Positions 1-44,564 of a stretch of DNA of 44,564 nucleotides are shown in pieces. Position numbers and translations under genes: made by a program. The stretch spans positions 25,261-69,824 of the forward strand of contig NZ_JAMXAY010000028.1 of assembly GCF_025460835.1 (NCBI RefSeq), written 5' to 3'. A model generated the notes under the pieces. It was not told the origin of the DNA and made no database searches. It saw only the letters and a program-made list of their open reading frames with translations. Each line of letters opens with the position of its first letter. Position 1 is the first letter of the stretch. The stretch comes from Parapedobacter soli (GTDB lineage Bacteria; Bacteroidota; Bacteroidia; Sphingobacteriales; Sphingobacteriaceae).

Positions 1-186
1 GAGACCGATGCCTAAGGCGAAACCGTGAAGGAATTGCTAAGCTAACTGATGGTGTTTTTTATGTATAACCAATCAGATTGATTTGTTTTAGGGGAAAATG
101 TTCAATTGTCGCTTGTCGCTTTCGGGGGCTCACCAAAAAAGGGGAGGATATTGCGTCATCGATGTGTTACATACAAACACTAAACC

Positions 187-203
187 TTGGCATCACTTCT
201 GTT
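187..203 (+). promoter_or_regulatory. sigma-54-like promoter upstream of the small basic protein
   Basis: The sequence TTGGCATCACTTCTGTT has the -24 element TTGGCA and, at the spacing expected for RpoN, CTGT in place of the usual TTGC. It lies about 48 bases before the start codon at 252. The same layout (TTGGCA, seven bases, TGTT) occurs upstream of dnaK in this window. RpoN control is an inference from the match alone. Confidence 0.3.
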
Positions 204-251
204 GTCTCACCGATAGATTAGATTGATGGTTGTACGTAAAAGATTGATGCT

Positions 252-713
252 ATGAAAAAGTTATTGATTGGAATCGTTGCCCTCGCATTTGTGGTGGGTA
301 TGACGTTAGAAGCAGATGCACAGGGGCGCGGAAAGGACCACCGGGGCCACCACAAAAAGGAGTATGCTAAAAAGCATCAAAAACACGACAAAGCCTATTG
401 GAAGTATGCCGAAAAGAGGGACCGTGAATACCGAAAGTTTTACGAAAAGCGCGACCGTGAATACCGGAAATACGTAAAGCAACACAAACGCCATTATCGC
501 GATCACGACGATTGGTACTATGGCAAGCGGTTCCACCACCGTAGCGAATACGTGTATTTCCCTAAGTATCGTACGTATTACGACCCGTACCGCCGCGGAT
601 ACGTGTACCGTCAGAACAACGCTTGGGTCTTTGCCCAAACCATGCCGTCGTTTATGATGGGGCTAAACGTCGGAGCGCTGAATGTACAGTTTATGGCTAA
701 TCTGCCTAGGTAA
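252..713 (+). CDS. small secreted, highly basic protein of unknown function
   Basis: A 153-residue protein not assigned to a named family. Residues 1-23 form a signal peptide ending in ADAQ, so export is expected. The mature part is very rich in Lys, Arg, His and Tyr. Around residues 55-76 the segment KRDREYRK occurs twice about 11 residues apart, an internal repeat also visible in the DNA. The C-terminal third is less charged and more hydrophobic (MPSFMMGLNVGALNVQFM). Such composition could bind polyanions such as cell-surface glycans or nucleic acids, but that is speculation. The gene stands alone: a sigma-54-like site lies upstream and a strong terminator follows directly. Confidence 0.75.
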   Translation: MKKLLIGIVALAFVVGMTLEADAQGRGKDHRGHHKKEYAKKHQKHDKAYWKYAEKRDREYRKFYEKRDREYRKYVKQHKRHYRDHDDWYYGKRFHHRSEYVYFPKYRTYYDPYRRGYVYRQNNAWVFAQTMPSFMMGLNVGALNVQFMANLPR

Positions 714-733
714 GGCCGAAATTAGATAGTAAG

Positions 734-767
734 AAGGGGCATGGAGTGATTACTCGATGCCCCTTTT
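734..767 (+). terminator. Rho-independent terminator after the small basic protein
   Basis: AAGGGGCAT and ATGCCCCTT form a 9-bp outer stem. After a single G-G mismatch an inner GAGT/ACTC stem closes on a GATT loop, and TTTT follows. It ends the single-gene transcript starting before 252. Confidence 0.85.
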
Positions 768-882
768 CTCATTTTGTGAAAATTGAATAAGGCATTTACT
801 GTTTTTCTAAACTTATCCTATGTTGGCTATTTATATAGGTTGTTGTGATATAATTTGACCGCAAAGAGACAACATATCGTGG

Positions 883-912
883 TTTTCTGAAAGCTATTTT
901 CATTTATCTTTG
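883..912 (+). promoter_or_regulatory. Bacteroidota-type promoter for the sulfatase cluster
   Basis: TATCTTTG at 905-912 matches the Bacteroidota -7 consensus TAnnTTTG exactly. A weak T-rich -33 element (TTTT, 883-886) lies 18 bases upstream. Transcription would start near 919 and would serve the sulfatase and esterase genes that follow on the same strand. Confidence 0.5.
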
Positions 913-985
913 TAGTTCGGGCGATTATAAACACAATATGTTGTCTCACTGCCGGATTCGGTGGCTATTATATTCTTATAATAAG

Positions 986-2419
986 ATGAAAAAGAAATTC
1001 TCTCTTTTTGCCTTGTTTAGCTGTTGGCTGACCACCGCTTATCTCCAGGAAACGCACCCACTCCCAAACATGGTCATTTTCATTGGCGATGATCTGGCAG
1101 TGCGCGATATAGGTCCCTATGGAAATGAGGTAGTCCGTACGCCGAGTCTCGAAAAATTGAGCCGCGAATCGATGGTGTTCGATTGCGCTTTCGCAGCATC
1201 GCCGACTTGTGGTCCTTCAAGGAGCTCCTTATTTACAGCGATGTACCCCATGAAGCACGGAGCACATGGCAACCATTCGGGAGTGAGGGCCGGGACAACA
1301 TCCATGGTGCAGCAGTTGTCGGCCCTTGGCTATCACGTTGCTATTGCAGGCAAGCTCCATGTCGGCCCTCGCGATGTTTTCCCTTTTGAACGGATTGAGG
1401 GTACCAATGTGCCTGAGCCGGAACATGAAGAGCGGCCGGGGTTATTCTACGATCTCAACCTAGGGCCGGTCGACGAGTGGCTTCGAAAACAACGAGCCGG
1501 AAAACCATTTGTGTTGATTGTCGCAGACCATAGTCCACATGTGGTTTGGCCGGAGACACCAGCTTACGACGCCGACGAGGTTGATATCCCCCCAATCCAT
1601 ATCAACACCGCTGATACGCGGCGTGCCAGGGCGAGGTATTATACCGACGTGACGAAGATGGATAAAAACGTGGGCAAGCTCATGGCTATGCTGGAGGCAC
1701 ATGGCATGTTAAATCGGTCTATCGTGATGTTTACGGCAGACCAGGGCCCTCAATGGGCATTCGGGAAATGGGGGTTGTATGACTATGGGGTACAGGTGCC
1801 GCTGATTGTGCGTTGGCCGGGACATGTTAGCGCCGGGGTACGGACCAAGGCGTTGGTATCCCATGTAGATATTATGCCAACCATGGTAGCTATTGCCAAC
1901 GGGACCAACCCCGCTAATATCGACGGGCAGAGCTTTTTAGAGGTATTGAAAAATCCCGAAGCCGCCCATCGGCAACTCGTCTTTGCTTCCCATACCGGTG
2001 ACCGGGAAATGAACCGATCGCCCATGCGAATGCTACGTACAGACCGTTATAAATATATTCTCAATCTGGCACCTGACACGTTGTACAATACCCACATGAA
2101 CAAGGCGACCGACCACGATGGAGGCCGGGAATATTGGCCGTCGTGGCGCACCGAGTCGTTCCGCGATTCCCATGCCGCTGCGGTACTTTGGCGTTACCAT
2201 AACCGCCCCGAGGAGGAACTATACGACATCCAGGCCGACCCTTGGGAACTTATGAACTTGGCCGCTGATTCCACGTATTCTAGCCTGCTGGGGCAGTTCA
2301 GGGAAGAGATGGCCGCTATCCGAGAAAAGCAAGGCGACCATGAGACCGGCCCTGAAGATTTGAATGCTAAGCCAGACCAAGGTGAACAGAAGGGACCGGT
2401 GGCACCGTACGTGTTTTGA
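986..2419 (+). CDS. secreted sulfatase, sulfamidase-like
   Basis: A type I sulfatase (alkaline phosphatase superfamily) of about 477 residues that hydrolyses sulfate esters or sulfamates. The signature CGPSR contains Cys75, which must be converted to formylglycine; Asp35-Asp36 (IGDD) are metal ligands, and FTADQG near residue 265 completes the metal site. The start at 986 (MKKKFSLFALF) gives a normal signal peptide; an in-frame ATG at 938 would add 16 residues that spoil it. The overall pattern recalls heparan N-sulfatase (SGSH-like), but substrate cannot be fixed from sequence alone. First of three consecutive sulfatase genes. No formylglycine-generating or anSME maturase is present in the window. 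Confidence 0.85.
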   Translation: MKKKFSLFALFSCWLTTAYLQETHPLPNMVIFIGDDLAVRDIGPYGNEVVRTPSLEKLSRESMVFDCAFAASPTCGPSRSSLFTAMYPMKHGAHGNHSGVRAGTTSMVQQLSALGYHVAIAGKLHVGPRDVFPFERIEGTNVPEPEHEERPGLFYDLNLGPVDEWLRKQRAGKPFVLIVADHSPHVVWPETPAYDADEVDIPPIHINTADTRRARARYYTDVTKMDKNVGKLMAMLEAHGMLNRSIVMFTADQGPQWAFGKWGLYDYGVQVPLIVRWPGHVSAGVRTKALVSHVDIMPTMVAIANGTNPANIDGQSFLEVLKNPEAAHRQLVFASHTGDREMNRSPMRMLRTDRYKYILNLAPDTLYNTHMNKATDHDGGREYWPSWRTESFRDSHAAAVLWRYHNRPEEELYDIQADPWELMNLAADSTYSSLLGQFREEMAAIREKQGDHETGPEDLNAKPDQGEQKGPVAPYVF

Positions 2420-2489
2420 ACGGATGATTCAATGAATATGCTGATGCATAACAATTGTGAGAAACATGATTAATGATAAACAATGCAAT

Positions 2490-3992
2490 ATGAGGCAACG
2501 GTTATCCTCCATATGTATGGCTGGCCTGGTAGTTTTGGTCGGTAGCTCCTGTTCGGCAGTCGAGAAGCCCACAAAACCAAACGTTCTGCTGATTCTGGTC
2601 GATGACCTCCGTCCGGCCATCGGCGCATATGGGGACCCCGTGGCCATTACGCCCAACTTGGACAATCTAGCTGCTAACGGTCTGCTTTTCGAACGAGCAT
2701 ACGCCAATCAGGCGGTTTGCGGACCGTCGCGGTACAATCTGTTATTCGGCAGCCGTTCTACCTCCTCAGGAATTTATGGCTTCGGTCGCGCCTTCCGCGA
2801 TCCGTATCCGGATGCCATAACGTTACCCCAATACTTCAAGCAGCACGGTTACCACACCGAGTCAATGGGTAAGGTTTTCCACATCGGCCACGGCACATAT
2901 GGTGATACGGCGTCGTGGAGTGTGCCGCACCATAAGGACTTGGTCATCGAGTATGTCGATCCAGCCAGTAAGAAAGATGGGTTTACGCGTGAAGAAGCGC
3001 TGTTTTCGAATCAAAGTGCCCGAGGGTTGCCCCGTGGGCTTGCGTGGGAATCTCCGGATGTGGCCGACGATGCCTATGCCGATGGCCGTGTGGCGAACCG
3101 GGCTGTAAATCGGCTCAGGAACCTGAAAGCACAACCGGAACGACCCTTTTTCCTAGCCGTGGGATTTGCCCGACCGCACCTTCCGTTTTCGGTGCCTCAG
3201 AAGTATTGGGACCTATACGATGAAAGCAAGTTGCCCCTGCCAACCCTTACCACCCGACCTGAAGGAGCACCTCTCTACGCGGTGAAATACGGCACCGAGA
3301 TTGACCAGTATGTCCCGATTCCGGAAAAGGTAACGGCGGAGCCGTTTCCGGATAGCCTGACCCGGAAGCTGATCCACGGTTACTATGCCGCGGTAAGTTA
3401 TGTAGACAACCAGATCGGGACCGTATTGAACGAATTGGTGGCACTCGACCTCGATGAAAATACCATTGTGGTATTATGGGGTGATCACGGTTACATGCTC
3501 GGTGAGATGGGCATGTGGACCAAACACGTGAATTATGAGTTGGCCAACCATATCCCCTTGATAATCGCCGCCCCCGGGGTTGCACAGCCCGGATCGAAAA
3601 CCGCACAATTTATGGAAACAGTAGATATCTACCCGACATTGGTGGAGCTCGCCGGGCTGCCAACACCACAGGCACAACAACCGCTTGATGGCCTCAGCAT
3701 GGTGCCTGTACTGAATGATCCCGAAAGGCGTATCCGTGATCACGCTTATCATAGCTTTCCACGGGGCGGACGGCTCGGCAGAGCCATTCGGACGGACCGT
3801 TACCGCCTCGTGGAGTGGCGCAAGATTGGCGATGCAACAGCACCGGTTGAATACGAAATGTATGATTATAAAGACGGGTTTATGGAAGTCAGGAATATCG
3901 CCGATGAGCAGCCGGCCGTGCGTGACTCCCTACGGGCAATCCTGGCGCAGCACCCAGAAGCAATGGCCCCGCGGCCAGAGAGTACCCATTAA
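2490..3992 (+). CDS. sulfatase lipoprotein, iduronate-2-sulfatase family
   Basis: A 500-residue type I sulfatase. The start at 2490 gives a lipoprotein signal ending VLVGSSC with lipid-anchored Cys21; an earlier in-frame GTG at 2457 would place 11 polar residues in front. DDLRPAIGAYGD at residues 38-49 and AVCGPSR with formylglycine Cys77 closely follow human iduronate-2-sulfatase (DDLRP..GCYGD, AVCAPSR). WGDHGYMLGE near residue 330 holds the second half of the metal site. The family removes 2-O-sulfate from uronic acids of heparan or dermatan, and related bacterial enzymes act on other sulfated glycans. The gene follows the first sulfatase by 70 bases and is followed closely by a third. Confidence 0.85.
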   Translation: MRQRLSSICMAGLVVLVGSSCSAVEKPTKPNVLLILVDDLRPAIGAYGDPVAITPNLDNLAANGLLFERAYANQAVCGPSRYNLLFGSRSTSSGIYGFGRAFRDPYPDAITLPQYFKQHGYHTESMGKVFHIGHGTYGDTASWSVPHHKDLVIEYVDPASKKDGFTREEALFSNQSARGLPRGLAWESPDVADDAYADGRVANRAVNRLRNLKAQPERPFFLAVGFARPHLPFSVPQKYWDLYDESKLPLPTLTTRPEGAPLYAVKYGTEIDQYVPIPEKVTAEPFPDSLTRKLIHGYYAAVSYVDNQIGTVLNELVALDLDENTIVVLWGDHGYMLGEMGMWTKHVNYELANHIPLIIAAPGVAQPGSKTAQFMETVDIYPTLVELAGLPTPQAQQPLDGLSMVPVLNDPERRIRDHAYHSFPRGGRLGRAIRTDRYRLVEWRKIGDATAPVEYEMYDYKDGFMEVRNIADEQPAVRDSLRAILAQHPEAMAPRPESTH

Positions 3993-4011
3993 GTTAAACG
4001 GCTATTAAGTT

Positions 4012-5406
4012 ATGAGAGCAACGAAAATCACCCTCCCCATGGTATTGCTGGCGGCCCTGTCGATAAGCAGCGTCGCCGCTTTCGGGCAAGAGCCGCCCAA
4101 TATCATCGTTATCCTCACGGATGATATGGGCTTCAGTGATATCGGAACATTCGGCGGCGACTTTGTTCCTACCCCGCGGCTTGACCGATTTGCGGAAGAA
4201 GGTAGCAAGTTTACGCAATATTATAGTGCTTCCCCGATTTGCAGCCCCTCCCGGACGAGTATACTTACGGGCATGTTCCCCGCCGAATGGAATTTCACCA
4301 ATTACCTGAATGACCGCCGGAGTAATGGAAGGGCTGAACAGGCTAACTACCTCAACGTACATGCCCCCTCTATCGCGAAAGTGCTGAAAGCAGCCGGATA
4401 TGCCACCGGCCATTTCGGTAAATGGCACATGGGGGGCGGGCGCGACATCAAGAACGCCCCGAAGTTCAAGCTGTACGGTTTCGACGAACATGCCAGCACC
4501 TACGAAAGTCCCGAGCCCGACCCGGCGTTGACCGCAACGAACTGGATATGGTCTGACGTGGACAGCGTTCAGCGGTGGGATCGGACAGCCTATTTCGTCG
4601 ACAAAACCCTCGATTTCCTACGCCGGCATGAAGGAACTCCCTGTTTTGTGAACCTTTGGCCCGATGATATGCACACGCCCTGGGTGCCCGAGGAAAACCG
4701 GCGCCAAGCCGGTAAATTTCCCATGGATCCCAATGAAGAGGCTGCATTTAAACTTGTCCTCGCCGAATTCGATAAGCAGATGGGTAGATTGTTCGACGGG
4801 CTGGAGGAACTGGGGATTGCCGAAAATACGCTGATTATCTTTACCAGTGATAACGGGCCACTGCCGAGTTTTAGGGGCAGCCGCTCAGGCGGATTACGGG
4901 GCACGAAGCTCTCCCTTTATGAAGGTGGTATTCGCATGCCATTTATCGTGCGGTGGCCGGGACACGTACCCGCTGGGGTTACAGATAGTGTTTCCGTGCT
5001 GAATTCCACCGACCTGTTTCCAACATTGTCGTCGATCGCTGCAGCCGCGCTGCCTGCAAATTATAAAGGTGACGGCGAAAATCGGGCCTGGGTGTTGATG
5101 GGAAGTCCGTCACCACGGAAAAAAGAGATGTACTGGGAGTACGGCCGGAACGACTATGCGTTCAATTACCCGAAGGGGCGCGACCGGAGCCCCAACTTAG
5201 CCATCCGGTCCGGCAAATGGAAATTGCTGATGGACTACCAGCGCGATAACGTGGAGCTGTATGATATGGAAAGCGATCGATATGAAACCACGAACGTTGC
5301 AGAATCGTATCCTGAGGTAGTGAATGAATTGAGGGCCAGGCTTCACACATGGAGGGCCTATTTGCCGGAGCTGACACCCGAGAGGGCAGACCCTGCAAGG
5401 AAGTAA
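4012..5406 (+). CDS. secreted arylsulfatase-type sulfatase
   Basis: A 464-residue type I sulfatase with a signal peptide ending near VAAFGQ (residue 26). TDDMGFSDIG at residues 36-45 holds the metal-binding Asp pair, CSPSRTSILTG carries formylglycine Cys77, FGKWHMG is the conserved Lys/His segment and FTSDNGP supplies the remaining metal ligands. This pattern is the arylsulfatase A / N-acetylgalactosamine-6-sulfatase branch. It starts 19 bases after the iduronate-sulfatase-like gene, so co-transcription is likely. With its neighbours it suggests stepwise desulfation of one polysaccharide bearing different sulfate positions. Exact substrate unknown. Confidence 0.85.
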   Translation: MRATKITLPMVLLAALSISSVAAFGQEPPNIIVILTDDMGFSDIGTFGGDFVPTPRLDRFAEEGSKFTQYYSASPICSPSRTSILTGMFPAEWNFTNYLNDRRSNGRAEQANYLNVHAPSIAKVLKAAGYATGHFGKWHMGGGRDIKNAPKFKLYGFDEHASTYESPEPDPALTATNWIWSDVDSVQRWDRTAYFVDKTLDFLRRHEGTPCFVNLWPDDMHTPWVPEENRRQAGKFPMDPNEEAAFKLVLAEFDKQMGRLFDGLEELGIAENTLIIFTSDNGPLPSFRGSRSGGLRGTKLSLYEGGIRMPFIVRWPGHVPAGVTDSVSVLNSTDLFPTLSSIAAAALPANYKGDGENRAWVLMGSPSPRKKEMYWEYGRNDYAFNYPKGRDRSPNLAIRSGKWKLLMDYQRDNVELYDMESDRYETTNVAESYPEVVNELRARLHTWRAYLPELTPERADPARK

Positions 5407-5481
5407 TTTTCCGTTTTCATCGGCTTTATGTACTTTTAGCGCCACTGATTTGGAACGTTTCACTAATAACAAGTTCTTGAC

Positions 5482-7392
5482 ATGACCATGAATAGAAAGA
5501 AGCATTTGATGATAGGCTGGTGTTTGATAGCGTTTATCTTTACTGCTTACGCACAAAACGAACATTCGGTAACCTATCAACTTGTAGAAAATATAGGGTA
5601 TCGCGGCGATGATATCAACGATCCGTATGCTAAGGAGCGATGTGTGCTGGATGTCTATTACCCCGAGAACGAAAAAGGCTTCCCTACGGTCGTCTGGTTC
5701 CATGGTGGTGGCATCACGGGAGGACAGAAATTCATTCCCAAAGAATTGAAAGAGAAGGGGCTGGCAGTGGTTGCTGTCAATTATCGGCTGAGCCCGAAGG
5801 TGAAGGCACCGGCTTATATCGATGATGCCGCGGCAGCGATCGCGTGGACGTTCAAGCACATCGCTGATTATGGTGGCGACCCTTCGAAAATCGTTATTTC
5901 AGGCCATTCTGCTGGCGGATACCTCATTGCAATGGTCGGGTTAGATAAATCGTGGCTGCAAAAATATGGTGAGGATGCCGATAAGCTGGCCGGTATCGTG
6001 GATTTCAGTGGCCATGCCATTACACATATGACGGTGCGCGCCGAACGTGGGATAAAGGATACACAACCCATTATAGATGAGTACGCACCGCTGTACCATG
6101 TCAGGAAAGACGCCCCACCGCTGTTGCTCATTACCGGAGACCGGGAGATGGAGATGCTTGGCCGCTATGAAGAAAATGCATATTTCTACCGGATGATGAA
6201 GCTGGTGGGGCACCCTGACGTCCGCTTGTATGAGCTGGATGGCTTCAACCACGGTGCCATGGCCACACCGGCGTTTCACATCCTACTCCAGTATGTCAAC
6301 GAACTGGCAAAAAAAGCGGATGCAAATCCATCTGCTGCCGATAGGGAAGTGGGAACGTCCTTCAGTAATCCATTGGATGTGGCATTCGGCGATCCCTATG
6401 TGATTTACGATGCCGTTACAGCACGGTATTATATGTACGGCACGGGGGGCGGAGCCAACAATGGCTTTGCTGCATATTCTTCTGCCGATCTGCTGAACTG
6501 GGAGCCGGAAGGACAAGTGTATTATGCCAGCAACGAAAATGGCTGGAGTGACTCAACCGCTGCTTGGGGCGGTGCATATTGGGCTCCTGAGGTTTACGCA
6601 CACAAAGGCAAATTTTATCTATTCTACAGTGCGCAATGGAAAAGCAATCCCGGTAAAGAGCTGGAGAACTTCCGTATCGGTGTTGCTGTGGCTGATAAGC
6701 CCACGGGGCCTTTCATCGATTTGCCGGGTGGCCCGCTATTCGATCCCGGGTACCCGATTATCGATGCCAATGTTTATTTCGCAGACGATGGCCGCATGTT
6801 TCTATACTATTCGCGCTGCTGCTACAAACACCCTGTGGAGAGTGAGGTGGCAACGTGGGCACGGCAAAAAGGCTGGTATGATGAAATCGAAGAAAGCTGG
6901 GTATACGGAGTGGAACTCAAGCCGGATTTTTCGGGTGTCATCGGTGAACCGGTGCTATGCCTGCGGCCACCGGTGGTAATGGACGATGCCCAAGCTGAGT
7001 GGGAAAGCCGCTCGGTAACCAGCAAAGAGGTGAACCGCCGGTGGACGGAAGGTTCGTTCACGTTCAAACACGGCGATACCTATTACATGATGTATTCGGC
7101 CAACCACTTCGCAGGAGAGAACTATGCCGTTGGTTATGCAACAGCGAAACACCCGTTAGGGCCGTATACCAAAGCCTCCAATAACCCGGTACTGGAGAAA
7201 AACACCCCCAGCGGGGGCACCGTAACAGGTACCGGCCATAGTAGCGTGCTATTCCTGCCCGATGGACGGATGCTATGCGTATACCATGCACGCACTAAGA
7301 AGACAGGTAACGAGCGTGTGGTTTTCATCGATGCGATGGAAATCGATGAAAACGGTGTGCTGAAAGTGAACGGACCAACTACCCGGCCTTAA
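5482..7392 (+). CDS. bifunctional esterase / GH43 glycoside hydrolase
   Basis: A 636-residue exported fusion of two catalytic domains. A signal peptide ends at about residue 25 (TAYAQ). Residues 40-285 are an alpha/beta-hydrolase of the HSL/BD-FAE carbohydrate-esterase type: oxyanion HGGG at 74-77, nucleophile Ser143 in GHSAGG, and GDREMEM and GFNHG holding the likely Asp and His. Residues 290-636 form a five-bladed GH43 domain: GDPYVIYD with the base Asp, IDANVYF with the pKa-modulating Asp, and RWTEGSFTFK with the acid Glu. GH43 enzymes are mostly arabinofuranosidases, xylosidases or galactosidases. The pairing would deacylate and trim the same glycan side chains. It lies 75 bases after the sulfatases. 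A second ATG at 5488 is also possible. Confidence 0.88.
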   Translation: MTMNRKKHLMIGWCLIAFIFTAYAQNEHSVTYQLVENIGYRGDDINDPYAKERCVLDVYYPENEKGFPTVVWFHGGGITGGQKFIPKELKEKGLAVVAVNYRLSPKVKAPAYIDDAAAAIAWTFKHIADYGGDPSKIVISGHSAGGYLIAMVGLDKSWLQKYGEDADKLAGIVDFSGHAITHMTVRAERGIKDTQPIIDEYAPLYHVRKDAPPLLLITGDREMEMLGRYEENAYFYRMMKLVGHPDVRLYELDGFNHGAMATPAFHILLQYVNELAKKADANPSAADREVGTSFSNPLDVAFGDPYVIYDAVTARYYMYGTGGGANNGFAAYSSADLLNWEPEGQVYYASNENGWSDSTAAWGGAYWAPEVYAHKGKFYLFYSAQWKSNPGKELENFRIGVAVADKPTGPFIDLPGGPLFDPGYPIIDANVYFADDGRMFLYYSRCCYKHPVESEVATWARQKGWYDEIEESWVYGVELKPDFSGVIGEPVLCLRPPVVMDDAQAEWESRSVTSKEVNRRWTEGSFTFKHGDTYYMMYSANHFAGENYAVGYATAKHPLGPYTKASNNPVLEKNTPSGGTVTGTGHSSVLFLPDGRMLCVYHARTKKTGNERVVFIDAMEIDENGVLKVNGPTTRP

Positions 7393-7407
7393 ATATCGAC
7401 CCTGCCG

Positions 7408-7439
7408 TTTGCAATTATTCGAAGAAGTATGTAGCTTTC
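7408..7439 (+). promoter_or_regulatory. promoter for the HerA/DUF853 ATPase
   Basis: TTTG at 7408-7411, then 20 bases, then TAGCTTTC at 7432-7439, one mismatch from TAnnTTTG. Transcription would start near 7446, about 18 bases before the ATG. Confidence 0.45.
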
Positions 7440-7463
7440 CACCATTATTTTGTTACATACGAT

Positions 7464-9008
7464 ATGGGAAATCAAGCGAAGTTCATCGAAAAAGTATCAG
7501 CCTCCTACAACCCCAAGGGTGCCTTTATTTTTTTGGGTGCTGGACTATTGGATGGGGAAATATTGGCACAAGCCAAAGTGAACCTGCCGCTGAAGATGAT
7601 GAACCGGCACGGGCTGATTGCCGGTGCTACGGGCACCGGGAAGACCCGGACGCTGCAGCTGATTGCCGAACAGCTGTCTGACGCAGGCGTACCCGTATTT
7701 TTGCTCGATGTCAAGGGAGACCTTTCGGGGTTGCACCAGCCCGGTGAATCGAATGCGGCATTGGTGGGGCGTGGTGACGCGCTGGAGTGGCCCTTTGAAC
7801 CTTCGGGGTTTCCGGTGGAGCTTTTTTCGCTGAGCGGAGAAGTAGGCAACCCCATGCGGCTTACTGTTGAGGATTTCGGTCCGGTGATGCTCGGGCGGAT
7901 TTTAGACCTGAACGATACCCAAACGGGCGTGCTGGCCGCTGTGTTCAAATATGCGGAGGATACCAAATTGCCGCTGGTCGACTTCGCCGATTTGAAGAAA
8001 CTCCTGAGCTATCTTACGGATGGACCGGGAGCAGAAGAAATCAAAGACAGCTACGGCCGCATCAGCAGCAGCACGTCCGGCACGATATTGCGCAAGCTGG
8101 TCGCGCTGGAGCAACAAGGGGTATCGGGTATATTCGGAGAGAAAGAGTTTGACATAGACGACCTTTTCGGTCGGGTCGATGGCAAAGGCGTCATCAGCCT
8201 TTTGAACATCTCGGACATCCAAGACCAGCCTATCCTGTCATCCACGTTCCTATTGAGCCTGCTGTCGCAGTTATTTAAGAACCTGCCGGAGGTGGGCGAC
8301 CTCGACAAGCCCAAGCTGGTGTTCTTTTTCGAAGAAGCACACCTGCTTTTCAAAGATGCGCCGAAAGCGTTCCTTACCCAGGTGGAGCAGATTGTGCGGC
8401 TCATCCGCTCTAAGGGGGTGGGGGTATTCTTTTGTACCCAATCGCCGACCGATATCCCCGAAAGCGTGCTGGGCCAGCTGGGTAACCGCGTACAGCATGC
8501 ACTGAGGGCTTTCACTCCCAATGACGCAGAGGCGCTCCGCAAAACAGTAAAAACCTATCCCCGGTCTGAGTTTTATGAGATAGACCGGGTACTCACATCG
8601 CTCGGAACAGGGCAAGCATTGATTACCGTACTCAACGACAAAGGTATCCCCACCGAAGTAGTGGCCACCCACCTGATACCGCCGCGCGCTGTAATGGGCC
8701 CGGTGGATACACAGACGTACGACCAACTGGTCAAAACTTCACCCTTCTATACCAAGTACCACGAATTGGTCGACCGTAGAAGTGCAGCGGAAATACTTGA
8801 AGAAAAGATGCAGGCACATGAGGCGGAGCAGGCGCGCGAGGCGGCGGCCAAAGAGAAAACTAAAAGCAAATCCAGGCGCAGTAGCCGCCAGACCCCGTTG
8901 GAGGCCGCCCAAAAGGCGGCGACGACGACATTGGCGCGCGAAGGTACCAAGCTATTGGCGCGGCTCGCCAATGGAATATTGACGGCCATGTTCAAGCGGA
9001 AGCGCTAA
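7464..9008 (+). CDS. HerA/VirB4-like ATPase, DUF853 (YjgR) family
   Basis: A 514-residue P-loop ATPase. Walker A is GATGTGKT near residues 52-59, Walker B is LVFFFEEAH near residue 285, and CTQSPTDIP is the sensor segment that follows in HerA-type motors. It matches the YjgR/DUF853 family, widespread and poorly characterised; relatives form hexameric DNA translocases. Residues 430-490 are a long charged, Ala/Glu/Lys-rich segment, probably helical, with a basic C-terminus (ARLANGILTAMFKRKR). It has its own promoter and no functional link to the sulfatases is evident. No nuclease partner is adjacent, so a HerA-NurA-like role is not supported. Confidence 0.85.
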   Translation: MGNQAKFIEKVSASYNPKGAFIFLGAGLLDGEILAQAKVNLPLKMMNRHGLIAGATGTGKTRTLQLIAEQLSDAGVPVFLLDVKGDLSGLHQPGESNAALVGRGDALEWPFEPSGFPVELFSLSGEVGNPMRLTVEDFGPVMLGRILDLNDTQTGVLAAVFKYAEDTKLPLVDFADLKKLLSYLTDGPGAEEIKDSYGRISSSTSGTILRKLVALEQQGVSGIFGEKEFDIDDLFGRVDGKGVISLLNISDIQDQPILSSTFLLSLLSQLFKNLPEVGDLDKPKLVFFFEEAHLLFKDAPKAFLTQVEQIVRLIRSKGVGVFFCTQSPTDIPESVLGQLGNRVQHALRAFTPNDAEALRKTVKTYPRSEFYEIDRVLTSLGTGQALITVLNDKGIPTEVVATHLIPPRAVMGPVDTQTYDQLVKTSPFYTKYHELVDRRSAAEILEEKMQAHEAEQAREAAAKEKTKSKSRRSSRQTPLEAAQKAATTTLAREGTKLLARLANGILTAMFKRKR

Positions 9009-9033
9009 GGCGGTGCGCGCCACACGGGAAGCA

Positions 9034-9065
9034 TTTTTATATCAAAAGGAATTTAGCTAAGTTTG
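9034..9065 (+). promoter_or_regulatory. promoter for the sugar nucleotidyltransferase
   Basis: TAAGTTTG at 9058-9065 is an exact TAnnTTTG -7 element, with TTTT at 9034-9037 in the -33 position, 20 bases away. Transcription would start near 9072, about 34 bases before the ATG at 9106. Confidence 0.5.
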
Positions 9066-9105
9066 ACGACTTGAACGACACATTTTCAACATAATAAATT
9101 AAGTA

Positions 9106-10017
9106 ATGAGTAAACCCACCTTGTTGATTCTTGCGGCCGGTATGGCCAGCCGCTACGGAAGCATGAAACAGATAGATCCTTTCGGGCCTAACGGTGAAAC
9201 GATCATCGATTATTCCATCTATGACGCTATCCGCGCCGGATTCGGAAAAGTGAGCTTCATCATCCGCGAAGAGTTTGCTGAGAAATTCAAAGACATATTC
9301 GAGCCGAAACTAGCGGGAAAAATCGAAACAGACTATGTATATCAAAGCTACGACCTAACACCATTCGGTATCGATAGACAGATTGAACGTTCCAAACCAT
9401 GGGGTACAGCTCATGCCGTGCTTTCGGCCCGCAACCAAATCAACGAGCCTTTCTGCGTAATCAACGCCGATGACTTCTACGGTTACGAGGCGTTTGAAAA
9501 AATGGCGAAGTTCTTGACCCACGAGGTAACGGACAGCAAGTTCTCGCTGATGGGGTACCAAATAGACAAAACGCTTTCTGATTATGGCTCCGTGTCGCGC
9601 GGGGTGTGCAAGGTGGATGATGATGGGAACATGACAGAAATCAATGAGCGGCTGAAGGTTTATTTCAAGGAAGTGGATGGTGAGAGGCGCATCTTCTTTG
9701 AAGAAGATGGCGTGGAAACAGAACTACCCAGGAGTAGCCGTGTGTCGATGAATTTCTGGGGTTTTACCCCCGCTATTTTTAAAGTGAGCGAAGAGCTGTT
9801 CAAAGCATTCGTACCGGCCAATGAAAACAACCCTAAGTCGGAGTTTTTGATTCCAAAGGTAGCCGACGAATTAATTAAGCAGGGGAAAGCCACCTTCAAA
9901 GTGCTCCCCACATCGCAAAAATGGTTCGGCGTTACTTATCCTGAAGATAAGCCTATCGTGCAGGAAAGTATTGCCAAACTAATAAATAGCGGTGTGTATC
10001 CCAGCAAGCTGTTTTAA
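9106..10017 (+). CDS. sugar-phosphate nucleotidyltransferase family protein
   Basis: A 303-residue NTP-transferase domain protein. LILAAGMASRYGSMKQ at residues 6-21 is the nucleotide-binding signature (variant of GGxGTRL), and INADDFYG near residue 120 holds the metal-binding Asp. FWGFTP and the C-terminal LPTSQKWFGVTYPEDK resemble uncharacterised bacterial family members rather than GlmU or RfbA. The usual reaction is transfer of a nucleotidyl group from an NTP to a sugar-1-phosphate; the actual sugar is unknown. The gene is monocistronic, with its own promoter and a bidirectional terminator shared with dnaK. Confidence 0.8.
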   Translation: MSKPTLLILAAGMASRYGSMKQIDPFGPNGETIIDYSIYDAIRAGFGKVSFIIREEFAEKFKDIFEPKLAGKIETDYVYQSYDLTPFGIDRQIERSKPWGTAHAVLSARNQINEPFCVINADDFYGYEAFEKMAKFLTHEVTDSKFSLMGYQIDKTLSDYGSVSRGVCKVDDDGNMTEINERLKVYFKEVDGERRIFFEEDGVETELPRSSRVSMNFWGFTPAIFKVSEELFKAFVPANENNPKSEFLIPKVADELIKQGKATFKVLPTSQKWFGVTYPEDKPIVQESIAKLINSGVYPSKLF

Positions 10018-10049
10018 GCGAGAAACAATAACAATATCAGTAAATAAAA

Positions 10050-10084
10050 AAACCTCGCAAGTACCGTACTTGCGAGGTTTTTTT
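10050..10084. terminator. bidirectional terminator between the nucleotidyltransferase and dnaK
   Basis: The arms AAACCTCGCAAGTAC and GTACTTGCGAGGTTT are perfect 15-base complements (realistic stem 12 bp with a 7-base loop). A-runs on the left and T-runs on the right let it work in both directions. It separates two convergent genes. Confidence 0.92.
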
Positions 10085-10117
10085 GTTGGAGGATGTCGCA
10101 GATATGCGACTTACAAC

Positions 10118-12046
10118 TTACTTCTTGTCGTCGTCTTTGACTTCTTCGAATTCTACGTCGGTCACGTCGTCACCAGCGTTGCCTGCCGCTTGTCCGGCAC
10201 CGCTGGCATCACCTCCGGCTTGTCCGTTGGCCGCCCCCCCTTGAGAAGCTTTGTACATGTCCTCTGAGGCAGCGTTCCATGCGTTTTGCAACTCGGCTTG
10301 GGCAGCGTCGATAGCGGCGAAGTCTTTTGCTGCATGCGCATCTTTCAACTTCTTCAAGCCATCTTCAATAGGTGTCTTTTTATCTGCACCGATTTTGTCG
10401 CCATATTCTTTCAACTGTTTTTCGGTCGAGAAGATAAGCGCGTCAGCTGCATTCAGCTTGTCGATTTCTTCTTTCGCCTTTTTGTCTGCTTCGGCATTGG
10501 CTTCCGCTTCTTGTTTCATCTTTTGGATTTCATCCTCGGTGAGGCCAGAAGACGCTTCGATACGGATTTTTTGTTCCTTACCAGTAGCTTTATCTTTTGC
10601 CGATACGTGCAGGATACCGTTAGCGTCGATATCGAACGTTACTTCAATTTGTGGTACGCCGCGCGGTGCCGGTGGCAGCCCGTCCAAGTGGAAACGTCCG
10701 ATGGTGCGGTTTTGCGCAGCCATGGGCCGCTCACCCTGCAAGATGTGGATTTCCACCGAAGGCTGGTTGTCTGATGCCGTGGAGAATACCTCCGATTTCT
10801 TCGTGGGGATGGTGGTGTTCGCTTCGATGAGCTTGGTCATCACACCACCCATCGTCTCGATACCCAACGACAGCGGGGTCACGTCGAGCAAAAGAACATC
10901 TTTCACTTCGCCGGTAAGCACGCCGCCCTGGATCGCAGCTCCAAGTGCAACCACCTCGTCGGGGTTTACCCCTTTCGAGGGCTCTTTGCCGAAGAAGCTC
11001 TTCACCGCTTCTTGGATAGCCGGTATGCGGGTAGACCCACCTACAAGGATAATCTCGTCGATATCCGAAGGGGAGAAGCCAGCATTTTTCAGGGCTGATT
11101 TACACGGATCGATGGTCCGCTTGATCAGGCTGTCTGCCAGTTGCTCAAATTTAGCACGGCTCAATGTGCGTACCAAGTGCTTCGGCCCGGTTTGATCGGC
11201 CGTGATGTAAGGTAAGTTGATTTCGGTAGAAGAAGAGCTTGAAAGCTCCACTTTTGCTTTTTCTGCAGCTTCTTTCAGCCGTTGCAGCGCCATCGGGTCT
11301 TTACTCAGGTCAAATCCACCGTTATCATTCTTGAACTCGTCGTTCAGCCAATCGATGATTACTTGGTCGAAGTCGTCCCCCCCAAGGTGGGTGTCGCCGT
11401 CGGTTGATTTTACTTCGAACACACCGTCGCCCAACTCCAGCACAGATACGTCATGCGTACCGCCGCCACAGTCGAACACCACAATTTTCATGTCCTTGTT
11501 CGACTTATCCAACCCGTAGGCAAGTGCTGCGGCCGTCGGCTCGTTGATGATCCGCTTTACCGCTAAACCGGCAATCTCGCCCGCTTCTTTGGTAGCCTGG
11601 CGTTGTGCGTCGTTAAAATAGGCGGGCACCGTAATAACGGCTTCCGACACTTCGTGGCCCAAGAAGTCTTCTGCTGTTTTCTTCATTTTCTGCAGAACCA
11701 TCGCAGAGATCTCCTGTGGCGTGTATTTACGGTCGTCTATTTCCACGCGGGGCGTGTTATTGTCGCCCTTCACAATGCTATAGGGTACACGCTTAGCCTC
11801 TTTGGCGGCCTCGTCGTAAGTGGTACCCATAAACCGCTTGATGGAAGAGACGGTTTTCTTCGGGTTGGTGATGGCTTGGCGCTTAGCAGGGTCACCTACC
11901 TTGCGCTCACCATTCTCAACGAATGCCACAATCGAAGGGGTAGTACGCCTGCCTTCGTTGTTGGTGATGACTACCGGCTCATTACCCTCCATCACAGCTA
12001 CGCAAGAGTTGGTAGTTCCTAAGTCGATTCCAATAATTTTTGCCAT
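10118..12046 (-). CDS. dnaK: molecular chaperone DnaK (Hsp70)
   Basis: ATP-dependent Hsp70 chaperone of 642 residues, a typical length. The N-terminus [19 protein letters not shown] is canonical and fixes the start at 12046, although the frame stays open upstream to 12190. [15 protein letters not shown] is the phosphate-2 segment, with Cys where many DnaKs have Leu and His where many have Phe. [13 protein letters not shown] is the adenosine motif. The linker [19 protein letters not shown] leads into the substrate-binding domain, and the Gly/Ala-rich tail ends [15 protein letters not shown]. No dnaJ or grpE is adjacent. No CIRCE element was seen; a sigma-54-like promoter lies about 50 bases upstream. 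Confidence 0.97.
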
Positions 12047-12095
12047 ATCTTTATTTTCTTTTTCTACGTTGATAAAATCAATTCTCTTACTGATT

Positions 12096-12112
12096 AACAA
12101 GCCTTGTGCCAA
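12096..12112 (-). promoter_or_regulatory. sigma-54-like promoter upstream of dnaK
   Basis: On the minus strand the sequence reads TTGGCACAAGGCTTGTT. This is a full TGGCAC -24 box, five bases, then TTGT where the consensus has TTGC, with GG-N10-GT spacing. Transcription would begin near 12086, leaving a leader of about 40 bases before dnaK. Match-based inference. Confidence 0.4.
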
Positions 12113-12194
12113 TCGTGCTTTCAATGCCAATTGTCTCTGCATAGCGAAAAAAGCGTCATTCTTGATGATGGTATCATGACAATGTGTCATTTTA

Positions 12195-12264
12195 GGCGTG
12201 AGGCATTAGACGCGAGATGTGAGACATTAGACATTAGACATTAGACATGAGATGCCAGACAAGT
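12195..12264 (+). repeat. heptamer tandem array A, upstream of dnaK
   Basis: About ten consecutive 7-base units in register, including GATGTGA, three consecutive GACATTA (12223-12243) and GACATGA; outer units are degenerate. It lies behind the dnaK promoter, between dnaK and the divergent YjbR-like gene. Its units belong to the same sequence family as the tracts in the beta-oxidation operon (TGAGATA, ATAGACA). Confidence 0.85.
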
Positions 12265-12282
12265 GGAGCAGTTCCTTTGGTT

Positions 12283-12313
12283 TTTGTAATTCCCGCTATA
12301 ATTCCGATGTTTG
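12283..12313 (+). promoter_or_regulatory. candidate promoter for the YjbR-like gene
   Basis: TTTG at 12283-12286, 19 bases, then GATGTTTG at 12306-12313, one mismatch from TAnnTTTG. Transcription would begin near 12320, so the heptamer tract at 12327-12368 would form the 5' leader. Confidence 0.35.
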
Positions 12314-12326
12314 ATGAGTGGCATAC

Positions 12327-12368
12327 GACTTTCGACTAAAGACATACGACTAGTGACTAACGATTATA
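12327..12368 (+). repeat. heptamer array B, immediately before the YjbR-like start codon
   Basis: Six units of the form GACNNNN in strict 7-base register: GACTTTC, GACTAAA, GACATAC, GACTAGT, GACTAAC, GATTATA. The ATG of the next gene follows one base later, so the array would occupy the leader. It is more diverged than the other arrays. Confidence 0.7.
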
Positions 12369-12369
12369 C

Positions 12370-12720
12370 ATGCATATAGAACAACTACGTGATTATTGCC
12401 TTGCCAAGCCGGCGGTTACAGAAAGCTGCCCGTTCGGACCGGATGCCTTGGTTTTCAAGGTGGCGGGGAAGATGTTTCTCCTTGCAGGCTTGGATAGCCA
12501 ACCCCTATCGTTCAGTGCCAAATGCGATCCGGAATATGCACTGGAGTTACGTGGCCGACACCCGCGCACCATACAAGGGGCCTACCACATGAATAAACGC
12601 CATTGGAACCAGGTGGCTTGCAATGGGGAACTAAGCGACCACCAGCTTGAAGAACTGATAAATCACAGCTATGAGTTGGTCGTGGCCGGACTGCCTAAAA
12701 GCATTAGGGAGCGAATCTGA
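12370..12720 (+). CDS. MmcQ/YjbR family protein
   Basis: A 116-residue protein covering the whole YjbR-like fold (CyaY-like). Recognisable segments are the N-terminal CLAKPAVTESCPFGPDALVFKV, KMFLLAGL, the conserved LSFSAKCDPE, and YHMNKRHWNQV near residues 74-84. The family is common and proposed to bind DNA, but no biochemical role is established here. The start ATG follows heptamer array B by one base. Downstream is a thioredoxin-like gene on the same strand after a 74-base gap. Confidence 0.85.
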   Translation: MHIEQLRDYCLAKPAVTESCPFGPDALVFKVAGKMFLLAGLDSQPLSFSAKCDPEYALELRGRHPRTIQGAYHMNKRHWNQVACNGELSDHQLEELINHSYELVVAGLPKSIRERI

Positions 12721-12794
12721 CACTCACGAGACCGACAGCAGGTTTGTATTCGTTACCTTTGCAAGTATTTACTAAATGTTTGTAGCTTGTGTCT

Positions 12795-13352
12795 ATGGAT
12801 TTCAAATCTTATTTAACTGAGTTCGGCCGTATATTAGATAGTGAGGAACCTCAGCCGCCGTACGATAATCCCGATTACCTTGACTATACCAAGCTCAATT
12901 GGTCGCGAATGAACCGTTGGCTGAAGAAAGGCGAGCTGTCTGATACACTCGCGGAAATGGTCAAAGGTATTGCCCAGCCCCAACAGTGGATTGTAATTAC
13001 CGAGCCTTGGTGCGGCGATGCGGCTCACTCTGTGCCCTTCATCCAATTGGCAGCCCAGTTGAATCCGTTAATTTCGGTCGACTATGAATTGCGCGATGCC
13101 GAACCTTTCCGGATCAATGCGTACCTGACCAATGGGAGCAAATCCATTCCGAAGTTGATTATCAGGGACAGCCAGGGCACTGACCTGGCCACGTGGGGGC
13201 CGCGCCCTGTGGAATGCCAAAAGCTATTTGATCAACTGAAGGAAGAGAATGCCGACTTCGAGCGGCAGAAGGTCGCGTTGCAACAATGGTATAATGCCGA
13301 CAAGGGGCAATCTGTACAGGCCGAGTTGGAAGCTATTCTCAAGGCGTTATAA
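12795..13352 (+). CDS. thioredoxin-fold protein
   Basis: A protein of 185 residues with the thioredoxin fold. TEPWCGDAAHSVPFIQ occupies the active-site position but has only one cysteine (WCGDAA), so a dithiol redox cycle of the usual CxxC kind is not expected. KSIPKLIIRD carries the cis-proline segment, and GPRPVECQKL follows as in the bacterial thioredoxin-9 type family. It is probably cytoplasmic, since no signal peptide is visible. A GTG two codons upstream (12789) is an alternative start. It is convergent with the 2OG oxygenase gene, with only seven bases between the stops. Confidence 0.78.
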   Translation: MDFKSYLTEFGRILDSEEPQPPYDNPDYLDYTKLNWSRMNRWLKKGELSDTLAEMVKGIAQPQQWIVITEPWCGDAAHSVPFIQLAAQLNPLISVDYELRDAEPFRINAYLTNGSKSIPKLIIRDSQGTDLATWGPRPVECQKLFDQLKEENADFERQKVALQQWYNADKGQSVQAELEAILKAL

Positions 13353-13359
13353 GCCGGCA

Positions 13360-14286
13360 TTACATCTTTAACCCGATTTCCCGTAGCCTTTCATCCAAGT
13401 ATTCGCCGGCCGTCACGTCCGCGTATGCCTTGGGATGCTCGGCGTTGATGCATGATTCCAGTACCGCGAGGCTCATGTCAGCTTTCGGGTGGAGGAAAAA
13501 CGGTACCGAAAAGCGCGATGTCTTCACCAGCTCGCGGGGTGGGTTGACCACCCGGTGAGTAGTAGACTTTAGCTTGTTGTTGGTGAGCCGCTGCAGCATA
13601 TCGCCTACATTCACTACAATGTCTTCCCCATGCGCTTTGACGGGGTACCAGGTGCCGTCGCGCGTGAGTACTTCCAGTCCGTCGGCGCTTGCACCGATAA
13701 GTAACGTAATCAGGTTGATGTCTTCATGGGCACCGGCACGGACGGCATCACCAGGCAGGCTGTCCGGATCATCAATAGGAAAGTAATGGATAGCCCTTAA
13801 AATGGAGTTGCCTCGCTCGACTTTCGATTCAAAATAATCCTCTGTCAACCCCAAGTATACGGCAATGGCTTTTAGCAATTCGCGCCCGGCCGATTCCAGG
13901 CGGCGGAACACGTTACCGGTCACCATATCAAAACGCGGCAGCTCATCCACAATCGGGTTTTCGTCCTGGCCACGCTGCCAAAACTCTTTCAGGTCGGGCA
14001 CCTTGGCATCTTTTGCTTTTTCTCTCCCTTTTGAAGTATACCCCCTTTGGCCCGCTAGCCCCGGGATTTCATAGTTAGATTTGATGTCATCGGGCAAGGC
14101 AAAGAACGCCTGCACCACGTGGTATAGCTCATCGATCAACGCCTTATCCATGCCATGATTGGCAATGGTTACAAAGCCCGTTTCGTTGAATGCGTGACCA
14201 ATGTCTTGTGAGAACTGGTGGCGCTGCCGGGCAGTGCCTTGGGTATAATCATGAAGGTCGAGCCTTGGGATATTGATATTAGCCAT
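13360..14286 (-). CDS. 2-oxoglutarate/Fe(II) oxygenase, isopenicillin N synthase-like
   Basis: A non-heme iron oxygenase of 308 residues. It has the N-terminal DIOX_N-type region (GFVTIANHGMDKALIDELY) and the Fe2OG domain. AHEDINLITLL supplies the first His and the Asp, STTHRVVNP the second His, and RFSVPFF the Arg that binds 2-oxoglutarate. The start at 14286 is preceded by AAGGAAAG, a good ribosome binding site; an upstream ATG at 14331 adds a poor extension. It starts 54 bases after the nirD stop on the same strand, so it may be the last gene of a nirB-nirD transcript. Substrate unknown. Confidence 0.85.
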   Translation of the reverse strand: MANINIPRLDLHDYTQGTARQRHQFSQDIGHAFNETGFVTIANHGMDKALIDELYHVVQAFFALPDDIKSNYEIPGLAGQRGYTSKGREKAKDAKVPDLKEFWQRGQDENPIVDELPRFDMVTGNVFRRLESAGRELLKAIAVYLGLTEDYFESKVERGNSILRAIHYFPIDDPDSLPGDAVRAGAHEDINLITLLIGASADGLEVLTRDGTWYPVKAHGEDIVVNVGDMLQRLTNNKLKSTTHRVVNPPRELVKTSRFSVPFFLHPKADMSLAVLESCINAEHPKAYADVTAGEYLDERLREIGLKM

Positions 14287-14340
14287 CTTTCCTTTTTGAA
14301 GTAAAGGTACAAGTTTTTGGCAATAAGGCACGACACCCGC

Positions 14341-14691
14341 TCAGTTATTCAGCGCAATGTAAACCAAGCCATCTTCGATTTTCACCGGGTAGGTCTTGAT
14401 TGCACATTCATCACCCGATAAGCACTCTCCCGTATCCAGGGCGAATGTTTTTTTGTGAAACGGGCACGCGACCTTCGGGCTGTCACCGAGCGACCCGATC
14501 ATGCCGCGGCTCAAGATCATTTGCCGTTTGTGGGGGCATTCGTTTTGCGTCGCGTACCATTCGTTCCGGCGCTTGAAATAGAACAATGCAATCTGTTGGC
14601 CTTCCAGTTTTAGGCAAACCCCGCCATTGGCAATCGTATCTTCTACGCGGCAGGCTAATTTCCAGGGTGCTGATGTGGCTAATGTTTCCAT
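14341..14691 (-). CDS. nirD: nitrite reductase (NADH) small subunit, Rieske-type
   Basis: A 116-residue NirD protein, partner of the siroheme nitrite reductase NirB. It carries a complete Rieske ligand set: C-P-H near residue 53 and C-P-F-H 21 residues later, whereas the E. coli NirD is known to have lost the cluster ligands. It could therefore bind a [2Fe-2S] cluster and pass electrons. It lies 43 bases after nirB and precedes the 2OG oxygenase gene. If nirB is really broken, this gene would be orphaned. Confidence 0.88.
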   Translation of the reverse strand: METLATSAPWKLACRVEDTIANGGVCLKLEGQQIALFYFKRRNEWYATQNECPHKRQMILSRGMIGSLGDSPKVACPFHKKTFALDTGECLSGDECAIKTYPVKIEDGLVYIALNN

Positions 14692-14734
14692 AAATGTGTA
14701 ATTAATAAATAGTGAATTGATAAGTTGCTTTTTT

Positions 14735-16144
14735 TTAATGTGTTGTTAATGCATTCCAATCGGCTGCCTTTTTCTGTCCCCGAAGAGTCTCGAAACGGAC
14801 GGTATCATCTTTTTCCTCCGGAGCGTTTACAAAATGTACAAAACGCTTGCGTATTTCGGGGTCTTTCACGGCCGCTTTCCACTCGCATTCATAGGCGTCG
14901 ACCAATTCCTGCATGTTTTTTTCCCAGGTCTCAGCCATGCCCAAACTGTCGTTGATAACTACGTTCCGGAGGTAATCGATGCCCCCGTCCATTTTGTTCA
15001 ACCACGTGGCTGTCCGTGTCAGCGGGTCTGCAGTCCCTATATAAAACATCAGGAATCGGTCGATGTACCGGATACAGGTGGCGGAATCGACATCGCTGGC
15101 GAGCAATAGCGCGTGCTGTGGCTTGCTGCCGCCATTGCCGCATACGTATAGGTTCCACCCTTTCTCCGTGGCGATGATTCCGAAGTCTTTGCTTTGTGCT
15201 TCGGCGCACTCACGTACGCAGCCGCTTACGGCAGACTTAAGTTTGTGGGGCGCCCGCAGGCCACGGTAGCGCTCTTCGATTTGGATGGCGAAGGAAACAC
15301 TGTCGTACAGCCCGAAGCGGCACCACGTACTTCCCACGCAGCTTTTCACCGTGCGTAGGGCCTTTCCATAAGCATGGCCGCTTTCAAACCCGGCGGCAAT
15401 TAATTCTTCCCAGATAGCGGGTAGGTCATTCAGGTGCGCGCCAAATAGATCGATGCGCTGCCCGCCCGTGATTTTGGTATACAGTCCATATTTTTTGGCA
15501 ACCTCTCCGATTACAATCAGTTTGTCGGGGTGGATTTCGCCGCCGGGAATACGCGGTACCACCGAGTAGGTGCCACCGCGTTGGATGTTTGCTAGGAAGC
15601 GGTCGTTGCTGTCCTGCACCACATCATTGCCCCGGCTGAGGATCATCTCGTTCCATAGGCTGGCCACGATGGACGCTACCAACGGCTTGCAGGTTTCGCA
15701 ACCGTCGCCTTTACCTATACTATCTAGGATCTCGTCGTAGCTTTTAAGCTGGTGGATTTTTACGAGGTCGTAGAGTTCCTGGCGGCTATAGTTGAAGTGC
15801 TCGCAGACGGTCGTACGGATGTACTTGCCCTGTTGTTTCATGGTATGGGCGATGAGGTCCTTTACCATGGGCACGCAGCCGGCGCAGCCGGTGCCCGCTT
15901 TGGTGCATTTGCTTACACCCTCGAAGTTTTCACACCCTTGGGTGGTCACCGCATCGCATATCTGTGCTTTCGTAACGCCTTCGCAGCTGCAGATCAGTGC
16001 CGAATCGGGGAGCGATTCCAGGCCCGAGCCGGGAGGTTTGCTGTCGGCTTTTTCGCCGAGAAGAAGGATTTCGGGGTCGGGGGGGATAGGCATGTTGTTG
16101 TTGACCGTCTGCAGTAACATGTTGTAGCTGCTGGCCTCGCCCAC
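14735..16144 (-). CDS. nirB: nitrite reductase large subunit NirB, C-terminal part (frameshifted gene)
   Basis: The 3' portion of nirB in its own frame; homology begins upstream of the first ATG (LLGGILVGEASSYNM, from about 16162). It contains the BFD-like [2Fe-2S] region (CSCEGVTKAQIC, CTKAGTGCAGC), then the ferredoxin-like half-domain and the sulfite/nitrite reductase core. The siroheme-[4Fe-4S] cysteines are intact as CVGSTWC and CVREC. Catalysis is six-electron reduction of nitrite to ammonia with NADH. This segment lacks the FAD/NADH domain, which is encoded in another frame upstream. A single missing base near 16162-16165 explains the break. No internal decay is seen, so a recent mutation, a sequencing error or recoding are all possible. 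Confidence 0.85.
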   Translation of the reverse strand: MGEASSYNMLLQTVNNNMPIPPDPEILLLGEKADSKPPGSGLESLPDSALICSCEGVTKAQICDAVTTQGCENFEGVSKCTKAGTGCAGCVPMVKDLIAHTMKQQGKYIRTTVCEHFNYSRQELYDLVKIHQLKSYDEILDSIGKGDGCETCKPLVASIVASLWNEMILSRGNDVVQDSNDRFLANIQRGGTYSVVPRIPGGEIHPDKLIVIGEVAKKYGLYTKITGGQRIDLFGAHLNDLPAIWEELIAAGFESGHAYGKALRTVKSCVGSTWCRFGLYDSVSFAIQIEERYRGLRAPHKLKSAVSGCVRECAEAQSKDFGIIATEKGWNLYVCGNGGSKPQHALLLASDVDSATCIRYIDRFLMFYIGTADPLTRTATWLNKMDGGIDYLRNVVINDSLGMAETWEKNMQELVDAYECEWKAAVKDPEIRKRFVHFVNAPEEKDDTVRFETLRGQKKAADWNALTTH

Positions 16145-17211
16145 GAGGATGCCACCGAGTAGCCGGCTGTACTGATGTTCAGGCGCTTGTACACCCCTTT
16201 GTTTGTGTCTTCCAATAGGATGGTTCTCGCGTGAGGTTCGGCAATGAATGGGTCACCGAAGCTCGCCACATCTACCCCCATCAGCTTCAGCTTGGTACTC
16301 ATATCAAAGCCGTTGAATAATTTTTCCTCACAGCAAATTGTGCAGGCGGCGACCTCGGCCATCTCATAACCGGGAGCTACCAAGCCATAGATCATGCCGT
16401 TTGAAAGTGCACATTCACCGATGGCCAATATGGCCGGGTCTGACGTGCGCATTGTTTCGTCGATGATGATTCCGCCGCGCGGCCCCGTAGCCAGGCCGCA
16501 GGCTACGGCCAGCTCATCGCGGGGCTTGATGCCGGCAGATATGATGAGGATGTCCACATCGATCTGGGTGTCGTCTGAAAATGAAAGTCCGGTTATGTGC
16601 CCATCGCCGAGTATCTGTGTGGTCGATTTCTGCAGCAAGCAGGTTAGCCCCAGTTTGTCCAATTTTATTTGTAGTGTGCGGCTGGCGCTATCGTCTATTT
16701 GCCGGGGCATCAATCGGGGTGCGAACTCGACGACGGTGGATTCCTTGATACCTAAATCTACCAAGGCCTTCGCGGCTTCCAAGCCAAGGAGCCCGCCACC
16801 GATGACAGCCCCCTTCTTGGCACGTGCCGAATACTCCTTGATGTGATCGAGGTCCTGTATGGTGCGGTATAAAAAGACACCCTCTTTATCTACCCCGGGT
16901 ATAGGCGGCACGAAAGCAGCCGATCCGGTAGCCAGCACCAGGAAATCATAGTGGAGTCGGAGTCCTTTTGATGAAATAATCGATTTATTGTCCCGATCGA
17001 TGGCTTTTGCCGGGTCGTCTAAGTGTAATTCGATGTTGTTTTCAGAATACCACTGCTCTTCGGATAGGTAAAGTCGGTCCAATGGCTTGTCACTGAAGTA
17101 ACTGGTGAGGTGAACGCGGTCGTATGCCCTTATAGGTTCTTCTCCAAATACTATTATATGAGAAATTTTGTCTTTTTTTCTTATTTTTTCACAAAATTTA
17201 TGGCTAATCAT
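15994..17211 (-). CDS. nirB: nitrite reductase large subunit NirB, N-terminal FAD/NADH part (frameshifted gene)
   Basis: The 5' portion of nirB: a pyridine nucleotide-disulfide oxidoreductase domain. RAYDRVHLTSYF and VIGGGLLGLEAAKALVDLG (NADH Rossmann motif) are typical, and AIGECALSNGMIYGLVAPGYEMAE is the second FAD contact. Homology ends near 16163, after which the frame reads nonsense to 15994. The 5' end is also abnormal. Codons in frame upstream of the ATG at 17211 read KKIIIIGNG, the expected FAD-binding start, but are cut by a TAA. The natural ATG at 17248 is joined to them only if the run of nine A (17232-17240) is read as eight. The gene thus carries two single-base shifts. Confidence 0.82.
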   Translation of the reverse strand: MISHKFCEKIRKKDKISHIIVFGEEPIRAYDRVHLTSYFSDKPLDRLYLSEEQWYSENNIELHLDDPAKAIDRDNKSIISSKGLRLHYDFLVLATGSAAFVPPIPGVDKEGVFLYRTIQDLDHIKEYSARAKKGAVIGGGLLGLEAAKALVDLGIKESTVVEFAPRLMPRQIDDSASRTLQIKLDKLGLTCLLQKSTTQILGDGHITGLSFSDDTQIDVDILIISAGIKPRDELAVACGLATGPRGGIIIDETMRTSDPAILAIGECALSNGMIYGLVAPGYEMAEVAACTICCEEKLFNGFDMSTKLKLMGVDVASFGDPFIAEPHARTILLEDTNKGVYKRLNISTAGYSVASSWARPAATTCYCRRSTTTCLSPPTPKSFFSAKKPTANLPARAWNRSPIRH

Positions 17212-17310
17212 GCCATTTCCAATAATAATTATTTTTTTTTATGCTCATTTTTTAATCATATTCTAAATAATATATAAAAATATTGATGTTTATGAATGCG
17301 AAAATAATCG

Positions 17311-17354
17311 TTTTTATCAAAAAAAGATAAATAAAATTATTTTTTTGATAAAAA
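17311..17354. promoter_or_regulatory. 15-bp inverted repeat in the nirB-cobA divergent intergenic region
   Basis: TTTTTATCAAAAAAA (17311-17325) and TTTTTTTGATAAAAA (17340-17354) are perfect complements separated by 14 bases. The site lies in the very AT-rich 187-base space between the divergent nirBD and Moco/nitrate operons. That position suits a dimeric regulator controlling both, though a purely structural role is possible. Confidence 0.5.
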
Positions 17355-17358
17355 ATCA

Positions 17359-17366
17359 TATTTTTG
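17359..17366 (+). promoter_or_regulatory. -7 promoter element for the cobA-led operon
   Basis: TATTTTTG matches TAnnTTTG exactly and lies 33 bases before the cobA ATG, just past the inverted repeat. No well-spaced -33 TTTG was found, which would fit an activator-dependent promoter. Confidence 0.4.
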
Positions 17367-17398
17367 CTTGTGATTTTTATTAAAAAACGAGTGTTTAT

Positions 17399-18157
17399 AT
17401 GTTAAATATTCAAAATAAGCTATATATTATTGGGTCCGGTCCGGGTGATGTTGAATTAATTACCATAAAAGCGTATAAAATCCTAGCTAAAGCGGATGTG
17501 GTGTTGTTTGATAACCTAGTGAACCGGGATTTACTTGCCATTGTACCGGAAAACTGCACGAAAATTTATGTAGGTAAGAAACCCTTCGGCAAATATGTGC
17601 CCCAATCCGATATAAATGAGTTGATAGTATACTACTGTAAGCGCTACTCCCACGTCGTCCGGTTAAAGGGAGGTGATCCTTATATATATGGCAGGGGGTT
17701 CGAAGAGTGGGCTGTGGCCCAACGGTTAGGGGTGCAGGTAGTTTATGTACCGGGAATTACGAGTATGCAGGGTATCGGCATGTGGGACATCCCACTTACC
17801 CATCGCGGTACCAGCGAAGGGGTTTGGATACTCACAGGGATGAAAAGCGACGGTAGCATCGCCTCCGATTTATCGCTGGCCGTGCAAAGCAATTCAACGG
17901 TGGTTATTTATATGGGGATGCGGAAGCTATCAACGATTGCGCGCACGTACGTAATGCAAGGCAAAGGCGATACACCCGCTGCGATTGTGCAGGACGCCAC
18001 CAAGCCCAATGGCCGAAAGGTAACCTGTGCGGTGCGCGACCTGGTGAAATGCAGCCGGGAGGCGGATATGGCTAATCCGGCTATCATCGTCATCGGCGAA
18101 GTCGTTGCCTTAAGTGAAGCGATGACATCCTTTCCCGTAAAGCGCCACGTGATATAG
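17399..18157 (+). CDS. cobA: uroporphyrinogen-III C-methyltransferase
   Basis: A 252-residue SUMT enzyme that makes precorrin-2 from uroporphyrinogen III with two SAM, the first step to siroheme. GSGPGDVELITIKA at residues 13-26 is the SAM-binding loop, VVLFDNLVN and RLKGGDPYIYGRG are family signatures, and VPGITSMQGIG is the substrate loop. It lacks the CysG dehydrogenase/chelatase part, and no separate sirC or sirB is present in the window, so those steps must be encoded elsewhere. It is first in the rightward operon, opposite nirBD, and siroheme is the nitrite reductase cofactor, so the context fits. Confidence 0.93.
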   Translation: MLNIQNKLYIIGSGPGDVELITIKAYKILAKADVVLFDNLVNRDLLAIVPENCTKIYVGKKPFGKYVPQSDINELIVYYCKRYSHVVRLKGGDPYIYGRGFEEWAVAQRLGVQVVYVPGITSMQGIGMWDIPLTHRGTSEGVWILTGMKSDGSIASDLSLAVQSNSTVVIYMGMRKLSTIARTYVMQGKGDTPAAIVQDATKPNGRKVTCAVRDLVKCSREADMANPAIIVIGEVVALSEAMTSFPVKRHVI

Positions 18158-18189
18158 TATGGATCATAGAAAACTTAGGATACAAAAAG

Positions 18190-18933
18190 GTGGATAGCAG
18201 TTTTTTCAATGACCACCTTCAGCTGCCATTTATCGGCAGGCCGGGGGTCGACAATTTAAAAAAGAAACGAGTATTGGTGGTAGGAGCCGGTGGGTTGGGC
18301 TGCCCTGTCGTTTCGGCACTGGCCTCCAGTGGGGTCGGACATATCGGGATCGTAGATGGCGACCGGGTAAATGCCACGAACCTAGCACGCCAATTTCTGT
18401 ACACGCCCGATCAGGTGGGTGAATTCAAAACTACGGCGGCCATCGACTATTTGAGAACCCGATGCGTTGAAACCTCCTTCGAAGGATATCCACTATACCT
18501 AAGTCCCCAAACGATCGATTCGTTGTTTGCCGCATACGATTTGATCATCGATGCGACCGACAATTTCCTGTCGAGGTCTATGATTGCCCAAGCATGCCTG
18601 AAGCTGGGGCTCCCTCAAGTGTATCGTGCTATCTTCCGGACGGAGGGGCAGGTCACCGTTTTCAACTACGGCGAGTCGACGGGAGCCATGACCGATTTAT
18701 CCGCTGTCGACCCGGGAGCCATCGTAGGGACAGCCTGCACCGAATCAGGCACCTATATAATAGGCAGTATGGTGATAGGCCTGTTAATGGCAAATGAAGC
18801 AGTCAAAGTACTGCTGGGATTGCCCGGTATACTTGCAGGTAAATTGCTTCTTTTCGATGTGTTGACGCTCCAGCAGCGGATTGTCCGCTTTTCCAAACCA
18901 CTAGCCACGACCCCGCTTGAACAGATAATATGA
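18190..18933 (+). CDS. moeB: molybdopterin-synthase adenylyltransferase (MoeB/HesA/ThiF family)
   Basis: A 247-residue E1-like enzyme that adenylates the C-terminal Gly of MoaD. VLVVGAGGLGCPVVSALA near residue 30 is the ATP-binding Rossmann motif, DGDRVNATNLARQFLY holds the Arg/Asn that contact ATP, and DATDNFLSRSMI is the conserved family segment. The zinc-binding cysteine pairs found in many MoeB proteins are not evident, and there is no rhodanese domain. No in-frame ATG precedes the homology, so the start is GTG at 18190; the preceding AAAAAGG is too close to be an ideal ribosome binding site. A 12-codon ATG reading frame (18159-18197) overlaps the start. The gene overlaps moaC-moaB by ATGA. 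Confidence 0.88.
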   Translation: MDSSFFNDHLQLPFIGRPGVDNLKKKRVLVVGAGGLGCPVVSALASSGVGHIGIVDGDRVNATNLARQFLYTPDQVGEFKTTAAIDYLRTRCVETSFEGYPLYLSPQTIDSLFAAYDLIIDATDNFLSRSMIAQACLKLGLPQVYRAIFRTEGQVTVFNYGESTGAMTDLSAVDPGAIVGTACTESGTYIIGSMVIGLLMANEAVKVLLGLPGILAGKLLLFDVLTLQQRIVRFSKPLATTPLEQII

Positions 18934-19880
18934 GAGATATCACACATAAAATCAGTACGCTCCGCACAGCATTGGCCAGTGCGGTTTTGTACATCACCGA
19001 TAGGACCGCTTTAAGGGTTAAACAGGGTACACTTCCCAAGGGCGACCTCTTCGATGTGGCCCGTGCAGCCGCATTTCTGGGGGCAAAGGCAACTCCCCAA
19101 CTGCTCCCGCACTGCCATCCCGTCAGTATCGACGCAATGGATGTCGATTTCGACTACCTATACCCGGACTCCCATCCCGCATATTTCGGCGATGGACAGC
19201 CAGACCGGGTGGGTATACAGCTTACTGTTTCCGCCAAATCGATTGGCCGGACAGGAATAGAGATGGAAGCGCTGACGGCGGTATCGGTGGCCGCGCTCGA
19301 ACTTTATGACATGCTGAAACCGATCGATGACCAGTTGGAGATCGGACATATCCGGTTGATAAACAAAACAGGGGGTAAGTCAGACAACGACCGCTTCCTC
19401 GCGCCGTTGGCGACGTGCGCCATTCTGGTATGTTCGGATGCGACTTTCGCCGGACGGCGACTGGATAGCAGCGGTAAAAAAATCGAAGAAATGCTTCTGG
19501 CCACCGGCGCGCAGGTATTGGACTACCAAATCGTAGCCGATGAAAAATGCGATATCCAGCGTATTGTGCGGCACTGGGTAGATAGGGGAGTCCAGTTTAT
19601 TTTCACTACGGGCGGCACAGGATTGGGTCCTAGAGACGTCACCGTGGAGGCCGTTGCCGAGTTACTGGAGAAACAAGCAAGCGGCATTGCCGAGGCCATG
19701 CGGACCCATGGGCAGCAGCGTACCCCCCTGGCCATGATGAGCCGCGCCGTTGCGGGCACAGTAGGCACTTCCTTCATCGTTACCCTGCCGGGCAGCACTA
19801 ACGGGGTGAAGGAATGCCTGGAAGCTGTGCTGCCGGCACTATTTCATGTGCGGAAAATGGTGGTAGGAGGAGGACACTGA
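18930..19880 (+). CDS. moaCB: bifunctional MoaC-MoaB molybdenum cofactor protein
   Basis: A 316-residue fusion. Residues 10-155 are MoaC, which converts the MoaA product to cyclic pyranopterin monophosphate: GTLPKGDLFDVAR, LLPHCHPVSIDAM (catalytic His region), GIEMEALTAVSVAAL and YDMLKPID are all present. Residues 165-312 are MoaB/Mog-type: CAILVCSDATFAGRRLDSSG, TTGGTGLGPRDVT and LPGSTNGVKECLEAVLPAL are the MPT-binding motifs for adenylylation of molybdopterin. Such MoaC/MoaB fusions are known. The start overlaps the moeB stop as ATGA, and moeA follows two bases after the stop, so the three steps are tightly coupled. Confidence 0.93.
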   Translation: MRDITHKISTLRTALASAVLYITDRTALRVKQGTLPKGDLFDVARAAAFLGAKATPQLLPHCHPVSIDAMDVDFDYLYPDSHPAYFGDGQPDRVGIQLTVSAKSIGRTGIEMEALTAVSVAALELYDMLKPIDDQLEIGHIRLINKTGGKSDNDRFLAPLATCAILVCSDATFAGRRLDSSGKKIEEMLLATGAQVLDYQIVADEKCDIQRIVRHWVDRGVQFIFTTGGTGLGPRDVTVEAVAELLEKQASGIAEAMRTHGQQRTPLAMMSRAVAGTVGTSFIVTLPGSTNGVKECLEAVLPALFHVRKMVVGGGH

Positions 19881-19881
19881 T

Positions 19882-21078
19882 ATGCTGAAATACCTGGAAG
19901 CTGTATCAAAAATCCGGGGCTTGGCGAGTCCATTCCCAGTGGAAACCGTACCGCTCACATCGGCAGACAACCGTGTGTTGGCCCGTCCTGTTTTTGCAGA
20001 CCGCGATTACCCGCCTTTCGACCGCTCGGCGATGGATGGGATAGCCATCCGGCTGGCAGATTACCAGCAGGGTGCCCGGGAATTCCACATCGCAGAAACG
20101 ATTTTTGCCGGCTCGGAGGCCACAGTGGCGTTGGAAGAAGGAACATGCTATCGGATTATGACCGGCGCACCTTGCCCACCTTCTGCAGATGCGGTCGTCC
20201 GCAATGAAGACATAACCTACATAAGCAGCCAGCAGGTGCGGGTCCAAAGCGAGCAGGTAGTACCCAAGCAGCATATTGCCCAGCAGGGGGAAGACCTCAC
20301 CAAAGGCGACCGGGCACTTGCCGCACCCTGTCGATGTGACGTATCGGCCATTGGTACATTGGCGGCACTGGGGGTAAATAATGTACCCGTGTATGCCAAC
20401 CCCTCCGTAGCGATTGTCACTACCGGCAATGAAGTGGTGGATATCGGTAGGCAGCCGAACCGGTTTCAGATACGGAACAGCAACCAGTACCTCTTGCGCT
20501 CATTGTGCTGCCGGTGGGGGCTGCCCATTGGCCTTTGCCAGCATGCGCCGGACGACCCGGCCATACTACGAGAGACCCTCGGGCAGGCGTTGGACCACCA
20601 CATCACCATCATAAACGGAGGTGTTTCCGCCGGGGATGCGGATTATGTGCCGCAGGTATTGGCAGACCTCGGCGTAGAAACCTTGTTCCATAAGGTACTG
20701 ATAAAGCCGGGTAAACCGATATTGGTGGGTACGACTCCCAATGGTGGTATCGTCTTCGCCCTGCCGGGGAACCCGTTGTCGTGCTTGGTTACCTTCAAAC
20801 TGTTCGTGGAGGAATACCTATGGTGCTGCTATGGGTTTGCACACACGCGGCTCAAAAAAGCACAACTATTGAACTACCGACCCAAGAAAACATCCTTGGA
20901 TGAATTTTTTCCTGTGTTCCGTGAAATTCATACCGACGGGTACACGTGGCGGCCGCATCATGGCTCGGGCGATATCACTGCCGCAGTGGGGTGCGATGGC
21001 ATCGGCTGGCATCCGCAAAACAGGCGTGACATCAAAGCCAATGAGGTGATTTCAATTCTTTCCCTGTCAAGTTTTTAA
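19882..21078 (+). CDS. moeA: molybdopterin molybdenumtransferase
   Basis: A 398-residue MoeA that inserts molybdate into adenylylated molybdopterin. PPFDRSAMDGIAIR (residues 48-61), IMTGAPCPPSADAVVRNED, the nucleotide-fold motif VAIVTTGNEV, NSNQYLL, NGGVSAGDADYVPQVL and ALPGNPLSCLVTF are diagnostic and in order. The C-terminal domain is present and length is normal. It is encoded two bases after the MoaC-MoaB fusion, whose MoaB half makes its substrate. Confidence 0.95.
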   Translation: MLKYLEAVSKIRGLASPFPVETVPLTSADNRVLARPVFADRDYPPFDRSAMDGIAIRLADYQQGAREFHIAETIFAGSEATVALEEGTCYRIMTGAPCPPSADAVVRNEDITYISSQQVRVQSEQVVPKQHIAQQGEDLTKGDRALAAPCRCDVSAIGTLAALGVNNVPVYANPSVAIVTTGNEVVDIGRQPNRFQIRNSNQYLLRSLCCRWGLPIGLCQHAPDDPAILRETLGQALDHHITIINGGVSAGDADYVPQVLADLGVETLFHKVLIKPGKPILVGTTPNGGIVFALPGNPLSCLVTFKLFVEEYLWCCYGFAHTRLKKAQLLNYRPKKTSLDEFFPVFREIHTDGYTWRPHHGSGDITAAVGCDGIGWHPQNRRDIKANEVISILSLSSF

Positions 21079-21090
21079 GCTACTTATACT

Positions 21091-22407
21091 ATGATTCAAA
21101 GCCAGCAACCACTCAGCAAACTCAACATCTTCTCGTTTAAGGGAATCCAGATGAGGACCTTCCACATTACGTGGATTACATTCTTTTTCTGCTTTTTTGG
21201 GTGGTTTGGGGCTGCGCCCTTGATGCCCATGATCCGCGATGAACTCGGCTTGACCAAAAGCGAGGTGGGCAACATCATCATCGCTTCTGTTTCGGCTACA
21301 ATCATCGCCCGCTTAGTAATCGGCAAGCTGTGCGACTCGTTGGGGCCGCGGCGCACTTACACGATGCTGCTGGTGGTGGGTGCCATCCCGGTGATGCTGA
21401 TCGGGTTGAGTAATAGTTACCTGTCTTTCTTGTTGTTCCGGTTTGCTATCGGGATTGTCGGTGCGTCCTTCGTCATCACCCAATTCCATACGTCCATGAT
21501 GTTTGCGCCTAATATCGTCGGCACCGCGAATGCGGTAACCGGCGGCTGGGGAAACTTGGGCGGTGGTGTTACCAACCTGGTAATGCCATTGATTGCGGCT
21601 GGCTTTGCAGCGATGGGACTGGTGAGCGATGCCGATTCCTGGCTGCTGGCAATGGTAGTGCCCGGAGTCGTCCTGCTGGTCATGGCCTTTGTATACTATC
21701 GCTATACCACGGATACACCTGCAGGTAATTTCAAAAACCTGGAGCAGGTGGGTGCTGCGGTACGGCAAAAAAAGAGGAGGGGGACGCTGGTGGCAGCACT
21801 GCGTGATTATCGGGTATGGGTGTTGACACTGGCCTACGCCGCCTGTTTTGGCATCGAGATCACCGTAGATAATGTGGCAGCTACCTTCTTTATCGATCGG
21901 TTTGGCACCAGCCTCATCGTGGCGGGAGCCATGGCCGGCATATTCGGTGGTATGAATATTTTTGCACGTGCCCTTGGTGGAATCATCAGCGATCGTGTCG
22001 GCAACAAGTTCGGCTTGCGGGGTAAAGGAACGTTATTGGGGGTACTGTTGGTGCTGGAAGGTGTGGTGATTATGTTATTCGCAGCATCTGACTCATTGTT
22101 GCTTGCGTTGGTTACCATGCTGATTTTCGCATTGTTCCTGAAAATGGCCAATGGTTGTACCTATGGGATTGTCCCTTTCATCAATAAAGACAACATCGGG
22201 GTGGTGAGCGGCGTGGTGGGTGCCGGTGGGAACATCGGCGCCATGCTGGTTGGCTTCCTCTTCAAATCGGAAGAGCTGACGTACGTCGATGCCTTCCAGT
22301 ATATCGGTATCGGGGTAGTTTTAATCGGATTGATGGTGGTGGTCACCAAATTCCAGCCGACACCGGCTGCCGCAGTGAAACGCCGCGAACTCGTGTTTGG
22401 GCAGTAG
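21091..22407 (+). CDS. narK: nitrate/nitrite transporter, NarK/NasA-type MFS
   Basis: A 438-residue inner-membrane transporter of the nitrate-nitrite porter family with about 12 membrane segments. FGWFGAAPLMPMIRDELGL is the first helix, RLVIGKLCDSLGPRRTY is the MFS loop motif, and GGWGNLGGGVTNLVMPLI and GVVGAGGNIGAMLVGFLF are the two glycine-rich nitrate signatures, with FVITQFHTSMMF between. Lying directly before the nitrate reductase gene, it most likely imports nitrate for assimilation. Confidence 0.93.
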   Translation: MIQSQQPLSKLNIFSFKGIQMRTFHITWITFFFCFFGWFGAAPLMPMIRDELGLTKSEVGNIIIASVSATIIARLVIGKLCDSLGPRRTYTMLLVVGAIPVMLIGLSNSYLSFLLFRFAIGIVGASFVITQFHTSMMFAPNIVGTANAVTGGWGNLGGGVTNLVMPLIAAGFAAMGLVSDADSWLLAMVVPGVVLLVMAFVYYRYTTDTPAGNFKNLEQVGAAVRQKKRRGTLVAALRDYRVWVLTLAYAACFGIEITVDNVAATFFIDRFGTSLIVAGAMAGIFGGMNIFARALGGIISDRVGNKFGLRGKGTLLGVLLVLEGVVIMLFAASDSLLLALVTMLIFALFLKMANGCTYGIVPFINKDNIGVVSGVVGAGGNIGAMLVGFLFKSEELTYVDAFQYIGIGVVLIGLMVVVTKFQPTPAAAVKRRELVFGQ

Positions 22408-22442
22408 CAATAATATAAACGATTGATGGATCAGCGTTAACG

Positions 22443-25400
22443 ATGAAGAAAACGGAAGTAACCAGTACCTGTTGCTATTGTGGGGTCGGCTGTGGGGTGA
22501 AGATCCAGCTGGATAAGCACAACCTGGTTGCCGTGACCGGCGACTCGGACCATCCGGTAAACCGCGGTAAGTTGTGTAGCAAGGGCATGAATTTACAGTA
22601 TACGGTTAATGACCGGTCCGATCGATTGCAGTATCCACAGATGCGTTACCACCGCAGCATGCCCATGGAGCGTGTGAGCTGGGACGATGCCCTTACCCGT
22701 ACCGCGGCGGTATTCCGCTCATTGATTTCAACGTATGGGCCCGACTCCGTAGCATTTTACGCATCGGGACAATGCCTTACCGAAGAGTATTACGTAGTCA
22801 ATAAACTCATCAAAGGCTTTATCGGGAGCAACAACATCGATACCAATTCGCGCCTATGCATGAGCAGTGCTGTTGCTGCCTACAAAATGAGCCTGGGCGA
22901 GGATTCGGTGCCGATTTGCTACGACGATATCGAGCTGTCCGATTGCCTGCTGGTGGAAGGGGCCAACCCGGCTTGGTGCCACCCCATCCTCTGGCGGCGG
23001 GTGGAGGCCCACAAAGCGGAAAACCCGCATGCCCGGATTATCGTCGTCGATCCGCGCAAAACGGATTCTGCGGCTATCGCCGACATCCATCTGCAGTTGC
23101 AGCCCGGCACCGACATGGTGCTGAACTATGCCCTTGGCAGATTGCTGATTGAAAACGGCGACATCGACAGCGACTTCATCGAAAATCATACGGAAGGATT
23201 TGCGGCGTATAAAACGCGCGTATTTGAGCGCACCGTGGCGGAGGCTGCGCAGATTTGCCGGCTGCCCGAAGGGGAAATCCGGCGGGCAGCCGCGTATATC
23301 GGGATGTCAAAATCGCTGTTGACCCTGTGGACTATGGGACTTAACCAAAGTGCGAAAGGAGTAGACAAGAACTTGTCGCTCATAGACCTCAACCTTATCA
23401 CCGGGCGGATCGGCAAGCCGGGGTCAGGTCCGTTCTCGCTAACGGGCCAGCCCAATGCCATGGGGGGGCGTGAAGTGGGAGGGCTGGCCAACCTGCTTCC
23501 GGCACACCGCGACCTCAAGAACGATGCCCACCGGCGGGAGGTGGCCGGTTTCTGGGGCGGCACGGCTATCGCCGATAAACCGGGCCTCACGGCGACCGAG
23601 ATGTTCGATGCCCTCGCCGATGGGAGACTGAAAGCCGTCTGGATCCTGTGTACCAATCCGCTGACAAGCCTGCCCAACGCCCGGAAGGTGGAGCAAGCGC
23701 TGACGAATGCCAAATTTGTTGTGGTGCAGGAAATAAGTAACAAGCCCCAGACATTGGATTATGCCGACGTGATCCTGCCCGCGGCAGGTTGGGGAGAGAA
23801 AGAAGGGACCATGACCAATTCCGAAAGGCGGATCAGCCACCTGCACAAAATCATCGACCCTCCCGGAGAAGCGCTTCCCGATGCGGAGATCATCTGTCGC
23901 TTCGCCCAGAAGATGGGCTACCGTGGGTTTGACTACACAGGCCCGGAAGCGATATACAAGGAGCATACCCGGCTCACGGCCAAAACGTCCATCCGTGTTG
24001 AAGGGCTGGATTATGCGCGGATAGACAGCCATAAGACCATCCAATGGCCCTACCGGAAGCACCAAGACAGAGGTACGCCGCGTTTGTTTGCAGACCACCG
24101 GTTTCATACACCCACTCAGCGGGCCATCATCCACAGCCCAGGTGCCGAGATGCCGAGCGAGCAGCCCGACACCGATTTCCCGTTCATCCTGACCACGGGC
24201 CGTATTCGCGACCAATGGCATACCATGACCAAAACAGGAAAAGTGAGCAAGCTGAAGCAGCATATCAGGGAGCCCCAATTAGAAATGCACGAAGACGATG
24301 CCCGGCAACTGGGGATAGCCGAGAGTCAGCTGGTGGAAATCACCTCCCGCCGGGGCAATGTACGGGTGAAAGTCACTATTAGCGATACCATAAAGCCCGG
24401 TTGCGTGTTTCTGCCCATGCACTGGGGCAAGCTGTGGGGCTCGGACCTCAACCGGACAAACAACCTGACCAACCCATTGCTGGATCCGATATCGAAAGAG
24501 CCGGACTTTAAGTTCTGTGCGGTACAGGTGACGCCTTACCGGAAGCCGTTCGAGCGGATCGTGATCGTGGGCGCCGGAGCGGGCGCATTCGGATTCGTGA
24601 AAACTTTCCGTGAGCTCAATAACACCGACGAAATCACCGTGTTCAGCAACGAAGACCTTCCGTTTTACAACCGGGTGATGCTACCGCATTATGTGAGTGG
24701 CGACCAGCAATGGGGCGAATTGGTGAAAATGCAGGATGAGGAGGAGCACGGCGTATACCAGATCAAGCACATCCGCGGGGTGGCGGTAACCCGTATTGAC
24801 CGGTCAACGAAATGCGTCGAAGACTCACGGGGGATAAAAACGCCCTATGACATACTCATTCTGGGAACAGGAAGCCGCCCGGCGATGCCCAAAGACATAC
24901 CGAACCTGCCCGGTATTTTCAGCATGCGGCGCCGATCGGATGCCGACAACCTCCGGAAGTTCCTTCGGAAAGAAGCATCGGTCGTGATTATCGGCGGTGG
25001 ACTCCTGGGGTTGGAAATGGCAGCAAGCTTGCGCGAAATGGGTATGAAGATCACCGTCGTACAGCGGGTTTCACGTTTCCTGAACCGCCAGCTCGACGTA
25101 CTGGGCAGCCAGATGCTCCACGAGGAGATGGTGGAACACGGCTGCGACGTGTACTACAACGATGAGGTGCAGCTCTACTACGGCCGCAACAAGGTCAGCA
25201 AAGTCGAACTGAAGAGTGGCCGGCAGATTAAATGCGATGCGGTGATTGTGGCAATCGGCACCACCCCCAATATCGAGCTGGCCAAAGCTGCGGGCCTGCA
25301 ATGCCAGCGTGGGGTGGTGGTGAATAACCGCATGCAAACGAGCGACCCGTCCATCTATGCCATCGGCGAGATCGCCGAATTCGAAGGGGTGCTGTACGGC

Positions 25401-25955
25401 ATCACCGCTGCTGCTGAGCAGCAGGGAGCAGTCGTAGCACGATACCACCATGGCGATGTGGGGAGTGTATACCAAGGCAGCGTGTTTATGAACATCATCA
25501 AAATACAGGGGTTCGACCTGTGTAGCATCGGCCTCGTCGATTGCCCCGACGACAGCTACGAAGAAATCGTTTTCATCGACAAAGCCAAACGGTATTACAA
25601 GAAATGCATTATCCACCAGGACCGGCTGGTAGGGGCCATTTTAATTGGCGACAAGAATGAGTTCCTCGAGTTCAAAGATCTGATTACGAATAAAACCGAG
25701 CTCAGTGAGAAACGGTTGCAACTGTTACGCGGCGGCTCAACAAAAGAACCGGTCATAGGAAAACTGGTATGCAGCTGCAGCCAGGTGGGTGAAGGGAACC
25801 TGACCAACCTGATCCAGTCGGGCTGTACCGAGTTGGATACCTTATGCGCGACCAGTGGCGCCGGAACTGGATGCGGCTCATGCCGGCCGCAGGTGATGGC
25901 AATCTTGGAAGGGGTGCTGGCGGAAGCCGAAAAAATGGAGGAGGTACATGGCTAA
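22443..25955 (+). CDS. nasA: single-chain NADH-dependent assimilatory nitrate reductase
   Basis: A 1170-residue fusion of catalytic and electron-donor subunits. Residues 9-60 bind a [4Fe-4S] cluster (CCYCGVGCG, then CSKG); residues 60-560 are the molybdopterin oxidoreductase core (SRLCMSSAVAAYK, VDPRKTDSAAIADIHLQLQPG); residues 575-695 are the dinucleotide-binding domain (LTTGRIRDQWHTMT). From about 700 a NirB-like FAD/NADH domain begins (IVIVGAGAGAFG near 705, VVIIGGGLLGLEMA near 847, IYAIGEIAEF). A BFD-type [2Fe-2S] domain with four cysteines (CSC, then CATSGAGTGCGSC) lies near 1108-1155. NADH would reduce nitrate to nitrite in the cytoplasm without a separate diaphorase. It needs the MGD cofactor, consistent with mobA downstream. 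It overlaps the next gene by 8 bases. Confidence 0.92.
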   Translation: MKKTEVTSTCCYCGVGCGVKIQLDKHNLVAVTGDSDHPVNRGKLCSKGMNLQYTVNDRSDRLQYPQMRYHRSMPMERVSWDDALTRTAAVFRSLISTYGPDSVAFYASGQCLTEEYYVVNKLIKGFIGSNNIDTNSRLCMSSAVAAYKMSLGEDSVPICYDDIELSDCLLVEGANPAWCHPILWRRVEAHKAENPHARIIVVDPRKTDSAAIADIHLQLQPGTDMVLNYALGRLLIENGDIDSDFIENHTEGFAAYKTRVFERTVAEAAQICRLPEGEIRRAAAYIGMSKSLLTLWTMGLNQSAKGVDKNLSLIDLNLITGRIGKPGSGPFSLTGQPNAMGGREVGGLANLLPAHRDLKNDAHRREVAGFWGGTAIADKPGLTATEMFDALADGRLKAVWILCTNPLTSLPNARKVEQALTNAKFVVVQEISNKPQTLDYADVILPAAGWGEKEGTMTNSERRISHLHKIIDPPGEALPDAEIICRFAQKMGYRGFDYTGPEAIYKEHTRLTAKTSIRVEGLDYARIDSHKTIQWPYRKHQDRGTPRLFADHRFHTPTQRAIIHSPGAEMPSEQPDTDFPFILTTGRIRDQWHTMTKTGKVSKLKQHIREPQLEMHEDDARQLGIAESQLVEITSRRGNVRVKVTISDTIKPGCVFLPMHWGKLWGSDLNRTNNLTNPLLDPISKEPDFKFCAVQVTPYRKPFERIVIVGAGAGAFGFVKTFRELNNTDEITVFSNEDLPFYNRVMLPHYVSGDQQWGELVKMQDEEEHGVYQIKHIRGVAVTRIDRSTKCVEDSRGIKTPYDILILGTGSRPAMPKDIPNLPGIFSMRRRSDADNLRKFLRKEASVVIIGGGLLGLEMAASLREMGMKITVVQRVSRFLNRQLDVLGSQMLHEEMVEHGCDVYYNDEVQLYYGRNKVSKVELKSGRQIKCDAVIVAIGTTPNIELAKAAGLQCQRGVVVNNRMQTSDPSIYAIGEIAEFEGVLYGITAAAEQQGAVVARYHHGDVGSVYQGSVFMNIIKIQGFDLCSIGLVDCPDDSYEEIVFIDKAKRYYKKCIIHQDRLVGAILIGDKNEFLEFKDLITNKTELSEKRLQLLRGGSTKEPVIGKLVCSCSQVGEGNLTNLIQSGCTELDTLCATSGAGTGCGSCRPQVMAILEGVLAEAEKMEEVHG

Positions 25956-27426
25956 ACATATACAACCCGTGTGGAAACGCGTCAAGGTGAACCTACCGGG
26001 CGGCTTTGTGTCTATCGGCGATCTCCGGACACTGTTGGAGGCCATTGAATCCGTAGGTATCCACGCCGTAAAAATCGGGAACCGGCAGCAGCTCCTTTTT
26101 GCGGCAACGGCTGAGCAGCTTGACGAGCTCACCTACGACCTGCTGAACCAGGAGCTCCTCCACGAAGTGGTCAATGATTACTACCCCAATATCGTCAGCT
26201 CCTATGTGTCGGACGGCATTTTCAACCAATCGCGCTGGCTAAGAGAGGGCATCTACAAAGACATTCTGGCCTCGTTTGAGTTCGTGCCTAAGCTAAAGGT
26301 GAACATTGTCGATGCGAACCAATCGCTGGTGCCGTATTATACAGGCAATCTGAATTTCGTTTCGTCCGACATCGGTAACTTCTGGCACGTTTTCGTCCGG
26401 TGGCCAAAAGCCAACCAACTGTTCGAATGGTCGTCGCTGGTATACTCCATGGATATCGCAGAGGTCTGCCGGCAGCTGGAAAAGCTGATCCTCCAGGGCG
26501 ACGGCTTGCCGAAAACAGGCGTCAGGGTAAGGGGTGCGAGTCTCGAGACGAAGGTGAAGGAGGCAGTATCTTTCCATTCCCAGGAGCCCGGCCGGCCGTT
26601 GGTCGAGTCGGAATTCCGACTTCCCTATTACGAAGGGTTCAACCGGTACGAAGATAAATTCTGGCTGGGTATTTACCGGCCCGACGAGACATACACCGTT
26701 TCCTTCCTGCTCGACGTTTGCGACGCTTGCCAGACCTCGCGGATCGGCCAGCTGTATACCACGCCATGGCGATCGTTGATCATCAAGGATATCCGGCAGG
26801 AAGACCGCATGGTGTGGGATTATATTCTGGATAAGCACCGCGTTAACCTACGCCACGCATCCAACGAGCTGAATTGGCAGCTGGAAGATTGGTGTGAACC
26901 TGCCCTGAAGCTGAAGCGGTCGATCGTACGGTATTTCGATCGGCTGAACATCCGGACCTATCGGCTGTGTTTCGGTATCAAGATCGGAACAAACAGCGGT
27001 ATCTGGGGGTCTATTATTTTAAAAGATACGACCGGTGGTAGCAAGGAGCCTTGCTTTGACGTACTGCACACCGAAGACTTCAACGCAAACGCCCGCATAC
27101 TCATTCCGTACAAGCAGGGGGTGCCACAGCAATCGCTACCGCATGTCCTCAAGCAACTTTGTGACAACTATTACGATTCGACGATTGAAGGCGGCTTGTC
27201 GTCCACCCGCCCGGCAGCGCACTTGTCCGAAGCCCCGGAGGGCGTACCCACACATCCGCGATTCCAGTGCACACACTGTCTGAGTATTTACGATGCCGCC
27301 TACGGCGATGCGCTCGCGGCGGTACCACCCGGTTTAGCGTTTACCGACTTGCCAACAGACTACACCTGTGGTTTGTGCGGCGCGCCGAAGAAAGATTTTA
27401 AGCTATGGAACTATATATCGCATTGA
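25948..27426 (+). CDS. siroheme-reductase-like protein with C-terminal rubredoxin
   Basis: A 492-residue protein. The N-terminal region (VNLPGGFVSIGDLRTLLEAIE, IGNRQQLLF) resembles the ferredoxin-like half-domain of nitrite/sulfite reductases. The following 350 residues have that family's two-fold layout, but the siroheme/[4Fe-4S] cysteines are missing (only VCDACQTSRIG). Residues 438-490 are a rubredoxin: CTHC and CGLC frame a Fe(Cys)4 site, and it ends KKDFKLW. It overlaps the nitrate reductase gene by 8 bases and the permease gene by 22, so it belongs to this operon. A role as electron carrier or nitrite-handling partner is inferred; it is probably not a nitrite reductase by itself. Confidence 0.75.
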   Translation: MAKHIQPVWKRVKVNLPGGFVSIGDLRTLLEAIESVGIHAVKIGNRQQLLFAATAEQLDELTYDLLNQELLHEVVNDYYPNIVSSYVSDGIFNQSRWLREGIYKDILASFEFVPKLKVNIVDANQSLVPYYTGNLNFVSSDIGNFWHVFVRWPKANQLFEWSSLVYSMDIAEVCRQLEKLILQGDGLPKTGVRVRGASLETKVKEAVSFHSQEPGRPLVESEFRLPYYEGFNRYEDKFWLGIYRPDETYTVSFLLDVCDACQTSRIGQLYTTPWRSLIIKDIRQEDRMVWDYILDKHRVNLRHASNELNWQLEDWCEPALKLKRSIVRYFDRLNIRTYRLCFGIKIGTNSGIWGSIILKDTTGGSKEPCFDVLHTEDFNANARILIPYKQGVPQQSLPHVLKQLCDNYYDSTIEGGLSSTRPAAHLSEAPEGVPTHPRFQCTHCLSIYDAAYGDALAAVPPGLAFTDLPTDYTCGLCGAPKKDFKLWNYISH

Positions 27427-28130
27427 CATTATTCACAGTAGGTTTTCTATATGCATCTGTTGGCCATGGAGGTGCCAGTGGCTACATAGCCGTATTCTCC
27501 ATTTTCGGCATTCCGGTTATCCAGTATAAGCCGCTTATCCTCGTACTCAATATGCTGGTTGCAGGTACCGGGTTCGTACAGTTCCGGCGTGCTGGCCACT
27601 TCAGGTGGTCTACCTGCTGGCCGTTCCTGGTCACATCCATACCAGCCGCTTTTCTGGGGGCACGATACGCCATCGTCGGACAGCTCTACTTCGTACTCCT
27701 GGGCCTCGCGCTGGTGTTACCCACCATCAGGCTGCTGGGCATTACACCAAGAGAACATGCGCAGACCAAACCCGTAAATGTGCCGGTGGCATTGCTCATG
27801 GGGATACTTCTCGGCGGTTTATCGGGCATGCTTAATATTGGTGGAGGTATTTTTTTGAGCCCTTTGCTCATTTTACTAGGATGGGCCAATGCCAAAGAAG
27901 CCGCCGCATCGTCGGCCATTTTCATTGCACTTAACTCACTGAGCGGTTTGCTGGGTAGCACCTCGCCGGTGTATATCGACAATCAGATCGCCATTTGGTT
28001 CTGTTTCGCTGCCGTGGGTGGATTCGCCGGCGCTTATTTCGGTAGTGCACGTTTCCAGATGGCGACAGTCCGCACGCTGCTGAGCGTGGTCCTGATGATT
28101 GCCTGCTGCAAGCTGTTATTTTTTATGTGA
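27405..28130 (+). CDS. TauE/SafE family anion permease
   Basis: A 241-residue membrane protein with about eight hydrophobic segments. The repeat signatures GFLYASVGHGGASGYIAV (N-terminal half) and GGLSGMLNIGGGIFLSPLLIL (C-terminal half) are typical of TauE/SafE proteins, which move sulfite, sulfoacetate or other small anions. Being inside the nitrate operon, overlapping genes on both sides, it may export or import nitrite or a related anion; this is inference from context. The start lies 22 bases inside the upstream gene, and the stop overlaps moaA as TGATG. Confidence 0.85.
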   Translation: MELYIALTLFTVGFLYASVGHGGASGYIAVFSIFGIPVIQYKPLILVLNMLVAGTGFVQFRRAGHFRWSTCWPFLVTSIPAAFLGARYAIVGQLYFVLLGLALVLPTIRLLGITPREHAQTKPVNVPVALLMGILLGGLSGMLNIGGGIFLSPLLILLGWANAKEAAASSAIFIALNSLSGLLGSTSPVYIDNQIAIWFCFAAVGGFAGAYFGSARFQMATVRTLLSVVLMIACCKLLFFM

Positions 28131-29080
28131 TGGGTATGTTAAAAGATAATATCGGTCGTTCGTTCCGTGTTTTGCGGGTTAGTTTGCTGGATACGTGCAA
28201 CTTCGCATGCACCTACTGCGTTTGCGAAGATAAACCCGCTGCCAAAGGCGCCGAAGAGACCATACTATCAGTTTCCGAGCTCATCGGGTTGATTGCCCGC
28301 CTGCATCAAGTACTCCACCTGCACACGGTCAGGCTAACCGGTGGCGAGCCGCTGCTGTATCCTGAGTTACCCACATTGATTGCAGGTATCCGCTCGTTGG
28401 GCATCCGCAATATCAAGATGACCACCAACGGCTTTTTGCTAGCAAGGAGGGTCGGTGAGCTGAAACGTGCCGGACTCCAATCGATCAACGTGTCGCTGGA
28501 TGCGTTGGATGAAGGACGTTTCTTCCGGGTGACGAAGCGGACCGGAGTAGCACGCGTGGTGGAAGGCCTGCTGGCGGCGAAGCATGCGGGATTGGAGGTG
28601 AAGATCAATACCGTGGTGATGCGGGGCGAAAACGACGGCGAGGTGCTGCCGCTGCTGGACTTTGCCTTCCGGCAGGGACTTACAATCCGATTGCTGGAAC
28701 TGATGAGTATGGGGCATTTATATGGAAATATGGATGAGAGGTTTTTCCCAAAAGCGGCGATGCTGGCCACCATCGCCGGCCGGTACCGGATCCGGGAGCT
28801 TGCAAAGCGGCCCGGCGACACCGCGACATACTGGGCAACGGCATGCGGGCACAGCTTCGGTATTATCGCTAATGAAAGCCAACCCTTTTGTGCCGACTGC
28901 AACCGGTTGCGGTTGGACACCAAAGGGAATATCTATGGCTGTTTGAGCAGCAACACGCCCATTCCCATTGTCGGCATCGCCACGCAGCGGGGACTGGAGG
29001 CCAGTTTATATGCGGCATTGGAACAAAAACAACTGAAATTCTCAGGAAGTGAACTAAGCATGTTAACAATTGGAGGATAA
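28130..29080 (+). CDS. moaA: GTP 3',8-cyclase MoaA
   Basis: A radical-SAM enzyme of 316 residues that starts molybdopterin synthesis by rearranging GTP. The N-terminal cluster motif is CNFACTYC; LTGGEPLLYPEL is the SAM-binding GGEP segment; the C-terminal [4Fe-4S] site is CADCNRLRL and the later Cys in YGCL. The protein ends with the conserved Gly-Gly (LTIGG) that inserts in the active site. The ATG at 28130 overlaps the preceding stop; a GTG at 28127 and an ATG at 28136 are alternatives. moaD follows after three bases. Confidence 0.94.
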   Translation: MGMLKDNIGRSFRVLRVSLLDTCNFACTYCVCEDKPAAKGAEETILSVSELIGLIARLHQVLHLHTVRLTGGEPLLYPELPTLIAGIRSLGIRNIKMTTNGFLLARRVGELKRAGLQSINVSLDALDEGRFFRVTKRTGVARVVEGLLAAKHAGLEVKINTVVMRGENDGEVLPLLDFAFRQGLTIRLLELMSMGHLYGNMDERFFPKAAMLATIAGRYRIRELAKRPGDTATYWATACGHSFGIIANESQPFCADCNRLRLDTKGNIYGCLSSNTPIPIVGIATQRGLEASLYAALEQKQLKFSGSELSMLTIGG

Positions 29081-29083
29081 ACG

Positions 29084-29320
29084 ATGATTAAACTAGAGTT
29101 TTATGCGGCGTTGAAAGACCATTTTCCAGCGTGGATGGAGGTCGATGACACACTAAAGGATGTGCGGGCATTGCGCAAGTATTTGGTCGATAGGGACATG
29201 TCTGCCTCGGTATTGCTGGCGCAGTGCCGGTTTGCGGTCGACGATACATTTGTTGATGAGGGGCACGCCCTTCGCGCAGGAGATACCGTACTGGTAATCC
29301 CGCCGAGCAGTGGAGGGTAA
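29084..29320 (+). CDS. moaD: molybdopterin synthase sulfur-carrier subunit MoaD
   Basis: A 78-residue ubiquitin-like protein. It ends PPSSGG, the Gly-Gly tail that is adenylated by MoeB and thiocarboxylated before sulfur transfer. IKLEFYAALKDHF at the N-terminus and DDTFVDEGHALRAGDTVLVIPP before the tail match MoaD. It lies between moaA and moaE, as expected for the synthase pair. Confidence 0.92.
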   Translation: MIKLEFYAALKDHFPAWMEVDDTLKDVRALRKYLVDRDMSASVLLAQCRFAVDDTFVDEGHALRAGDTVLVIPPSSGG

Positions 29321-29324
29321 TGGC

Positions 29325-29774
29325 ATGGAGCACCTTTGTACGGAACATATCGACGTGGGCTCGCTGTGGCAGCGGAGCCATCATCCTGAAGCAGGAGGGC
29401 TGGTCTTATTCAGTGGTGAGGTTAGAGACAACCACCAGGGCAAGGCCGTTTCGCATCTATATTATGAGGCTGCCGAGTCCATGGCCAATAACATGATAGC
29501 GGCCCTGCTAGAAGAAGCTACGCAGCGGTGGGGCCTGCACGTGGCCATCGCTGTGCACCGGCTGGGAAAGGTGGCAGTGATGGAAACAGCAGTAGTGGTC
29601 ATTACCGGTGCGGCCCACCGCAAGGAAGCCTACGCAGCCAACCAGTATATCATAGACCGCATAAAGCACGACGTGCCGATATGGAAATGCGAGTATTTTG
29701 CCGGCGGCGGCCGGATATGGGGCGGACACTGCTCCTGCAAGGAGGAACGGGTGGATGAAAGCGTGATTTTTTAA
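29325..29774 (+). CDS. moaE: molybdopterin synthase catalytic subunit MoaE
   Basis: A 149-residue catalytic subunit that adds two sulfurs to cPMP with MoaD. GGLVLFSGEVRDNHQGKAVSHLYYEA is the substrate segment, HRLGKVAVMETAVVV and AHRKEAYAANQYIIDRIKHDVPIWKCEYF contain the catalytic Lys residues. The ATG at 29325 follows GGAGG by eight bases, one of the few strong ribosome binding sites in the window; an in-frame GTG at 29310 inside moaD is less likely. Confidence 0.92.
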   Translation: MEHLCTEHIDVGSLWQRSHHPEAGGLVLFSGEVRDNHQGKAVSHLYYEAAESMANNMIAALLEEATQRWGLHVAIAVHRLGKVAVMETAVVVITGAAHRKEAYAANQYIIDRIKHDVPIWKCEYFAGGGRIWGGHCSCKEERVDESVIF

Positions 29775-29796
29775 AGTTGATGAAATAGATGTTATC

Positions 29797-30375
29797 GTGC
29801 AGAATTTGATAGGACTTGTACTATGCGGTGGCAAAAGCAGCCGTATGGGAACCGATAAAGGGATGCTGATGAAGGAAGGTTATACGTGGGCCGAATATAT
29901 GGAGGCCAAATTGACGCTGCTTAATTTGAAAACGTATATTTCCATCAATTCATCCCAGTTTATCGAGTACGGCCGGTTTTTCTCTCCGAAAGCGTTGATA
30001 CCTGACCAAGTGGATGTGAGAGGTCCGCTGTGTGGTCTATTGAGTGCACATTTGCGCTTCCCCAAAAAAGATATCATTGTGGTGCCGTGTGATATGGTAG
30101 ATTTAGATACGTCGCTGTTGCAACGGTTATTGAATATCCGTCGGCAGATTGTCCACGCCGATGCGTACCTGTATGGACAAACCGGTTTCACAGAGCCATT
30201 ATGTGCCATCTATACGGCCTCGGGGCTCCGAAAGCTGTGTGTCGCGTACGACGGTGGTAACTCGACCGATTTTTCGGTGCGGCGTGCCACAGAGTCACTT
30301 AATACAGTATACCTACCCCTACCGGAAAACACACTGGATTTCCGGAATTATAACACCCCAGATTGTATTTTATGA
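29797..30375 (+). CDS. mobA: molybdenum cofactor guanylyltransferase MobA
   Basis: A 192-residue enzyme that joins GMP to Moco to make the MGD form. LCGGKSSRMGTDKGML (residues 9-24) is the nucleotide-binding signature and VPCDMVDLD near residue 92 holds the metal Asp. No in-frame ATG lies near the homology start, so GTG at 29797 is used. Assimilatory nitrate reductases of the upstream type use bis-MGD, which explains its place in the operon. It overlaps the next gene by ATGA. Confidence 0.9.
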   Translation: MQNLIGLVLCGGKSSRMGTDKGMLMKEGYTWAEYMEAKLTLLNLKTYISINSSQFIEYGRFFSPKALIPDQVDVRGPLCGLLSAHLRFPKKDIIVVPCDMVDLDTSLLQRLLNIRRQIVHADAYLYGQTGFTEPLCAIYTASGLRKLCVAYDGGNSTDFSVRRATESLNTVYLPLPENTLDFRNYNTPDCIL

Positions 30376-30866
30376 GAAAAACAGCATCATTATGGACAAT
30401 CTTTGTGTTGGTCCTTTTTATTGGCAATGAGAGTTGCGCCCAAGCCGTATTGGAAATAGGCGGCGACGTAGAAAAGCCACTTTCGCTAACGATGGAAGAA
30501 CTAAAGACATGCTCCCCGCAGCGCTATACCACGCAATCGATGGATGGCGATACAGTCGTGTATGACGTTGTCCGCCTGATCGACGTGTTAGCATTGGCCG
30601 GCGTACCTGCCGGAAACCAGTTGAAGGGAAAACACGTCCAAAAGGCAGTTGTCGTTGCCGCGGAAGATGGTTATAGAGCCGTGTTCTCACTAGCGGAGCT
30701 TGACCCGAAATCGGCTGACGGTGCTATCTTGCTGGCTATCGGGCAGCAAGGTAAGCCACTGGATAAACGGGTGGGGCCGTTGCGCCTCATTGCCCCCAAG
30801 GATCGGTTGCATTCGCGCTGGGTGTGGCAAGTCCGGAGCTTTTTCGTTGTTTCCCCTCAGTTGTAA
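30372..30866 (+). CDS. small exported molybdopterin-oxidoreductase-fold protein
   Basis: A 164-residue protein with a signal peptide (MRKTASLWTIFVLVLFIG, cleaved near CAQA). The mature part matches the sulfite-oxidase-type Mo-binding domain (PF00174-like): LEIGGDVEKPLSLTMEEL, DVVRLIDVLALAGV, KAVVVAAEDGYRAVFSLAEL, GPLRLIAPKDRLHSRWVWQV. The only Cys in the mature part lies near TMEELKTC and not at the site that ligates Mo in sulfite oxidase, so Mo catalysis is doubtful. It is the last gene of the operon, ATGA-coupled to mobA. It might bind molybdate, pterin or nitrite in the periplasm, which is a guess. Confidence 0.75.
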   Translation: MRKTASLWTIFVLVLFIGNESCAQAVLEIGGDVEKPLSLTMEELKTCSPQRYTTQSMDGDTVVYDVVRLIDVLALAGVPAGNQLKGKHVQKAVVVAAEDGYRAVFSLAELDPKSADGAILLAIGQQGKPLDKRVGPLRLIAPKDRLHSRWVWQVRSFFVVSPQL

Positions 30867-30952
30867 GACCCCAATAAGGCTGCTTTCACCAAATGGTAAA
30901 GCACTTTTCCACGTTCCACCCTTCGGGGACAAATCTTTATTTGCACAAAAAA

Positions 30953-30984
30953 CTTGCAATCCAAAATTATTCCACCTAAATTTG
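30953..30984 (+). promoter_or_regulatory. promoter of the marR-fad operon
   Basis: TAAATTTG at 30977-30984 is an exact TAnnTTTG -7 box, with CTTG at 30953-30956 (one mismatch from TTTG) 20 bases upstream. Transcription would start near 30991, about 29 bases before marR. A palindrome GCATGCATGC-like stretch overlaps the start site region. Confidence 0.55.
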
Positions 30985-31019
30985 CTATGCATGCATAATA
31001 AATTGCAGGGAAAACCGGT

Positions 31020-31451
31020 ATGAATGAAGACAATACAATAGATTATTACTTAAAGGCAGCGTGGCAGTCGGCAGCGAACAAATATAATCAGATCGCATCG
31101 CAGTTCGGGATTACCCAAGCCACGGGCTATGTACTCATCAATATCCATAAGGAAGGCACGCCCGTTTCTCAGATTGCCGGCCTACTGGGCGTGAAAGCCA
31201 CAAGTTTGTCGCGCATACTCAACAATTTGGAGAAATTGGAGTTGATTTATAGGGAAACGAATAGTGCCGACAAGCGTTCGGTGAAGGTTTTCCTAACGGC
31301 GCTGGGTAAGGAGAAGCGGGAGCAGGCCAAAGATGTGGTACGTAAATTCAACGCATACCTCGATCAGCACCTGTCTGACGAAGAGCGGATATCGGCCATC
31401 CGCACATTGAAGCGCATTAACGAGTTGGCCGTACAATATAAACCGGAGTGA
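31020..31451 (+). CDS. MarR family transcriptional regulator
   Basis: A 143-residue winged-helix regulator. TPVSQIAGLLGVKATSLSRILNNLEKLELIYR forms the recognition helix-turn-helix, and NSADKRSVKVFLTALGKE is the wing with the family DxRS motif. As first gene of the beta-oxidation operon it probably senses an acyl-CoA or fatty acid and represses its own operon. The stop codon TGA at 31449 is also the first three bases of heptamer unit 1 of array C, so gene and repeat tract are contiguous. Confidence 0.9.
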   Translation: MNEDNTIDYYLKAAWQSAANKYNQIASQFGITQATGYVLINIHKEGTPVSQIAGLLGVKATSLSRILNNLEKLELIYRETNSADKRSVKVFLTALGKEKREQAKDVVRKFNAYLDQHLSDEERISAIRTLKRINELAVQYKPE

Positions 31452-31658
31452 GATATGAGATATGAGATATGAGATATGAGATATGAGATATGAGATATGA
31501 GATATGAGATATGAGATATGAGATATGAGATATGAGATCTGAGATATGAGATATGAGATATGAGATGTGAGATATGAGATTTGAGATATGAGATGTGAGA
31601 TGTGAGACATCAGATTTGAGACTTGAGACATCAGATATGAGACATGAGACAATAGACA
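31449..31658 (+). repeat. heptamer array C: 30 tandem 7-base units between marR and fadB
   Basis: Thirty consecutive 7-base units in perfect register. Units 1-12 (31449-31532) are all TGAGATA; from unit 13 they diverge (TGAGATC, TGAGATG, TGAGATT), and toward the 3' end they become TGAGACA, TCAGATA and ATAGACA. The array begins with the marR stop codon and ends just before the conserved FadB coding sequence. The perfect 5' block suggests recent slippage expansion; the graded 3' end links the TGAGATA and ATAGACA families. Confidence 0.97.
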
Positions 31659-34081
31659 AAAGGCGAATCACAAAAGTGGCCGTGCTGGGCTCAGGGGTGA
31701 TGGGATCGCGCATAGCGTGCCACTTCGCCAACATCGGGGTCGAGGTATTGCTGCTCGATATCGCACCTAACGAGCTGACACCGCAGGAAACGGCCAAAGG
31801 CCTGGCCCTCGATAGCAAGGCCGTGCGCAACCGCATCGTAAATCAATCGTTGGATGCCGCTATCAAAAGTAACCCTTCGCCTGTGTTCAGCAAACATAGT
31901 GCGAAGTTGATTACAACCGGCAATTTCGACGATGACTTCCCCGCTATTGCGTCGGTCGATTGGGTAATCGAGGTGGTAGTGGAGCGGCTGGATATCAAGA
32001 AACAGGTGTTCGACAAGGTAGAGCAACACCGCAAAGCCGGTACGCTGGTTACCTCCAATACCTCCGGTATCCCCATCCACCTCATGGCAGCGGGGCGTAG
32101 CGATGACTTCAAGGCTCATTTCTGTGGTACACACTTCTTCAATCCGCCCCGTTACCTGCGGTTGCTCGAAATCATCCCCACACCCGCTACAAAGCCAGAA
32201 GTAGTCGATTTCCTGATGCATTATGGCGACAAATTCCTTGGCAAAACTGCAGTGCTCTGTAAAGATACCCCGGCATTTATCGGTAACCGTATCGGTGTGT
32301 ATTCCATGTTGGCAATCACCCACTTGGTAGAGCAGCTGGGTCTTACTGTCGAGGAGGTAGATAAGTTTACCGGTCCGGCCATGGGCCACCCCAAAAGCGC
32401 CACCTTCCGCACCGCCGATGTGGTGGGGCTCGATACGTTAGTGAATGTAGCCAACGGGCTGGCTGAAAACGCACCCGCTGATGAAGCCAAAGGCGTTTTC
32501 CAGTTGCCTGACTACATCCGGCAGATGGTCGATAAAAAATGGCTGGGCGAGAAGAGCGGACTAGGATTCTACAAGAAAATAAAAGATGATAAAGGGAATA
32601 GCGTTATCCTGTCGCTCGACTTGAAAACGCTGGAGTATCGCCAGCAGGAGAAGGTGAAGACGGCAACGTTGGATGCTACAAAAGGTGAAGACGATATCCG
32701 CAAGCGCATGAAGGTCTATGAGCAAGGCACCGACAAAGCCGGTGCATTCTTCCGGGCCATGCACTACCCACTATTTGAATACGTCTCCCGACGAGTACCC
32801 GAGATTACTGATGAGTTTTTCCGCATCGACGATGCCATGCGCGCCGGGTTCGGCTGGGAGCTTGGACCGTTTGAAGTGTGGGACGCGCTGGGCGTGAAAG
32901 AAACCCTAGCAAAGATAGAGTCAGAAGAAAAGCGCGTGCCTGGCCACAGCGGCGAGGTAGCCGGATGGGTACAGGACATGCTTGCGGCAGGCCACGACTC
33001 CTTCTACAAGGTGGAAAATGGCGTGCGGCATTATTACGATATCGGCAGCAAGTCGTATAAACCCATACCCGGTACCCAAGCTTTTATTATCCTGGATAAT
33101 ATCCGCGGACAAAAAACAGTCTGGAAGAACAGCGGATTGACCATCACCGATCTCGGTGATGGCATCCTCAACGCGGAGTTCCATACCAAGATGAATACGA
33201 TTGGGGGCGATGTGATCCAGGGGTTGCATAAGGCAATCGACTTAGCTGAGAAAGACTTTCGTGGGCTGGTGGTGGGTAACGACGGGGCCAACTTCTCTGC
33301 CGGGGCCAATATCGGGATGATCTTCATGATGGCCGTGGAGCAGGACTACGATGAACTGAATAGGGCCGTAAAAACCTTTCAGGACACGGCCATGCGACTA
33401 CGTTATTCTGCTGTCCCCGTTGTTGCAGCGCCTTTCAATCTTGCCCTGGGCGGTGGTTGCGAGTTTTCCATGCATGCCGACTTCGTGCAGCTCCATGCCG
33501 AAACGTACATGGGGCTTGTGGAATTCGGGGTGGGGGTGATTCCGGGCGGAGGTGGCTCCAAGGAGTTCGCCCTACGAGCGTCCGACGAATTCAAGGAGGG
33601 ACAGATTGTGCAACAAACGCTGCGCGATCGGTTCCTTACCATTGGGCAAGCTAAAGTGTCTACATCGGCGGTAGAGGCCTTCGAACTCGGCTACTTGGAA
33701 GCCGGCAAGTATGCCATCAGCATGAACCGCAGTCGGTTGTTGGCCGATGCCAAGGCGAAAGCCACTGAGCTCGCAGAGACGGGCTACACCCAACCGGTAC
33801 AGCGTACCGACATCAAAGTGCTGGGTAAGCAGGGGCTGGGTATCGTTTATGCCGGAGCCAACTCAATGCGCGCCGGCAACTACATCTCCGAGCACGACCA
33901 GAAGATTTCTGAAAAATTAGGCTGGGTGATGTGCGGTGGCGACCTGTCATCGCCCACCGAAGTGTCGGAGCAATATCTACTGGACTTAGAGCGCGAGGCA
34001 TTCCTGTCATTATGTGGCGAGCGTAAAACGCTGGAACGGATCCAGCACATGTTAACCAAGGGTAAAGCGTTGAGGAATTGA
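31637..34081 (+). CDS. fadB: 3-hydroxyacyl-CoA dehydrogenase / enoyl-CoA hydratase (FadB/FadJ-like)
   Basis: An 814-residue bifunctional beta-oxidation enzyme. The dehydrogenase comes first: KVAVLGSGVMGSRIA is the NAD-binding motif near residue 15, and CGTHFFNPPRYLRLLEI holds the catalytic His. The crotonase domain is C-terminal: NFSAGANIGM near residue 553 and GGGCEFSMHADFVQLHAET, PGGGGSKEFALR. This order is opposite to E. coli FadB. The only in-frame ATG, at 31637, lies at the junction of heptamer units 27 and 28, so the start codon and first residues (MRHETID) are repeat-derived; a GTG at 31595 is also within the array. Thiolase and acyl-CoA dehydrogenase follow. Confidence 0.9.
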   Translation: MRHETIDKRRITKVAVLGSGVMGSRIACHFANIGVEVLLLDIAPNELTPQETAKGLALDSKAVRNRIVNQSLDAAIKSNPSPVFSKHSAKLITTGNFDDDFPAIASVDWVIEVVVERLDIKKQVFDKVEQHRKAGTLVTSNTSGIPIHLMAAGRSDDFKAHFCGTHFFNPPRYLRLLEIIPTPATKPEVVDFLMHYGDKFLGKTAVLCKDTPAFIGNRIGVYSMLAITHLVEQLGLTVEEVDKFTGPAMGHPKSATFRTADVVGLDTLVNVANGLAENAPADEAKGVFQLPDYIRQMVDKKWLGEKSGLGFYKKIKDDKGNSVILSLDLKTLEYRQQEKVKTATLDATKGEDDIRKRMKVYEQGTDKAGAFFRAMHYPLFEYVSRRVPEITDEFFRIDDAMRAGFGWELGPFEVWDALGVKETLAKIESEEKRVPGHSGEVAGWVQDMLAAGHDSFYKVENGVRHYYDIGSKSYKPIPGTQAFIILDNIRGQKTVWKNSGLTITDLGDGILNAEFHTKMNTIGGDVIQGLHKAIDLAEKDFRGLVVGNDGANFSAGANIGMIFMMAVEQDYDELNRAVKTFQDTAMRLRYSAVPVVAAPFNLALGGGCEFSMHADFVQLHAETYMGLVEFGVGVIPGGGGSKEFALRASDEFKEGQIVQQTLRDRFLTIGQAKVSTSAVEAFELGYLEAGKYAISMNRSRLLADAKAKATELAETGYTQPVQRTDIKVLGKQGLGIVYAGANSMRAGNYISEHDQKISEKLGWVMCGGDLSSPTEVSEQYLLDLEREAFLSLCGERKTLERIQHMLTKGKALRN

Positions 34082-34144
34082 TTGGAGACAATAGACAATA
34101 GACAATAGACAATAGACAATAGACAACAGACAACAGACGATAGA
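34082..34144 (+). repeat. heptamer array D, left arm of four-helix-bundle cassette 1
   Basis: Nine units in register: TTGGAGA, five CAATAGA (34089-34123), two CAACAGA and CGATAGA. The array starts directly after the fadB stop codon and ends three bases before the ATG of the four-helix-bundle gene at 34148, so it forms the whole spacer and leader. Confidence 0.93.
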
Positions 34145-34147
34145 CGT

Positions 34148-34507
34148 ATGGCGGTTCATAATTTCAAGGAGCTAATTGTTTGGAAGAGGTCGGTTGATTT
34201 AGCGGCGGAGGTTTATCAAGCTGTTTCAGTATTCCCGCAAGATGAACGCTTCGGGCTTACGAGCCAAATTAAACGGGCAGCAGTATCCATTGCTTCTAAT
34301 ATAGCAGAGGGTTCTGGTAGAAACTCGGATAAGGAGTTTGTTCATTTCTTGGGAGTAGCTAAAGGATCAGCGTATGAGCTTTTAACTCAATTGTTTATTG
34401 CCGACAGGCTTGGCTTGTTACGCCCCGAGAGCACAGATGAGTTAATGAACAAAGTCGAGGAAGTGCAGAAAATGATTCACGGGTTTCAGGAAAAATTAAA
34501 AAAATAG
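34148..34507 (+). CDS. four-helix-bundle protein, 23S rRNA intervening-sequence protein family (copy 1)
   Basis: A 119-residue all-helical protein of the S23/IVP family (PF05635, TIGR02436 type). The conserved core is QIKRAAVSIASNIAEGSGR (residues 40-58), followed by KEFVHFLGVAKGSAYELLTQL. Family members are encoded in 23S rRNA intervening sequences of Leptospira and relatives and include Avd of diversity-generating retroelements; function is mostly unknown. The gene is lodged between fadB and the thiolase, flanked by array D on the left and the inverted array D' on the right. It is about 62% identical (hand alignment) to the copy at 35816. No link to fatty-acid oxidation is apparent. Confidence 0.9.
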   Translation: MAVHNFKELIVWKRSVDLAAEVYQAVSVFPQDERFGLTSQIKRAAVSIASNIAEGSGRNSDKEFVHFLGVAKGSAYELLTQLFIADRLGLLRPESTDELMNKVEEVQKMIHGFQEKLKK

Positions 34508-34531
34508 ATGACTTACCGGCGCTGAACAGGG

Positions 34532-34566
34532 AGGTCTATTGTCTGATGTCTAACGTCTGATCTCTA
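34532..34566 (+). repeat. heptamer array D', inverted right arm of cassette 1
   Basis: Five units: GGTCTAT, TGTCTGA, TGTCTAA, CGTCTGA, TCTCTAA. On the other strand these read as ATAGACA-type units, so they are inverted relative to array D; AGACAATAGAC (11 bases) is shared exactly. The thiolase ATG follows 12 bases later. Confidence 0.85.
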
Positions 34567-34577
34567 AAACAAAAAAT

Positions 34578-35753
34578 ATGGAAGCTTACATCATAGCAGG
34601 ATACAGAACAGCGGTTGGAAAGGCACCAAGAGGCGTGTTCCGTTTCACGCGGGCAGACGATCTCGCGGCGGATGTCATCAAACATTTGGTTGCGTCGGTG
34701 CCTAACTTGGATAAAGAGCAAATCGACGACGTAATCGTGGGCAACGCTACGCCGGAGGCGGAGCAAGGCCTCAACATCGGTCGCATGATTTCACTGATGG
34801 GGCTGGATACGGAGAAAGTGCCCGGCGTGACAGTGAACCGCTACTGCGCATCGGGGTTGGAGACCATCGCCACGGCGGTTGCTAAAATCAGGGCGGGTAT
34901 GGCTGATGCCATCATAGCCGGTGGCGTCGAGGTGATGTCGGGCATGCCATTCGGCGGGTGGAAGTTGGTGCCCAATCCCGATGTTGCCAAACGGCACCCC
35001 GATTGGTATTGGGGCATGGGGCTTACGGCCGAAGCAGTGGCCAAAGAGTATAAGGTGAGCCGCGAGGACCAGGATGAATTTGCGTTGAAGTCGCACCATA
35101 AGGCCGTTGCCGCCATTGCAAATGGCCATCTTAAAGATGGAGTAGTGCCAATTACGGTGAAAGAAAACTACCTTGAAGATGGCAGGCGGATTAAGACCCG
35201 CGAGTATGTGGTGGATACCGATGAGGGGCCGCGGGCAGACACGAGCCTGGAAGCATTGGCCAAGTTGAAGCCGGTATTTGCGGCGGGTGGAACCGTTACC
35301 GCTGGGAACTCATCGCAGACATCAGATGGCGCCGCCTTCGTACTTGTGGTATCCGAAAAGAAGATGAAAGAGCTGGGGGCAAAACCCATCGCGCGGCTGG
35401 TAAGTTACGGCGTAGCGGGCGTACCACCCCGTATCATGGGCATCGGCCCTATTGAAGCTATTCCAAAAGCACTTAAAATGGCAGGGATGAAACTCGAAGA
35501 TATGGAACTCATCGAGCTGAATGAGGCATTCGCTGCCCAATCGCTGGCGGTAGTCCGTGAGCTCGGTATCAACCAAGACATTTTAAACGTAAATGGGGGA
35601 GCAATCGCGTTAGGGCATCCACTGGGTTGCTCAGGCGCCAAGTTATCCGTGCAACTGTTCCATGAGTTGAAGCGCAGGAACAAGCGGTACGGTATGGTAA
35701 CGATGTGTGTAGGTACAGGGCAGGGAGCCGCGGGGGTGTTTGAGGTGATGTGA
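34578..35753 (+). CDS. fadA: acetyl-CoA C-acyltransferase (3-ketoacyl-CoA thiolase)
   Basis: A 391-residue thiolase for the last step of beta-oxidation. The nucleophile Cys is in [10 protein letters not shown] (about residue 90), NEAFAAQ carries the conserved Asn/Glu motif, [15 protein letters not shown] holds the catalytic His, and [10 protein letters not shown] the second Cys. Length is standard. It follows cassette 1 and precedes cassette 2; its stop TGA at 35751 is the first three bases of array E. It is co-directional with fadB and the acyl-CoA dehydrogenase. Confidence 0.94.
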
Positions 35754-35799
35754 GATATGAGATATGAGATTTGAGATATGAGATTTGAGATTTGAGAAT
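35751..35799 (+). repeat. heptamer array E, left arm of four-helix-bundle cassette 2
   Basis: Seven units in register: TGAGATA twice, TGAGATT, TGAGATA, TGAGATT twice, TGAGAAT. The first TGA is the thiolase stop codon. The sequence AGATTTGAGATTTGAGA at 35781-35797 is repeated perfectly inverted at 36231-36247. The four-helix-bundle ATG lies 16 bases after the array. Confidence 0.93.
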
Positions 35800-35815
35800 T
35801 AAACTAAAGTAGTAT

Positions 35816-36169
35816 ATGCACCATTTAAAGGAAATCCATGTGTGGCGTAAGGCTGTTGAGTTAGCAACATATATTTACAAAACGGTTGCTGATTTTCCGT
35901 CAGATGAGAGGTTTGGACTGACCAATCAGATTAAGCGCGCCGTGGTCTCTATCGCTTCTAATATTGCCGAAGGTGCAGGGCGCAATTCCGATAAGGAGTT
36001 CGTTCAGTTTCTCGGAATCGCAAACGGATCTTCTTATGAATTACAAACTCAGATTATTATAGCCCGTAATTTAGGCCTATTGGATGATAATAGCACGAAA
36101 TATATCGAAGAACAGTTGGATGAAATTCAAAAGATGATTTATGGATTTCAGAAAAAATTAAAAGTATAA
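35816..36169 (+). CDS. four-helix-bundle protein, 23S rRNA intervening-sequence protein family (copy 2)
   Basis: A 117-residue paralogue of the protein at 34148, with the same conserved block (IKRAVVSIASNIAEGAGRNS, residues 39-58) and the same C-terminal helix (QKMIYGFQKKLK). Conservation is highest in the central core and drops in the N-terminal helix and at residues 88-103, as expected for proteins under selection rather than decaying copies. It sits between the thiolase and acyl-CoA dehydrogenase genes, inside a 17-bp perfect inverted repeat made of heptamers. Its coding sequence is more AT-rich than the beta-oxidation genes around it, which suggests acquisition from elsewhere. Confidence 0.9.
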   Translation: MHHLKEIHVWRKAVELATYIYKTVADFPSDERFGLTNQIKRAVVSIASNIAEGAGRNSDKEFVQFLGIANGSSYELQTQIIIARNLGLLDDNSTKYIEEQLDEIQKMIYGFQKKLKV

Positions 36170-36181
36170 CATTCAAATCGA

Positions 36182-38014
36182 ATGAACATGGAAAAGGAAT
36201 TTAGTGACGAGACAGGTCTAAAATCTGACATCTCAAATCTCAAATCTATAAAGGGAGGCGAATTCGTTATCCGCGAAACGTCCTATAAAGAGGTGTTTAT
36301 TCCCGAGGAATTTGACGAAGAACAAGTCATGATCCGGCAGACGTGTGAGGATTTTCTAGAAGCGGAGGTCTTCCCCAACCTGGACCGCATCGATGCGCAG
36401 GAGGAGGGTTTGATGGAGAGCCTGCTCGACAAGGCGGGTGAGCTGGGTCTACTGGGGGTCTCCGTGCCGGAGGCTTATGGCGGATTCGGGAAGAACTTCA
36501 ACACCTCCATGCTGGTGGCCGACATCATCGGTGCTGGACACTCTTTCGCCGTGGCACTTTCGGCACACACCGGAATCGGCACGCTGCCCATCCTCTACTA
36601 TGGCAACGCTGCCCAGAAAGAAAAGTACGTGCCTAAGCTGGCTACGGGCGAGTGGAAAGCAGCGTATTGCCTTACAGAGCCCAATTCGGGGTCTGATGCC
36701 AACTCCGGGAGGACAAGCGCCAAGCTCAATGCGGAGGGAACCCATTACCTTCTTAACGGGCAAAAGATGTGGATTACCAACGGCGGTTTTGCCGATGTGT
36801 TCATTGTATTTGCAAAAATCGATGACGATAAGAACCTCTCCGCATTTATTGTGGAGCGTGCGTTCGGCGGTATCACCATGAACCCCGAAGAACACAAACT
36901 CGGCATCAAAGGGTCGTCTACCCGGCAGGTGTTTTTCAACGATTGCCCCGTGCCTGTGGAAAACCTGCTTTCCGAACGGGGAAACGGATTTAAAATTGCC
37001 GTCAACATTCTCAATGTAGGGCGCATCAAGCTGGGTGCTGCCACCATAGGCTCTTCCCGGCGTGTAATAGGACAGGCGGTAAACTATGCCAATGAGCGTG
37101 TGCAGTTCGGTTTGCCGATTTCCAAATTCGGTGCCATCCGCTATAAGCTCGCGGAGATGGCCGTACGTAATTACGCGGTGGAAAGTGCCGGATACCGTGC
37201 AGGCCAAAACATCGATGATGCATACGACGCATTGGTAGCTAGCGGCATGGATACTGCCAAAGCCAAACTGAAGTCGACCGAGCAGTTCGCCATCGAATGT
37301 GCCATATTGAAGGTTTGGGGTTCGGAGATGCTCGACTATGTGGTGGATGAAGGGGTGCAGATTTATGGTGGTATGGGCTACTCGGCCGATGCACCGATGG
37401 AACGCGCGTACCGCGATTCGCGTATCAATCGCATTTTCGAGGGCACCAACGAAGTCAATCGCCTGCTCATTGTGGATATGCTTTTGAAACGTGCACTCAA
37501 AGGCGAGCTGGACCTCATGGGGCCCGCGCAGGCAGTGGCCGGTGAGCTGATGGCTGTCCCCGATTTCGGGGAAGCAGACGGCACGCCGTTTGCATACGAA
37601 AAGAAACTGCTTGCCAACCTTAAAAAGGCGGGGTTGCTCGTAGCGGGTGCTGCCGTACAAAAACTGATGGCAACCCTGCAAAAGGAGCAGGAGATATTAA
37701 TGAACATTGCCGACATAATCGGCTACGTGTACCTTGCCGAATCCACCTTGCTCAGGGTCGAGAAATTGGTGGAGCAGCGGGGGGAAGAAGCCGTGCAGCG
37801 GCAGCTGGATATGGCACGTATTTATTTGCATACAACAATTGACCGGGTATATCTCGCCGGTAAGGAAGCGCTTCATTCCTTTGCCGAAGGCGACGAATTG
37901 AAAATGATGTTGGTAGGCATCCGGCGGTTTACCAAAGCTGAGCCCTATAACATCAAGGCGGCCCGCCAGCGGGTGGCACAAGCATTAATTGAAGCAAATG
38001 GCTGGTGTTTCTAA
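36182..38014 (+). CDS. acyl-CoA dehydrogenase
   Basis: A 610-residue FAD enzyme that forms the trans-2 double bond of acyl-CoA. The N-terminal helical domain (FDEEQVMIRQTCEDFLEAEV), middle strand domain (AYCLTEPNSGSDA, WITNGGFADVFIVFAK) and C-terminal helices (FEGTNEVNRLL holding the probable catalytic Glu region; QIYGGMGYS) are present, plus a 150-residue C-terminal extension usual in this subfamily. Residues about 12-24 (GLKSDISNLKSIK) are encoded by the inverted heptamer array E', so repeat DNA has become protein. The second in-frame ATG, at 36188, also lies upstream of the array. A terminator follows the stop. Confidence 0.93.
   Translation: MNMEKEFSDETGLKSDISNLKSIKGGEFVIRETSYKEVFIPEEFDEEQVMIRQTCEDFLEAEVFPNLDRIDAQEEGLMESLLDKAGELGLLGVSVPEAYGGFGKNFNTSMLVADIIGAGHSFAVALSAHTGIGTLPILYYGNAAQKEKYVPKLATGEWKAAYCLTEPNSGSDANSGRTSAKLNAEGTHYLLNGQKMWITNGGFADVFIVFAKIDDDKNLSAFIVERAFGGITMNPEEHKLGIKGSSTRQVFFNDCPVPVENLLSERGNGFKIAVNILNVGRIKLGAATIGSSRRVIGQAVNYANERVQFGLPISKFGAIRYKLAEMAVRNYAVESAGYRAGQNIDDAYDALVASGMDTAKAKLKSTEQFAIECAILKVWGSEMLDYVVDEGVQIYGGMGYSADAPMERAYRDSRINRIFEGTNEVNRLLIVDMLLKRALKGELDLMGPAQAVAGELMAVPDFGEADGTPFAYEKKLLANLKKAGLLVAGAAVQKLMATLQKEQEILMNIADIIGYVYLAESTLLRVEKLVEQRGEEAVQRQLDMARIYLHTTIDRVYLAGKEALHSFAEGDELKMMLVGIRRFTKAEPYNIKAARQRVAQALIEANGWCF
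36215..36249 (+). repeat. heptamer array E', inverted right arm of cassette 2, inside the acyl-CoA dehydrogenase gene
   Basis: Five units: GGTCTAA, AATCTGA, CATCTCA, AATCTCA, AATCTAT. Read on the other strand they are TGAGATT-type units, inverted to array E, with a 17-base perfect match. Like D', the array has five units, begins GGTCTA and is followed by an A-run. It lies in frame within codons 12-23 of the dehydrogenase. Confidence 0.88.
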
Positions 38015-38041
38015 CGAGAAATCCACAAACACATGAAACGG

Positions 38042-38073
38042 AACCGGGGTAGGGAAACTTATCCCGGTTTTTT
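38042..38073 (+). terminator. Rho-independent terminator of the beta-oxidation operon
   Basis: AACCGGG and CCCGGTT arms with an internal loop, followed by TTTTTT. It lies 28 bases after the acyl-CoA dehydrogenase stop and before the sigma factor gene. Confidence 0.8.
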
Positions 38074-38113
38074 GTGTCTCCGGTTAGGCACCTGGAAAGT
38101 CCGCTATATTTCG

Positions 38114-38121
38114 TACGTTTG
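38114..38121 (+). promoter_or_regulatory. -7 element for the sigma/anti-sigma pair
   Basis: TACGTTTG matches TAnnTTTG exactly and lies 15 bases before the ATG at 38137, so the transcript would be nearly leaderless. The -33 element is weak. Confidence 0.35.
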
Positions 38122-38136
38122 GGTAACGTATTATCG

Positions 38137-38697
38137 ATGGGGGTACCACCAGAAGAACAGAAACTATTGGTTGGCTACCGGGAAACCGGTGACCTACGCG
38201 TGCTTGGCAGGCTGTATGAACCCTATATGCCCCTGGTCTACGGGTTATGTTATAAATATTACAAAGACGAAGCAAAGAGCGAGGATGCTGTGATGCAGAT
38301 CTTCGAGTCGCTCATCACGAAGCTGCGCACCCATGAGGTGACCAACTTCAAAAGCTGGCTATACACCTTGGCACGTAACCATTGCCTCATGGACCTACGC
38401 AGAAGCAACCGTATCCAGACGGTCGATATCGACGAACATCTTATGGAAAGTGATGTTTTTATGCATCAACACCATAGTGGGGAAGGAATCCCGGAAGAGC
38501 AGCTGGTGTTGATGGAGTCTTGTTTGGAAACGTTGAATACGGAGCAGCAGACGTGTGTCCGATTGTTTTACTTAGAGCAGAAATGCTATAAGGAGGTTGC
38601 GGATATCACCGGCTACGACCTCAATAAGGTGAAAAGCCATATCCAGAATGGTAAACGCAATCTGAAAATCTGTATGGAAAAAAATAAGCATGAATAA
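38137..38697 (+). CDS. ECF-type RNA polymerase sigma factor
   Basis: A sigma-70 family factor of 186 residues. Region 2 is LYEPYMPLVYGLCYKYYKDEAKSEDAVMQIFESL with FKSWLYTLARNHCLMDLRR; region 4 is LNTEQQTCVRLFYLEQKCYKEVADITGYDLNKVKSHIQNGKRNLK, the -35 reading helix. The start at 38137 (MGVPPEEQ) is preferred; the frame is open to a GTG at 38074, but that codon abuts the terminator of the previous operon. The stop overlaps the following membrane protein gene by 8 bases, the usual ECF/anti-sigma arrangement. Its regulon is unknown. Confidence 0.88.
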   Translation: MGVPPEEQKLLVGYRETGDLRVLGRLYEPYMPLVYGLCYKYYKDEAKSEDAVMQIFESLITKLRTHEVTNFKSWLYTLARNHCLMDLRRSNRIQTVDIDEHLMESDVFMHQHHSGEGIPEEQLVLMESCLETLNTEQQTCVRLFYLEQKCYKEVADITGYDLNKVKSHIQNGKRNLKICMEKNKHE

Positions 38698-39337
38698 CAG
38701 CTACTACATTATTCGCATACAACGGTACCTCAATGGCGAACTCAGCCGTGACGAGATGTATGAGCTCGAGCGGGAGGCGCTTGATGACCCGTTGTTGCAA
38801 GATGCTATCGATGGTTACCGGTTGCAGCGAGATGTCAACCATCGCCAATTGAGCCTGCTGCAACGGCGGCTGGCCGACCGTATTGAAGGCCAAGCGAAAG
38901 AGCGCAATGCTTTTTTCTTCGGATGGCAGCGCTTGGGGGTGGCGGCCACGGCGTGTGTGCTGATGGTCTTGGTGCTGGTTTTGCTGTGGATGCGCAACCA
39001 ACCGATGCAACGGACCTCAGAAAAGGAGGTGCAGGTGGAGCTTCCCGTTCCGGAGGGCTCTGCTGGTGTTCGGGCAGTTGCCGCTAGTGGCGCCGGGTTG
39101 GATGCTTATCCGGAAGGTGGATGGGAAGCGTTCAATACATATTTAGGGGATAAGCTGATCGGCACTTCACCGAAAGGCGAAGCTATACTGTCTTTCGATG
39201 TCGATGCGCGGGGTGTTCCTGCCAATATACAAGCAGACGGCCATATCGATGCGGCCTTGCTCTCCGAGCTGCAACAGCTGTTGGTAGACGGGCCCAAATG
39301 GGCGGGTACAAAGGGGAAAGTGGCGATTACCTTTTGA
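38690..39337 (+). CDS. putative anti-sigma factor with TonB-like C-terminal segment
   Basis: A 215-residue single-pass membrane protein. Residues 1-75 are cytoplasmic and helical (YLNGELSRDEMYELEREALDDPLLQDAIDGY), a pattern typical of Bacteroidota proteins that hold ECF sigma factors. Residues 80-103 are the membrane segment (GVAATACVLMVLVLVLLWM). The periplasmic part (from about 130, GWEAFNTYLGDKLIG, then ILSFDVDARG) resembles a TonB C-terminal/energy-transducer domain. It is encoded overlapping the sigma factor, so a partner role is likely; the ligand is unknown. Confidence 0.75.
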   Translation: MNNSYYIIRIQRYLNGELSRDEMYELEREALDDPLLQDAIDGYRLQRDVNHRQLSLLQRRLADRIEGQAKERNAFFFGWQRLGVAATACVLMVLVLVLLWMRNQPMQRTSEKEVQVELPVPEGSAGVRAVAASGAGLDAYPEGGWEAFNTYLGDKLIGTSPKGEAILSFDVDARGVPANIQADGHIDAALLSELQQLLVDGPKWAGTKGKVAITF

Positions 39338-39366
39338 GTAGTTGAATGCCGGCTGTTATACCTGCG

Positions 39367-39933
39367 CTATTCCTCCCATCTAACTTTCTCCGCCAGCGGA
39401 TCCCGCTTTGCGGGGCGCAACGGCTCCTCGTGGTAACCCATATAAAAGAAGCCGAGGCACGCCTCGTGCTCTGCCAGCCGCAGGAAATCCCCCATATATT
39501 TGATGGTTCCCGGACTGCTCCAATATCCGCCTATGCCCGCAGCGGAGGCCGCTAACCACAGGTTCTGTACGGCACAAGCAGTGGCGGCAATTTCTTCCCA
39601 CTGGGGTACGACCCCACTGTACGACACTATAATGGCCACGACCGCTCCCGAACGCTGTATTTTTTCGCGTGTGCTTTCAAACTTTTTCTGAAGGAATTGC
39701 TCCGGTGGTGTATGGGTTTTGTAGAGCGACGATAGCTGATCGGCTAGCTTTGACAGTCCCCTTTCGCGGAATACGACAAACCGCCAGGGCTGGGTGAGTT
39801 TGTGGGTAGGCGCCGCGTTGGCGCAGTCAAGCAGCTCTGTTATCAACGCCTTGGGGATGGCCCGCTGGATATAACTCGGTGGAAACACCGCCCGGCGGTG
39901 GTGGATGACCTTTGTGATGGTTTCGAAATGCAT
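39367..39933 (-). CDS. nitroreductase family protein
   Basis: An FMN-dependent oxidoreductase of 188 residues. HRRAVFPPSYIQRAIPK is the phosphate-binding Arg segment, NAAPTHKLTQPWRFVVFR the FMN-contact loop, and AATACAVQNLWLAASAAGIGGYW the dimer/FMN helix; GFFYMGYHEE follows. The start at 39933 (MHFETITK) is chosen; the frame opens upstream within a heptamer-like tract and adds only repeat-derived residues. It lies 19 bases downstream of the pepT stop on the same strand. Substrate (nitro compound, quinone or flavin) unknown. Confidence 0.87.
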   Translation of the reverse strand: MHFETITKVIHHRRAVFPPSYIQRAIPKALITELLDCANAAPTHKLTQPWRFVVFRERGLSKLADQLSSLYKTHTPPEQFLQKKFESTREKIQRSGAVVAIIVSYSGVVPQWEEIAATACAVQNLWLAASAAGIGGYWSSPGTIKYMGDFLRLAEHEACLGFFYMGYHEEPLRPAKRDPLAEKVRWEE

Positions 39934-39967
39934 TAACGACATATAAACGCAACTAACGACTAACAAC
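39934..39967 (-). repeat. short degenerate heptamer tract F between pepT and the nitroreductase gene
   Basis: On the plus strand the units TAACGAC (39934), TAACGAC (39954) and TAACAAC (39961) lie in a 7-base pattern with one missing base between. The tract resembles array B. It covers the last codons of pepT (VVVSR, stop) and the leader of the nitroreductase gene. Confidence 0.5.
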
Positions 39968-41212
39968 TACTTCAACGATATGCAGAATAGTACGCACGGC
40001 TTTTTCCATATCCTGTACCGATACCCATTCCTCTTTGCCGTGGAATGCGTGGCCTCCGGCGAAGATGTTAGGACAAGGTAGGCCCATGAAAGAAAGACGG
40101 GATCCGTCTGTGCCGCCCCTGATGCTCCGGCGGATGGGCTCCATGCCCGCCCGGCGGATAGCCTCCAGGCCAATCTCCATAATCTGCGGGTGGCGGTCGA
40201 GCACCTGTTTCATGTTGCGGTACTGTTCCACCACTTCGAACCGGTAGCTGCTGCCGGGGTGTCGGGACACCACCGATTTGACAATCCCTTCCAGTTCCTG
40301 TTCGTGTCGGCGGAGGTTATCGTCATCGAAATCACGGACGATAAACTCGATGGTAGCCTGCTCCACTCCCCCTTTGGTGGATACCGGATGCACAAACCCT
40401 TCGCGGTTGCCGGTTGACTCCGGCGATAGCCGATCTTTGGGTAGGGAGTGGACGACGTCGGCAGCAATTTTCAAGGCATTTACCAGCTTGCCTTTTGCAA
40501 AGCCTGGGTGCACGCTGATGCCGTCGATGGTTACGGTTACCCCGTCGGCCGAAAAAGTTTCATCCTCAATAGATCCTGCGGTTTCGCCATCGACGGTATA
40601 GGCAAAATCAGCACCCAGTTTGGCTAAGTCGACCTTATCCACCCCGCGGCCAATCTCTTCGTCGGGTGTAAACAAGATTTTGACGGTGCCATGTTTGATT
40701 TCCGGATGGGACATCAGTATTTCGGCGGCGGCCATGATTTCGGCCACGCCGGCCTTGTCGTCAGCACCCAGCAGGGTGGTGCCGCTGGCCGTGATGATGT
40801 CATTTCCCAGTTGGTTTGCCAGGTCCGGATGGTCGGCGGGCTTGATGATTACGGTTGGGTCATCGGGCAACACGATATCTCCACCGCTGTACTTGCGGTG
40901 TACGATCGGTTCCACTCCCGTCCCTGAGCAATCGGGCGATGTATCCATGTGTGAACAAAAGCAGATTACCGGTGTAGGTTTTTCAGTGTTAGCTGGAATG
41001 GTGGCATACACATATCCGTGCTCATCAAGATGTGCATCGGTGATGCCGATGGCCAGCAGTTCGTCGACAAGTATCCTACCCAGATTTTTCTGTTTCTCGG
41101 TGGAGGGGCAGCTTGAGGATGCCGGATCGGATTGGGTGTCAATCTGCACATAGTGGATGAAGCGCTTTTCGGCGCTGGATTTGGGTAAACTGTTTATGAT
41201 CGAATCGTTCAT
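39953..41212 (-). CDS. pepT: peptidase T (tripeptidase)
   Basis: A 419-residue M20-family zinc aminotripeptidase acting in the cytoplasm. ICFCSHMDTSPDCSG carries the first zinc His/Asp, TTLLGADDKAG the bridging Asp, ILFTPDEEIGRG the general-base Glu pair, YTVDGE the next Asp, and IFAGGHAFHGKEEW the last His. GGTDGSRLSFMGLP is a PepT signature. The final residues VVVSR are encoded by heptamer-like tract F. A -7 element lies directly before the start. Confidence 0.93.
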   Translation of the reverse strand: MNDSIINSLPKSSAEKRFIHYVQIDTQSDPASSSCPSTEKQKNLGRILVDELLAIGITDAHLDEHGYVYATIPANTEKPTPVICFCSHMDTSPDCSGTGVEPIVHRKYSGGDIVLPDDPTVIIKPADHPDLANQLGNDIITASGTTLLGADDKAGVAEIMAAAEILMSHPEIKHGTVKILFTPDEEIGRGVDKVDLAKLGADFAYTVDGETAGSIEDETFSADGVTVTIDGISVHPGFAKGKLVNALKIAADVVHSLPKDRLSPESTGNREGFVHPVSTKGGVEQATIEFIVRDFDDDNLRRHEQELEGIVKSVVSRHPGSSYRFEVVEQYRNMKQVLDRHPQIMEIGLEAIRRAGMEPIRRSIRGGTDGSRLSFMGLPCPNIFAGGHAFHGKEEWVSVQDMEKAVRTILHIVEVVVSR

Positions 41213-41220
41213 GGTAGTGC

Positions 41221-41267
41221 CAAAGATAAGGAATTATTGGCTACGTGGGGCCGTATACCACGTGGTA
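41221..41267 (-). promoter_or_regulatory. pepT promoter with 12-bp palindrome
   Basis: On the minus strand TATCTTTG (41228-41221) matches TAnnTTTG exactly, nine bases before the pepT ATG, so the transcript would be almost leaderless. TACCACGTGGTA (41256-41267), a perfect palindrome, lies where the -33 box is expected and may be an operator. Confidence 0.45.
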
Positions 41268-41322
41268 ACGAAAGGGCTTCTCAAAGCCCCCCAAAGGAGA
41301 AAAACAAGTAAAAGCGGGCCAT

Positions 41323-41349
41323 TTTTCGGGATGTCCCGAAAATCTTTTT
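41323..41349 (+). other. strong hairpin upstream of pepT
   Basis: TTTTCGGG-ATGT-CCCGAAAA, followed by TCTTTTT on the plus strand. It has terminator form for rightward transcription, but no rightward gene precedes it; it may mark the end of a lost gene or insulate pepT. Confidence 0.5.
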
Positions 41350-41415
41350 GGCGCACTTTTTTTTGAGAATGTGTCTTGGTTATATCAAAAGCCCCGATTT
41401 TTGTGTTTTTTAAAA

Positions 41416-41526
41416 ATGTCTGCACGCGTGCAAAAGCAAATTGCAACCGTGCAAAATGAAATTGCAACGGTGAAAAAGAGATTTGTGCGCTTGCAAAAGT
41501 GGATGGTATGGGTGCGAAAACGGTAG
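41416..41526 (+). CDS. 36-residue coiled-coil micro-ORF made of 21-base repeats
   Basis: An ATG-to-TAG frame of 36 codons. The DNA is a 21-base tandem repeat (about four units beginning GTGCAAAA, GTGCAAAA, GTGAAAAA, TTGCAAAA). It encodes heptads VQKQIAT, VQNEIAT, VKKRFVR, LQKWMVW with hydrophobic residues spaced 4 and 3 apart, as in a coiled coil. No homologue was recognised. It overlaps the decayed gene at 41483 in another frame and could be a remnant or a coincidental frame. Confidence 0.3.
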   Translation: MSARVQKQIATVQNEIATVKKRFVRLQKWMVWVRKR

Positions 41527-41936
41527 CATCCGGGGTAGCGTGGTGGAGATTACTGCGAAGAACAATGCCCGCCGCGAATTGTTGCGCGCCATGAAGCAGA
41601 TGGCCTTTTATGTAAACATGACAGCCAATGGCGACGCACACCTGTTAGCGAGCTCGGGGTTCATCCTGGTGGGGCAATCCCAGGCCATGCGTATCCCCCA
41701 TGTGCCCCTGTATGGGATGCTGGAAGATGGCGAGCGGAACGGCGACCCTGAACTTCCACTGCGAGCTCATCCCCAACACTTGGGAATACGAGTACCAGTG
41801 GGCGATGACCGGAGCGTGTCCAAGGTCTCTGTTTGCGCAGATCGGTACTGGCGCAACGGTCATTGTGGTTACGCTGTTGAGTGCTATTTTGAGGACATGG
41901 GTATATGGGTATTTTAGGGAGAGGATGCCACATTAG
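41483..41936 (+). pseudogene. remnant of a Bacteroidota hypothetical-protein gene (fibronectin-like C-terminal)
   Basis: The segment ITAKNNARRELLRAMKQMAFYVNMTANGDAHLLASSGF resembles the centre of a common Bacteroidota family of about 210 residues (recalled from memory, not searched). After GERNGD (about 41745) the match continues in another frame as TATLNFHCELIPNTWEYEYQW, so there is a frameshift. The N-terminal third and the end of the fibronectin-like part are missing. The 849 bases between pepT and the receptor therefore hold only this relic, a micro-ORF and hairpins. Confidence 0.5.
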
Positions 41937-42061
41937 CGAATTTTGTTATTTTCCTCAGCACGTTGAAAACGGACTACGAGTCTGGTAACAGTCAAGGTTC
42001 AACAAAACCTTAACTATTTAGCCATTGTTGTTTAATATTAGGATGGCTATATTAGTCGATT

Positions 42062-44395
42062 ATGCCCCTGGTTTTATCATCATTACTTTTCTTTCTGGTT
42101 TTGGGTCAATCCTTATACGCACAGGAAGGTACTGTACGAGGAACAGTCACGGACCAATACACTGGTGAACCTTTGCCAGGTTCCACCGTGACCTTGTATT
42201 GGCCTGAAAGTAAAACTCCACAGACCACAGTTGCCGACCAAAATGGGCAATATAGCTTCTCTGCGATTCCAATCGGCCGCATATCCCTTTACTTCCAGTA
42301 TCTTGGATACGGCCCGTTAGCGATCAGTCAGGTTCTCATCCGCTCAGGAAAAGAAAACGTGATCGATGCGAAGCTAAACTTGAGCACGGTGCAATTGGAG
42401 GAAGCTGTTATCAGCGCGGCGCGCCCCCGGCACCAACCCCTCAATCAGATGGCCGTGGTCAGCGCTCGTATCTTTAGCAGTGAAGACGCCAACCGCTATG
42501 CCGGATCTTGGGGAGACCCTGCACGCATGGCATCCAATCTCGCAGGGGTAGGCTCCACAGAGGATACCAGAAACGATATAGTCATTCGAGGGAACGCACC
42601 CACCGGACTGCTCTGGCGATTGGATGGATTCGAGATTCCCAATCCTAATCATTTCGGTGTATTGGGTGGCACCGGTAGCGCAATCAGCTTGCTAAACAAT
42701 AATCAACTTGCCAATTCCGACTTTTATACGGGTGCCTTTCCGGCAGAATTCGGCAATGCACTAGCAGGGGTATTTGATCTCCGGCTCCGAAACGGCAACA
42801 CCAACAAGCACGAGTTTCTGGCCGGCGTGGGATTTAATGGGTTCGAGCTGGGGGCAGAAGGGCCGCTCGCTCGAAGCAGTGGTGCCAGCTATATGATCAA
42901 TGCACGATATTCTGCATTGGACCTGGTGGATAAACTCAGCCCCGACGTGGGGACAGGGACTGCTGTACCCAAATACCAAGATTTGAACGCCAAAATCCAT
43001 ATTCCCCTGCCGTCTGGCTCCCTCAGTTTTCTTACCCTCATGGGGGATAGTGACATCCACTTTCAAACTGAATTTGACGAGGATGCTCAGTTGGGTGACA
43101 TCGAGTTTGACACCCGAAGTGGAAGCAGGCAACTTTTTTCAGGGCTGAACTACACCCACAGATTCAGCACGGCCACCCGCTTGGAAAACCGCGTTTCCTA
43201 CCAATATTTCCAAACACAAACCAAGCTCTTGGGTGAGACTTTTCCACAACCCGAGCAATCGGATTATTTCGAAGATCGCTCTTCCGAAGGTAGGCTGTCT
43301 TATATGGCTAATCTGTTTCATCGAGTAGATGCTCGAAACATGATCAGCGCAGGTATAGGTGCGGACTACTACTTATCTTCGGTCCGATCCACTTTTTATG
43401 GCGACGGTTACCCAAGAGTGACCCACGACTCCGAGCTGAATTCAGGATTGGGTAAGGGCTTTATCCAATGGTTACATCGTTTTTCGGATCAATGGCACAT
43501 AACTCCGGGCCTATACACACAGGCATACACGCTCAGTAAGGACTGGGTTATTGACCCAAGGATTGGTATGAAATGGACCGTCAACAATCGACTCTCCCTA
43601 AACCTAGCCACAGGCCTGCACAGCCAGACCCAACAGCGATTGGCATATCTCTATGAAAATGATGAGGGGCAATTAGTAAATACCAAAATGAAAATGACCC
43701 GTAGTTGGCAGCAGGTTTTGGGAATGGATTTATTGCTGGGACGTGGAATCCGGCTAAAACCTGAGCTTTACTACCAATACCTTTTCCATGTTCCAGTGAC
43801 GGCAGACGAGCCCAGCGAATCCATTTTAAATCTGGGAGATGGCTTTTTCAACGATTGGAGCTTTGATTTTGTCAATCGAGGTAAAGGCCACAATATGGGC
43901 TTGGACCTGACCTTAGAGAAATTCTTCGATCAAAGCTATTATTTTCTGCTGACCGGTTCCATCTATGATTCCCAATACCAGGCATATGATGGGAAATGGA
44001 GACAAACCCGCTTTTCAGGGAATTTTTCTGCCACTGCACTGGCTGGATATGAGTGGAATATGGGTAAAGGTGCACTATTGGCCTTGAACGCCAAGGTGAA
44101 TTTTCGCGGAGGGAAGCGATTTGTTCCTGCATCTGTCTTCCAAACGGGACATGAAATCCAATTCGATTACTCCCGAGCCTATCAGGATCGGCTAAAAGAC
44201 TACTTCCGGGCAGATTTGAACATAACCATGAAACAAAACTTCCGAAAATTCAGTAACGAATGGTTTGTAGAGATCAATAATTTGACGAACCGGAAAAACG
44301 TATTGGCCCAAACCTACAATATTTCCCGTTCAAGAATGGATTATACTTATCAAACCAAGCTTTCCTTTATGGGTGGAACCCGCTTTTATTTCTAA
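42062..44395 (+). CDS. TonB-dependent receptor with carboxypeptidase-like N-terminal domain
   Basis: A 777-residue outer-membrane transporter. Signal peptide residues 1-20 (LGQSLYAQ). Residues 22-105 are the carboxypeptidase-regulatory-like domain (GTVRGTVTDQYTGEPLPGSTVTL). A plug follows (IVIRGNAPTGLLWRLDGFEIPNPNHFG, NSDFYTGAFPAEFGNALAGVFDL), then a long beta-barrel ending with Phe (GGTRFYF), as outer-membrane assembly requires. No SusD partner lies downstream within the window. By eye its base and codon use is more AT-rich than the rest of the window, suggesting a different origin. Ligand unknown; possibly iron, cobalamin or glycan. The last 170 bases after it show no gene. Confidence 0.9.
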   Translation: MPLVLSSLLFFLVLGQSLYAQEGTVRGTVTDQYTGEPLPGSTVTLYWPESKTPQTTVADQNGQYSFSAIPIGRISLYFQYLGYGPLAISQVLIRSGKENVIDAKLNLSTVQLEEAVISAARPRHQPLNQMAVVSARIFSSEDANRYAGSWGDPARMASNLAGVGSTEDTRNDIVIRGNAPTGLLWRLDGFEIPNPNHFGVLGGTGSAISLLNNNQLANSDFYTGAFPAEFGNALAGVFDLRLRNGNTNKHEFLAGVGFNGFELGAEGPLARSSGASYMINARYSALDLVDKLSPDVGTGTAVPKYQDLNAKIHIPLPSGSLSFLTLMGDSDIHFQTEFDEDAQLGDIEFDTRSGSRQLFSGLNYTHRFSTATRLENRVSYQYFQTQTKLLGETFPQPEQSDYFEDRSSEGRLSYMANLFHRVDARNMISAGIGADYYLSSVRSTFYGDGYPRVTHDSELNSGLGKGFIQWLHRFSDQWHITPGLYTQAYTLSKDWVIDPRIGMKWTVNNRLSLNLATGLHSQTQQRLAYLYENDEGQLVNTKMKMTRSWQQVLGMDLLLGRGIRLKPELYYQYLFHVPVTADEPSESILNLGDGFFNDWSFDFVNRGKGHNMGLDLTLEKFFDQSYYFLLTGSIYDSQYQAYDGKWRQTRFSGNFSATALAGYEWNMGKGALLALNAKVNFRGGKRFVPASVFQTGHEIQFDYSRAYQDRLKDYFRADLNITMKQNFRKFSNEWFVEINNLTNRKNVLAQTYNISRSRMDYTYQTKLSFMGGTRFYF

Positions 44396-44564
44396 GTAAA
44401 ATATAAAATCCAAACAAGGCAATAATCAAGGGAATATACTAATAGTTGATGGTTTTTTTCGGGTTTTGAGGAAGGTGGATTAAGTGGTTCAAATTAGTTT
44501 TGAATAATAATTTTTTGTCTATTTAGTCATCCCTTAAATTCTGTACAACACACTAACAGTCAGT

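What the first reader, a model, noticed from the sequence alone, without database searches (positions are those of the whole stretch)
34082..36249. Two four-helix-bundle genes, each in a cassette of direct heptamers on the left and five inverted heptamers on the right
Sequence shows: both genes (34148, 35816) are preceded by a 7-base tandem tract directly after the upstream stop codon (arrays D and E) and followed by exactly five units of the same heptamer in inverted orientation (D' and E'), each beginning GGTCTA and ending at an A-run. The unit differs between cassettes (ATAGACA against TGAGATT), yet left and right arms of one cassette agree, so the arms co-evolve. Established: proteins of this family are encoded inside 23S rRNA intervening sequences that have inverted-repeat ends. 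Inference: these are IVS-like elements that insert between genes of mRNA operons, with the protein perhaps acting on repeat DNA or RNA.
Basis: partly seen in the sequence, partly recalled or inferred. Interest (0 to 1): 0.88.

Follow-up and report, generated by a model that had tools for sequence, protein, structure and literature searches.

The report
Heptamer-armed four-helix-bundle insertion elements
Two small bacterial genes sit inside inserts whose ends are runs of one seven-letter DNA word, and in many related bacteria the word matches the type of protein and is scattered through genomes that carry it, which points to an undescribed kind of mobile element and may explain some long-puzzling seven-base repeats.

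Summary
Both four-helix-bundle genes (PF05635/TIGR02436) have a left array of 7-bp units at the upstream stop codon and a right array of the same unit inverted. Relatives show the same plan: inverted arms score >=14 in 83 of 97 family loci, 18 of 30 phylum loci and 59 of 80 named loci, against 34 of 393 and 30 of 252 control genes. The arms' period is 7. The heptamer differs between protein clades but is shared within a clade although synonymous sites are nearly saturated. Across 251 genomes, AGAY arrays go with P0003-like proteins and TAMGT arrays with L015-like ones, within genera and not crosswise. The same junctions are short and empty in relatives. Arrays far outnumber the genes; some are gene-less convergent hairpins.

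My reading: the protein recognises its heptamer in trans, and the arrays belong to a small mobile element with gene-less derivatives. Binding and movement are not shown. Mismatches do not look like conserved RNA pairing. It resembles 23S rRNA intervening sequences but is not one: 127 loci showed no 23S word nearby.

The parts
34086..34145 (+). Left heptamer array of cassette 1 (AGACAAT type), 4 bp after the fadB stop codon
   Evidence: Tandem Repeats Finder, 8.6 copies; 9 AGAY units in step
34148..34507 (+). Four-helix-bundle gene 1, 119 aa (P0002)
   Evidence: PF05635 E 2.6e-39; TIGR02436 E 9.2e-39
34533..34569 (-). Right heptamer array of cassette 1, the AGAY unit inverted
   Evidence: GGTCTA start and five TCT units read; 4 strict RTCT units
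35747..35797 (+). Left heptamer array of cassette 2 (AGATATG/AGATTTG type), overlapping the thiolase stop codon
   Evidence: Tandem Repeats Finder, 7.3 copies; 6 AGAY units in step
35816..36169 (+). Four-helix-bundle gene 2, 117 aa (P0003)
   Evidence: PF05635 E 3.1e-38; TIGR02436 E 1.9e-38; model pLDDT 95 with four helices
36215..36249 (-). Right heptamer array of cassette 2, inside the acyl-CoA dehydrogenase reading frame
   Evidence: 5 RTCT units in step; translated N-terminus differs from relatives
31449..31657 (+). Long AGAY array (about 29 units) without a four-helix-bundle gene, at the stop codon of the MarR-like gene
   Evidence: 28.7 copies over 31449-31649; 30 AGAY units to 31657
12208..12260 (+). 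AGAY array without a four-helix-bundle gene
   Evidence: 4.4 copies over 12222-12252; 8 AGAY units in step

Best explanation
Each cassette is a small insertion element: one gene for a four-helix-bundle protein between two inward-pointing arrays of a heptamer. The protein recognises that heptamer and acts in trans on arrays of the same word across the genome, so that arms, gene-less hairpins and single arrays are kept and spread where the cognate protein is encoded. Gene-bearing copies are found mostly right after a gene's stop codon, in the sense direction, where they can be co-transcribed. SHOWN by computation: the gene-plus-arms plan, the 7-bp period, the agreement of heptamer and protein clade, the genome-wide association of array type with protein type, and occupied against empty junctions. 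INFERRED: physical binding; that the five-membered ring known for a solved relative reads about five units; that the protein, for which no enzyme domain was found, needs a partner from the cell (perhaps a reverse transcriptase, as for the related Avd protein) for movement.
For: Arms: 83 of 97 family, 18 of 30 phylum and 59 of 80 named loci against 34 of 393 and 30 of 252 control genes. Period 7 with multiples. Arms follow protein clade: 0 of 500 Mantel permutations; TAMGT units in 18 of 21 L015-clade loci and 1 of 106 others, AGAY in 0 of 21 and 23 of 106. Motif kept where fourfold sites are near saturation. Trans association both ways, within genera: 0 of 5000 shuffles each; crosswise 2283 and 2086 of 5000. 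Empty junctions. Solved relatives 2gsc and 2rld with five chains each; arms most often of 4-5 units.
Against: Association is not binding. Arrays occur without the cognate protein: G004 has 45 AGAY windows and no PF05635 match, G206 has 68 without a P0003 match; seven genomes with at least 10 TAMGT windows lack an L015-like protein at the cut-off, and 5 of 34 with it have none. Any P0003 match at all also predicts AGAY (t 6.3) and TAMGT (t 2.5). Genus g4 goes against the trend (medians 8 with, 22 without). The reversed control pattern also hits (1545 against 6767 AGAY windows), in part because it can match the same arrays. 14 of 97 family loci and 21 of 80 named loci lack arms at the score used, some arms that pass are not clearly heptameric (L254, L257), and direct-orientation matches occur in 19 of 97 and 16 of 80. 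No target duplication was seen. Left arms have 4 units slightly more often than 5 (30 and 23 of 86).
Confidence: 0.6

Rival explanations
1. RNA-processing element like a 23S IVS: the two arms pair in the mRNA as a stem that RNase III cuts, so the insert is removed from the transcript and tolerated; the protein is a passenger or helper.
For: Same protein family and inverted repeats as IVS; the Coxiella IVS has a 28-bp stem, is cut by RNase III in vitro, and has tandem heptamers before the ORF (PMC4990558, passages). Gene-bearing copies lie in sense orientation in operons.
Against: Mismatches that would keep a G-U pair are fewer than the reverse kind: 171 against 238 in 160 arm pairs, 120 against 161 in 101. 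Arms fit no better within a copy than between same-clade copies. Long single-strand arrays without partner are common in this genome.
Confidence: 0.2
2. Descent only: arms stay alike within a protein clade because they were inherited with the gene, and gene-less arrays are dead remains of old copies. The protein does nothing to the arrays now.
For: Arrays without a cognate gene exist, and remnants of 33-57 bp are seen at the atpA-atpG junction.
Against: Fourfold sites are 38.3% identical against 29.6% expected, yet arms score a median of 20 and outer flanks 9 in such pairs. Array number follows the specific protein type within genera.
Confidence: 0.2
3. Regulatory sites of the host: the protein is a regulator and the arrays are its operators or mRNA sites, in place for gene control and not as parts of a mobile element.
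For: Arrays lie next to genes such as atpA-atpG and the fad operon. Repeats of this kind have been read as possible regulatory or G-quadruplex sites (PMC4692102, abstract and sections 10 and 16 read).
Against: Presence at a junction changes from species to species. PMC4692102 found repeat-associated genes spread over all functional classes and no role in regulation. The gene itself sits between arms.
Confidence: 0.1
4. Plain simple-sequence repeats made by polymerase slippage, sometimes forming G-quadruplexes.
For: Length varies widely, and heptameric repeats were described that way (PMC4692102).
Against: The excess is at 7 and its multiples only. Array type depends on which four-helix-bundle protein is encoded. 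The AGAY and TAMGT words have no G-run built in (patterns).
Confidence: 0.05

Closest known systems
23S rRNA intervening sequences (IVS) with the S23p ORF, e.g. in Coxiella burnetii
   Same: Protein of the same family between terminal inverted repeats; tandem heptamers before the ORF in Coxiella (PMC4990558, passages)
   Different: Here between protein genes, not in 23S rRNA; heptamer word varies with protein clade; many gene-less arrays elsewhere in the genome
Heptameric intergenic repeats of Xanthomonas (GGGAATC) and Nostoc (GGGGAYT)
   Same: Convergent inverted pairs (70 cases among 186 repeats in Xcc), close behind stop codons, most often four units (PMC4692102, section 10); Xcc is the source of XCC0516, the solved relative
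   Different: That paper does not mention XCC0516, ties the repeats to no protein and reads them as G-quadruplexes; whether XCC0516 has such arms was not tested; Nostoc had few inverted pairs
TAACTGA repeats of Beggiatoaceae, cyanobacteria and some Bacteroidetes
   Same: Scattered intergenic 7-bp tandem repeats in some of the same phyla (PMC4679880, abstract, section 12 and passages)
   Different: Mostly direct sets before start codons with a single inverted one in the Beggiatoa genome; no link to this protein family
Avd protein of diversity-generating retroelements
   Same: Same fold: model against 4dwl and 8ub chains, TM-score 0.77-0.80; NCBIfam Avd model E 6.4e-9 for P0003; works with RNA and a reverse transcriptase (PMC10053308, passages)
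   Different: Score below the Avd cut-off (36 of 80 bits), 7-9% identity in the fold match; template and variable repeats were not looked for
REP sequences with RAYT transposases (recalled, not from a call)
   Same: Works alike: a gene between inverted repeats, with many gene-less repeats of the cognate type in the genome
   Different: The protein is a four-helix bundle, not a transposase; repeats are tandem heptamers

Membership tests
PF05635 / TIGR02436 four-helix-bundle protein | Profile score over the curated cut-off | tested here: met
   135.8 and 132.4 bits against 33.8; 132 and 131 bits against 24
PF05635 / TIGR02436 four-helix-bundle protein | Four-helix fold | tested here: met
   Model pLDDT 95.3, four helices; TM-score 0.88-0.93 to 2gsc chains
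23S rRNA IVS element | Lies inside a 23S rRNA gene | tested here: not met
   Both cassettes lie between protein genes; no hit of nine recalled 23S words, one mismatch allowed, in the flanks of 127 loci
23S rRNA IVS element | Terminal inverted repeats around the ORF | tested here: met
23S rRNA IVS element | Cut out of the RNA by RNase III through a stem | not testable with these tools
   Needs RNA; indirect signs (mismatch types) do not favour a conserved stem
Diversity-generating retroelement Avd | Score over the Avd equivalog cut-off | tested here: not met
   23.5 and 36.1 bits against 80
Diversity-generating retroelement Avd | Adjacent reverse transcriptase and template/variable repeats | not tested
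   Neighbours in the window are fatty-acid oxidation genes by my reading; no reverse-transcriptase search was made
REP/RAYT system | Y1 transposase (RAYT) gene between the repeats | tested here: not met
   The only gene between the arms is the four-helix-bundle gene; the RAYT definition is recalled
Mobile element in general | Occupied and empty sites in relatives | tested here: met
   Seven other genus genomes at two junctions; nine at atpA-atpG
Mobile element in general | Target-site duplication or defined junction | tested here: inconclusive
   Relatives are too distant to fix the junctions (thiolase 87-92% protein identity)

The most novel reading that the evidence does not exclude
One superfamily of tiny elements, spread over many bacterial phyla, is a main source of the scattered seven-base tandem repeats known for decades (cyanobacterial and Xanthomonas heptamers; the mostly direct TAACTGA repeats less surely). 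Each clade of the four-helix-bundle protein, as a five-membered ring, reads about five units of its own heptamer and spreads arms and gene-less hairpins in trans into stop-codon gaps of transcribed operons, perhaps through an RNA intermediate.
Probability: 0.33. Interest if true: 0.95.

Novelty: categorically new. Interest (0 to 1): 0.88.

Why it matters
It gives a testable role to PF05635/TIGR02436 proteins, which were found in 308 of 399 family genomes and 298 of 395 phylum genomes searched and whose solved members are titled hypothetical or of unknown function. It offers an explanation for intergenic heptamer repeats whose role its describers left open (PMC4692102, section 16). It predicts a readable protein-to-heptamer code and a mobile element without a recognised enzyme. 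It also raises the question whether such genes reported inside cas loci (18 in PMC3936711, passage) are insertions: in one Pseudanabaena plasmid such a gene lies between cas6 and cas4 with heptamer arms.

Tried and rejected
Slippage or G-quadruplex repeats as the whole story: set aside because the period is 7 and array type follows protein type. RNA stem kept by compensatory change: not supported. 23S location: no 23S word in 127 loci; the 80 named and 10 plasmid loci were not tested for it. Phages: no match to P0003 in 50,697 phage records. Stop codons are enriched in the sense strand of left arrays (2.41 per 21 bases against 1.81 shuffled, 135 arrays); noted, not pursued. The flanks of XCC0516 could not be read in the collections used.

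Literature: ten searches. One search listed 20 of 79 papers; the others listed all they found. In what I saw, the Coxiella IVS paper is the one that puts heptamers beside a gene of this family. I looked at passages of PMC8700078, PMC5524665 and PMC10910872, which name such genes without heptamers; other listed papers were not opened. The library holds open-licence papers only, so absence in print is not shown.

Selection and bias: the family and phylum sets are the best-scoring PF05635 hits, not random ones, and loci are not all independent. The arm score does not itself demand period 7. Set B is 59 of 60: L116 was dropped (frame of 92 aa). In the named set the frames of L223, L247 and L253 were cut short but kept among the 80. 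One search had both neighbours for 96 of 101 armed loci. G006 was dropped (thiolase match in two pieces). The protein cut-offs 1e-38 and 4e-40 and the clade limit 0.42 were chosen after seeing the lists; a looser cut-off (about 4e-36) for P0003 gave the same result. Of 26 plasmid records matched I fetched 10; 6 of 10 have arms scoring 14 or more.

Failed or replaced runs: one search stopped on a missing file (redone); one search used unoriented '-' strand loci (replaced); searches stopped with errors after part of their output (rest done).
Full report
WHAT IS THERE. The window holds what reads as a fatty-acid oxidation operon: a MarR-like gene (31020-31451), fadB (31595-34081), thiolase (34578-35753) and acyl-CoA dehydrogenase (36182-38014); these names are my reading of the translations. 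Two genes of family PF05635 (E 2.6e-39 and 3.1e-38; TIGR02436 'four helix bundle protein') sit in the fadB-thiolase and thiolase-dehydrogenase gaps. Each is flanked by a left array of 7-bp units and a right array of the same unit inverted. On the left strand both units are AGAYNNN.

THEY ARE INSERTIONS. In seven other genomes of the genus the fadB-thiolase gap is 5-7 bp in six and 56 bp in one, against 499 bp here. The gap from thiolase to the first dehydrogenase match is 15-44 bp in six and 113 bp in one (G005), against 431 bp here. That 113-bp gap holds an inverted repeat of another word (AAGGAGC type) without a gene (an eighth genome, G006, was dropped). In cassette 2 the insert has replaced the start of the dehydrogenase: five of the six relatives for which the script printed the start read MET followed by a few residues and then IKGGEF, the sixth MATETKNTIKGGEF; this genome reads MNMEKEFSDETGLKSDISNLKSIKGGEF, with the right arm translated. 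A gene-less case behaves alike. The atpA-atpG gap in nine genus genomes is 2, 3 and 5 bp in three, an AGAY hairpin of 86, 101 and 108 bp in three (this genome included), and 33, 40 and 57 bp in three, which I read as remnants or other small elements (gene names are my reading of P0004 and its neighbour).

THE PLAN IS GENERAL. I scored the best local match between 200 bp upstream and the reverse complement of 200 bp downstream. A score of 14 or more was reached by 35 of 38 and 48 of 59 family loci and by 18 of 30 phylum loci. In direct orientation the counts were 7, 12 and 3. Control genes from the family stretches reached it in 34 of 393 (Fisher p about 1e-50 for the family sets). Among 80 named contigs (the best 80 of 583 found), 59 have arms (16 in direct orientation) against 30 of 252 control genes. 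Those with arms include records labelled Ignavibacteria, Opitutae, Betaproteobacteria, Desulfobacteraceae, Acidobacteria, Fibrobacter and Clostridia, nearly all metagenome bins. Of 10 cyanobacterial plasmid loci, 6 reach the score, with units such as GGGAGTA, GGGAACA and GGGTGTA. Excess self-similarity is 0.06-0.15 at lag 7 in both arms of all three sets, with peaks at 14 and 21 (and 28 in the family sets); no other lag from 2 to 29 exceeds about 0.02.

PLACEMENT. The left array starts within 10 bp of the end of a long upstream frame in 96 of the 123 cases (of 135 arrays) where such a frame was found; arrays are rich in stops, so part of this is frames ending inside the array. Both neighbours point the same way as the gene in 83 of 96, against 107 of 173 background triples; the upstream neighbour alone in 91 of 96 against 126 of 173.

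WORD AND PROTEIN GO TOGETHER. Arms of different copies match if the proteins are close: median score 20-23 at protein distance below 0.3, 17 at 0.3-0.4, 11 or 10 beyond; 0 of 500 Mantel permutations reached the observed correlation (101 loci). In 212 pairs at distance 0.1-0.33, fourfold sites are 38.3% identical against 29.6% expected, so neutral sequence is nearly saturated. In 189 such pairs the arms score a median of 20 and outer flanks 9. Two clades separate: TAMGT units in 18 of 21 loci of the L015 clade and 1 of 106 others; AGAY units in none of the 21 and in 23 of the 106. Within a clade, a copy's arms do not fit each other better than arms of other copies (92 loci, p=0.57).

ACTION IN TRANS. 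In 251 family genomes I counted windows of four AGAY units and took the best match to P0003. Medians: 53.5 windows with a P0003-like protein (E<=1e-38, n=52), 7 with a weaker match (n=143), 0 without (n=56). Within genera, 0 of 5000 label shuffles reached the observed rank sum, also when only genomes with some match are used; genus g4 went the other way. The reciprocal test gave the mirror image: TAMGT windows have a median of 18 with an L015-like protein (n=34) and 0 in the other 217. With genus as fixed effect, AGAY depends on P0003-like (t 7.2) and not on L015-like (t -1.1); TAMGT on L015-like (t 10.8) and not on P0003-like (t -0.4). Any P0003 match at all also counts (t 6.3 and 2.5). The t values treat genomes as independent within genera. 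Exceptions stand under evidence against. The reversed-pattern control given by the tool is not zero (1545 against 6767 for AGAY); it can match the same arrays, so it is a weak control.

GENE-LESS ARRAYS. This genome has 285 AGAY windows and three PF05635 genes, two with AGAY arms and one with TTAATGG arms. In 20 fetched stretches (16 of this genome, from the first 100 windows listed; 4 of G002, picked as pairs) I found 8 inverted pairs, 4 in each genome, all convergent, with 0-37 bp between arms, and same-strand arrays in the other 12.

MECHANISM. A word shared by both arms, fixed by protein clade and not by fit within a copy, is what a protein reading the word would leave. Mismatch types argue against RNA pairing (171 pairing-compatible against 238 incompatible transitions). 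Solved relatives have five chains each (2gsc, 2rld), and XCC0516 is described as a ring-like homopentamer (PMC4990558, passage). Arms have 4-5 units on the left (53 of 86) and most often 5 on the right (31 of 70). One unit per subunit is my inference and only suggestive. The P0003 model matches 2gsc with TM-score 0.88-0.93 and Avd chains with 0.77-0.80. Avd works with a reverse transcriptase (PMC10053308, passages), so an RNA route is possible; nothing here shows it.

KNOWN OR NEW. The parts are known: the protein family, IVS elements that carry it, heptameric repeats in several phyla. The Coxiella paper reports tandem heptamers before the ORF. The Xanthomonas/Nostoc paper reports convergent heptamer pairs behind stop codons and leaves their role open. 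I saw no paper in the held library that joins protein clade, heptamer word and gene-less arrays (searches under Tried and rejected). IVS membership fails on location and RAYT membership on the protein. I therefore call the system categorically new in kind; a reader who takes IVS as the umbrella may call it a new variant.

Noticed in passing
31449-31657: The long array before fadB starts at the stop TGA of the MarR-like gene, and the fadB frame as listed (start 31595) begins inside the array, so its N-terminus may be array-encoded as for the dehydrogenase.
   Followed up: no
L183:1286-1965: In a Pseudanabaena plasmid a four-helix-bundle gene with AAAAGCT-type arrays lies between cas6 and cas4; such genes reported in cas loci may be insertions.
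   Followed up: partly
L180:1390-1886: In a Nostoc edaphicum plasmid the gene, with GGGAGTA arms, lies antisense between genes annotated as the beta and alpha subunits of ribonucleotide reductase.
   Followed up: partly
L003:25-786: The third PF05635 gene of this genome has TTAATGG-type arrays with an N run inside one, near a contig end; arrays may break assemblies.
   Followed up: no
left arrays of 135 loci: Left arrays are poor in C and rich in stop codons on the sense strand; 82 of 135 close all three frames.
   Followed up: partly
41421-41499: A 21-bp tandem repeat of 3.8 copies (TGCACGCGTGCAAAAGAAAAT), unrelated to the heptamers.
   Followed up: no
L289-L297, upstream of atpG: The same atpA-atpG junction carries hairpins in three genus genomes whose arm sequences share the AGAY word but otherwise differ.
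   Followed up: partly
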